Part shown: one piece after another, positions 1 to 64,000 of the stretch
How the letters are laid out: each line of letters opens with the position of its first letter
Numbering within the stretch: the first letter of the stretch is position 1
Assembly (NCBI RefSeq): GCF_963675165.1
Contig: NC_087382.1
Location: 6,372,315 to 6,436,314, forward strand
From: Halichondria panicea
Taxonomy: Eukaryota > Porifera > Demospongiae > Suberitida > Halichondriidae
Reading direction: 5' to 3'
Length of the DNA: 64,000 nucleotides
Made by a program: the position numbers and the translations under genes
The notes under the pieces: generated by a model
What the model was told of the DNA's origin: nothing
The model's database searches: none
Seen by the model: the letters and a program-made list of their open reading frames with translations, nothing else

Positions 1-107
1 ATTATTATAATTATAGGTGAGTTTATAAATAATAGAAGTAACTGTTTGTGATACAAACTCAGAGTTAGATCTAGATGATAAAGTATAAAACTTACACAAA
101 GAACTAG

Positions 108-3089
108 CTACTCCTGCTGTGGGTGCTGTACAGGTTCCCTGATCCCTCCGTTCCTATGCCTTGGACATGCCAATTCTGGTAAAAGAGCAGAAAAGTAAAA
201 CTTCCTCAATTTTGTAAGCTGTAGTCCCCACCACTTAGGGTCTCTGTAGATTCGTTCTACATGTATGTCCTTCGTTGTTCTAACTACAAAGTCACACCAG
301 CTTGTATTTGTACAGTATAGCTGACATTGCACCTGATAATAATACCCATGTTTTCGTTTTAGTTGATATTTGCTCCCTTTCTTTTCCAAACAGAATGTTT
401 TGTTGGAGCAAGCATCATCGATAGTTTCATCGCGTACACTGAAAGGGTTTTTCAGTTCTAGTAACCCTGAGGGATTCTCGAGAACTGCTCGGATCAGTTA
501 CTAGGCCATCAGGAGTGGCAGCTAGCCAGGGATTTACATGAGATACAAACAGTCCACACTGCTGTACTGTAACGCCAGGATGACAATTTCCATGTTGGTG
601 AGTTATGTACTGAGATGTAGCTGTTGACTCATTTAGTGATCCGTACCGTGTGGCCTCATTGCCTCTGAAAGTAGTGTACAATATTTCTTCAACTTTTTGC
701 TTTTTTTTGTAGTCTCTCTCATTTTTGCAATACTTCCTACTTTTGATGCTGTAATTCGTTGTCTTCGTTCCTGTCTCCATTGATCACTATCAGATTGTTC
801 TCTAGTACTCCCTTCAATTTCTTTGACTCTTTTCTCAGAAACTTTGACTCTTCGCTCGTAGTAACTCTCGACCATGATCTGCAGCTGGGCAGGAGAAACA
901 TCTGCTGTAGTATCATCAGGTGAAATGCCGTCGTCATGTCGGTCATATGCCTTTCGAGCTGCTGGTGTGTCATCTAGTTTCAAATATTTACTTTTCCTTC
1001 GTTGCTCTTTGGCTGGGCCTGTTGCCTTTCGTTTTTTATCTTTTGCCAAACTGTTAGTAATAGATGCTGTCACGTCAGTAAAAACTTTGTTTGGAGAAGC
1101 CTGGGTAACCCTTCTCCAGACATCAGGTCCCCACTCTGGACCAAGGTTTTGGCGTAAACCAGCCCCCATACATCGATGGTCCCACGATCCACTTTGTGAT
1201 CGGTTTATGACCTTCCCGCCATCAAATTTACTTCGTATATGCATCCAGCACTCAGCTAGGTTAGTCGTTGCATTTCCTATTAGTTGATGTGCCTTTCCTA
1301 CAAGCCTTGCTAGTATTACTTGGATGTCATGGAACATTTTTGGGTCAACATTCTGTGGTATGAGTTCCCCTTGTCTGATGTCCTTTTCCACACTTGGGTT
1401 GTCGTCTTCCAGTGTGTCACTCCACATCGTTCCCTGATCCACTGCATATATAATTATAACACTTACGCTAATGTATTTTTTTGATAATGACTCACCTTCA
1501 TTCTCCTTCTCTTCTTCAGTCATGCAGGTACTAGAAGTCACAGTGATAATCTCTGCCTGAAAGGACTGTTGCGTCAACCTATCTCTTGCAGTTGTGCAAA
1601 AGTCAGGACTACAATTAGAATGATTTCCGAAACAATGATGGGGTCCATTGATGATATCTTTCTTGAGGGACTCAAGCGCCTTATTTCGATCTTTTTCGGT
1701 TGATCTCATTCTGATAGCACACCTGGCCGAACTAACTAATCGTTTCCTCAATTTTAATGTTAAACCCCCGCTTCCTTTGTATGAGGCATGCTCCTTAACA
1801 AGTTTCTCAAGTGCTCCACGATAGCATTTACAGGCATGGTTTGCGCACTCAACCTTATTTATTGCGTGACCCCATTCTGGTACACATTGAAGAAGGGTGG
1901 AATAGACAGAACCATCTCCGTCACCAACGAAAGAAGTATAACGCAGCCCATGCACATTCTCAGCCTCTATGAATCCTTGTAGAATAATATCTGTCTCCAT
2001 TTCGGAAGAAGATTTGTTCCAGTTCTTAAAACAGTCATGTTTGTCTTTAGGAATCTGTCTTGAGCAGGCATAACAAAATTTATTTCGAACGCCAATGAAA
2101 AGTAACTTGCCAGTCTCTTTGCCGATAATGATGGCAACCCCTGATTTAGCATTATAAGAATGTTTGTGGGACCGTTTACTCCAACCACCGTCAACAATAA
2201 CAGTTATTGCTGGGACACCCTCGTGATAGTTTCCTTTTTCTATAGCTAACTGTTTCTCTTCTCGCCCAGCTTCAAGCATGGTTTCTCTCAACTGCTGTTC
2301 CCATACTTCTCCAATAGCTCGCTCAGTGCTAATAAAACTGGTCTTTGACATGACTGGAACTCCTACCACACTCATGGTCTCTTGTAGTTTACTATGGCCA
2401 CCACCTGTACTCATTTGTGCCCACACAGCCGCTAAATTACACTCCCACCTATCGAAATAACACAATTTTTTTAGATGACACACTGTAAACTACTTTTACC
2501 TGCGATAACCTTTTGGACCTTTTACTTTATTGGATGTCTCCATTCGGATTGTGTGTTTACAGATGGAATACTGAGCTATGATAATGGACGCTAAACCATA
2601 TCGAAACTCGCCATTTAATACAACACTTCCAGAGCAGTGCATTGAATGCCTGGATAGCTCATCAGAATATTTTTTCAGCTGCTCAATATTAATTATTCTG
2701 CTCCCTTGGATGTTTGCTTCTGCTCCTGTTGAAGTTGATGCGTCAGTGTCCGAAGTATCTGGAGTTACTGTAGTTGTAATATTTGTTTCTGCTCCTGTTG
2801 AAGTTGATGCGTCAGTGTCCGAAGTATCTGGAGTTACTGTAGTTGTAATATTTGTTTCTGCTCCTGTTGAAGTTGATGCGTCAGTGTCCGAAGTATCTGG
2901 AGTTACTGTAGCTGTAATATTTGTTTCTGCTCCTGTTGAAGTTGATGCGTCAGTGTTCGGACTATCTGCAGTTACAGTATGTATAGCTGTGTCCTTTTTC
3001 TTTATGCCAAACTTTATGCCAAATTTTTTTTTGTACAATTGTCTTTTAGTATTCCTTATTGAATTGCATTTGTTCTTCTGGTTAGCCAT
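108..3089 (-). pseudogene. Mutator-like transposase / YqaJ-nuclease fusion, frameshifted
   Basis: Transposon-encoded protein read from 3089 down to a stop at 108. It starts MANQKNKCNS, then a Thr/Ser-rich tandem-repeat linker, then a block typical of the Mutator-like transposase domain common in cnidarian and sponge genomes (VKGPKGYRR joined to WECNLAAVWAQMSTGGG, VIVDGGWSKRSHKHS, FVGDGDGSVYSTL, NLAECWMHIRSKFDGGK). A YqaJ-type exonuclease follows (RRQRITASKVGSIAK, WLAATPDGLV, GLLELKNPFS, YYYQVQCQLYCTN, FYFSALLPELACP). Two GT-AG introns are clear: 2449-2499, and 1442-1495, which is 54 nt, has no stop and keeps frame. The nuclease half needs two frame changes, one at an A-run near 700-712 and one near 475-500. 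I therefore call it a decayed copy; assembly errors in homopolymers are the alternative. No terminal inverted repeats were seen in the window. Confidence 0.75.
2712..2980. repeat. 69-bp minisatellite inside the transposase ORF
   Basis: A 69-bp unit is repeated at 2731-2799, 2800-2868 and 2869-2937 with near identity, plus partial units at both ends. On the minus strand it encodes a 23-residue Thr/Ser/Asp-rich repeat (core TPDTSDTDASTSTGAE). The unit is a multiple of three, so copy number can change without breaking frame. It probably forms a flexible linker before the transposase domain. Confidence 0.9.
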
Positions 3090-3301
3090 GATGCTTGCTT
3101 ACTTATGTTGCAGTTTAGTATAATTCTCCTGCTCAGTTTGAACTAGATTGCAATTGAGTGGGTGGGGGAAATTTGACTTTGCGGTCTTTAGCAGGCTGAA
3201 CGAGCTGGAAGTCCAGCTGAAACGCAGTAGTCATTTCATGGCTCGAATAGACACTTTTAATCGATAGCTTAGGTACAGTCTACTGTAGCTTCACTATATG
3301 C

Positions 3302-3460
3302 AGGGCGGGTCGAAGAGATATTTTGAAAAAAGGCTACTGAAAGCTCACAAGAGGCTGTTTTCCTTGGCTCTGGCCGCCATTTTAAGTGGAGTTAGTCTAC
3401 ATATTTTTATTTTGTGAGAGTTTGTTGGCCTGGAAAGAAAAAAACGCTTCGACCCGCCCT
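3302..3460. mobile_element. 159-bp MITE-like element with 14-bp perfect TIR
   Basis: AGGGCGGGTCGAAG at 3302-3315 is perfectly inverted at 3447-3460. The interior has no coding potential. The size and exact inverted ends fit a non-autonomous DNA transposon. Confidence 0.65.
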
Positions 3461-5097
3461 CCAGAATGGTAAGAAGCATCATATAAGAGCAAGAACACAG
3501 AGCTAGAAGTGTTTTTGGAAGTTTAAAATGACTACTAGTTTTGTGTTGTTTCTAGTTAACTTGATGATCGCTCAGAGCTTCCACTGGAAGATGTTTTGAA
3601 GATTGATACTTGTCATACAGATTGATACACCGATATATTTATCATGTATGTGCTTCAAATTTCTCTCATGGCATTTATAGTTTCACAAAAATCATTATAA
3701 GAAAATCATGAATATTCATGAGCAAACTGTTTACCGTAACCTTAAATAGAGAGCAGAATGATTCATTATCTTTCATTATCCTCGAGACAAGAACCGCAAA
3801 TCAGTGATTAGATTCGAGGTAAGGTCTTTTTTAAGCCGCGGCTAATTATCTGAAGTACGGCCACCTCGCTATTCCGGCCAAGCTGCATGGTCCCAAGGGT
3901 GGCCGGATTAACGAGAGTCTACTGTATTTGCTTTCTTATAGACTTAGGAATACAACTTTTTTTACAAGTGTTATAAAAACAAAAGAATAAGTTACAACTT
4001 TCTACAGGTGACCAACCTCTATCTATTTTCACTGGACTCTGCGTATAGCTGCATGGCTATATTATGTGCGCGCACATACATCTATATATCTCTATACTAT
4101 CTACCATAATTATAGGGCCACGTTCCCAGGCCCACATTTGTCTCTATAGTTGTCAGACCTCCTCTGCATGGTTTAGGTGCGTTACAATTGCTGTGCTAAT
4201 ATTTAATTAAATAGAAGCAGAATGATCCTGATATTCCAGACCACGTGGTGCATTTTATAGAATGTACATACGTAGTATGAAGCAAAGCTAATCACATGTA
4301 CAGTTATTGTATGAGTCACTGACCATGCATCTATACTTCGCATCGTTGAGTCCAGCATTCAAGTACCCCATAGTATATGCAGACAGACAAGTACAAGTAC
4401 GCACATGCATCTGATTCATTTCTGACAGAGAGAAGGATCAGTGGTGGTAACCTAAATCTTGCAGTGCATGTGCTATGGGTTTAAAGTAAAATTTACTAGC
4501 AATGACACAATACTAAATGCAGTGATGACTAGATGTTCGTGCTCTGCGAAGTCGATTACTATACAATCAGACTTTGTAGCAATTCAATCAACAGAACGGT
4601 CGATCAACCTGGTGGAGTGCTATTGCTTCACTGATTAGCTCTTTGGGAGGCCTATATTATATCACATGGTACGTAGGCATGCTTAGACCAAAGAAAATTA
4701 TGTTGAGCAAATGTGTCAATGAGGCCAGATGCCTCAGAGCTTAATTATAGCTTTCTATAGCAATTTTAAAACACTCAGTGACACGAAACTGACAACTTTA
4801 CAGTCCATTTGCTCCCAATAATCACATATTAAAAGTAACTTGTTTATACGAACAATTATACAGCATAACAAAAATAATAGCAATTGTTATGAAAGTGTTA
4901 TTCGCTTACCATTCGTAAGTGATGATATTACTGACTGATCATGACTCAGCCACTCTGACACCCACTAACACAAATAGAGAGCTGTAGTGTGGAGCACTTA
5001 ATGAGTGAGTCCTGCGTGTGTGTGTGTGTGGGTGGGTGTGTGTGTGAGGTAATGTTTCTATTCCCACAAGTTAGTAGATATCTAGTAACACTGATAC
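3461..5097. other. Gene-free interval
   Basis: No supportable gene. It holds a Watson-like end motif near 3865-3925 (GGCCGGATTAACGAGAGTC), a remnant of the downstream duplication (4586-4742) and an impure (TG)n tract at about 5012-5046. The rest is AT-rich sequence without recognised signals. Confidence 0.5.
4586..4742. repeat. Remnant shared with 15938-16030
   Basis: The stretch beginning CAACAGAACGGTC, followed by the GGTGGAGTGCTAT motif and then AATGAGGCCAGATGCCTCAGAG, recurs in the same order at 15938-16030. In the downstream copy the two motifs are closer together. It lies upstream of the first small-protein gene, but between the small-protein gene and the beta-helix pseudogene in the second copy. 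This fits a tandem array that once extended further left. Confidence 0.6.
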
Positions 5098-5579
5098 ACA
5101 CACTGTAGCAGTTAAAATTACAAGTCCTATGGCTCTCACACACTTCCTGCAATTGATGACCTATAATGAGTATGCAGTAACTAGGACTTCGCCCACACAC
5201 TATAGGTACTAGCTGAAGACTTAATAGAGCTACCACACAGGATGTGAAACATGAACTGGTGTGGTTACAAAATGCGACACTCAATAGGCCGATGACATAA
5301 GAGTACAGCAAATATAAGGACTTCACGACACCCACACAATAGTTAATTATGTATAGCTGAAGACTTATAGCTGCCACATGCACAGGATGTGAAACATGCA
5401 CTGGTGCATGGAAGGTTACAAAATGGGACACTCAATGGGAATGCATTGTGGTGCTCTCCCACCAGCGCAAGAATAACTATAATGACATACGCATGCAGCG
5501 GAAAGTCTGATTCCAATTCCCTATTCCAGCAAAGAATAGTAAATCTTGAATATCAATCCGATTCCAGCTCCTTATAGAG

Positions 5580-5587
5580 TATAAAAG
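5580..5587 (+). promoter_or_regulatory. TATA box of small cysteine-rich gene, copy 1
   Basis: TATAAAAG lies about 120 bp upstream of the first coding ATG and just before the transcribed-looking leader. The same box and flanks occur in copy 2 at 13619-13626. Confidence 0.6.
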
Positions 5588-5706
5588 GAGCGATTTGATT
5601 GACAAGTTATAACAAGCCAGCAATTCCATGCAACATCAAGTAAGAAGACAAATCAGCTTATCCTTTCATCAGTCAAGAAGAAATAGCCCAAATTGAACAC
5701 TCTATA

Positions 5707-6603
5707 ATGGTAAGATATACATGTAATACATAATTTATACATATAATTATAGTATACATATAAAAAAATTATTCATGCATCTGTATACATGCATGCATGC
5801 ATGCATTCATGTCTATGCAATTATACTTGTCTTTGACATTTGTCAGCGCAATGTTAATACTGCATGCATGCATGCATGTGATTCAACCTTTTTCTTTTGT
5901 AGACAATGAAGATTGTGCTTGTCGTAGTCGTACTGGTGGCTTGCCTTGCTGCAGTCAATTGTCAAGATCCTTTTTGCTTGAGTAATGGATTGCGAGATAA
6001 TGCGAACCTTCAAGAATGCAACACCATGTTAGCTGTAAGCTCAGTGTTCACTACTGCATGCATGCATTCTCAGCAACAAATTGACAAGTTTGTTATTTAT
6101 TTAACTAATTTTCTTGACCCATGCATAAACGCATGCAACTATACTATTATGTATACATGAATGCAGACCGCTGCCACCAACCTTGAGGCTTTTTGTCAAC
6201 TGCCCTGCATCAACGGTTATGCAGCACTTCTCACCACTTGTCAATTACCAAACAGCATAACACAATGTACGTCTTTTTACATATATAGTAGTATAAAAAT
6301 GTTTACTGGTATACAACAAGTGCGCATGCAAAGCTACAACTATAGTATAGCCTCGTTCCCAGCTGAGTTGTCTCTAAAATAACGCTATAGGTGCATGCAT
6401 GCCTGTTCTTTCTCAATGAGAATGGTCTGGTCTTGAGGCTATACTATTTACCATCCATGGTTATTGTGTTAATTATGATGTCTCTTAATACCACCTTCTT
6501 CTCAGTTTGCCCCAACGCTGGTGCTAACGATGCTGCATCTACTGTTGCCGTGCCAATGATGGTGCTCACTGGACTTATTGCGGCTTTGGCGTCACTGTTT
6601 TAA
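5707..6603 (+). CDS. Small secreted six-cysteine protein, probably GPI-anchored (copy 1)
   Basis: Four exons: 5707-5709 (the ATG only), 5903-6034, 6167-6266, 6506-6603, all with GT-AG introns and consistent phase. The ATG that closes exon 1 is in frame with a second ATG three bases into exon 2, so the product starts MTMKIVLV. Features in order: a hydrophobic signal peptide ending near VNCQD, a short mature region with six Cys (PFC, QEC, AFC, LPC, TTC, FCP), an Asn/Asp/Ala/Ser spacer, then a C-terminal hydrophobic stretch (VPMMVLTGLIAALASLF) running to the stop. That end is the classic GPI-attachment signal. Length is about 112 residues. I do not recognise the family; a Ly6-like fold is possible but the cysteine spacing is too sparse to claim it. 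The paralogue at 13746-14662 is also intact. Confidence 0.75.
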
Positions 6604-7270
6604 GCAGACACAACGTCAAAGATACTATATACTGATATTCGAACACAGATATTATATAGTGCTATAGCTCTAGAGAACTGAATACATGCACATGCATGTA
6701 TTCAGTAAATTATAGTCTTTTATTCAGCTTGATTTGTGTGAAAAAACACCAAATTTTAAGTTTATCTCCAATATGAATATTTAAACATTAAACATGCATG
6801 TGCATGTATAGGTTTCATAATAATTACAACTGTATGGAACAAAGCATATTTCCCAGCTCATATTAAGTGCAGTGAAGTAGTGGCAGCACCATGGAATGTT
6901 TATCCGAGTTTCTGTATATACCTCTCTTGCTTACTGCATGTATATAGTATAGTAATTATAGTTTGAAGTGCATGCTATATAGATTAGCAGGAGTGCATGT
7001 ATGAAGAGGAGTATCCAACTGTGGCAGTTGTAGTGTAAACCATACAAGTATGTTATACCACGTCACTATCAGACCGCATCTTAAGTGGGTGCGTAGGTGT
7101 AGTGGTTAATTAGTTAAAAATGATATCAGCATACATGCATGGTTTGTACCTCCAGCCCACATTTAATTTTATTCATGGCTAACAGTTTACACAACTACAA
7201 GTGTTAATGACGGATTCAGTCCGAGATATAGAATGGAATGTGTGTGGGGTCGCATACTTCTCTTCATACC

Positions 7271-7399
7271 AGAGGAGGTACGACATCCGCGTGTCATCTG
7301 CGTGTTTTAAACACCCACATTTCTTATTATATTGAACTTTGACCTAAGGAATGTGTGTCTAAAACATTTCCTTTGACACGCGGATGTCGTACCTCCTCT
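7271..7399. mobile_element. 129-bp MITE with 26-bp perfect TIR (AGAGGAGGTACGACA ends)
   Basis: The left end at 7271-7296 is perfectly inverted at 7374-7399. The interior is non-coding. Related ends occur at 18641-18765, 19621-19740 and near 19781, so this is a local family. Confidence 0.8.
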
Positions 7400-7610
7400 G
7401 TCTTCATACACTCCTGAGATTAGGTATATATTAAAAGTGGGAACACAAGTATATCATTCTCTGTCTCACAACAGATACTATAGCTGCAGCTATTATTAGC
7501 GTTGCCTATCCTTCTCTTTCGGGGATGTCGTACCTCCTCTGTCTTCATACACTCCTGAGATTAGGTATATATTAGAAGTGGGAACACAAGTATATCATGC
7601 TCTGTCTCAC
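7382..7610. repeat. Tandem duplication of about 90 bp
   Basis: The right end of the MITE plus its flank (GGATGTCGTACCTCCTCT through TCTGTCTCAC, about 7382-7471) is repeated at about 7524-7611 with few differences. The stretch after it (7612-7780) is GC-richer than its surroundings and ends AAGAAG|GTAAGATG, a good 5' splice site. It could be an untranslated first exon, but nothing else supports that. Confidence 0.6.
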
Positions 7611-7937
7611 ACACCACACAGACGCCCCCTCCATACGGGCCCACTCTCTTCACATGCCCCTCTATCGGACTGGCCGCTAATCTGTCGTACTGGGTATCTT
7701 TTCTACGAGAGTACTATTGCCACGACAACCCTCCACCCACACGCTCGCGATTGAGACGATTCTTCAGCTCAAGAAGGTAAGATGAATATCCGTCAATAAA
7801 GTTAAAACGTGAGAATTGAATGGATTTCACTATTTGCAATAATTTAAGCAGTCATAACGTAGATTGCAATTGCCAAACAGCAGCTATTGTTCATATCTGG
7901 CAATTGTTTTGCTATTCATTTTGGTAACTGCACGTTA

Positions 7938-8109
7938 ATTCTGCTTTACCAACATTTTCGTAGGTGCAAAATTTCGCTATTTTGTGGGCGAGTTTCAATG
8001 CCAGTAAACCACACCCACCAATAGCTTCATGTGAAATACCAGTGCGTGGGAGTATATCCCGGTTTTAATTTTCGCGTTAACTACTCTGCCCTCGAAAAAC
8101 GCAAACAAT
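7938..8109. mobile_element. MITE-like repeat (GTGCAAAATTTCGC family)
   Basis: The core of this stretch, including CCACACCCACCAATAGCTT and CTCTGCCCTCGAAAAACGC, matches the reverse complement of 36312-36485. The sequence is non-coding. Confidence 0.6.
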
Positions 8110-8957
8110 GTGCAGTTCCCCTGCCTGCACGGTTCCTCAAGAAGTTAAATCTTTCAATTAGAATTGTTTGCTAGCATTAATTAATAAACACGATACTTTC
8201 GATGCCGTGTGTACAAAGAAGCAGGTGCTTCACTTCTCAGTTACAGTTCCTCCATTAGTGAACACCAGTGCCTCCACTAGGGCATTTGTTGACTGCCAGC
8301 ATGTGTGTCTTTCTTAGTATACTGAAACTAATGGTCAATGTACCTACTTTAAATTAACATTTATTAGAACCTTATTAACACCTTATGTTATGTAATATGT
8401 ACTACTACCTTAACCATGATTTGATGTTGATGTTGATATCACTCAATTCTCATTGTTAGTGCTCCAATTTCTCCCTTTGTTGTTGTGCGAGCCTCTGGGG
8501 CCCCGCTCCACGTATTTAAGGTTTTGTTTACCTTTTTTGCCTCACTTCACTTTAACTTTGTTTTACCCTGTATTGTCAGTTGATATTTTGCTTCTCAATC
8601 TAAGAATTTGGTTAAGCTACACTGTGAAGTCAATTTGTCTGTAACTAGTTGTTGTTGCCTATAGCTAGGAGCCTGTCTCTAGCTAATTTGTCTAGCCTGT
8701 CTAGAATCCCTCTACACCAGATAAGAGCTCAACACTAATCTATTGTGATCACCCTATATATGCAGGTCACCCTCTATAATACAGTCATAACAGACGGAGG
8801 GAGGGGGGGGGGTTGCGGTAACTTTAGTATCACTGATCCAACTTAATGAAAGCTTAGAAATAAGGGGCCAATTTGTCATGACCATGGGTTATTACAGTAG
8901 CTAGTCTGTGTATGTTGTGACCAGTTTCACTTCAATAACGATAACTACAATTCAACC

Positions 8958-8959
<2 letters not shown>

Positions 8960-9017
<58 letters not shown>
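8960..9017. repeat. (CA)n microsatellite
   Basis: A pure CA dinucleotide run of nearly 60 bp, directly upstream of the beta-helix pseudogene. Confidence 0.95.
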
Positions 9018-9019
<2 letters not shown>

Positions 9020-11202
9020 TACCGTTACTGGATTTACAGTATCACACATAACCTTTCTCAACATCATTCTAGGGAGCAATAACACTCTAAATATTGAAGC
9101 AAATTACTCAACTATTGATGGAGCATCTGATCTTTTATGTTTGGCAACCAAAATATCATCATGACAGAGTTTTCAACTTTTATTCTTCACGATGATGGGA
9201 TATTCAAAATTTATGGTCCTGGTGCCTATAATTTTCTTAATATCCATTTGAATAATGTAACGGCTGACATGAAACTTGCACAAAGAAATGGAACATTTGT
9301 TAACTTTAAGCATAATTTATGAGTTTTCTTCATTGCTCTACCGTGATACTTACTATGACAAACTCGTCCGTTGTTGGAAGAAAGAGGGTGTTCTATTTCC
9401 CAGTAAGCAGTGATTCTGTCACCGGTACACACATTGATTCCCAAGCTGTTTGCAGCTCACAGTACACTGTAAACATTACAAACACACTTCTCGAGGATAA
9501 TTTGCATTGCATTTATACATTAGTGCCGACTCAAACAAATGCCGCTATGAACATCAACATTGTAAATTCAACATTCAGGGAAAATAAAAATGTGGTGAAG
9601 ATTGAGAGGACAAGACAATATGACGTTTTGTTTGGGAGAGATGAAGTAACGTCAGTGGTTGTATTATTACTGGAGAGATCAGTGTTCATCGGCAATCAGC
9701 CTTATCAGGATTCAGACGGAATTGTAAATGTTGTTGAAATCAAGGCATGTATTATTATTGGATGTATTTTTATTGATAACGGAAAAACTGCTATTGCTTT
9801 CGTGTCAAGTAGCATAGTGTTTCACGGTAGGAATATACAACACAGGGATAAGGGGAGCTAGGTGCAATGGCTTTGCATTACTCAAGAATTTACATGGGCA
9901 ATTTCTCATCACTATATTTTGCTAACAATAGAGCTAACCAAGTGGGTGGTGCCATAATTATATGTGGAGGAGAATGCAAAAGCAGCATCATACAAATGCT
10001 TTGCAAGAACTGGTTCCATTATGGTTGACAAGATCCACCAATTGAGCAATTATGCAAGTAATGGAGGAGACAATATATATGGGAGTGCACTGCAACGTAG
10101 ATGTCAAGATACAGTTACAACTTCTCTGGTTAGACAATTTAAAATAATCATTCCAAAAATCAATGGTATCTTGTTTTATATGCAAACATCATATGGGCCA
10201 ACAAAAGTATCTTGCTTCCTGTAAATAATTATATCTGACAACTTATGTTGTTTTTAAATGTTTTTATTGCTTGGTTGAACCTTGACCTTGGAATCGAAAC
10301 ATGTTTCTTTGTTGGAATGACAGCGTACTGGAAAACCTGGCTACAATTCCTCTTCCCACTGCACGTTTGGTCGATAACATTAAGTATTATTATTGTTTCT
10401 CATTATTCAACAAGGGCCAGTAAGTTATTTGGTAACAATTCGGTACCTGCAATTGCTACACTGATTCTCCTCTCCTACACAAAACTGCTACGCACAATAA
10501 TCACTGCTTTTGAATTCTCTGTCCTTGAGCATCCCCACGATACTAGAGTGGTGTGGTCGTTTGATGGAAATGTTTCTTACTTTGGAGCACCTCATGTTAT
10601 CATTTTCCTTGCAGCTTTATCTACCTTGCTTCTACTTTGGTTTCCATTTACATTTGTAATGGTAACTTACAAGTACCTCAGACAAGAATCGGATTTGAAG
10701 CCACTGCGTTGCATGGATAAACAGGTGGCGACCATTTTTTGATGCTTTCCTGGGTCAACTCAAACTAGAGCGTCAGTATTGGGTCGGTCTCTTGCTGATA
10801 ATTCGAGTCGTTCTCCGTGTTATTTGCTCTAACATCTGCAGTAATGCCCAGAATAAACATACTGGTTATCTCAATTGCTGGTCTAGCATTATTCATCTAC
10901 GGTCTACTATGCGGTACAATGTACAAACCACATGCTGTTGTCAATTCTTGAAGTATCGTACATTGCAAACCTTACGTTACCAAACTCTATAGACGACATA
11001 GCAGTTACCTACACATCAGTGGGAGTTGTATTCGTTCAATTCATAGCGACCATTGTATACCACTTTTATTATAGAGTGAAGTCCAGTTACATCACCTAAT
11101 TATAAGCGGAGACGTGCTGGAGAAGGCAATTCACAGAAGACAATTGACCACTCAACTGCACAACAGCAATATAGGGAGCCATTACTAGACATTCTTGATT
11201 AG
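9020..11202 (+). pseudogene. Beta-helix / multi-pass membrane protein pseudogene, copy 1
   Basis: The order of pieces matches a family abundant in sponges and cnidarians: a right-handed parallel beta-helix ectodomain followed by a multi-pass membrane region. Ectodomain segments have short Asn-rich rungs (TFLNIILGSNN, NINIVNSTFRENKN, SVFIGNQPYQD) and reach 9861 in one frame. GGDNIYGSAL and an RRC appear near 10080. The membrane part includes WKTWLQFLFPLHVW, NNSVPAIATLILLSYTKLL, HVIIFLAALSTLLLLWFPF, then LKLERQYWVGLLLIIRVV in a shifted frame, and a tail ending REPLLDILD at 11202. Several frameshifts and stops (near 9330, 9840, 10225, 10735, 10850, 10950) break it. Material between the ectodomain and the first membrane helix, present in copy 2, is missing here. 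It cannot make an intact protein. Confidence 0.65.
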
Positions 11203-11747
11203 CAATGGGTTCTCAAAGCAGTTGTACTAATTTCTAGGCTAGGACAAGTCGGTTTTGGTTTTCAGACAGTCATTTAATGCGTATGGTTTTGCATTAAAGC
11301 AATAAAAACTAGAGTAAGTCGCCGAACTCCGTCAGACATCAAAGTGCGTCAGGTAAAAGGGCGTGTAACGCACGAACAAAACAAGACTGATTAAAACTAA
11401 TTACACACACTAACAGATGGCCATGGAACTACTATCCAGCGAAAACTTGGATAGGCCAAGTCGCTTCCAGTCCGAGCAGTGATAACTTGAAAAAAACTAC
11501 CGAACTTTTCGATTTGCGCCAGAATGTACCGATCCCCGTTTTTGCCAAACTACACAGCTAGAGTTATTGAGAGTATTGCTGAGTACTAGAGTATTGCTGA
11601 GTCAGCAATACTCCAGCTATAAGCTTATAACTATCAGCACTTTACAACCCTCACAAAGAAACAAGTGTAGCTCTGCTTTGCAGGGTTGCCTGATTCTGGG
11701 AATTGCTCCACTCTATACTGCTAGATTGTACTCAGCTTGTGTCAGTT

Positions 11748-12322
11748 GGGAGTTGGTAGTTGGCAGTTGGCAGTTGTTATGTTCGTGACCTTTAAACTTT
11801 GCAACAATAATTATAGCCTGTTTTTATGTAGACTAAGTTAAAATTATGATACTGATAATTGCTAGATATCTAGCTGGCCTAAGACGAAAATATCATATTA
11901 TATATAATTATGTACACATCTATGCATGTAGGGAGGTAATTTCAAGTCTAATCCCCATCTATATATTCCCGGTAGGGAGCTAGGGCATTATAGAAACAGG
12001 TTTTGCATGGCACTTATAATATCTTAGATTCTATTGAGGCCGTTTAAAGTTATGGTTAAAAGATTAGAGGCAGTGCAAAGATCTATATATACAACATTTG
12101 CTAACTGGCGTAGAAGATGTAGTCTTTGCTGGCAATTAGACTGCACTAACGTGTGTTCGCTTGCCCCCATCAATGAAGGCTTAGAGAAACAGGTTTTGCA
12201 GATCTAGAGTATAATTCCTGGCATTAGTTCGTTGCAAAGTTTAAAGGTCACAAATAACCAATTGCCAACTACCAACTGCCACTACCAACTGCCAACTAGC
12301 AACTGCCAACTACCAACTAGGA
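11748..12322. mobile_element. Foldback element with repeat-built inverted ends
   Basis: The left arm (TTGGTAGTTGGCAGTTGGC, then GTGACCTTTAAACTTTGCAAC at about 11786-11806) is inverted at about 12230-12320 (GTTGCAAAGTTTAAAGGTCAC, then CAACTACCAACTGCC units). The arms consist of short tandem units, typical of foldback elements. The interior is non-coding. Confidence 0.65.
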
Positions 12323-12376
12323 GTAGCACTCAGGGCCACCGTAAAAATGTGTAGGCTGCAAATGCACACTATGTGT

Positions 12377-12420
12377 TAGCCTCGATCCCAGGCCGAAAAC
12401 TCGGCCTGGGATCGAGGCTA
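12377..12420. mobile_element. Perfect 20-bp palindrome of the TAGCCTCGAT family
   Basis: TAGCCTCGATCCCAGGCCGA at 12377-12396, loop AAAC, then the exact inverse at 12401-12420. The arms are the same terminal motif as the 719-bp element at 24004-24722, so this looks like an internally deleted relic of that family. Confidence 0.75.
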
Positions 12421-12470
12421 TATATAATACTTGTGTTTGCATACCAAGGTTAAAAAGTGCAATGATGTAT

Positions 12471-13047
12471 ACTAGTTAGGCCCTGATAAATTCTCACCCA
12501 TTATTAATTCTTGAAAAATGTGCCTATTATTCTCATAAAAAATCCGATTATTCTCATAAAAAGCCCAAAAATGTGACATATTAAAATTAAGACGTAGACA
12601 CAGCACATAACTGACACACAACGTAATAATTAATGATTCTCAGTGTTATCTTGTTATCTTGCTGACTTGAACTGATCCTCAACTTCAGCATTGTTGTTTG
12701 CCATGAAAACGTCGTTATGCAAAACTTAATGTAATGATATTTACCAAAAATGGACATTGCCTATTATTCCCAATTATTCTTTAGACACCTACGTATAGTG
12801 GGTAATTTTCGTGGGGCAAAATATTCGTGGTTTTCGTGGTTGGAGGTCTGACCACGAATATTTACCCACGAATGAAGCGACCTTGCCTACCTTTACCTAC
12901 AATCCAAGCAGCAACCACGAAAATATTACCCACGAAATGTCTCAATATTGCTGAACCACGAATATTTTGTTCCAAGAAAATTACCCGCTATACGGTATTT
13001 TGCTAAAATTATATTCTGAGTATACTTTTTCAGGGCCTAATACTAGT
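12471..13047. mobile_element. TIR element (TTAGGCCCTGA ends) with nested MITE
   Basis: ACTAGTTAGGCCCTGA at 12471-12486 is inverted at about 13030-13047 (TCAGGGCCTAATACTAGT). Inside are repeated CCTATTATTCTCAT motifs, also seen inverted at 43900-44180. A second MITE sits inside at 12791-12997. The interior has no ORF. Confidence 0.55.
12791..12997. mobile_element. MITE, ACCGTATAGCGGGTAATTTTCG family, copy 1
   Basis: About 207 bp with terminal inverted repeats and subterminal palindromic ATATTCGTGG/CCACGAATATT motifs. Near-identical copies lie at 43318-43524 and 49717-49927, and a degenerate one at 55181-55395. Confidence 0.8.
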
Positions 13048-13281
13048 CTTGTGTTTGCATAGAAGTACGATTATTTCATATGGGCTCTCACACACTTCCG
13101 GCAATTGATAAGAGTACAGCAATTAGGACTTCACCCATGCACACTTAATATGTATATAGCTGAAGACTTATAGACTTTAATAGAGCTACTAGACTACACA
13201 GGATGTGAAACATGCACTGGTGTGGTTACAAAATGCAATAAATATCCTATAAGAGTACAGCAACTATAGTTCACCCACACA

Positions 13282-13379
13282 TTCTTTCCCACAATCCACT
13301 GCATTTACACACAGTAATGCACTGAGGGGGATTATATGCACTTGCACTGTGTGTAAATGCAGTAGATTTTGGGAAAGAA
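13282..13379. repeat. 34-bp-arm hairpin
   Basis: TTCTTTCCCACAATCCACTG at the start of the left arm (13282-13315) is inverted at 13346-13379 with about two mismatches; the loop is about 30 bp. It lies in the promoter-side flank of the second small-protein gene only, so it was probably inserted after the duplication. Confidence 0.7.
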
Positions 13380-13618
13380 ATCTGCTTTTGGGACTTACGG
13401 CCCACACAGGATGTGTGCATGGTTACAAGATGCGACACTCAATGGGTATGCATTGTGCCAGATGCTCTCCCACCAGCGCAAGAATAACAATTCTTAATAA
13501 TGAATTATCTATACATACGCATGCAGCGGAAAGTCTGATTCCAATCCCATATTCCAGCAAAGAATAGTCAATCTGATGAATATCAATCAAAAAGCTTTCG
13601 ATTCCAGCTCCTATAGAG

Positions 13619-13626
13619 TATAAAAG
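13619..13626 (+). promoter_or_regulatory. TATA box of small cysteine-rich gene, copy 2
   Basis: TATAAAAG, with the same surroundings and spacing as at 5580-5587. Confidence 0.6.
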
Positions 13627-13745
13627 GAGCGATTTGATTGACAAGTTATAACAAGCCAGCAACTCCATGCAACATCAAGTAAGAAGACTAACCAGCTTAT
13701 CTTTCCATCAGTCAAGAAGAAATAGCCCAAATTGAACACTCTATA

Positions 13746-14662
13746 ATGGTAAGAAATACATATACATAATATATAAAAAAAAATGTATTCACCATCTATA
13801 TACTGTTGTATACATGCATGCATGCATTCATGTATAGTTACATGGCAATCATACTATGTCTTGTCTTTGACATTATTTTGTCAACACAATGTTAATACTG
13901 CATGCATGCATGCATGCATGTGATTCAACCTTTTTCTTTTGTTAGACAATGAAGATTGTGCTTGTCGTAGTCGTACTGGTGGCTTGCTTTGCTGCAGTCA
14001 ATTGTCAAGATGCTCTTTGCTTGAGTAATGGATTGCGAGATAATGCAAACCTTCAAGAATGCAACACCATGTTAGCTGTAAGCTCAGTGTTCACTATACT
14101 GCATGCATTCAAGCAACAAATTGACAAGTTTGTTATTAACTTATTTTCTCGACCCATGCATGAATGCATGCAACTATACTATATGTATCATGCATACAGA
14201 CCGCTGCCACCAACCTTGAGGCTTTTTGTCAACTGCCCTGTATCAACGATCTTGCAGCACTTTTCACCACTTGTCAATTACCAAACAGCATAACACAATG
14301 TACGTCTTTTTACATATAATAAAATTATAGTAGTATAAAAATGTTTACTGGTATAAAACAATTTGCATGCAAAGCTACAATTATAGTATAGCCTCGTTCC
14401 CAGCAGGTTGTCTCTAAAATAACGCTATAGGTGCATGCATGCCTGTTCTTTCTCAATGAGAATGGTCTGGTCTGGAGGCTATACTATTGACCATCCATGC
14501 ATGGTTGTTGTGACATATATAATTATTATGTCTCTTAATACCACCTTCTTCTCAGTTTGCCCCGGCGGTACTAGCGCTGGTACTAATGATGCTGCGTCTA
14601 CTGTTGCCGTGCCAATGATGGTGCTCACTGGACTTATTGCGGCTTTGGCCTCACTGTTTTAA
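13746..14662 (+). CDS. Small secreted six-cysteine protein, probably GPI-anchored (copy 2)
   Basis: Paralogue of 5707-6603 with the same four-exon structure: 13746-13748, 13946-14077, 14200-14299, 14556-14662. Start MTMKIVLV again depends on an ATG at the very end of exon 1. All six cysteines and the C-terminal GPI-type tail (VPMMVLTGLIAALASLF) are kept. Differences are few: Leu to Phe in the signal peptide, PF to AL after the predicted cleavage, NGY to NDL in exon 3, and a longer GGTSAGTND spacer before the tail. Both copies are open and splice cleanly, so both may be expressed. Changes cluster near the mature N-terminus and the stalk, while the signal and the anchor are nearly fixed. Function is unknown. 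Confidence 0.75.
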
Positions 14663-15109
14663 GCAGACACAACGTCAAGGATACTATATACTTTTTGAAC
14701 ACAGATATAGTGCTATAGCTCTAGAGAGAGTACATGCATGCACATGCATGTATATAATTATAGTCAGAACTATATAAATTATAGTTTTTTGATTTGTGTG
14801 AAAAAACACCAAATTGGTTTCATAATAATTACAACTGTATGGAACAAAGCATATTTCCCAGCACATTTTAAATGCAGTGAAGTAGTGGCAGCACTATATG
14901 GAATGTTTGTCCGAAGTCCACAAAGTTTCCGTACCTCTCATTTATGCAGAGATATTTGAGAATATCTATGATTTATGAGTTAAAGATAGTTTGTCACTTG
15001 AGTCAAGCATCAATTTTGTGAGCACAGATTCGCTAATTGCTGATAAACAACCCGCTAACGAAGAAAATCTGATGGATTCTCCAAAGTCGCCCCTGGAGAT
15101 CTAAGGAAA

Positions 15110-15830
15110 CATCCTGGGTGCAAGTGTACTCCCCTGGTGGATTGTATTGATGATCTTAACAGAGAGAAGGTGAGGCGACATCTCAGCCAGGACATAGTCG
15201 AGGTATAGGGATCATCTCTCTCGGATGCCAGGAGACAGGCGAAGCGCTTGTAGTTTGCCTCAGTTCCGAGTCCGCCTGTTGCCGAGAAAACCAGGGGTGT
15301 GAACGAGGAATGCTCTATCTCCTTGACTCTTCGTTCGTATATATAGGCGTTCTTCCTTTCGTGTTTCCGATAGCACTTGAAGACGTGAGATTAGTGTTTC
15401 TGTTTGAGCGAGCATGTGGGTTGAACACTCACATCACAGAAGGTTCTTTCCGCGTGCCTACCTCCCCAGAATCCGCTCATGGCAACTTCTATAGTCATGC
15501 CCCATCTTGTGTGATGGCAGAGGCTTCCTGAAACGTTTCTCCTGTGACAGGTTGCAGGTCTGGCTCGATGTTAACCTCATGGTACACTTCTGTTAATAAA
15601 TTTGCGGTAATGTGTCGGGTGATAGGGGAATCCACCTTTCCGGCACGAGAGAGCATGTTCACTGAGAAGGAGCTTCCACACGAGCAATTTGAGGGAGTAC
15701 GATTTAGTTTCCAGCCATATCTCAGGGCCAATGCATCGTGAAACGCACCTTTGTGCAGGGTGAATCCAAATTCTTCAATGGGTAGTGTGGTTAGCCAGTT
15801 TGAAGCTCCTCTTTCCGAAGCGAGTGTCAT
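15110..15830 (-). pseudogene. Retroelement C-terminal fragment 1
   Basis: The minus strand reads ALRYGWKLNRTPSNCSCG, ITANLLTEVYHEVNIEPDLQ, then in shifted frames SGFWGGRHAERTFCDVSVFN, IEHSSFTPLVFSATGGLG and MSWLRCRLTFSLLR. From memory this order is the C-terminal region of reverse-transcriptase-encoding elements common in sponges and cnidarians. The FWG...F.DV.VFNP block suggests a nuclease-like fold. Frameshifts and stops occur from 15495 onward, so it is dead. The matching pieces at 18862-19195 and 20178-20533 support the reading. Confidence 0.6.
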
Positions 15831-15937
15831 TGCTCTTTTCTGCTGGGTCTGTTGTTCCTTCAGCTGTAAATACGTATACCTTGAATAAAGACCAGGTGTA
15901 TATAGTTAGCAGGACAACTACTATTTTGTAGTAATAA

Positions 15938-16030
15938 AATCAACAGAACGGTCAACCTGGTGCATGGAGTGCTATAGCTTCATTAGATTTATTCCTAATT
16001 TAATGAGGCCAGATGCCTCAGAGACCTGCC
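15938..16030. repeat. Repeat shared with 4586-4742
   Basis: CAACAGAACGGTCAACCTGG, then GGAGTGCTATAGCTTCA and AATGAGGCCAGATGCCTCAGAG, match the upstream remnant. It marks the unit boundary between the retroelement fragment and the second beta-helix pseudogene. Confidence 0.65.
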
Positions 16031-16229
16031 CATGAGAATTTAAAACCTATATATATTATAATACGTACAAAAGTCATGTACAAAAGTCATGTACTCATTG
16101 TGTTTGCTTAGCTGAATATGCATGCTGTGGATAATGTTATTGGGGGAAAGGTATTGATTTTGCAGAATTCAAAGTGAAATGATATACTAAGCAGTATATA
16201 GTGACTATTTGCAGTGACTTCAAACTATA

Positions 16230-17765
16230 ACTTTGGGAAACACTTGAATCTGACCAATATAATTATGACAATCATAGATCTGCCAGCAATCTACTAAAAT
16301 GTTTACAGCACTGTATCCACAAATATCCATTTGAATAATGTGAGGGCTGACACGAAACTTGCACAAAGAAATGGAACATTTGTTAACTTTAAGCATATGA
16401 GTTATATTCATTGCTCTATATCGTGATACTTACAAACTCGTCCGTTGTTGGAAGAAAGAGGGTGTTGTTCTATTTCCCAGTAAGCAGTGATTCTGTCACC
16501 GGTACGTATATTGATGCCCAAGCTGTTTTTGCAGATCACAGTACACTGTGAACATTACAAACACACTTCTTGAGGATAGGTTGCATTGCATTTAGTGCCA
16601 ACTCAAATAAATGCCGCTGTGAACATCAACATTGTAAATTCAACATTCAGGGAAAATAAATATGTGGTGAAGATTGAGAGGGACAAGACAATATGACGTT
16701 TTGTTTGGGAGAGATGAAGTAACGTCAGTGGTTGTATTATTGCTGGAGAGATCAGTGTTCATCGGCAATCAGCCTTATCAGGATTTAGACGGGATTGTAA
16801 ATGTTGTTGAAATCAAGGCATGTATTATTAATGGATGTACTTTTATTGATAACGGAAAAACTGCTATTGCTTCCGTGTCAAGTAGCATAGTGTTTCATGG
16901 TAGGAATGTATTTATCAACAACACAGGTATAAGGGGAGGTGCAATGGCTTTGCATTTATCAAGGATTTACATGGGCAATTTCTTTTCACTATATTTTTCT
17001 AACAATAGAGCTAACCAAGTGGGTGGTGCCATAATTATGTGGAGGAGAATGTAAAAGCATCATACAAATGCTTTACAAGAACAGGTTCCATTATGGTTGA
17101 CAAGATCCACCAATTGGTACATTTATGAGCAACTATGCAAGTAATGGAGGAGACAATATATATGGGAGTGCACTGCAACGTAGATGTCAAGATACAGTTA
17201 CAACTTCTCTGGTTCTACAATTTAAAATAATCATTGCAAATTTCGGTCTTTCCTCCGTGACCTCTAACCCTTCACGAGTGTGTTTGTGTAATGAGCATGG
17301 TGTTCCCGAATGTGCAAACGTCAGACAACTACCACCTCGCTATGCAGTAGAGCTGTTTACAGTACTGTCTCTCTCGTTGTTGCTGGTTATGATTTTGGGA
17401 CAGTTCAAGGAGTTGTATATACACAGTACCCTCATCTGAAAACATTTCTATCGCTGTTGGTCAACGCGTTCAAGAGATTACAGATCATCGAAAGTGCACT
17501 GATCTGAATATCATGGTTCAAGCACTGAAGAGCAAGCAACATATTCTCAACTGGGCAAGTATCTGGTCCTATTGACAGACTAGAAGTAGAGAAAATGGTT
17601 CATGACTATACCCACATGCAGAAGTACAAAAAATTCAGAACAATCAAGGACAAACTTTTAGTGGTTCCAGTTAAATTACAAATATATTTCTGGAAGCACG
17701 TCCAGCAGGATTCAACCTCACCACCATACATTTGCTCATGTCACAATCAACTAGTAGAGAAAGAA
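16230..17765 (+). pseudogene. Beta-helix / multi-pass membrane protein pseudogene, copy 2
   Basis: Paralogue of 9020-11202. It shares the ectodomain (SVFIGNQPYQD, NNTGIRGGAMALHLSRIYMG, NNRANQVGGAII, SNYASNGGDNIYGSALQRRC). It retains parts that copy 1 lost: VCLCNEHGVPECANVRQLPP and, after a frameshift near 17360, VAGYDFGTVQGVVYTQYPH. Further downstream are VGQRVQEITDHRKCTDLN and PAGFNL followed, one frame over, by CSCHNQL. The membrane region present in copy 1 is absent here; the homology fades near 17765. Multiple breaks make it non-functional. Confidence 0.6.
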
Positions 17766-18160
17766 CTTTGACCCTCATCCCACTGAGAGTCGTTTGTACA
17801 GTAGAGGACACTGGGTAGATATGTTTAGCAACAGTCGTTGAGATGAGAAAGTGTAACTCCACACAGCCTTGAATTGTCTGATTGAACATAGTTGTAGCGC
17901 TGCTGCTCGTACACCAAGTGTTTCAGCAATTCTTCACTTCAGCTCTTGTACACACTCTAGTGTGGTGTAATGCTCTTGTGCACTTGAGAATTAGTACAGC
18001 TGTTTGATTACGAGATCGTGAGGAAAATATAATGTCACTGGGAACTTTTATACACATTTCGCTGACAGAACTGTAGAAGAGTACTCACGCAGTTGTTCTT
18101 GGTCACTATATAGGTGATCCCAACAGCTCAATGAGGTACTAATTGAAGAAGGATATGTAA

Positions 18161-18433
18161 TCACGTAGATTGATAAACACTTCGGACAAACTTTTTGCAT
18201 TTTGAATCGTTCTCTTGATCAAGTACTTTCATTCCAGTTAATCCCTTGAAAGCTTTGAGGCTGAGAATTGAATCTTTATCTCTTCCAAAGGGATCCGTTG
18301 GACCTTTGAGAAAATTAGTAGCAAATCTCATCTTTGCGATTTTTTTGATTTCATACTCTTCTAGGCCAGAGGTGTTGAGGTGTGGGAAGCTGAATGACTT
18401 TGGAGCAGTACGTTGGTTTGGTACTTCCAGCCA
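18161..18433 (-). other. Unrecognised 90-codon open stretch
   Basis: The minus strand is open from just after a TAA at 18434-18436 to a TGA at 18161-18163. It includes LEEYEIKKIAKMRFATNFLK and DPFGRDKDSILSLKAFKG. The lysine-rich, ordinary-looking composition is more protein-like than its neighbours. There is no ATG until Met-30 or so and no splice signals were found. It may be an exon or a fragment of a decayed element. I do not recognise it. Confidence 0.25.
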
Positions 18434-18640
18434 TTAATGTGTCCCAGAGAATGCATGTTGTCCAATCCTAAATTTCCTATACTATGTGCGCATGCGCAAA
18501 CATAGAGTGATTTTTATTGTCCCTGACCGGATTCAGCCTTATAAAAGGGAGTAGATGTACCGTAGTAGTATACATAATTATCATGATTAGGCTCATAATC
18601 GTATGATGTGCTATAATTTGTTATTAGCGACCAGAAAAAG

Positions 18641-18765
18641 GTTCGACATGCGTGCACGAATCACTACAAGTTCAGTGTACTGATGTCATTGCGGTCACGT
18701 GATGATGTCCAGGCCAAATGCACTGAACTTGTAGTGATTCATGCATGCATGTCGGACTTCCTCTG
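18641..18765. mobile_element. MITE with 37-bp imperfect TIR
   Basis: 18641-18677 (GTTCGACATGCGTGCACGAA...) is inverted at 18721-18757 with about three mismatches. The outer CGACATG and TTCCTCT bases resemble the AGAGGAGGTACGACA ends of the 7271-7399 family. Confidence 0.65.
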
Positions 18766-18861
18766 ATTAGTGACTGGAGAGTGTACAGCCAGAGGGTTTC
18801 TAGATAAAGCAGCAAGGAATTTAATCAGCACTAATTAATTACCTGTGACATCCATCCGGGA

Positions 18862-19195
18862 TCCCATTTAGCCCCACACCCAACTCTCCTCCGGACCAAA
18901 AAGCGGGCCTATGAACAAGGAATAAGAGAGATTGAACATGCTAACTGGTACTCTCTGCCACAGGGGGGTTAGGTAATGAGGCTAACACATTTTACGAATG
19001 ACTGGCATCACTACTGGCAACCAAATGGAATAATCCCTACAATAGTACGATGTGTTGGCTAAGATGCCGACTATCGTTCTCTCTCCTCCGGTGTGGCATT
19101 TGTGTGAGTATATACATGTAGCTTTAAGTACATAACTACCGTACAGTGGTCAATCATGTCCATTAGAGGAGCCAGATCCTCGTGTGGGCACGCAG
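18862..19195 (+). pseudogene. Retroelement C-terminal fragment 2
   Basis: KKRAYEQGIREIEHANWYSL at 18898-18957, then PYNSTMCWLRCRLSFSLLR near 19035-19090 and SIMSIRGARSS near 19155-19185. These are the same blocks, in the same order, as fragment 3 (20178-20533), interrupted by stops and short insertions. Confidence 0.55.
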
Positions 19196-19300
19196 TAATA
19201 ATCCCTACAGCTGTCGACCTGGTAAACTCAGAATCTAACATTACAACATTATGCACATGAAGAAAATACACACATGAAGAAAATACAAAGTTAGTGATAC

Positions 19301-19466
19301 ACAGTGGAACCTCTGCAACCACCTCCAAATAAAGGCCAGCTGCTATATAACGGCCAGGCACCCAGGTCCCAAATGAACAGTTTGTGTACAAAACAACCTC
19401 TCAACAAAGGCCACCTTTGTATAACATTGTTCCCCAAAGGTGTCCGCTTTAAAGGGGTTCCACTGT
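19301..19466. mobile_element. MITE, ACAGTGGAACC ends
   Basis: ACAGTGGAACCTC at 19301-19313 is inverted at about 19454-19466 (GGGTTCCACTGT). The interior carries AAAGGCC repeats and no ORF. Confidence 0.65.
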
Positions 19467-19620
19467 AGTTAATGTTTTATGTTAAGCTCACGTGGCTGCT
19501 ATTTCTTGATCGAAGGCAAGAAAGACAAAGAAGTCGTTAAAAATGCATTCCAATGACGACATTCAGCTGATGGAAAGTAAGCGCCATAGAGTGGCAGAAT
19601 CAACTTACTTCTTTTTCTTG

Positions 19621-19740
19621 AGGAGGTCCGACAGGCGCGGTGCAGCTTAAGCCTTAATTACTCTCAGCAGATGTGGGCGGATAATTATTGCTCAATCAAA
19701 GGCTAATTACTTGAGCTGCACCACGCCTGTCGTACCTCCT
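19621..19740. mobile_element. 120-bp MITE, AGGAGGTCCGACAGGCG ends
   Basis: AGGAGGTCCGACAGGCGCGG at 19621-19640, with TGCAGCTTAA following, is inverted at 19711-19740 (GAGCTGCACCACGCCTGTCG, then TACCTCCT). It is a relative of the 7271-7399 element. Another single end lies near 19781-19797. Confidence 0.7.
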
Positions 19741-19942
19741 CTGCCATGTGAGTACAGCTAAGGTTCTGTCACCAGACAGAGGAGGTACGGCATGCGACAG
19801 CTGGAACAGACACACATGCAGACAGACACACACACCCACACAGCACACAGTCAGCTTTACCGTATCCCTTGTGCAGCTATGTCTCGAGGCCTAATTATAG
19901 CTCTTAAAAACTATATAGAGTCTACGTACCTTAATGTTACTA

Positions 19943-20757
19943 TTATAGACGGGTAGTAATTTTAGCGTTTTCAGATTTTTCTCTGTTTTTAGGGACTAAT
20001 TTTGGTGGATTTGTGCAAATTCATTACCACAATAATTATGTCTCAAAAGATGCAAGTACAGATGACAAAAAGGCTACCTTGCTTAGCTTACTCTCAAAAG
20101 TACATTACAAAAAAAGAAAAAAATGTTTTTAAATGATTTTTAATTGTGTTTTATTATTAGCGCGCACTTAATTTAGCGAACCTCTCTAGCATCTACATAC
20201 AGACGACATGAGCTAGAAAAGAAACACCACTATGAACAGTGTATTCGGGAAGTGGAACACTCGACTTTCACACCACTAGTCCTCTCGTCTACTGGAGGCA
20301 TGGGAAGAGCTGCGACAACATTCTACAAGAGACTGTCGTCGATGCTCAGTGAGAAGAGAGATGTACCCTACAATACAATGATAGGGTGGATAAGATGCCA
20401 GTTGAGCTTCGCTCTACTGAGGGCATCCATTATGGCAATTAGGGGTGCCAGGTCATCAAGAAACAGACCAGCTAAGGATGTACTTCTTGAGCCAATCGAG
20501 GTCCAAGGTTGTCGAGGGACACCTAGAACGTAACTAAATGTTTCAACATTAATTTTTATTTTCACTTTTTGTTTTGTAGCAACTAATTCATCATTATATT
20601 ATATACATGTACATGGTTTCATTTAGTACTCAGTAATTTATGTACTCAGTAACTCAGTAGTTTTGCCCCCCCCCCCAAAAAAAAACAACAACTTAATTTA
20701 GCGTTAATTACAAATTCGCTAAAATTCGCTAAAAATTCAATTAGTACCCGTTTATAA
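19943..20757. mobile_element. TIR element carrying a retroelement fragment
   Basis: TTATAGACGGGTAGTAATTT at 19943-19962 (followed by TAGCG) is inverted at about 20720-20757 (CGCTAAAAATTCAATTAGTA, then CCCGTTTATAA). Both ends share repeated TTTAGCG motifs. Inside lies the best-preserved retroelement fragment (20178-20533). Either the DNA element captured it, or two insertions are nested. Confidence 0.55.
20178..20533 (+). pseudogene. Retroelement C-terminal fragment 3
   Basis: An open frame runs from about 20178 (STYRRHELEKKHHYEQCIRE, then VEHSTFTPLVLSSTGGMG, YKRLSSMLSEKRDVPYNTMI, WIRCQLSFALLRASIMAIRG, ARSSRNRPAKD) to a TAA at 20531-20533. It is the least damaged of the three fragments and has no upstream reverse transcriptase in the window. 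It is truncated at the 5' side, so it is not a functional gene. Confidence 0.6.
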
Positions 20758-22384
20758 AAGTAACAATAAGGTACTTATTTTGTGGTTGCATGCCTATCAC
20801 AACTACCGCATATCTTCTAATTTAATTTATCAACCACTTCTAATTACCCCGGACACTCTTTTGGGCAATTTTCGTTGTTCTAATACAACGGACACTCTGC
20901 TTTAATAATATTATTACTTGAAAAGTTGAGATGGCAAGTATTAAGTGTAAAAGCTAAGAACTTTGAACTCGAACGTTGGCGCTAGCTATATATAATTATT
21001 TGGCTGACCCATCAAAACTGTCTCGTGCTACCCATACATATACCATGTGGAGCACATCCATGCATGCATGTGCGTTTTTTGTGGGAGATTGGTTTAAAGA
21101 AGATCTTCGAAGATACTATATTCTATCTCCTGTTGTCACAATGAAATTGCCGTCCCCAAGCCAGAGGCTGTACTCCAGATATGGGGTGATATCGTTATAA
21201 ACTGTATGTATTCTACACCTGTGGGCATCTGTGTTTTTTTACGTGGAATTTATTAATCCGAGGCACGTCTGCTCCCCTGTGCATGGCTGCATGCAAGTTC
21301 TGTACGTGTTTATAACATGGAAAGACGCTCCATATCCTCATTTGCTTCTGATTCAACTTAGGTGGTATATGAAATGTGTCTTAAAACGTCATAACCACAA
21401 ACGTGTTTGTGGTTGGAAACTTCTCAACTGAAAAATATTCAACACAAGCTTCCATGCATGGTAATTGGCTAAGTATCTAATTGTACTCAGCTATAAATTT
21501 AAAATTTAAAGTTGCGCATGTACCTCAGACCGCTGGGATAAAGTTATAATAGTGCAACAGACATTACCATGTGTTTTGAGAATTGGGATACCATAGTGCA
21601 GATCAGTGTATAATTATATGAACTAAAGAGTACAGCATTCTCAACCAGCCATGCATGATTGCAACGCCTCTAGCTCTTGTCTCATTAATAGCCTTGTGTA
21701 CAAATGTGGTGCTGACATTAATTTTTACAACACTCTAGTCAGTGCATGCTATTATGAGCATAAAAGCTGGCTGTATCGTGCAAAGCACTCAGTTATAATT
21801 ATAGTCATTAATACGTATGTATGAAAACAATGGCACACCGTCATTTAACTTCATCTCATTTTATATTCCATAGTAAAATTGGTCATGCACGTATAGCTCT
21901 CCTCCTCATCAATTAATGCCACATACATGTAGTTTACCATCTAAACGGAGTATTGGACTCGATGGAAAATGATAATGAAATTTGCTCATTTTCTCAAAAG
22001 GTCGTTGGAATTTACAGCATACTTGCGTATAAGTCAGGGCACTTGTGCGATATAAGTTAACATACTTGCATGTGTATAATAGGTCAGGGCATTTAATTGT
22101 GTATAAGTGAAAGTACTTGTATACAAGTCAGGTTATTATGTATAAGTCAGGGTAGTGTGTATTATATAGTCAGCACTTACGTGTATAATTAAGTCAATGC
22201 ACTTAATATGCATAATTAAGTGGATAAAATTAACATTTTGACACAAACGGCACCCCATATCTATATACACAGCGTTATATGCTTTTATAATAGGTATACT
22301 TCCTTTAATTAAAAGAGGGTCACAGCTAAAGTCAACTGAGTTCAAAACGGCTCCTGAAATAGTCAGCCGTGTATGTGAAGCCAG
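20758..22384. other. Gene-free interval
   Basis: No gene is supportable. Around 22010-22200 a phrase like GTATAAGTCAGGGCACTT recurs loosely several times at irregular spacing, a degenerate tandem repeat. The rest is AT-rich with scattered GCATG runs. Confidence 0.5.
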
Positions 22385-22984
22385 CATACGTGCATGATCA
22401 GTGGAGTGAAAGGTCCGAGTGGTGTAGCTATCAACAGCAAAGGTCAGATTGTTGTTATAGTGAGATGGGTTGTCCCCAAATCAGTGTGTTCGAAACAACT
22501 GGAGTAAAGGTTCGACTGGTAAAGGATAATTTCACCGCCCAATATACATTAGGTGTTAATTGCTGTTGATAGAAAGATAATATGTACGTTCTCGATGCAA
22601 TAATCGTTGCATTCAGAAGTTTTCATCAGAGGGTCAATTTTCCTGTCAGCAGTCGGCTCTATAGGTGGTGAAAGGCTTGCGTTACACTGATCACCCTGCA
22701 AGTATAGCCCACAACAAAACACTGATTTGGTTTATGTTAGCGTACTTGGAAAGTGTTCACATATATGACCTTTTCTTCCACCACAGTTTTCAAATGAGCT
22801 TTTTCAAAGACTTGTGTATTGCGATGACTCAGGATATGTGTACATCGCTGATGCAGATCATCAAGTACATGTGTTCACTGCTGAGGGGAATTTTGTGCGC
22901 ATGTTTGGCTCCTCTGACAATGATACTGGTCAACTGAAAGGCATTGCGGCCAGTGACGGTGTAGTGTATATCTATTCAAGCAGT
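22385..22984 (+). pseudogene. NHL-repeat protein pseudogene
   Basis: NHL-type blades are readable across frames: KGPSGVAINSKGQIVV, then ISVFETTGVKVRLV one frame over, IAVDRKDNMYVLDA, HPASIAHNKTLIW, and LVYCDDSGYVYIADADHQVH with VFTAEGNFVRMFGSS and ASDGVVYI. The order and phrasing match the C-terminal NHL propeller of TRIM/NHL-type proteins. At least three frameshifts and an in-frame stop break it. No RING or B-box lies upstream. Confidence 0.6.
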
Positions 22985-23637
22985 AAGTCATGTGTCTGTG
23001 TTCACAGCAACTGGCATAGTCTGGGGATAAATATTATTGTTCGATCATTTGAGGTGCAAGATTTTATAGGATCTGCCGTTTGTTACCACTGATTCTATTG
23101 CCGTTTACAGTCATACGACTATTTTTTTAACTGATTACGTCCAAGATCAAATCCTAATGTTTCCTGTTTAGCTTTTGTTTTGTCATTCATAGCCAAATCA
23201 ATTAATACACTGATAATTATTGTCGAGATAATAATTATATGTACGATACGTGTGTGAAATTCATGTGTAGTGAGAGTAGACTGTCGTTGTGACCAGGCCT
23301 TTAATAGCTTCATGACCTCATACGCAGGCCTGAGGAAGTTGGGGCGTGGAGACGAGGCTAACACCAGGCGTGTATGCATAATTATCTTCATTATTTTATT
23401 ACACAAGTAGATCTGTAGTCAAGTTTGCTCAATCACTGTATACATCATCATTCCTGCATGCATGTATTTGTGGTTTTAGATACCCACCTATATTTGCTAG
23501 ATCCACCCACATCGTGTGTGGTGGAAGGGTGGGGCTGCAGTGCATGCTGAGTATTTAATCAGTAAGATCTAGATCTACTCTCATCACTCTGACAGTGTCA
23601 ACTGGCTGTTCCTTAAGAACCATCTGATAAAGGAGAT

Positions 23638-26600
23638 ATGAATGTGCTGTTGCTACTACTCGGTGCTTTTGTCCTCATTGTGTGTCTGTGCTTCCTGGCA
23701 TTCACTGGCTATGTCTACCATGTCCACAACAAGTACTCCCACATCCCTACTCCTAAATACTCCAGGTTAGTACAACCCGCTTGTTTATACATAGATATAT
23801 CTACACTGGTATGGGAAAATTAGAGCTTATCCAATTTCACAATTTTATAGGTGCCAGGTACGTAGCAAAGTAGATCTAGATTATGATTAAACCAATCAAA
23901 ACAATATTTTGGTGACCACCTCCATCACAGGATGGGTGGGTACTTTCTATATACATTCTGATGCCATTTGGGGCCCTAAATATGACCATAGATAGTAGAT
24001 GATTAGCCTCGATTCCAGGCCGCGAAGAGAAAGGCGGCCTGGTATACCTTGTATGCGCATGCGCGTACATTACCCCAAAAAGGAGGTAATCCGTGTATTT
24101 GTGGATACTGTCAGTAAAATAAACCGTATACATGTACTTAATTTGTATTCTGAAGTTCATAGAACTTATTTAGAAGTATTTGTGCAAAGATGTCTTACAC
24201 CCTTTATTGTATCAAGCCAAGTCTCTACTTAACGACACCCTACACTGTAAGGCTACAGATGTTATAGGAAAGTCATGATGTGTTCCTGTGGGTCTCCTGA
24301 TGAGGCTGTGCATGGTAATATGGACCAGGCAAGTCTTCTGCTACCAAATCTTGCCTTTATGTTCGACAAGATCACTCCTGAAAGCTTTTAATAAGCTTTA
24401 ACTCGACACTCAGGAAGTTATTCACTCATCTATATACTGATGTATTAAAGAGTCCACCACTCTTCCTAGCTGGCAGCTCTAGCTGTCTGGGAGGCCTTCT
24501 TGAACTGTCTCTTTGATAAACAGAGCTAGAAGAACAACACTGCTGCAGCATAATTATTCTACTTTGATTAGTGTCTCTGAAAGCTGCCATTGTGGTCACT
24601 TTGTCATACGTATTCTTAACTTTGTCTGTTTTTTTTCAACTTGTATGATGAAATTGCTGTCAATTATTTCACGCATGTACATACAAAGTATACCAGGCCG
24701 CCTTTCCCTGGAATCGAGGCTAGTAGATGATATGACACACTACGTACGTACCCTACATGATTATAAGTACATACTTTAATAAGTTTTTACTTACAATCCA
24801 CAGCTTCTACAAGGGCCACATGCAACAAATGATCGATTCTCAGAAAGGAGACGAGGAAGTGTTTGTTCTCGATCTGTTCTTCAAATGGTGTGTCAACCAT
24901 AATCTAAAGCTATAGTCTAGCTACTTGTATTGATTTTGCTTCTCTCCAGGTACCAAGAGACTGACTCAAAAGTTTATGTCATTTTTTTCTTTTGGAAAGC
25001 TTTTGTTGTTGTCATTGATCCGAGTTATACCAAGGTAATTATGAACGTACGTGCCATGTTAGTATCAATCATTAATGGTTTTATTAGGAAATTATTGTGC
25101 AAGTGAAGAACAACAAGCCAAAGGATCAGGCCGACCTCGTAAACCAATTGTTTGGAGAAAGGTGATTAGCCTATCTGTCTACAACATCTCGATCGATGCT
25201 AATGGCCTATACTGTTTGCTTTTTCCTCTGCAGGTTTTTAGGTAATGGTCTCGTATCTGTTCCTGACTATGACACTTGGAAGCCAAGGAGAAAGCTCTAT
25301 GATCCAGCTTTCAATAAAAGGTTAGAGTCCGTGAAGTGTTAATGTTACCAGATTGTATTGCTTACAGCTACCTGAAGAGTCTACTGCCATCCTTCAACAA
25401 GTGTGTGGATGTGTTGCTGGATAGTATTAGACCATTGGCTGACGGGGAAACAGATGTTCCCATGAAGCAACACCTTGCAGAATGTACACTCTATGTCATC
25501 AGCAAAGTGAGTAGTCTCGTACACTATTGCATCACCTTTGGGTCAATGGTTCGAATTTTGCTGCTGTATTTCCAGGGATGCAGTGTTAATTCAGCATGTA
25601 CATGTACGCTATTGCATCACCTTAGGGTCAATGGTACATCAAGGTGTTTCACGTAACAATAATCACCCAGGAAGTATACAAATGAGTGTTCCATAAACAG
25701 GAAAGGGTAGAAAACTTGAAAGTGAAGAAAAACACAGCCATAGAAATACCGGCTAGAGATATTGACAACTGAACATGCTAACAGTAGACTGATCGAGCTA
25801 CCAAGTATACAAATACAGTGATGATATAACATACGTCATGCTCTTTTGCTGTACATGCAGCCCTTGTACTATACATACCTGCTGTTAGATTACTAAAGTA
25901 CATAAATTCATGTCATTATTTGTGTGAGGCGTATAATAATAATATGAGATCTAGTCTTATATGATTAGTCTTAGTCGTTCATCAATGGTAGAATGTTAGC
26001 CCTCCAGCTTTGTGCATTGTACTAAACAGTGAACACGTATGATAGTGTATTCAAAGTACCATGCATATTATAGCGGGTATATTTCGAGAGTATAAACTTT
26101 CGCGGATTTAATTTTCGCGGAATAGCAGCCTTTCTGCAGCATGCATGCATGCGATATTAAATCCGTGGGTATAAATGTTTGCGATACATGCTTGATTAGC
26201 GAAAACAGCGAACATTTATACCTTCAAAATATACATGCTATACGGTAGTCTGTAGAATTCCTCGTGAAACATTGTTTGGTCTTCATTTTCAGGTTGCTTT
26301 TGGCTCAGACTTTTCTGATCAGTGGGATGACAAGTCACTTGGTCTGAAACGAGCCAAGGGAACAGGAAAACTGACATTTCTAATATCAAATGTTTTCAAA
26401 GGACTCATGAAGAGACAGAAGTCACCTTTCTTTCAGGTATAACTGCCATCACAACATACAGGAACCTTAGCACAAAATCAGTTCAGTTACATTTTAGTCA
26501 CCTTTATAATTAGCGACCGCTTTGCATTTAAGCTGCACATAGGTAAAATCATGCACTACTGGTAAAATTCATCGAAGCCCTATTTTCCAATGGGGCGCAC

Positions 26601-28662
26601 CTGCATGTTCCTGTACTCCTTACATTCATAATTGTGTTGTTGTCAGTACTTACTCTTCTCGGTTCATTTCACTGACTGTAATTATTGGCTGCAATGGTAC
26701 GAGTTTGTTCGCTCTCCCCACAGTATATTCACCCTTTTGAGGCTGAGGCGTACAGAGAGACAGTGAGGGCCATCAGGACCATTGGTAGAGACTGCATCAA
26801 GAAGAGGATAGCCATGGTGGAGAGAGGAGTGGAGGTACCCAACGATATACTCACACATATCCTCGGGCTAGCCTGTGAGTTCAAGCAAATAATAATAGTC
26901 CAAACAAAACATTTTCTCACTCAGCTGATTTAATTGATTAGGGATGTCCTTAATTGAATAGAAATGGTGCAATATAGAGTGTCCCTTATTGAGAGGTTGT
27001 CCCTTTAATTGACAAGTAAGCATTCACATAATAGTCTGTGCATGCCCTATGCCTGAGAAACTCTTTTAGGTTTCGTGTCTATTCGTAATTCTCTCTGAAT
27101 TCCATCCTTACGTTAAGTATTACAAATGTATAGAGAACAGGAGAGTGTGTGATTCGACTATGTCAAGCACACAATGTATGGGTATAGATACTTTCAATGT
27201 ATATCAATGTGTAAATGTGTCAGCACAAATACAAGTACTCAATGTACTATTTTTTCAGCTACTAAAGAGACTGTAAGTATTGAGGACCTAGTGGACGACT
27301 TTGCTACCTTCTACATTGCTGGTAAGCTATTATAAATACTATTTGTGTATTCTTGCAGTCAGTTGTGTAGTCCCTCTCAATTCTTACATATTATTTCCCA
27401 ACAGGACAAGAGACAACTGGTAACCTTCTCACGTTCGCTGTAGCCCAGCTCCATCTACACCCGGACATTCTGGCTAGGTACATTGTACACATGCATGTGA
27501 TGTGTGATATACATAATTGTGTACATGTACTTGCACTCCGTGTTCATGTGACTCCCACAGAGTACAAATGGAGGTTGATGATGTGCTTGGCACTAAAGCA
27601 GAAGTCACTGGAGAAGACCTTGAAAGGCTTCAATACACAGAACAGGTAAGAATTGCATTGCGTTAAGACGTGCTTTTCGATTTTGTTCTTTTATACGTAA
27701 TTGCTGCTACATATTATTTGTATAAATTGTTTTCAAAAAGCTGTTAAATTTTCTCAGGTTCTTTTAGAGACATTGCGAATGCATCCACCAGTAGGCGGAA
27801 TCACAAAAGAACTATGTACTGATACCACCCTGGGTGACATCACACTTCCTGCTGGAACTATGGTCTTTGTACGTTATGTTTTGATATTTTGTTTATGCTA
27901 GATGCCATGATCCCATGATGTACATGTACATGTACACACTTGCAGATGGGCACCATATTGTCTTCTCAAATGCCCGAGTATTTTGATGATCCAGACATTT
28001 TCAATCCAAGCAGATTTGACCAGGAAAACAAACAGTAAGTGAACATTGAGTTGCATGTACGTGTATATATTCAAGTTACTGAGGGCTCTTGTTCAATCCC
28101 AGACCCAGTTCTTTCGTCTACTTTCCATTTGGACTTGGTCATCGCGCATGCATTGGAAAACACTTTGCAATGGTATGTCCAAACTGCAGAATTCTCTGAA
28201 TATAAGGGACACTTCTGCCTCTGTTTTTCAACATTTTAATGACTTTGCTTTGACCTTTCACAAATATTGTTCTTTCCTACTAAGTCTCTGAATGGGGAAA
28301 ACCATCTACAAAGGGAAAATTCCCCACAAATTCCCCACCCTCTGTAGTAAAAAGTGTCCCGAATTCAGAGGCTCACTGTATAATAGTGTATAGACTAAAA
28401 ACCCCTCCCTCATTTGCCGAGGCTACCCTTTCGTTGACTATAGCTATATAATTACCGTATAGCTGGAACATTTGGTGTGTGTTTTGGTAATTTGGCAGAT
28501 TTTACCAAAGATCACCAAAGTTTTCCGGTGGACACAACATCATTGCTATACATGTAGTATATATAGCCACGCCTGAGACGCCAAATTAAAAACCGCCAAG
28601 TCGGTTCAAATGGCTCACTCGCCAAATATAGTTATATTAAATTATTGATATATCCATCTACG

Positions 28663-28705
<43 letters not shown>

Positions 28706-28876
28706 TTATCTATCTATCTGTCCGTCTGTCCACAGATGGAGGCCAAGATGATCCTTGCTAGATTGATCCAGACGTTCAAGCTCACCCTTCCCGAGAACTA
28801 CAAGCTGGTTGTCGTTAGCCGTGGCACCCTTCAGCCCAAAGATGACGTCCCGTGTAAAGTAGAGCTACGACTATAA
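23638..28876 (+). CDS. Cytochrome P450, CYP46-like
   Basis: Fifteen exons joined by GT-AG introns give about 507 residues: 23638-23765, 24804-24887, 24950-25034, 25090-~25162, 25234-25320, 25368-25506, 26293-26436, 26724-26874, 27259-27321, 27405-27477, 27561-27645, 27758-27868, 27946-28034, 28103-28172, 28736-28876. An N-terminal hydrophobic anchor (VLLLLLGAFVLIVCLCFLAF) suggests the endoplasmic reticulum. P450 signatures are all present: I-helix AGQETTGN (about residue 317), ExxR ETLR (about 375), FNPSRF, and haem loop FPFGLGHRACIG with Cys about 454. Phrases such as GERFLGNGLVSVPDYDTW and GTLQPKDDVPC resemble cholesterol 24-hydroxylase (CYP46). The family placement is by recognition and the substrate is unknown; a sterol or other lipid is the reasonable guess. 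Introns 1 and 6 hold transposons; the last intron ends in a TATC microsatellite. Confidence 0.85.
24004..24722. mobile_element. 719-bp element with TAGCCTCGAT ends and 9-bp target duplication
   Basis: The ends are TAGCCTCGATTCCAGG (24004) and its inverse, CCTGGAATCGAGGCTA (24722), with inverted homology running about 35-45 bp inward (GGCGGCCTGGTATAC). GTAGATGAT occurs directly on both sides (23995-24003 and 24723-24731), an exact 9-bp target-site duplication. It lies in P450 intron 1 and encodes no transposase. The duplication length fits Mutator-type transposition. Confidence 0.85.
26069..26247. mobile_element. MITE, TATAGCGGGTATATTTCGAG family (P450 intron 6)
   Basis: Ends TATAGCGGGTATATTTCGAG and its inverse GAAATATA...CTATACGGTA-type terminus. 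Subterminal GCGAACATTTATACC and a GCATGC palindrome are shared with copies at 30737-30944 and 63242-63400. Confidence 0.7.
28663..28719. repeat. (TATC)n microsatellite beside a splice acceptor
   Basis: About a dozen TATC units end 16 bp before the AG of P450 exon 15 (28735), so the repeat serves as part of the pyrimidine-rich tract. Confidence 0.9.
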
Positions 28877-29132
28877 TTATGAACACTTCACCAACACTGA
28901 GTTACTTAATTCCTTAACATTATATACCTGTTTTAAACATATTGCATGCTTTTTTCTATACGTACCTCCTCCGATATAATATAACATAATTATATACTTT
29001 GCTGCATATTATAATTATATAATTAATATAGTAGTGTTCAATCATAGATTAAAGATTCAATGCACACTTAATTATTGATCGTACAGTCATAATGCATAAT
29101 ATTATTTTAGGGAATATAAATATTCATAACAT

Positions 29133-29322
29133 ACCGTATATGCTCGATCAGAGGCCGCTCTTGTATAAAGGCCGCACTCAAATAGTAGCCTCCCTTGCTA
29201 GCAAAATGAAACATTTAGTAGCCGCTCTCAAATAGTAGCCTCAGTGAACTTTGACTCTAGCATTTCTGCACGTGGCAGCATAGATAATAGAGACGCGGCT
29301 CCTGATCAAGCATTATACGGTA
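29133..29322. mobile_element. MITE, ACCGTATA ends
   Basis: ACCGTATATGCTCGATCAGA at 29133-29152 is inverted at about 29293-29322 (CTCCTGATCAAGCATTATAC, then GGTA). Interior repeats of CAAATAGTAGCCTC; no ORF. It lies between the convergent P450 and cathepsin genes. Confidence 0.7.
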
Positions 29323-29450
29323 ATGCAAAAAGTTTTTATTTTACACTAATTAATCATGTATATATCACACTTAACTAATTCAATGTCCATAACAATTATT
29401 ATGTATATATAAAGTTTCTCAAGTTCATGTTGTCGTAGCAACCACACAAG

Positions 29451-33541
<4,091 letters not shown>

Positions 33542-34439
33542 TCTGACAGATGAGCTCAGTTAACTTAATAAATGCTGTGGAATAGTGAGAACAATAATTA
33601 TGTTGTAGATCTACTACAAGATAAAGATTAGAGCAGAAAATTGACAAATCACTTCAGCACAAGAATGAGTTGAGTATAAAACATTATGCAGTGTACATGC
33701 ATATATGCATAACCACAAAATGCGAACACAAACAGACTCACCGGAGAGAAAAACAGAAAGCGTTTCTACATTTGCAGAAGAATCAAGTCACATGTCAACC
33801 ATCACATGATGGTAATTAGATCTATGCCTAGTGTGCGCATGCGCAAGTGATGTTATCTTGTGTCATGGATCTGTTGAGAAGTGTTATATAGAGAGCCTAA
33901 GAGGGATTGCTCGAGCTAGGGGCTGCATATAAATATGTATATATGTGCTTGCCTGATTTTTATACATTTGGTGCTTTTCTATCATGCAGCCCTTAATTCT
34001 CCAGTGAGTTTAATTTATATTCTATATGTCCCTCATGCAGACCATAGTTGCACATGCATGATCACTATTAGTCAATAATTGGCAAACACTTTTTATCTAT
34101 AAATATAATTACACAGGGTACAATGTCAATCAAAGGGAGAGGCTAATTTAAGGAATGTGATTCAGTAGAGAATGTTTTCGCTCAAAGTTCAGAAGCAAAA
34201 TGTTGCATCAGTGTTAGAATAAGGAAGACTTGCTCACACATTGGGGTGGTACTGGCGAACGCTGTGTGTGTGTGTGTGTTGAGAGAAGGAAAGTAATTTA
34301 TGTGCTATGTACAGAAGTGATAATTAGCTTTTACAGTATTTTAATTAACATGATTTCAAGTTCCATAGTCCGTACTTCCTTACACAAGTATAAGCCAGGG
34401 CACTGAAATTACTCACATAACCTGACCTATTCCAATAAT

Positions 34440-37400
34440 TCATGCAGCCCACCTGTTCTGCATGAGTTGCTGGGCTATCTGAATTCCCTGACTGGAGCCC
34501 ATTATGCTGATTATCCTCTCACTGGTACCAGGAGTGGGAGGATTGAGTGTGATCTCACATGAGGACTGGGCCTTTATACCAGCTAGTCGAGAGCCATTAG
34601 GACCAAGAATTGCATCAGTGAACTGTGTGTGTGTGTGTGTGAGGGGGGGGGGTTACTGACAGGAACATGGACTAGCCTTCACTTAAGGCTGTGAATGACT
34701 GACTTGATTTTATGAGATATTTAAACATTTCACTGTAGGGCTCGTTGTTCTTTACTCACTTAAATAAGGTTCACATACATGTACAAGATTTATATTCCAC
34801 ACACCTCCAAGGGAATGGTGACCTGCTGAGAAGACTGCTGCACGAGGGGAACAGGGGGGGTGGCCATGTGTGATGGGGGAGGGGCTGTAAACTGATGAAC
34901 AGGTGCGTTTGGATGCACTTGGGGGGCATATCTGCTGGGAAGAAACAACATGTAAATGTGCATGGTCACAAAAACAAAATTAATGCAGTCCACACAAAAT
35001 AGTATAGGTATGTGTATACTGACTGTGGTTGCTGTGGCACAGGTGGGGGGTTTGACTGTGGTGGATAGGTGCTAGTAGGAGCACCATAGCCCACCCTCGG
35101 GGGGTACCCTACAGAATTGGGGGGAGGCATAGTCGGAGGAACTTGTTGTGGAACCTGGGAGGGGATATACATCACTAAGTGCTAATCCTAAAAGGTTAGG
35201 CAACAATTTAGGTGCAAAACTGCAACGATGAACACACATTAATATTGACTCCATAATTGCATAGTATGTACGTACTGTACAGTACTACGATACTGTCCTA
35301 ATTAATTAATGGACTTGACATGTACTGCACAATCATAGACTCACCAATGGAGCGGCACGTGGTGTGGGGTTAGGCATTGTAGGAGGTGCGTTGTTGTACT
35401 GAGACCGGGGTACACCAGGACCAGGGCCACCAATTGCAGAACCGGGGCCACCCATTGCAGGACCAGGGCCACCCATAACAGGACCAGGGCCACCCATGGC
35501 AGGACCAGGACCACCCATTACAGGACGAGGCCCACCCATTGCAGGACCAGGACCACCACCCATTGCAGGACGAGGGCCACCCATTGTAGGACCAGGGCCA
35601 GGAGGTTTGAACGCACTGTGTAAAATTAATGCACAGTGCTAACACGTACATGAAGGCACTGACTAAAATAAAATTCATGACAACTCAATCACATGTGCGA
35701 TACACATTCTGCTTAAAAGCACAACAACAATAACAACAACATACGGTGGTGGTGGGTTGAAGGGTGGTGGTCCTCCGCGACCTCTCGGAGCAAATCCTCG
35801 TCCTCGACCCCTGTACAAGTAACAGAGAGACACACACAATGAATCATGCATGAATCTTACGACAACTTGTACTTGACACCCAAAAAACACACATGTATAA
35901 ATATGTGGATTTCTCCTCCCTGCTTACCTGAACCCTCCCCTGCCTCTTGGCCCGCCACGACCACCTCTGAAGTCATTGAAGAATGCCGGTGATTGGAAGT
36001 CTCCCCCAGCACCCGGCTCATACAGGTAAATAGGCTCTCGAGACTCCTTCTGCAGATCGTACAACTGTGCCGTATTGTTTCGAAGATAAAAATCTTGCAT
36101 ACATTTTTACCATTCAATCTGACAGAATTGTGATGTCAATATACAAGCACTGGTATCAAAGCCAGCATAAAAACTGCTCGAAAACATTGCAGTAATACAT
36201 AAATTAGTAACTGACGCAAACTATTGTTCACGTGAGTGGAGATAAAGGACACACAAATACCTGCTAGTTACTATAAGTATGTATACGATGCAACATGGTA
36301 GCAATATTCCACGTACACCGGGAAGTTTTCGTGGTGCAAAATTTCGCGTTTTTTCGAGGGCAGAGCAGCTAACGCGAAAATACCACACACTAGTATTTCA
36401 CATGCAAAGCTATTGGTAGGTGTGGTTTCCTGGCATTGAACTGCGAATATTATAGAACCCACGAAAATTTCCTGCTATGTGGTATCAGGTACCATATTGA
36501 CACACCAACTACTGTACTTGCGGTACATAGTTACAGCAGCTTAGTGCTTTGCTACACTACACCACACCCACTTGTACATGTAGGATCCACCCACCTTACT
36601 GATGTCATCCAGGAATGAGCGAGCACACTCGCACACTTGATCCACCTCCCCCGTCACTTGAATACTGCGCTCATTGGATCCTGGCATAGGCTCTGAGAAT
36701 ATCTTGATGGTGGCAGTCACTCTCTGCATGGTGTGTGTATTGGGAGATAGAGAAAGCGGTTGGAGGTGTATGTACAGCACAAATAATCGGTAAAAAGACA
36801 CGTTACATTTAGAGAAATGTATCCAACGTTTACATGTGCACACACACTACGTCACCATAATGGCGTTTATACGAACTAGGATAGCTTTGATCTTCAGTTT
36901 CCTGTTCATGCTACATGTATGTACATTATACGTACACATGAACGTTAACATGTACTGTACAGCAGGACAAAACCAAAGGGTAAACTGTACAGTAATTTAC
37001 TTGATAGTGCATGCAAATCTACATGGTAACGTGCAAGCATCTATATAGTAAGGACCAAACACACGAGTCTTACCCTCCGCAGCTCGTTGATCTTGGAGCC
37101 CCCCGTGCCAATAAGAGTACCCATGAATGGCTGGGGAATGAGTATCTGTGTCTCTCTCTCACTACTACGAGAGCCCTCCTGTGAAATAGGCATGGGTGAG
37201 AACACAAACAACACTGCACAATTACAGTAGGCTACTGGTTCAGTAGGTATACTGAAAATTAGAGTACCTACATGTATGGCCCCGCACAAATAAATGGTTG
37301 TACATGTAATCATTGTTATAAGAGGTTAGAATTATGATCTGCTAGCTCTGGAAACACTTACACATAAAAGGAGATATCTCGTCAAAACTTACAGTACATG

Positions 37401-39509
37401 TACCACTATTGATTATAACAATTAGTTAAGAAACACAGAGAAATTGGAGATCAAGCGTGACAATTGTATACATGTACGAAACAAAACCTGTTCTGGCAGT
37501 ATCTTGAGAACTTCTCCGAGGACACTCACACAGTGTTCAATCTCACCCATGACAGTGAGCACCCTACAAACGCAAGCACACAGTCACACCACACACACCC
37601 ATCACAACAACGACCACACAGAGGGTCATGCATTCCAATACGGTCACATGCCTTGCACATGCACGGGTAGAACACAATACATAGTGATGAGCCATGCATG
37701 CAGGGTTCTCCCCATATAAAAAAATCTTGCCGCCATAAGTACATGTACATGTACATGTATAGCAAAATAAAACAAAACATGAAACGTGATGAATCCGCAA
37801 ATAATGTATCTCTTCTATTATGAGGGAGAACCCTGACATACATTACACCTACAGTATAAAATAATTAGAATGGACTAGGGTACATGGTAATGGATGCTAT
37901 TTCCATGGTAACTGTTTCCAAGGGGACATACCGCTCGGGCGACCCTGATGTGTCAGGTAACATCACATGACAATCAAACTGGACGGGGGCAGGACGTGGG
38001 AGGGAGGCATTGAATGGCAGGGACAGGACAATAAAGACACAGGTTAGTAAAACAGGTCAGCGAAACATTGGACAGAATTTAGACAGGTCAGCAAAATTTA
38101 CAGTCAAAAATAAGTAATTATTATTGCAAAATACTGTACGTGTACAATGTTGTACTTACCGCTCAATTTCTCTACGTTTTAATGCGTAATTGTAAGGATA
38201 CAAAATTAACACATGGTGGCAACATAGAACAATTGTAAGTTTGAGTTACATGTATACTGGGTAGTACCAATGACATTTGTATTATGAGAGAAAGTCCAAG
38301 AATTGCATAAACTGTACAGTACAACTGCAGCCACACAAGACAGGCAAATTGGCAGACTTACCTCCCTACGCAGCCTCTTGATGGTGTCTCCACCCTGTAG
38401 TCAGGAAGAAAGGTGCAATTATAATTGCAGTGCTACAAACATAATTACAATCATGACCATAAAATTATGTTTTTTCGACAACTGTAGTGCTTTGAAAACA
38501 GTTAAACTTTAACGACACGATTTTCAAAGAGACTAAAATACCGATTAAATGTGGGAGCGACATTATAGCCATTCGCATAAAAATTAATAGCATCATTAAT
38601 TTGTTTCTCTTTCACCACCACACATGTACATGTACCTTCCCAATGATTCCTCCTGCGTCTCTGTTTCTTACGAGAAGTCTGAGTGTTGCAGGTGGTTTCT
38701 CAGTACGGGGTTTCTTCAAGTCACCATGGACACTATCACCTTGGTAGCCATCTTCACTTGAACGTTTTCTATCATCTGAACATTGTATATAATTATGATG
38801 AATACGTGCATGCAACTATCAGATACATGTACGTAGAACCTCGATTATCCGGACACATTGATTCCAGAGGCACGACAGATAATCGAATAGATACACCATG
38901 CCTTGATCTACCCACCTATTTGTGCAATTTAGTGCACGTGGGGGTCAGCGCATGCGCAGAAGATATACTAGCCTCGATTACAGGCCGCACTGAAGATGGG
39001 CCTGGTATCGACTGTTTGCGCATGCACCACATATGCTTAGTAAAATAATAACATCACAACAAACGGAAGTGGATAGAATAAAGTAGATAGAAGTTCGATT
39101 GTGAAGGTTTCTAGCCTGTCTGATAGCATTCTAATAGCTACCCTTAGCCTGCTATGTTAACAAAAGACTCACAGCCTGCAACAGTGTGGATGACAATCGT
39201 CTGAATGGAGGGAAGGCTGACAATAGCCTATGGATAGGCCATGTCCATCTGATACTAACCTAAGTGTAGATGTCACTCTATCAGAAAGAAATAGCTGCTG
39301 CAACCAAACATACAGCTCTGTCTCTAGCTAGCTAGCTATACAGCTTTAATATTATGTATTTGTATTCTTTGTCTGTACAGGATATTTTTCTGGTAAAATT
39401 TCAATTTAATGGGAAACTTTACAGAGAAATTATCCAATAATTTTGCGCATGCACAAGCGGTCAGTGAGGCTTTGTGAAGGAGGCTAAAGATATACATACC
39501 TATTACCAT
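34440..39509 (-). CDS. HNRNPK-like: hnRNP K-like KH-domain RNA-binding protein
   Basis: Thirteen exons: 39500-39509, 38636-38775, 38362-38394, 37932-37978, 37488-37563, 37074-37178, 36595-36723, 35928-36064, 35745-35810, 35345-35615, 35024-35154, 34805-34934, 34440-34622. The sum is 1458 nt, 485 residues; human hnRNP K is similar in size. Layout: basic KRSSEDGY leader; KH1 ([11 protein letters not shown] then [12 protein letters not shown]); KH2 ([20 protein letters not shown]); RGG box ([18 protein letters not shown]); a PAMGG/GPG repeat; Pro/Gln-rich region; C-terminal KH3 ([25 protein letters not shown]). This order, with KH1-KH2 together and KH3 at the end after an RGG/Pro-rich insert, is specific to hnRNP K. 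Expected roles are RNA processing and poly-C binding. KH3 has GPNG in the GxxG loop where a basic residue is usual. Exon 12 has tandem acceptors (CAGCAG). The 10-nt first coding exon is the least certain part. Confidence 0.85.
35390..35600. repeat. In-frame Gly/Pro/Met repeat in hnRNP K-like exon 10
   Basis: A 24-bp unit encoding roughly GPGPAMGG occurs about eight times on the minus strand, with R/G and A/V/S substitutions. The unit is a multiple of three and lies in the linker between the RGG box and KH3. Confidence 0.8.
36312..36485. mobile_element. MITE-like repeat (hnRNP K-like intron)
   Basis: GGGAAGTTTTCGTGG near the left is inverted at the right (CCACGAAAATTTCC). The core matches 7938-8109 in reverse complement. 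Confidence 0.6.
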
Positions 39510-39616
39510 GCTGTGTCCATGGTAACAGCTGTTAATTGCGTATGCGTATCAAGGGACACGCCCATTTTTAGAGAAAATTGTTAAGCAAGTTTATACCTCA
39601 CACTCACCACTAATCG

Positions 39617-39679
39617 ATCTCATTGGTCAACAGCATATGATACATGTTACATGTATCATACGCTGTTGACCAATGAGAT
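39617..39679. repeat. 63-bp near-perfect palindrome
   Basis: 31-bp arms starting ATCTCATTGGTCAACAGC meet at ACATGT/ACATGT with a single mismatch and almost no loop. It lies about 110 bp upstream of the hnRNP K-like start codon, in or near its promoter. Confidence 0.8.
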
Positions 39680-39942
39680 TATGATATACATAGAAAACTA
39701 ACATACTGCAGAGCTAGCAACTCGATCCAGTAATGCACAACATAAATCGAGGCACGCAGAGCTACATCTAATTAGATGCGACACTTGGACTTCAACATAA
39801 CTTTTCAACCTACAAAAAAAGCAACCTCTGGCTTCGTAAGTGTCATTTTAAATAAAATATTTGCCAACTTTGAAGCCACTGTAATACTGTAATTAGCGGG
39901 GGGGGGGGGGGGTACATTAATAGTAGGTTAGCTAGCTAGCTA

Positions 39943-40280
39943 CTGTAAGACTTCGATTTAAAGCGGCACTTTTTAATAATTACGAAGCCTGAGGTCGCTT
40001 CTTTTGGAGGTTGAAAAGAAGTTATGGTGTCGCATATTTAGAGGGTCGCATCTAATTGGAGGTAACTTTACAGAGTCTACTTGCCTCGATTTCAGGCCGC
40101 TTATGATTTTCCAGTGGGCTACAATCGAGGCTAGGGAGTGGCTACATTTACATGAACCTCTATTTAGAACGCAAAAAAATTGTCAACACAGCTGTCACTA
40201 TTTTTAGAGGTCAGAATATTGCTGAAGCTCCTGGGTGTCGCATATTTGGAGGGTCGCCTTAAATCGAGGTCTTACGGTAG
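39943..40280. mobile_element. TIR element (GTAAGACTTCGATTTAA ends) with nested TAGCCTCGAT relic
   Basis: CTGTAAGACTTCGATTTAAA at the left is inverted at about 40256-40280 (TAAATCGAGGTCTTACGG). GTCGCATATTTAGAGGGTCG recurs inside in both halves. A short TAGCCTCGAT-family palindrome (about 40083-40133) is nested in it. Partial relatives lie at about 39765-39860 and 41350-41690. Confidence 0.65.
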
Positions 40281-40789
40281 ATATGGACATAAATACATAT
40301 ACATCTTAAATAGAGCCCACTACACATTATCTCAAAACTTGACTCCGTTTGAGTCAGGTCTCATTCACGATTGCGTGCAATCTCATTGTTACTACTTACT
40401 TTGCCCTTCAGACATCCTTCACCTTTCTTCACACAACAGAATTTGGTAGACCAGTCAAACCTGAACTCGATAATCTCTGCTCTGACAATGCCAAGCACAT
40501 GCGCTGATCCAGAGATTAGCTGGGCGGGCCCATGTCACAACGAGCTCCACCCAGTTAATGATTACGGGCGTGGTCTGGCAACCTTTACCAACCCGCGGAC
40601 CCACATGGCTATTATCAGGTGCTGCTAGGGTACTACAAGTGTTCTATCTACAGTCTATGCATGCTGCAGTGCACTCAGTCCGACTCAGTCACTGATACCA
40701 AGGTTAAGGTGAGTCAGTCTAAAGATAAACCTTCTATAATTTATATCGTACAACTAAAGTCATTGCATTGGGAGTGCTTCATCTGCCTT

Positions 40790-41335
40790 AATTATGCACC
40801 TATCAATGCAAATCCCCACCCCCCACCCCCCCCCCTCACAGGATAGGGTGGGGATTTGTCAATAGGGGAGTTACAAAGACACTCCCCCAGGGAACACCTC
40901 TTTGTACAAATGCATGTCCATAGCACTACAAACGACTCTCCCCCCACACAGGGGATTCAACAATATTAATAAAAAGTATTAATAAAAAGAATGGTTCACA
41001 ATGTGCACTTCTATACTACCACTAGTAGACACAACCACCTTCTTCTCCATACTATTAAGCACAAACTAGGGCCTATATCCAAGAACAATGACTAGCATAT
41101 GCATATGCGTATACACACTATAGCTCTATATACCTGCTATAGTCCATGTGGCATTGGAGGTCACAAAGAAAAAGAAGAAACACATATTGTAGTATACTGA
41201 TTCTTGTATCCTTGAATATACGGATTGACAAAAGCCCTGCCCCCAAGTAGGAAGTTATTTTGCAAATGACTTACAAATCCCCACCCTCTCCCGTGAGGGG
41301 GTGGGTGGGGATTTGCATTGATAGGTGCATTAATA
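40790..41335. mobile_element. 546-bp TIR element (ATTAATGCACCTATCAATGC ends)
   Basis: ATTATGCACCTATCAATGCA, followed by AATCCCCACC (40791-40820), is inverted at about 41300-41334. G/C-runs flank both termini. The interior is non-coding. Confidence 0.7.
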
Positions 41336-41349
41336 TTGACTGTTGGACT

Positions 41350-41690
41350 ACTTATTCGATTTAAGGCGACCCTCCAAATATGCGACACCCTCGATCTTTG
41401 GCAATTTTCTGTCCTCTAAAAGTAGCGACTACTGCATTGACAATTATTTTGTTTGTATTTTTTTATATCGTGTCCTCAATTAAAAGGTCAAACCATAGCC
41501 TCGATTCCAAACCGCTAGAATGTAATTTAAGCAGCCTGTAATCGAGTAACCTCGACCTACCTCCAATTAGATGCGACCCTCTAAATATGCGACACCAGGA
41601 CTTCAACATAATTTGTCAACTCCAAAAGAAACGACCTCTGGCTTTGTAATTATTTTTTAAAGGTTGCCTTAAATCGAATAAATACGGTAC
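41350..41690. mobile_element. TIR element, TATTCGATTTAAGGC ends
   Basis: TTATTCGATTTAAGGCGACC at the left is inverted at about 41665-41687 (GCCTTAAATCGAATAAAT). It shares GCGACCCTC and ATATGCGACACC motifs with 39943-40280. A TAGCCTCGAT-type relic lies inside at about 41498-41560. Confidence 0.6.
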
Positions 41691-41756
41691 AGTATGGGCA
41701 GGTATTAATACCAGTAATACGTCTAGTTGGCCTTACTAGACCTCTGAATGTCAGTC

Positions 41757-41766
41757 TATATAAATA
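41757..41766 (+). promoter_or_regulatory. TATA box of TRAF-like gene
   Basis: TATATAAATA lies 71 bp upstream of the chosen ATG at 41837, which fits a short 5' leader. Confidence 0.5.
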
Positions 41767-41836
41767 CCCTCATACATCCACCAGGTTGCTAACTTTGTAC
41801 TGCTCGTGATTGTGCCAAAGAATTGGTATAAAACTG

Positions 41837-42904
41837 ATGGCTTCATTAGACGGCGGTTATGACTATGTATTTGTTTCTTGTACAACAAAGTCGTTAGAGT
41901 GCTCAATCTGCCTATTGACTGTTCGTGATCCGCATGTCAGTAGTTGCTGTGGCAACCAATTTTGTTACGTTTGTATCAACCGTATCCAACAGGACGACAA
42001 ACCTTGCCCGCTGTGCAATGAAAGTAGTTTTACAACCTTCCTACACAAAGGTGTGGCAAGAGAGATCAAGGCTATGAAAGTGTATTGCCCTGAGAAGACG
42101 CAGGGTTGCGATTGGCAGGGGGAGTTAGGACAGGTGAAACAACATCTCAACCCAGCTCCTGGGTCAGGAGAAATAGGGTGCTCCTTTGTCATTGTCGATT
42201 GCATGTTCCAATGTGGTAGACAATTTAGACGTGGTTTGATTCGAAATCATGAGGCTGAGGGGTGTTCAAAACGACCTGCAAAGACATCTTTAGTGCAGGA
42301 TGAAATGGCTTTGCTTCGTGAACACTTAAACAGTTTGGCCACTGAAAATCTTTCATTCAAAAAAGATATTAAAGTGCTTCAACAGGAGAATCGAGATATC
42401 CAAAAAAGAAATTTGGGGTTGGAAGCACAAGTTTCATCACTTATGAAACAAGTTGAAATTCATAGTCCACCTACGTCAGTGCCTCCTTTCTACTTCACTA
42501 TTGTTAATTTCGAGCATTACAAGAACATTAACTATGAAATCACTAGCCCTTCTTTTTATTCTCATCTTGGTGGTTACAAAATGTTTCTTCAGATATTTCC
42601 CAACGGTGAGGGAGCAGGATTCAACACTCACCTTTCAGTACACTTGTGCATCATGAGAGGAGAATACGATGACAAGCTTCGATGGCCACTCAAGGCAACA
42701 ATTCATTTTCATATTTATAACTGTATTTCAAGAAAATGGGTATTTCACACTTTTATCAGTTTAAAGAACGTTATACAACCCTTAGAATGCATATGCAATG
42801 CTCCAAATGGTCTTTCAAAATTCTTGGCAAATTGGCGATTAACTCAAGAAATTTTGCACTGTGATAGAATTCGTCTACGAGTAGCAAAAGTGGAGCTGCA
42901 CTAG
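41837..42904 (+). CDS. TRAF-type RING / zinc finger / MATH protein
   Basis: A single uninterrupted exon of 355 residues, starting MASLDGGYD. The frame is open upstream to a TTG at 41810, but no earlier ATG exists. Order: RING finger (LECSICLLTV, CCGNQFCYVC, KPCPLC, residues 20-60); TRAF-type zinc finger region (CPEKTQGCDW, CSFVIVDCMFQCG, residues about 85-145); coiled-coil (about 158-210, ENLSFKKDIKVLQQENRD); C-terminal TRAF/MATH domain (about 218-355, ITSPSFYSHLGGYKMFLQIF, RIRLRVAKVELH). This is the layout of receptor-linked ubiquitin ligases that relay TNFR- or Toll-type signals. The RING position normally held by the zinc-binding His is Asn40 (CGN instead of CGH), so ligase activity is doubtful. 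The lack of introns, unusual among its neighbours, suggests an old retrocopy or an intronless sponge subfamily. Confidence 0.85.
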   Translation: MASLDGGYDYVFVSCTTKSLECSICLLTVRDPHVSSCCGNQFCYVCINRIQQDDKPCPLCNESSFTTFLHKGVAREIKAMKVYCPEKTQGCDWQGELGQVKQHLNPAPGSGEIGCSFVIVDCMFQCGRQFRRGLIRNHEAEGCSKRPAKTSLVQDEMALLREHLNSLATENLSFKKDIKVLQQENRDIQKRNLGLEAQVSSLMKQVEIHSPPTSVPPFYFTIVNFEHYKNINYEITSPSFYSHLGGYKMFLQIFPNGEGAGFNTHLSVHLCIMRGEYDDKLRWPLKATIHFHIYNCISRKWVFHTFISLKNVIQPLECICNAPNGLSKFLANWRLTQEILHCDRIRLRVAKVELH

Positions 42905-43317
42905 ATTTTTGTGACTGTATAGACGTAGTTGGTCAATACAATGCCGAAATTGATGTAAGCCTGTTTTATTTGTACACATTATTTGGTATTAATCATGAGT
43001 TTTATATAGATATATTTATATATCTACTGTATACTGGACCCAAGGAATCCCAACTCCATGCATGGCTTGGTATCTGATGCTCTCAAACAAACTCAACAAG
43101 CTCTGAAACAGTTAGTTAATTATATACACGTTAATTGCTAGCTGTTGTGCTGTGATTCAAGGCACTCCCCGCAACATTAAAACGGGGGGGGGGGGGGGGT
43201 TAATAACTATACCACCTTTTTCTAATACAATGCCACAAAAATTAATTTTCCAATGGTGCACAAATAGAAAGTTAGCGATAACAGTTGTACTACGTATAAT
43301 ACTTATCAATTGCATGC

Positions 43318-43524
43318 ACCGTATAGCGGGTAATTTTCGTAGGGCAAAATATTTGTGGTTTTCGTTGTTGAAGCTCTGACCACGAATGTTTTACCCACGA
43401 ATGAACCGACCTTGCCTATACCTTTACCTGCAGTGCAAGTGCAAGCTCCAACCATAAAAATATTACCCACAATATTGCTGAACCACGAATAGTTTGTCCT
43501 CCGAAAATTACCCGCTATACGGTA
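43318..43524. mobile_element. MITE, ACCGTATAGCGGGTAATTTTCG family, copy 2
   Basis: 207 bp with perfect-looking termini (ACCGTATAGCGGGTAATTTT and its inverse). Matches 12791-12997 and 49717-49927 across its length. Confidence 0.85.
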
Positions 43525-43871
43525 TTTCGATTTCAGGCCTCATTATAATTTCTCTTCTAATTACCTAAGTGCAGCAAAAAAATAATTACATTGCGCTCAA
43601 CTATATGTATTTTAGACTTGGCGCTTCATTAATAGGGTGGCGCTGTAATTAGAAGAATTAAGACGGTATAGTCATACTTTAAGTCTATTTGCAATGCTAT
43701 TGTTATAATAATTATGTACTTACTAGGGATCAGTGTCAGTTGACAAACAGATATAAATTGTTATACGACATTCTTTAAGTTGCAACGGGTAAATAATTAG
43801 GAGGGACTCGTAAGACAAGAGGAGGGTGTATATAACTCAAACATTTTCAGCACTCAAGCGCAACTCTTGGT

Positions 43872-44216
43872 AGGGGTTGGTAGATTATGCTAGCATAATT
43901 TCGAGCATAATAGGTACATTTTTTGGGTGAGAATTATGCTGGCATAATAGGCACATTTATAACAATTATGAGAATAATAGGCAGGTTTCACAGAAATACA
44001 GGTCAGTATGAGTCACAGTATAAACATTTGGAAGTATTGGTAGTTAATTATCTCCTTGAAATTCTATTATAGTGTTATTATAGATAGAGTCATGTGGCAA
44101 TTATTTATAGTTTTATGTTACTTGAAAAGAATAATAGGCAATTTGATAGGCTGTTTACTTGAGCATAAAAGAATAGCATAATATGTAATATCTCGAGCAT
44201 AATCTACCAAACCCTA
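43872..44216. mobile_element. TIR element (GGTTGGTAGATTATGC ends)
   Basis: GGGTTGGTAGATTATGC at about 43873-43889 is inverted at about 44195-44214 (GCATAATCTACCAAACCC). Repeated GAATAATAGGCA motifs lie between them and match the interior of 12471-13047. Confidence 0.65.
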
Positions 44217-44938
44217 ACTCTTGGCCTCCCCAATTTTTTAGATGTTCCTACTCCACTATAGACGCCCCCCCCCCCCCTTATATGTAAGAAATTTGATACT
44301 GAAGTTTTGGGACTTTGCCTTGCGCCATAACTTTGCGTGGACTTGTTCCCAAGCCAAATTAAGAAAAATCGGCCTGATGCAAGTTGTTTTAATGTGTGCA
44401 ACTGCTTATAGGGTGGACGCAGTACAGGGCACCCGTTTATGGTCAAATCCCCCATGTTACTCCCCCAGGAGAGACGATTTAAGTACATGCAATCACCTAA
44501 AGCATTGTTTTGTAAAATGATCGAGGTACTATATCATAGTTTTGCAAATTGCATGGTGTTGCCCAGTGCCCTCGTGAATGTTATTAGCTCTGCAACAGAC
44601 AACAAAGAACCATTAAATTTTGCCAAGGCATTCAAAGCATGTAAAGAAATTTTGAGATATGTTTATGAATATAATTGAACTTGAAGAGGTGAATATAGCT
44701 AACTGCATTCATGGCACCAGCGGATAAACAATAGCCAGAAAAGTGTCTAGCTATATAGCTATAGCCATAGATTTTTTGTAACAGAGTAGCATTTGTACAA
44801 GATGCAAGACTGTTTAATTTAGATCTGACATAGACCAGTTTAATACCCCTCTACCATAAATTCTACCTGTGACCTGCTGGAACATCGCTCTTGTAGCTGC
44901 AGCGCTATTATATAGTCATTTACACCATACTGTACAAA
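44217..44938. other. Gene-free interval upstream of the giant receptor
   Basis: No supportable gene. It includes a C-run near 44265-44277. An 80-codon open stretch at 44439-44678 ends KEILRYVYEYN but has no recognisable domain or splice context. The promoter of the receptor should lie here; no clear TATA box was seen within 40 bp of a likely start. Confidence 0.4.
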
Positions 44939-47900
44939 ATGGCCATGGGTTTATACAAGATCGCTTTTATTGCTTTTGTTTTATCCCTACTGTCACCTGA
45001 ACTGCAAATTGTGAATGCCCAAGGTACGTACATGTAGCTCTACTTAATGAGTTTGCATTATCTAGTCAGTTTATTTGCTGCTTTCTATTGTACACTTGTC
45101 TAACAAACACCTATTAACATTTTGTTTTTACTACAGACTATCTAGCTTTTGCGAATCGTCAATTTATCCATCGATTGGAACTGGGCACCTACAGTTTGAG
45201 CACTCTCTACACTGACAATAGTGGGAACTTTATCGCTTTTGACTACGACTACAGGTATTATAGTATGAGCTGAGATTTATTTAACTCTCATTAAAGTTGT
45301 CTATTGCTTGCTTCGTAATTAATTTTTAATCATATCTTTGGGTTACAAATCTACATTGTATGTGAGTTGTGCTTATGTCTCTATCTCTAAAGGCGTAATC
45401 TCCAGTATTGGACGGATGTTACCTCTGGTCCGACTGGTAGTATCTACAAGACCAACCTGGACGGTGGAGGATTCACTACTGTTATCAGTGTATCGCTAGA
45501 TGTACCAGGTACATTTAATTTTGCTATACATGCGTGTAAAGGTGTGAGAGTAGTTTCGTGGAGCTAATGTTTTGAAAAGTGTCTTTGTGAAGTACAGCTA
45601 CATTTTTTGTACATTGTCTGATTCCAGTGATTGCGCGTGCAGGCCTGCTTTTTACCAACTATATATTCTGCTGTATTAAATTTTAAGCAGTTACGATAAA
45701 GGCTGCATACAGATTCTCATACTACATTTGTTGCAGATGGTTTGGCAATTGACTGGCTGACAAACAAGCTGTACTGGTCTGAGGCCACCCCAGAAACCAT
45801 CTCAGTGCTTGATCTGGACAGTGGACACCGTCTCACACTCTTCACTCTGCCAGAGTCCAGTATACCTAGAGGGATAGCACTAGATCCAGCTAATGGGTGA
45901 GCAATGAGAACCAAATGAGAAGAGATGAAGGGCTGCATGATTGCTAGCTCCAATTATAAGCATAGGTGAAGTTTGGAATGGTCAAGCTACCCTAATTCCA
46001 AGATAGTTGACTATGGCTAAGGGACAATTAAGCTCGAACCACATTCAATTGCTCGCGTCGTACAGGGCAGGCCACCTAGCAACTACATTGTATCTTCACA
46101 CCTTAATTATTGCCTATAGAACTTGCATGATCTGGAGGAACCTTATACCATATATCACAGATTAGGTTTCGAATATGCGAGGTTAGTTTGATTGCTGGCA
46201 TGCCGTGACACTGCATTTTTTTTATTGCGAATTGCATGCACATGCTCACTCTTTGCTTTTCTTTCTTTTTGCGAATACTCGCACCGAAAGAACGTCGCAT
46301 TCGAAACCCAATATACATACAATAAATTGTTTGTGGTGACTATGATTTACCTGCAAACATTAACATAAAATGATGCGTTTCATTGTTGACAGCTACATGT
46401 TCTGGACTGATTGGGGTAGTCCTGGTAAAGTGGAGAGGGCGTACATGGATGGTACCGGTAGGATCACTATTGCAGACACTAATCTGGTGTGGCCCAATGA
46501 CATCACCATTGACTATGAGGTACGTAATTTAAGTAATGTTGGTCTCCTTGTCACATCAAACTCCTCCTAAAATTATACATGTATAACAGGTTTGTGGATT
46601 GGCTCGTTCTATAGTACGTAGTTGTCACTTGATTGACAGCTATCCTGCATACGTAGTTACACAAGTATTTAATAGTCAATGCATAATTATTTATACCCCC
46701 CACTGATTTTACAGCATGCAGTATATAGTCATGAATTTAGGATACATAACTATTGCATGTGTTTTCATGCTCATGCAAATTGAGTTTAATCATGATTCAT
46801 GACTTGCATACCGCAGTCCCAGACCCTCTACTGGGTTGATGCTAGTCTTGATAAAGTTGAGAGTGCTGGATATGATGGATCCAATAGACAGCTGCTGGTA
46901 TCTAGTGGACCGGGTGTGTATCATCCCTTCTCAATCACCTTCTATGATGGGACACTCTACTGGACAGACTGGCAGGTACATGTATATAGTAGCTTCATCA
47001 GTTGTCCATTTTTGTGTGTGCATGTGCAGTAGAGGTAAAGACTTCCCTGCATGATACATGTATTGAGAAAACCAGTCCATCAGGTACCAGCGCTAGTCTA
47101 TTTGCACCCAAGTTTGGCACTGTCTCAAATGGTGTGCATGCATGATTGGTAGTGCAGCAATGAAAGTACCCATTGGTTGCACTGAAATGCGCTGAGCACA
47201 CTAAAATGTCGCATATACATGTAACACGCTTTTCAAAAAAGTGTGCTATACGCAACATTTTAATGTGCTCAGCACACTTCATTTTTTACAGTGTGGTACA
47301 CATGAATTGAACCTTTGCTTTAACTGTGTTTGTTTATTTACAGGATTTGGTCGTCACAGCAAATTCTCTTGAGTCCAACACGCTCAGCATTGTATTCAGT
47401 GGACTCAGTACACAACCAACGGGCATCGAGGCGATCTCTGCTAGTAGGCAGGAAATCGGTAAGACTAGTTCGTGCTATATAATAATTATAATATATACAT
47501 CTTCCTTTCCGGACTATACAAGCCAACAGTACGTATTGTTTTTCAGTCTAAATTTTTTCGCTCTTTAATTATCTTATGAAATCATTGATGAAGTTGTTGG
47601 TGCTAACAATTTGTTCACAAACAGTTTCTACTCCATGTGACACTGCCAATGGTAACTGTGAGCAGCTGTGCCTGCTCGGTGCTGGTAGGACAGCCACGTG
47701 CGCGTGTGTGGAGGAATACACCCTAGCCAGTGATGGAAGGACCTGCGAGACTCCAGGTAAATGCAGCGCAACTATCATTACCGATATACGATAATTATAT
47801 ACGCATGCACGTTAGTTTAATGCAGCCTCTTACAGAATGATGTTTTCATTCTATTCCATGCATCGAATGAACAAAATGTTCATCAACTCATAATATTTTC

Positions 47901-50900
47901 GTTCACCCCTATAGCCTATTTGGGATTTGCTAATCGCTATTTCATTCATCGACTGGATCTCAGCACTTTCAGCCTGCAAACGCTCGTCACTGGTTTGAAT
48001 AACAACTACATTGCCTTTGACTATGACTACAGGTACGAGCCAGTGTTAGTATAATTACGTACCCGTGTATGGCTTTAATTTGATATCTTCCTTCTCTGGT
48101 ATTTTGAATGCTACATGATGATAAACTTTTTATCTTGTTCGTAGGCGTAAGTACCAGTACTGGACTGAAACCTACTCCACACCCATAAGTAGTATTTATA
48201 GGAGCAATCTACAAGGAGAAGATGTTCATCTTATCATTAGCGGCTCACTAGATGTGCCAGGTACAATTATAGGAGAGAAATCGGTTACCAATAATATTTT
48301 ATTCTCCCAACATCGATCATGAATATCACGGTGTACCAAATGGTGTTGAACTAAAAAAATTTTTGTGCTGACAGTTTGAGATTTGAGTCATACGTATAAG
48401 TATCGCTGGCTCTTATTGATCGTTAATTGTTAGTTACTTCCCTGCAGATGGTTTGGCGATTGACTGGCTGACAAACAAGCTGTACTGGACTGAGGCCACC
48501 CCAGAAACCATCTCAGTGCTTGATCTGGACAGTGGACATCGTCTCATACTCTTCAATCTGCCGGAGTCCAGTATACCTAGAGGAATAGCACTCGACCCAG
48601 CTAATGGGTGAGTCCCAAACCTAGTATTTACGTATTTTATGGTTGCCTATATAATTATGTCCATCTAGTACATAACTGTTGGTATATTATACCGTGCTGT
48701 GTTGTGTTGCTCTATACTGCTTAAACATAAGTATGTACACGTATATGAATAGTCTACATGAGCAAATTTGCACTTTACACAAAACACAGACTTTAGCATG
48801 ACACATTATAAACTTGCACGTAAACGTTTCATAGAATACAACGTGCGTCACTATTGAACCAATGCAGCTATATGTTCTGGACTGATTGGGGTAGTCCTGG
48901 TAAAGTGGAGAGGGCGTACATGGATGGTACTGGTAGGATCACTATTGCAGACACTAATCTGGTGTGGCCCAATGACATCACCATTGACTATGAGGTTTGT
49001 TCAACTTTCAACATCCAAGTACATACTTCTTTCCTGTTGTTTGCCTTCTGTGCTAGCTACTGTGCTTACAATTGTGAACTTGAAAACAGTTTAATTTAGA
49101 CTGAAGTATCGGTATGAAGGCTGTCTATATACTAACTGTTTACTTAACAGTCCCAGACCCTCTACTGGATTGATGCTAATCTTGACAACGTTGAGAGTGC
49201 TGGATACGATGGATCTAATAGACAACTCCTGGTGTCCTCTGGTGTGTTCCACCCGTTCTCAATCACCTTTTTCGATGGCACCCTCTACTGGACAGACTGG
49301 CAGGTGAGAACAAAGCCAGAGCATGTCCTGTAGAGCAGCTTAGATTTATTGTTAACTTGCTGAGGATAAGCATTCATCGAGATCGTAGTTTTAAAATTAG
49401 TTGTAAGCTGTAGTAGCTTTAAAGTGTGTGCATCTAAACTTCGATCCTTGATCAAGGCTTTTGTTGTGATGTTCACGTTAACAGGTGGATGCTGTGTATG
49501 CCATGGCTGTGGGGACCAACATACCTAGTATTGTCTTCAGTGGACTCACTACAGAACCAATGGGCATTGAGGCAATATCTCCAAACAGACAAGAAATTGG
49601 TGAACAAGATAATTATGTATTATTATGATTGTATATGTAGTACCAAGAGTGCATGAATATTATGTGTTAACACAGAATAATACGATACCTTAAGAACTAC
49701 GTGTATAATATACCATACCGTATAGCGGCTAATTTTCGTGGGGCAAAATATTCGTGGTTTTCGTGGTTGGAGGTCTGACTACGAATATTTTACCCACGAA
49801 TGAAGCGACCTTGCCTACCTTTACCTGTAGTGCAAGCTAAGCAACCACGAAAATATTACCCACGAAATGTCTCAATATTGCTGAACCACAAATATTTTGT
49901 CCCCCGAAAATTACCCGCTATACGGTAGGACTCACAAAGCACATTAGGAGTGTATTACAATATTCCTGACAATTAGGAGCATGCATAATTAATGTTTTAT
50001 CTATTTTCTCATATAGTTTCTACTCCATGTGATACTGCTAATGGTAACTGTGAGCAGCTGTGCCTGCTTGGCGCTGGTAGGACAGCCACGTGTGCGTGTG
50101 TGAATGGATACACTCTAACCAGCAATGGAAGGACCTGTACTGCAGTTCAAGGTACACAATAATGATTGATAATGAATCGGGTGCTGATGCGCAAGTCTTG
50201 ACAGATTGGAGTAGCCTTCAGAGTAAGCAAAAAACAAGTCGTAACTCGAACAAAGCTTTGGTTTGCAAATCCATGAATCTATAACACGAGGAAAAACTGG
50301 CTAGAAGCTATTGCTGGCGCCTACATGTACATTGCACCGGTAGTACACACACTGACGCCTACATTGCACCGGTAGTACACATACACAAACACACTACTGT
50401 ATACTTCGCCTGAGCATGCGCACCGAGGCATGGCTAAAATCAGAATGAATGAATTGACCACTGACAAGTATGTGTGTGTTGTGAATCAGTAGCGTATGTA
50501 CATGTTATTACATGTAGCTGTGAGCTTGTGACTCGTACTTATTACATTTACAGATTATCTTGTGTTTGCAAATCGTCAATTCATCCAACGTTTGGAACTG
50601 GGCACCTACAGTTTGAGAACTCTCTACACTGACGTTACCAGAAACTTTATCGCATTTGACTATGACTACAGGTAAGTACTCTGCAGTTGGACATGCATGC
50701 AGTAATTATTCAGGATGTTATGTCATCGGATTTGCATCATTGTGTCATGTACAGTTGCTTCTTAATTATAGCCAATTTAATGCACTTTACTCTGACTTTG
50801 ACCCCCTTTTGCAACATTAATTAGGCGTGATTTCCTGTATTGGACTGATGTAGGCTCTGGGAGTATTTTCAAGAGCAATCTAGAGGGAGGGAGAGTGACC

Positions 50901-53900
50901 TCAGTCATAAGTGGATCTCTGCAAGTGCCAGGTACAGTCGTCATTACCAAAGTGTGCATGTCCATCTATTTATGACATAATGTTCTTCATTATACTGTAA
51001 AAGGGAAGTATAAGAAATATATATATATATATCGGCTCACTTTCTGTACAACTCCATGCAACTAACTGATTTTTGATTGAACACTCTATAATTATACCCC
51101 TCTCGTAAAAGATGGTTTGGCGATTGACTGGATCACAAACAAGCTGTACTGGACTGAGGCCACCCCAGACACTATCTCAGTGCTTGATCTGGACAGTGGA
51201 CATCGCCTCACACTCTTCACTCTGTCATCATCTAGTGTACCTAGAGGGATAGCACTCGACCCAGCTAATGGGTGAGCAAGGACACATATACACATATATA
51301 ATGTCGATCCCTGTGGTACATGTACAATGTACGTATAATTATGCATATTTCACGAACTACACGGATTCATTACACCTGATATTCAATACCCCCTTAACCT
51401 TTAATCATGGGCCTATATTGATTAAGGACGTTGCAGGATTGAATTCCAATCTGTCTATGCTTATGTTGCAATAGCGAATACATTGTATGTTGTGACTATT
51501 CTTATAATGTATTCATGAGTCGGTGTCCCATATGGATATAGCTTACATTTATACCGTGTACCTAGGGAAATTTCTGATCTTTGGTCATCAATTCCAGCAT
51601 TAAAATGTGCTCATGTCCACAACGTAATACATTGTTGTGCACAACTGTTCTTTGGCCGTCTTATGAAATAAGTCAGCTACATGTATCCGACTTTGTGACT
51701 TTTCAATGGGAACTTCGGTTCTATAATGATCAATCGTTATAAACAGCCTATAGCACCAAAGCCAGCTGTATACACTGTGGTAAATCCATATTTTAGCAAT
51801 GCATTCCCTGTTTCTCAGCTGTCATATTTGTATGTACGTATTCATGCAGCTATATGTTCTGGACTGATTGGGGTAGTCCTGGTAAAGTGGAGAGGGCGTA
51901 CATGGATGGTACCGGTAGGACCACTATTGCAGACACTAATCTGGTGTGGCCCAATGACATCACCATTGACTATGAGGTACTGGAAAGAGATTAATGCACG
52001 TACTAAGATAACTACATTGTTCTTTGGTGGCAGTCCCAGACCCTCTACTGGCTTGATGCTAGTCTTGATAAAGTTGAGAGTGCTGGATACGACGGATCCA
52101 ATAGACAGCTGCTGATATCCTCTGGTGTACTTCACCCGTTCTCAATCACCTTCCACGAGAATGCTCTCTATTGGACTGACTGGCAGGTGAGGGGCAGGAG
52201 TTGCAATCATCGTACTGTTTACTTTTAAATTAGGGTCATAGCCTATTATATACAGGAGCATGCAGATACATAATACACTTACATGTTAATACTGAATGAA
52301 ATGTCTGATGAAGAACACACTTGCTATGATATGTTAATGTGTTTCTAGTCTGATGCAGTGTATATGAAGACCACTGACTCCAGTACTGCAAGTATTGTGT
52401 ACAATCGCCTTGGCACGGAGCCAATGGGGATTGAGGCTGTCTCCACAAGTAGACAAAGACTCGGTGAGTGGAGCCCTCGCTTCAAATAGTCTATACATAC
52501 ATGATTCCAGTCTCTGGTACATTAAAGTTTGCTTTAGTTCCGTAAGGTTAATGTAAACACTGTCCAATATTAAAGTCTCCCTATCTATGAATGAAATGTA
52601 CCTGTACCTGCACGGATGAATGGTAAAACACATCACCTAGTACTTCAGTAGGGACGTAGTCAGGAGACGTGGTCATCTGTGAAAGACAATTTCATTCACT
52701 TAATAACCTGAGGTATTCTCTTATATACTAGTTTCGAATCCATGTGACGCTGCCAATGGTAACTGTGATCAGCTGTGTCTGCTTAGTGCTGGTAGGGCAG
52801 CCTCCTGCCGCTGTGTGGAGGGATACACTCTGGATAGTAATGGAAGAACTTGCAGTAAGCCATCTAGCTCATACTGTACATGTATATACTGAATGGATAT
52901 CTAGTACTTTTATTGCAATGTACGTAGTCAATTTTACTCTATCGATCATGCAACGTGTAGCCGACAGATTACAATTATTCCACAGATGTTATCACTACCG
53001 TGACACCTCCTTCCCCTACAACTCCAATTCAATATGGTACTAGTTAAACGGATAATTTTCTTTACTGTGTATAGTATACGTATAGATTGCTTGTGAACGG
53101 TTTTCAAGCTCACAAGGGTGATTGTTGTTGTTGCTGTGGAATGTGATCCACCTACATAAACCTACTGTACGTATTTTACAGGCTCATGCCGCAATGCTGG
53201 GTTCACTGACTGCTGTCTAGGGGGAGACTGCCAGGGCTTGCCCAGAAGCTGTTTCTGTGACATCTCCTGTGTCATCCTACAGGACTGCTGTGAAGACTTC
53301 TTCCTCATCTGCACAGGTGAGTAAGGAGTACTTCAGTCGCCGCATTTTTTTCTAAACCAATAATTATTTGTGTGCCTGTATAAGATCAGATCAGATCAGT
53401 ATAATAATAATTTATTATAACATCACTGTTAAATGCATGGTATACAGTAGCTATATTGCCTGCATGGTCTGTATGTAGGGACAACTCTGCATGGCTAGAA
53501 TGCAGATTCAGTATGTCAGTGTTCCCTACTTGTTTTATACATAGCATACACCTGCTCTTCGCTGCTTTCTATTCCCAATGGAGCCATCACTTATAGCCAG
53601 GAGAGCACGTCCAATCGCTATGATATTGGAACTACTGCCACCTACTCTTGTAGTGGTAGGTTTTACTTGAGTGGGGGCTCCACTAGGAGCTGTACTAGGT
53701 CTGGAACAATGGGCATTTGGGATGGATCAGCATCTCAATGTTTAGGTTAGTTATTAATAATTATTGTCAAGAAATTTTTAGATACCATGTTGACAATGAT
53801 ACGTACCTCACTTCGCGGAAATTGTGGCTTTAGTCAAGATCGAATTAATTGATTCGAAGACCATAGATCTGCATGTGTAATTTTTGCTTTCACTCGATTA

Positions 53901-56900
53901 CAAGCTGTAGAACAATAATTATAATATTATAATTATTGTTTGTATATAATTATTGTATAAATTGTATTATTATTATATTGCAGTATTTTACTTGAAACCC
54001 GATTGTTATTACCACTCACCCTCTCTGTTGTTACTCTTTGCTTTACATACAGCAATTACATGCTCGACTCTGAATGCTCCTGCTAATGGACTTGTCTCCT
54101 ACGACCCTGATTTGACTGCTCCATACGAGTTTGGTACAACTGCTACATACATCTGTACCACTGGCTTTGGACTGTTTGGTGGAAGTAGGACAAGAGAGTG
54201 TGTAGTGTCTAGTTTGGGAGGCGGGGGATGGAGTGGAACCACTCCCACTTGCGGAAGTGAGTTGATTACAGAAGTATCCCTAACTCTTTAACCGTAAGAA
54301 AGAGCATGCAATTTTGGGAGTATTAGTAAAATTATGTAGCCTCCTTCGACCCAATTAATAAGGAGTGAATGTGGGGTGGGGATGAGGCTACTTTTAGGCT
54401 GACAAAACAGTAATGAACTTTCGATCGCAAGAATTAGATGTACATACATGTAGTAACTTATGCAAAAGGAGCCAGTCGAAATAATTACACTCATCCATAA
54501 TTTCAGGCATCACCTGCCCCAACTTGTCACCCCCAAGCAATGGTCAAGTGGCTTTCATTGCTGGACCACCCTTCATTTATGGCACAATAGCCACATACTC
54601 TTGTAATGAGGGTTACACAATCAGTGTAAACATACCTCGAACATGTGGAGGAGAAGGCTTAAGCACTAGCGGAGTGTGGAGTGGAGAGGCTCCATCTTGT
54701 ACAGGTATGTTAAACAGTTGCTGATGCATACATTATACATGCACATTCCTTCCAAATCATTGTTTACGTTTATGTTTATTACTGACAATGTTGTCTATAG
54801 TCTAAATACCGCACATACATGTATCAACAGTATGTAAAACGTACACTGTTGTAAGTATCATTTGACACATATTTTTGGTGCAGCCATTTCTTGCCCTGAT
54901 CTGATTTTTCCGACCAATGGGCTGATTGCTTTCTCTTCTACGCCACCTTACTCGTTTGGGACGGTGGCTACCTACAGCTGTGTGAGTGGCTTTGGACTGA
55001 GTGGGGGAGGGCGAACAAGAACATGTGGAGGAGATGGTTCCAGTCAGGGAGTATGGAGTGGGCCACCTGTCAACTGTGGAGGTAAGCTATCTTTGGAATA
55101 ATTATTATGTAGGTACATACGTACGTACTATTATAATCATCCAGAAATGTGCTCTTTTTAAGTGTAATTATAAGCCATGTGTACTGTATAGCGGCTAATT
55201 TACAAGGGGCAAAACATATTTTAGTTTCGTTTGAATCCCTGCATGAACACAAATATTTTACTCAAGAACAAAGCGATCATTGACCACGCCCATCTAGTTT
55301 TGTAAGCCCATTCATCAGCCTGCAGTGCACACAACCACGAAAATGTATCCACAAATACACAAATGTTTTGACCCCATGAAAATACCACTAGGTATTTATG
55401 TAAGTGTGTATTTACTTCAAGTCCTTTTTGTTTTGTCTTCTCCAAAAATAAGGGAGGTTATTTGAGTGGGTGAGCATACATACATGTATTTCATTCTAAT
55501 TACTTGCAGCCATTACTTGCCCTTCATTGGGTCTGAGTAACAATGGAGTCATAGAGTACAGTCCAACCACCACAAGCCCCTCTGATTTTGGGACAACGGC
55601 CACCTACACATGCAACGAAGGATTCTTTTTGGAAGGAGAAAGTATATTAACTTGTGGTGGGGATGGTCTCAGTGTGAACGGAGTATGGAGTGACCCAGCC
55701 CCAGTTTGTGCTGGTACGTACATTTATTATCAACTCGTTGTGCTGGACAATAAGCTGTGTCGCAATTGTATAAGTTATGTCTTGTTTCGTCTACAGCTGT
55801 CATGTGCCTTGTATTGCTCTATCCTGATAACGGTGTGATAACGTATTCCGAGGACTCCATTCCTGCTGCTGGATTCATGGAGACGGCTACGTACAGCTGC
55901 AACCCTGGCTTTGGGCTGTCCGGGGGAGACACTGTGAGGACCTGTGTTGGTGCAGCTGGAAGCTCTGGCGAGTGGACCGGAACTGCACCCACTTGTCAAG
56001 GTATAATGCAGTCAAGTTAACAGAAAAGGGGCTCTAAGACAAACAGGGATATAATTATATGAACACGCTAGCTTAATTTATTTCTCCTGAATATGGATAG
56101 TTTGCTCACTCAAATTACATTGCTGCAATACTATTACATCTTTCCTCCAGCTATTACTTGCTCTGCTCTCTCTCCTCCCACCGATGGAAGAATTAGTTTC
56201 TCTACGGATACCACTCCCCCTCATGTCTTTGGGACGGTGGCTACGTTCACTTGTGCTGCTGGTTTTGCCCTGAGGGGAGACACCACAAGAATGTGTGAGG
56301 GAGATGGGACAACTACTAGTGGAGTGTGGAGTGGGTCATCTCCAACTTGTAGTGGTGAGCAACAACCTACATATGCTGCGTATGGCGCACAATGGTGTAT
56401 GATTAGCACTGCCAACATAAATCTAAATTGAAAGTGTTCCCGAAAAGAGAGGTGACACCACATATAATTGTTACCACGTATAGAATTGACAAAATAAACA
56501 AGTTAGCTTTTTGCATGTGATCTCAATCGGTCACTGTCAAAATATTTTCTACAGACCATGCAAAGCACAGACTTTTGTTATCTGGCTAAATATGTATAAT
56601 GTCTAATATGTCTTCATTGCAGCATACATGTGTAGTTCACTGCCTCAAATCTCCAATGGATTGATCAGTTACAGCCCTGACAGTTCAAGTCCATTTGATT
56701 ACGGGACTATAGCCACATACTCTTGTAATGGTGGCTTCTACCTCATGGAGTTGTCAATGAGAAGTTGCAGTGGGTCAGGCTCACTTGTACAAGGTTACTG
56801 GTTGGGACAAGAACCAGAATGTGCAGGTTAGCTTATTGATGCTATAAGTAAGACGATCAGGCTTTGAGAAAAGAGCACTGTCCATTGACGTAATATACAT

Positions 56901-59900
56901 ATTTATTATGATTATTATACAGCATATATGTACGTATATAGTATTGAGTGCCATGAAAAGCGTCTATTGTAATGTCAGCGAGAGTACTTCGTTCAAAGCC
57001 CTATATCTGGACTTCTTTTGATACCTATATTTATATGCAGCTATTGTGTGTACCAGTCTGGCTCCTCTAAATAATGGATTACTTTCTTATGGACCAGACA
57101 CAGCTTCTCCATATGACTATCAAACAACTGCTACCTACAGCTGTAATGAAGGATACGGACTGTTTGGTGGGGATAGGGCTAGACAGTGTGATAGTTCAAG
57201 TCCAGGGGATGGAGGGTGGAGTGGAACTACTCCCACTTGTGAAAGTAAGTCTACCAACATTTATACCAGCTGGTTGATTGATCAAAAGGGGGAAGATTAC
57301 ATTTTCTCAAAGTTCCACGGTTGAAGTTCATTGTCTATGTGTGTACATGTACAGTGTACTCTCCGAATAGCGGACACGTTAGCACCAAAATCTCTGTCCT
57401 TTGTTCGGAGAGTGTCACTCAGTTAAAAGCTTACAATCAATTTTTGTATTGTAGAGTGTATTGAATGATGTTTGCAATGTGTAACTATGAGCATAAAAAC
57501 GTAAGATGATTATGTGTTATATTGAGAAAGGCTATCCAGCATTGATTAGTTACATTGATTTTTTACCATGAAAAGGACAGATGTATGTATATAGTTGTAC
57601 AATAATTATCCTCGAACCAGGCTGCTTCAGTAGTAAATTCCGGCAGTCTCCATGACATCACTCCAGATCATACCCGAGAGTGACCCGCCCACTGTCCGTT
57701 AGCCAAGAACGTGTTCCTGGAAATTTAATGGAACCAGCAACCATGCATGTCTGTAGTCCGGAAATGGGAGAATTCGTTATTCAGGAGTGTAGTTGGTGCA
57801 GTTGATATGATGTCGATCTGTACCTTGAGCTGTATCCGTTTATAATTATACTGTAACAGTGTCAGTTCGCTATTCGGAGCGTCCGTTAATAGAGAGTTAC
57901 TGTACTGTATGACTGTTGGGTAAACCCACCATTACCATGTAAAAGTATGGTACTTAGCTTGTTCAGCACAATCACGCCATGCGTACATTTATATCTCCTT
58001 TGCAGCCGTTATTTGTCCTAGCTTATCTCCTCCTACCAATGGACGAGTTACATTTTCCTCTGCTTCACCTTATTCATCTGGTACTATGGCTTCCTTCTCT
58101 TGCAATGAAGGCTACGGGCTGAGTGACGGAGACGGGATGCTAACTTGTGGAGGAGATGATTCTAGTCCAAACGGTGCCTGGAGTAGAGTGGTTCCTATTT
58201 GTGAAGGTGTGTAGGTCCTATAGGTAACGATTTATCACTCTTTAATGCTTGGTTGCAGCTATCACCTGTACTGCTCTGATACTTCCGACCAATGGGATGA
58301 TTGCTTTCTCTTCTACACCACCTTACTCGTTTGGGGTGGTGGCTACCTACAGCTGTGTGAGTGGCTTTGGACTGAGTGAGGGAGAGACAACAAGAACATG
58401 TGGAGGAGATGGTTCCAGTCAGATTGGAGTATGGAGTGGGCCAGTTGTCAGCTGTGGACGTACGTAATGCATGATACGTAGGTTACGTTAACATTGTGCC
58501 AAGTTTAACTTTGAAAACAATCCTCAATTGTCTTTTCCCCTCTCTTTAAGAATCTTGATTAGCAAGTGTACAGATAGCTACTGTAGGTTGCACGTTCTTT
58601 TATTGCAAAGTTTATTAATTTATCATAATTATCATACTATTTTGATAAACATGCAGCCATCACTTGCCCTTCATTGAGTCCAATCAACAATGGAGTCATA
58701 GCGTACAGTCCAATCGCCACAAGCTCTATCGACTTTGGAGGAACGGCTACCTATACGTGCAATGAGGGATTCTACCTTACAGGAAGTACTGCTCAAACAT
58801 GTGGTGGAGATGGGTCAAGCGTGGGTGGATCTTGGAGTGATTCACCTCCAGTCTGTGCAGGTACCGTTTATGAGCACATGCATGAAGATCAACAAAACCT
58901 AAATAGGGAGCTTATACATATTAGCATATTGTATACACAGCTAATAAACAGGGCTTATTGTGATTTAGTATGTCATTTCGTATTAACTGTGCCAATGAAC
59001 ATTTTTGGTGCATCATCTCACTTTGTGCTCTCTTCATACAGCTATAATGTGCCCTGTGCTGACCTACCCTGAGAACAGTGTGATAATGTACTCTGAGGAC
59101 TCTAGCTCCTCCCTTGATTTTATGGAGACGGCTACGTACAGCTGCAACCCTGGCTTTGGGCTGTCCGGGGGAGACACTGTGAGGACCTGTGTTGGTGCAG
59201 CTGGAAGCTCTGGCGAGTGGACCGGGGTTGCACCCACTTGTCAAGGTAAGACTACATGTAGAAATAATAGTCTGGTTGAATACCGTATATCGGGTTGAAT
59301 GCAATGTTCTATTGATTATGAATTGCCGAGTTTTTGCAATCGGAAGAAGTGCAAAGACTGAGCATGCGCATGCAATTTCCCATGCTCTGCATTCATGCAA
59401 TTCAAAATGCAATCAGCTATCGATTAAGCAACCCGATATATGGTGTATTACACACTTTACGTTCTAAAATTACAACATACAGATCAAACTACGTACAGTA
59501 AGTTTGCCTGTGTTTGCATGTGCATGTGTGCATTGTTCCTGAGTATATACCAATAATAATTATTATTTCTTTGTACAGCCATCACTTGCCCTCCCCTCTC
59601 TCCTCCTTCAAGTGGTAAAGTTAGCTACTCCACTGACTTAGGGTCTGACACAGATTCCAGTTACAGCTATGAAACAGTAGCTACTTTCACTTGCATTACT
59701 GGGTATGGAGTGAGTGGAGATACCACAATAACCTGTCTAGGAGATGGAGCTACTCCAAATGGAGTATGGAATGGGTTTTCTCCAATCTGCCTTGGTGAGT
59801 TATAAATTTGCCAATGCACATTACATGTATTATATTTTTAAGCATGCAGATATTATAGCGCCCAAAAAACTAACGATTTTCCGGTGGCACATACATACAA

Positions 59901-62693
59901 GAAATTCTGTAATCAGATTGGCGCTTAAATGGCGTTTAGCGTTAGAACGTAGATAACCAATCCATGAGGCTATTTTTACATTCTAGCCTATTATATATAT
60001 ATACGCCAGCCATTAACAATTTGAAGTAGCATAAAAAGCTACTGTAGTTGGCGCTCAATTGGAGCAAACATTTAAAGAGTGGCACTGTAAATAGAAATTA
60101 TATGCAGTTTATAAAAAGTGAACTGCTAACTGTTATTACTCTCTTGCAGCTTATACCTGTACAATGCTGCCGCCATTTCCCAATGGAGTGATCACGTACG
60201 ACCCTGATAGATCAAATCCATTTCAATTTGGCACGACTGCCTCCTTCTTCTGCAACGAGGGGTTCTACGTGAGCGGTCATAGCTCTATTAGAATTTGTAA
60301 TGGATCTGGAGCCACCAGTTTCTGGGAGGGAGAACAACCAGTATGCATCGGTGAGTGTGCTGGAGCATTGCATTTTAGTGTGGAGATACAGTGTTGTCAC
60401 TGCTATCTGTGATTGACTTCTTTTGATACCTGTACAGCTACTGTGTGCACCAGCTTGGCTCCTCCAACTAATGGATTTATTTCATTTGGACCGGATACAA
60501 CTTCTCCGTATGACTATCAAACAACTGCTACCTACGTCTGTATTGAAGGATACGGACTATTTGGTGGAGATAGGACTAGACAGTGTATTTCAGGAAGTGC
60601 TAACATTGAACAGTGGTCTGGGATTGCTCCAATGTGTGAAAGTGAGTGCTTACGGGGATAATCGATTGCATTTGCTGAAACCTTGTTACAATGATGCTTA
60701 GAAGTTAGACAACGATGTACTATATAACTTATGGGAATAAAACCCAAATGGCGGATGCATTGTTCTGATTAAAAAAATACCTGAGGCTTCTACATCTCAT
60801 AGAAATTAATACATGTAGCTGATCGACGTACATTGCATGGATACATAGTTGCTCATTGCATGGGCTATAAGCGTACAAATCAAAATGTGAGCATGTCTTG
60901 TTTTTATGGAGCGCAATATCCCAATGCAGTACAGTACTCATAGTGGTGTGACCAGTCAGATCTCATGCTGGTTCATATAATTATACTTTGTCTGTGTTAA
61001 ATTAATGCGTTTGGCTACTCACTTCCCCTCCAGCCATCACTTGCCCCTCCCAGTCCCCACCTATCAATGGACGAGTTGGCTTCTCCACTGACTTTCTCCT
61101 AACTCACGGTACAATGGCTACCTTCTCTTGTGATGTGGGCTACGGACTGAGTGGGGGGGATATGATGACAACATGTGGAGGGGATGGCTCTGATCCATTT
61201 GGTACTTGGATTGGAGCAGTCCCAGCATGCGAACGTGAGAATAAAGTGCTCAAGTTTGTGCAAGCAGCATGATTGTTGAGATGTATTGGTCTGTCTGTAT
61301 GTGGTTGTTATTGATAGCAACATGCAAGCATGTGTACCTGGTAAACCTGGAAATGTATACATAACTTTATACGTAGTGAAATCTGTCTACATGTGTAACA
61401 TACGTTTATGTAAATTGCATATTCTCTTATTTGCAGCAATCACCTGCTCACCCCTGAGCTCTGTCACTAACGGAAACATAGTGTATAGCCGTGACACTAC
61501 AACCACCTTTACCTTTAGTACAGTTGCCACCTATTCATGCAACGAGGGATTTCTGTTGCTAGGAAACAACGAGCAAAGATGTAGTGGTGATGGGAGCAGT
61601 GTTAATGGCCTTTGGAGCGGTGGTTCAACTCCAGTTTGCACAGGTGTTGTGTTGAAAATCAAAGTGTAGTTACTTCACCTCTCATTTTCTTCAGCTTTTT
61701 CGTGTCTCAAATTATCTCTCCCCATAAGTGGAGTGATAACCTATTCTGAGAATGCCATGGGCTTTGTGAGTACAGCCACATACAGCTGCAACTCTGGCTT
61801 TGGGCTGTCCGAGGGTGACACTGTAAGGAAATGTGTTGGTGCAACTGGAAGCTCAGGGAAATGGAATGGGACTGCACCCTCTTGCCAAGGTATGTATATA
61901 TATAGCCAGTGTATACCTGAGCGTGTGCCACTCCCTAGCATTTAAATTGTTACACTTACTTCCCAACAGCTGTACTAGATGTGAGTGAACAGAGAGCTAC
62001 TATTGGAGGTGGCGTGAGTGGTAGCCTACTCATCATCATCGCCATAGTGGCTATCTTGGTGATAGTGCCTGCTCTGATTGTCTACAAGCGTCGAAAAGGA
62101 AAGGATGATTTGTAAGTTAATGATTATGTAGTCTTAAATATGGCCTCTAATATGGTTGCCATGCACTATAGCCTCATTCCCATCCCGACTTTTTCCTATT
62201 GCCACATGCATCCTGGTTAATTTCACTGTTGCATGCACACAAAAACAGCCGCCCACAACGATTTAACAACGACCCTGAACGTGTAGATGATAATAGTTAC
62301 GAGCCGGTGGTTGCCAAGTTGAACCCAGCATATAATCACATTCAAGCCGAGGGAAATGTTATGACAGTCGAGAATCCATTGTATGGAGAAGATTTACACG
62401 GTTACGAGAATGTCACTGAGTATAGTCAACACGATCTTGACGATGATGGGTACGATCCCATTGACAATGTTAAAGAAGATTATGGAGACAAGAAAAACTA
62501 TGGCCGCCCCATTGATAACATTAAACAGTACTATGATGAGGTGGTTGACAGCTCTGAAGAGGATTTTGATGATCCCATGGAAAATAATGATCATGTTAGT
62601 GTTATTGACAGTGAAGGTTACGATGTGATTGCTCGTCGTGATTACGAGAACAGCAACCCAGTTTATGCTGATGACATTACACTAATTAACTAA
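44939..62693 (+). CDS. Giant LDLR-B/EGF/somatomedin B/sushi receptor with NPxY tail
   Basis: 45 exons, 7467 nt, about 2488 residues, type I membrane protein. Start ATG 44939 gives signal peptide MAMGLYKIAFIAFVLSLL. Exon ends were set by GT-AG and phase; exons 1-24: 44939-45023, 45137-45254, 45393-45508, 45737-45896, 46393-46519, 46817-46975, 47344-47458, 47625-47756, 47915-48032, 48145-48260, 48448-48607, 48868-48994, 49151-49303, 49485-49599, 50017-50151, 50554-50671, 50825-50931, 51112-51271, 51850-51976, 52034-52186, 52349-52463, 52732-52854, 52986-53036, 53182-53316. Exons 25-43 are one sushi each; exon 44 (61970-62111) holds the transmembrane helix; exon 45 is 62249-62693. Like LRP-family receptors it pairs YWTD propellers with EGF and an NPxY tail, but lacks LDL-A repeats and adds a somatomedin B domain and 19 sushi domains. 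Likely an endocytic or adhesive cell-surface receptor; ligand unknown. No frameshift or internal stop was met. Confidence 0.9.
46165..46308. mobile_element. Short TIR element in receptor intron 4
   Basis: GGTTTCGAATATGCGA at 46165-46180 is inverted at about 46295-46308 (TCGCATTCGAAACC), with a two-base gap. Non-coding interior. Confidence 0.5.
47191..47273. repeat. Hairpin in receptor intron 6
   Basis: GCTGAGCACACTAAAATGTC at 47191-47210 is inverted at about 47247-47273 (AACATTTTAATGTGCTCAGC) with few mismatches. Arms about 26 bp. Confidence 0.65.
47915..50151 (+). other. Receptor module 2: YWTD propeller plus EGF
   Basis: Exons 9-15, residues about 338-645, with the same seven-exon pattern and the same phases as module 1. 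Blades: YQYWTE, LYWTEATPE, MFWTDWGSPG, LYWID, LYWTDW. EGF: CDTANGNCEQLCLLGAG then CACVNGYTLTSNGRTC. A MITE sits in the intron before the EGF exon. Confidence 0.9.
49717..49927. mobile_element. MITE, ACCGTATAGCGGGTAATTTTCG family, copy 3 (receptor intron 14)
   Basis: About 211 bp; matches copies 1 and 2 nearly throughout. It lies between the sixth blade exon and the EGF exon of module 2. Confidence 0.85.
50554..52854 (+). other. Receptor module 3: YWTD propeller plus EGF
   Basis: Exons 16-22, residues about 646-946, same exon pattern; exon 17 is 9 nt shorter than its counterparts. Blades: FLYWTDVG, LYWTEATPD, MFWTDWGSPG, LYWLD, LYWTDW. EGF: CDAANGNCDQLCLLSAG then CRCVEGYTLDSNGRTC. Exon 23 follows with a Thr/Pro linker (ITTVTPPSPTTP). 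Confidence 0.9.
53182..53316 (+). other. Receptor somatomedin B domain
   Basis: One phase-1 exon, 45 residues, eight cysteines arranged as in somatomedin B: CRNAGFTDCCLGGDC, then RSCFCDISCVILQDCCEDF and a final IC. The CFCD.SC and DCC.D motifs are diagnostic. In vitronectin and related proteins this knot binds protease inhibitors or receptors; here it joins the propellers to the sushi arm. Confidence 0.85.
55181..55395. mobile_element. Degenerate copy 4 of the ACCGTATAGCGGGTA family (receptor intron 28)
   Basis: TGTATAGCGGCTAATTT at the left, then GGGGCAAAA, CAACCACGAAAATGT and CCCATGAAAATACC follow the family consensus with many changes. It is an older insertion than copies 1-3. Confidence 0.6.
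57351..57904. mobile_element. TIR element in receptor intron 33
   Basis: ACAGTGTACTCTCCGAATAG, followed by CGGACA, at the left; inverted at the right as CTATTCGGAGCGTCCGTTAA then TAGAGAGTTACTGTA. No coding interior. It accounts for most of the longest intron in the sushi array. Confidence 0.6.
61970..62693 (+). other. Receptor transmembrane helix and tyrosine-rich tail
   Basis: Exon 44 encodes a short stalk and the helix SGSLLIIIAIVAILVIVPAL followed by stop-transfer KRRKGK. Exon 45 encodes about 147 acidic residues with three NPxY motifs (LNPAY, ENPLY, SNPVY) and two YxN motifs (YENV, YENS). NPVY is the motif used by the LDL receptor for coated-pit uptake; YxN after phosphorylation is a Grb2-type SH2 site. 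Other tyrosines (YDPI, YDEV, YDVI) lie in Asp/Glu-rich surroundings. Confidence 0.85.
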
Positions 62694-63241
62694 ATACATC
62701 ACTGTGCAAGACCAGTTAGAACACACGCTTTATATATAGGTATGCTTGTTCGTGTACTAGATCTACTTAACATAGTATAAAAATTAATATACAAAACTGC
62801 GTCACTTTCCCCCCTCCACCCAATTAAGAGATTTTTGTTTTGTATTTATACATATCGTATGGTTGTGTTTTTATAAATGTGTTAATTAATTAAGTTGAAT
62901 TGCCTTGCCTGATGGCATCAACCCGCATGATTTAACTGACCTTCAAGTGAAGTGTGCTAATGTATACTGACTTACTGCATGTTCAAGGTTTTATGTGAAG
63001 CCACCCACCCATGCCAGCTACATATGATGTCATATCTATAGTACCCTATAGTTATAATCATGTGCAGATTTGCTGTTTCACTGCGCATATCATGCACGTG
63101 CTGTTCCACAGTATATTGTGCACACAGATGTGCATGAGAGAATTAACTATAATAGTGTAGAGATGATCGATACATGCATCTCTCAGCATTTAGCATTAAT
63201 CATGATGAATAATAATTGCTAAAATTTAATGCTAAATCAAA
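62694..63241. other. Gene-free interval after the receptor
   Basis: Presumed 3' UTR and intergenic sequence. No clear AATAAA was seen close to the stop. TTTAGCATTAAT at 63189-63200 is loosely inverted at about 63222-63235. Nothing else was recognised. Confidence 0.4.
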
Positions 63242-63400
63242 AGGTATAATGCTCGTGGTTTTCACTGATTAAGCATCTACCGCGAACATGTATACCCACG
63301 AATTTAATATCACATGCATGCACTGCAGATCGAAAGGCTGCTATTCCGCAAACTGTCATTCCACGAAAGTTTATACCCTTGAAATATACCCGCTATGATA
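63242..63400. mobile_element. MITE, partial copy of the 30737-30944 family
   Basis: TTTTCACTGATTAAGCATCT, GAAAGGCTGCTATTCC and CTTGAAATATACCCGCTAT follow 30737-30944. The left terminus is truncated. Confidence 0.7.
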
Positions 63401-63501
63401 GTCAAATTGATAAACACAGACTTGCATACATAAAATTACACTTGTAAACAATTAACTTATAGTGGCAGCGGCTGGTAAAAATAGTTGGTAAAAGTGACTG
63501 A

Positions 63502-63703
63502 CTACACTAGGTGCTCCTTAGAAGATTTTCTTGGAAGGCACACCTTTGACGGACTGCTAATAGGAGGGGTGGATACACGCCCACTATTAGAGAACATTTC
63601 ACCATCAGAGTCATGTTCTAGATTGTTCAAACTTTCTTGGGATTGACGCCATTTTGCAAGCTTCTGCTGCAGACCAGGCCAAGCACGATTCACTTCCTTT
63701 TCA
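63502..63703 (-). CDS. Last exon of an unrecognised gene (partial)
   Basis: The minus strand has a strong acceptor (TTTTTTTGCAG) at 63704-63714, then an open frame to a TAG at 63502: EKEVNRAWPGLQQKLAKWRQ, then a Ser-rich stretch (SDGEMFSNSG, STPPISSPSK) and a basic end RKSSKEHLV. The first part is probably helical, the rest disordered with possible phosphorylation sites. Upstream exons should lie beyond the window's right edge. I do not recognise the family. Confidence 0.5.
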
Positions 63704-64000
63704 CTGCAAAAAAATCAGTGTACACTGAACCCTGATGCATAATTTATAGCAACTAGAATAGTCACTAATAACCGTCGCATAATTGGAAGAGCGCTTCAAT
63801 TCGAGTATAAAAAGCCTGCAGTTGAGCATGCGCTGAAAATAAAGATACGCTTATAGTCTAGTAAGCGCTAATAATCCAGTTTCTACGGTAGTATGCCATG
63901 CACCTCTTAAGTCACTATCAGCTTACTGGGTACGATCTCAAGCAATAAGGCAACAAAGTTATAATAATAATAACTATCCCTCAACTGTTTTAGTTATTAA
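63704..64000. other. Window edge
   Basis: No further exon of the minus-strand gene was identified. A GTCGCATAATTGGAAGAGCG/CTTCAATTCGAG phrase at 63773-63803 resembles the interior of the 39943-40280 element family. Confidence 0.35.

Follow-up and report, generated by a model that had tools for sequence, protein, structure and literature searches.

A predicted receptor gene joining an LRP-type propeller head, a somatomedin-B-type knot and a nineteen-sushi arm

Introduction

Receptors of the LDLR and LRP kind carry cytoplasmic NPxY-type motifs that recruit PTB adaptors and clathrin, and the tail of the receptor described here follows the same logic as in LDLR and LRP1. With LRP5/6 and the other LRPs it also shares tandem YWTD propeller-EGF units and a single transmembrane (TM) segment. 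Unlike them, it shows neither LDL-A repeats nor a PPPSPxS motif, and it places a somatomedin B (SMB) knot and a sushi arm between the head and the membrane.

The arm itself recalls the complement receptor CR1 (CD35), which passages of PMC10605242 describe as built of long homologous repeats of seven SCRs; a sushi array in seven-sushi long repeats, together with a TM segment, is found in the present receptor too. According to the same passages, however, CR1 has 30 sushi domains, a 43-residue tail and no propellers, whereas the receptor has 19 sushi, a 148-residue tail and propellers, and the seven-sushi likeness is taken here as convergence.

Comparable mosaics are found among sponges. In the Stylissa carteri proteins covered by excerpts of PMC4772301, SRCR-like domains are combined with LDL-module and YWTD domains, so that scavenger-receptor domains and YWTD propellers meet in one mosaic, although the partner there is SRCR, unlike in the receptor; a term search of that text gave no occurrence of 'sushi' or 'CCP'. 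A figure legend of PMC8242945 names SMB-like, NIDO and sushi domains among those of Halichondria receptors. The aggregation receptor of Geodia cydonium is described, in passages of PMC4557014, as a combination of SRCR and SCR. It has in common with the present receptor a sushi arm on a membrane receptor, but its head is SRCR where the receptor has LRP-type propellers and SMB (PMC4557014, same passages).

Among the matches listed from the open-licence PMC literature no description of the order propeller-EGF-SMB-sushi-TM was found, and the layout is likewise absent from the passages seen of PMC10855680, PMC6208332, PMC4302439 and PMC6526912. Mosaic receptors as such are known from sponges; the layout described here looks new within the literature searched. 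A first-pass annotation had called the architecture undescribed-looking, which within that literature holds for the order of domains, but the gene is not isolated, as the cassette of its head recurs on contigs C5 and C7. The gene presents a concrete case of modular receptor building (LRP head, SMB, SRCR-type sushi arm), probably in an early-branching animal lineage, and it shows that a long repeat of seven sushi is not confined to the vertebrate complement receptors.

Gene model and order of parts

Within the window (the whole stretch of DNA analysed, 64,000 nucleotides) exons were rebuilt from splice-site anchors. This gave 45 exons at 44,939-62,693 on the plus strand, with an ATG at 44,939, a TAA ending at 62,693 and a coding sequence of 7,467 nt (divisible by three) for a product of 2,488 residues with a single terminal stop. 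All 44 introns are GT...AG with continuous phases and range from 51 to 761 bp (median 184 bp). The rebuild thereby reproduces the exon count, introns, phases, length and residue number of what the first-pass annotation had presented as a clean gene. The parts run in the order signal peptide, three YWTD propeller-EGF units, linker, 10-cysteine SMB-type knot, 19 sushi, TM and tail:

44939..45023 (+), exon 1: start codon and signal peptide (12-residue hydropathy maximum 2.68)
45137..47458 (+), exons 2-7: YWTD beta-propeller 1 (Pfam, motif count)
47625..47756 (+), exon 8: EGF 1, 6 Cys (Pfam, Cys count)
47915..49599 (+), exons 9-14: YWTD beta-propeller 2 (Pfam, motif count)
50017..50151 (+), exon 15: EGF 2, 6 Cys (Pfam, Cys count)
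50554..52463 (+), exons 16-21: YWTD beta-propeller 3 (Pfam; sequence matches to structures of LRP4, LRP6 and LRP2 for the unit that it forms with EGF 3)
52732..52854 (+), exon 22: EGF 3, 6 Cys (Pfam, Cys count)
52986..53036 (+), exon 23: Thr/Pro-rich linker, 51 nt (rebuilt gene model)
53182..53316 (+), exon 24: 10-cysteine somatomedin-B-type domain (Pfam below cut-off, alignment of relatives)
53545..56354 (+), exons 25-31: sushi 1-7, long repeat block A (Pfam, repeat identity)
56623..59794 (+), exons 32-38: sushi 8-14, long repeat block B (Pfam, repeat identity)
60150..61889 (+), exons 39-43: sushi 15-19, block C, slots 1, 2, 3, 5 and 6, without slots 4 and 7 (Pfam, repeat identity)
61970..62111 (+), exon 44: juxtamembrane stretch, TM helix, then basic residues (hydropathy)
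62249..62693 (+), exon 45: 148-residue cytoplasmic tail and stop codon (motif scan)

On this layout, which is the one first claimed, Pfam, the cysteine and motif counts and hydropathy agree; run on the 2,488-residue product, Pfam returns Ldl_recept_b, FXa_inhibition-type EGF and 19 Sushi, with SMB below its cut-off. The reading that we prefer, and to which we give an even chance, is that of a type I single-pass receptor assembled through phase-1 exon shuffling, most likely for recognition and uptake, or for cell adhesion.

The sushi arm and its closest relatives

Pfam places Sushi on 19 stretches of the product (E 1.1e-124), and every sushi exon encodes four cysteines and one tryptophan, which confirms the long arm. 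Sushi domains that lie seven apart have a mean identity of 59.7% (n = 12); the averages at offsets 1-6 and 8-12 are 41.1-45.5%, and 0 of 20,000 random orders reach such a period at any offset from 1 to 10. The arm falls into blocks of 7+7+5 (sushi 1-7, 8-14 and 15-19) and is, on the evidence of its sequence, an array grown in blocks of seven.

The genome searched comprises 131 Mb in 39 contigs. With the sushi block as query, 102 of 2,472 candidates were scored, and among the matches listed the closest sushi outside the receptor gene ('closest' referring to those scored) form an array of 59 at C3:6400.8-6417.7 kb, where those of the slot-6 type reach 70-74% identity and the others about 43-62% to the best match. 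A second sushi cluster, with up to 62% identity, is found at C5:3425-3507 kb. Upstream of the C3 array there are SRCR exons (six among the matches listed, one piece matching SRCR at 4.7e-32), and downstream of it come a piece resembling fn3, which at E 0.0031 falls below the cut-off, and an ORF that carries NPTY; no TM segment was recognised in this locus. Taken together, C3:6396000-6426000 (-) is a candidate giant SRCR-sushi gene or gene group. Its order, for exons read singly and a gene that is putative, resembles the SRCR plus SCR of the sponge aggregation receptor as given in passages of PMC4557014. Pfam lists no SRCR in the receptor gene, which has only the sushi of the SRCR-SCR combination. 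Over the genome SRCR has at least 213 matches (150 of 1,364 candidates scored). Excerpts of PMC4772301 count 1,339 SRCR-like domains in Amphimedon, 2,166 in Stylissa and 1,328 in sea urchin, and because the sea urchin is also SRCR-rich this abundance alone is no proof of a sponge. The compact genes, the genome size of 131 Mb and the very many sushi and SRCR candidates nevertheless suggest a demosponge, and this sponge-like content supports the invertebrate setting first proposed.

These relations bear on what the receptor may do. It could serve cell-cell adhesion or self-recognition in the manner of the sponge aggregation receptor, an LRP head standing where that receptor has SRCR and uptake being a secondary role; we consider this reading rather unlikely. 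The Geodia receptor, described in part of PMC4557014 as SRCR with SCR, gives a precedent, and the closest sushi array among those scored adjoins SRCR exons. Sushi similarity, however, informs the origin of the arm and not its ligand, the receptor head is unrelated to SRCR, and the SRCR and sushi exons on C3 make one gene only as a candidate.

The first-pass annotation had proposed a scavenger or opsonin receptor of an invertebrate complement-like system. As a complement-type opsonin receptor, the protein would bind with its arm a C3-like thioester protein deposited on microbes, as CR1 does. The seven-sushi repeat unit is as in CR1, and one A2M-family locus, C13:572000-585000 (-), carries a GCGEQ thioester motif, with three of four pieces matched (TED 2.9e-10, A2M 4e-17, receptor domain 2e-5). 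That protein may equally be A2M/CD109-like, though, and nothing ties its locus to the receptor. Moreover, a block of seven domains can arise through unequal crossing-over, the closest sushi among those scored adjoin SRCR exons, and sushi is very common in the genome. Of 4,112 first-look candidates for PF00084, 150 were scored, with no C6 match among those listed, and this search is no guide to which genes hold sushi. The anaphylatoxin (ANATO) domain gave no genome match in a search that recovered no control, so that its absence does not follow. The opsonin role is unsupported as it was stated, and we regard it as improbable.

The SMB-type knot and the recurring cassette

The domain of exon 24 scores below the Pfam cut-off of 23.1 bits, both within the whole product (Somatomedin_B, 16.7 bits, E 0.0092) and alone against PF01033 (20.5 bits). 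A query of linker plus SMB protein hit the genome in 11 places (E<=0.001), the receptor gene itself included; of the other ten, eight lie within about 1.5 kb of propeller matches and two, on C12, do not. In an alignment of 14 SMB-type domains, that of the receptor and 13 from other loci, 10 cysteines are invariant in all 14, and each of the 14 matches PF01033 at E<=1 (best 1.1e-5). The PF01033 profile run over the genome gave no match at E<=0.001, but recovered no control either. Against PDB sequences exon 24 has five matches at E<=1, four of them plant defensin-type (best 0.0084) and the fifth vitronectin (0.77), and a single-sequence AlphaFold model of the exon was uninformative (mean pLDDT 47.3, pTM 0.20); neither lends the assignment support. 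We read the domain as a 10-cysteine variant of SMB in spite of its score, because the 13 related domains elsewhere in the genome support that reading. The knot first claimed thus stands as SMB-type, with the qualification that the receptor copy itself falls below the cut-off. Another SMB mosaic is seen at C12:4757400-4759300 (+), where two SMB-type domains are followed by sushi (1.5e-9) and Kunitz (2.4e-18).

As judged by these comparisons, the head of the receptor is a recurring propeller-EGF-SMB cassette that is also present on C5 and C7 with other partners. The following are exon-level readings with Pfam run on single pieces and TM-like stretches assigned by eye, and not full gene models:

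C5:3258-3265 kb: Ser/Thr-rich stretch, 2x(propeller-EGF-SMB), linker, TM-like stretch (exon-level scan)
C5:3272-3278 kb: NIDO (5.6e-16), SMB, propeller, EGF, SMB, FN3 (6e-6), TM-like stretch, tail ORF with NPGY; of its two FN3-like pieces run against Pfam, one went unmatched
C5:3384-3390 kb (+): NIDO (5e-6), SMB, propeller, EGF, SMB, SMB, FN3-like (8.9e-5, below cut-off), TM-like stretch
C7:4791-4804 kb (-), first part: propeller-EGF-SMB, second propeller and SMB with an EGF-like piece by eye
C7:4791-4804 kb (-), second part: Ig (3.1e-11), EGF (5.3e-9), second Ig by eye, HRM-like (3.6e-5, below cut-off)
C7:4791-4804 kb (-), last part: GPS (8e-10), 7tm_2 (5.1e-7, 4e-6)

The locus at C7:4791000-4804500 (-) is an apparent adhesion GPCR with LRP-type propellers at its N-terminus. 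The series NIDO-SMB-propeller-EGF-SMB-SMB occurs twice on C5, at 3283000-3289000 (-) and 3384000-3390000 (+), about 100 kb apart and with propellers 93% identical. These loci have the same cassette as the receptor, and the nearest continues, as the receptor does, to a TM-like stretch. They differ in their arms, which are absent, NIDO with FN3, or Ig/EGF/HRM/GPS/7TM. In bacterial and viral collections, 29 and 37 pattern stretches yielded no confirmed relative.

In a tree of 16 of the 23 propeller groups (those with at least 110 of 264 columns; the seven dropped include the N-terminal parts of receptor units 2 and 3) the three receptor units form a clade with support 0.951. Its sister (support 0.994; 61-63% identity) is the propeller at C5:3260.6-3262.2 kb, the second of the C5:3258-3265 kb locus, which is followed there by EGF and SMB and, past a linker stretch, by a TM-like one. 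The deep nodes are weak (0.256, 0.588), and gene conversion among the receptor units alone may have drawn them together in the tree and so inflated their clade. The SMB exon exit and the TM exon entry are in phase 1 both in the receptor gene and at C5:3258-3260, all 19 receptor sushi exons are 1-1, and the 11 SMB entries shown are consistent, by eye, with phase-1 entry. A phase-1 SMB exit and TM entry with 1-1 sushi exons are the footprint expected of a cassette insertion.

The same phases raise the question of whether head and arm might belong to two genes that only the model joins, one for a propeller-EGF(-SMB) protein, secreted or anchored, and the other for a sushi-TM receptor. Exons 22-43 all start and end in phase 1 and fit one another by default, and therefore the matched phases are weak evidence for one gene; sushi arrays and propeller-SMB loci also occur separately in the genome. 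In addition, an ATG at 52,756 opens a 95-residue ORF in another frame of exon 22 whose N-terminal hydropathy (3.05) exceeds the 2.68 of exon 1, and of the eight ATG ORFs of at least 15 residues in 52,464-53,545 three others reach 1.8-2.0. The ORF at 52,756 is judged to be chance, because the proper frame of exon 22 encodes a six-cysteine EGF. Against a division, the introns between exons 22 and 25 measure 131, 145 and 228 bp, near the median, and a terminator, a promoter and a signal exon would hardly fit into them. Furthermore, the EGF-SMB order recurs on C5 and C7, and SMB followed by sushi on C12. No AATAAA or ATTAAA is present on the plus strand in 52,569-56,493, a weak argument given that the first after the stop codon is only at 63,838, more than 1.1 kb away. 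Two genes are thus highly improbable, and the receptor is very probably one gene.

The LRP-type head

The hallmark of the LRP family, a six-bladed YWTD propeller followed by an EGF, is present in the receptor. Ldl_recept_b matches 13 stretches (E 7.2e-103) and FXa_inhibition-type EGF three (E 5.6e-27), with five YWTD-like motifs in each of the three propellers and six cysteines in each of the three EGF exons. Among PDB sequences the third propeller-EGF unit scores 258 bits with LRP4 and 232 with LRP6 (single-unit chains) and 199 with the best unit of LRP2, and lower with LDLR (183) and nidogen (138). Pfam lists no LDL-A repeats in the product, in agreement with the earlier claim that such ligand-binding repeats are missing, and none of the 41 genome matches to LDL-A (PF00057) is on C6. 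A separate LRP with LDL-A and propeller is located at C13:1134-1147 kb.

The three units are unevenly alike. The central exon (slot 4) is 98% identical, with a synonymous divergence (dS) of 0.04-0.08; dS is 0.17-0.25 in slot 3, 0.40-0.62 in slot 5 and 0.35-0.76 in slot 7, and goes from 0.52 (one pair) to saturation in slots 1, 2 and 6. Coming from exons of 35-67 codons, dS values are rough, and they were saturated for two of the 21 propeller-exon pairs and one of the 12 sushi pairs. At the DNA level slots 3-5 (window 45137-52854) are 82-98% identical between units, with slots 1, 2 and 6 and the introns diverged. Intron pairs between repeat copies are mostly unalignable; 4 of 16 score slightly above the best of 20 shuffles and 12 do not. 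The likeliest cause is an exon-limited gene conversion that homogenises the central propeller exons and would keep the heads alike; strong synonymous constraint is the alternative.

A role as an LRP5/6-like Wnt co-receptor is scarcely credible and LRP5/6 identity was rejected, since for all the LRP4 and LRP6 scores there are three units and not four, no detected LDL-A and no PPPSP motif, and the LRP5/6 of the sponge Halisarca keeps four propeller-EGF units, three LDL-A and a PPPSPxS tail (passages of PMC8235796).

The transmembrane segment and the tail

The most hydrophobic 19-residue window of the receptor, residues 2313-2331, is the TM segment. The tail that follows has three NPxY motifs, at 2366, 2383 and 2477 (NPAY, NPLY and NPVY), a number reached in 5 of 100,000 shuffles of the tail. 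The NPxY tail that had been claimed is therefore above shuffle expectation and, together with the matched YWTD propeller-EGF units, upholds the LRP-like logic proposed for head and tail. By the PTB rule a hydrophobic residue is expected at -5 of NPxY; NPLY has one, and NPAY and NPVY are without. Thirteen of the 148 residues are tyrosines, and besides NPxY there are two YxN and six Yxx-hydrophobic motifs. Used as a query, the tail has two matches in the genome, both the receptor gene itself, and because it matches only itself its function rests on short motifs. The genome has nine PTB-domain matches at exon level.

Proposed origin and mode of action

The preferred reading, of a receptor built by phase-1 exon shuffling, would derive the gene from a propeller-EGF-SMB-TM ancestor that gained a sushi cassette between its SMB and its TM and whose propeller-EGF was duplicated. 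In the protein the three similar LRP-type propellers could act as a multivalent head and the SMB knot as a rigid joint, with the 19 sushi holding the head several tens of nanometres off the membrane. Clustering of ligand would then lead to tyrosine phosphorylation and to the binding of PTB (NPxY) and SH2 (YxN) adaptors, and from there to uptake through clathrin, to engulfment or to adhesion signalling. The most likely function is long-reach capture or adhesion by way of PTB/SH2 adaptors; its biological role would most likely be recognition with uptake, or else cell adhesion of the kind proposed for the sponge aggregation receptor, which shares the arm type. Should microbes or self ligands be what the receptor captures, it would connect endocytosis of the LRP type with recognition based on sushi.

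The related loci allow a broader and more tentative proposal, which we put forward as possible without leaning on it. In such a combinatorial system the propeller-EGF-SMB head would be swapped among chassis (bare TM, FN3 stalk, adhesion GPCR and, here, a sushi arm of the aggregation-receptor type). The receptor would be a head-swapped aggregation receptor whose three heads, kept alike by exon-limited gene conversion, form a multivalent detector of one ligand that serves to recognise self/non-self or microbes. The same loci make the roles of head and arm testable against each other.

Neighbouring sequences in the window

Apparent exons of a cathepsin L-type protease lie at 30400-32900 (-), with a stretch of 10 residues that holds the active-site Cys; the single piece run against Pfam had no match. 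The upstream neighbour of the receptor gene, at 41810-42904 (+), is an intronless-looking ORF of 364 residues that has, beside a RING-like stretch below cut-off, a TRAF/MATH match (1.4e-18).
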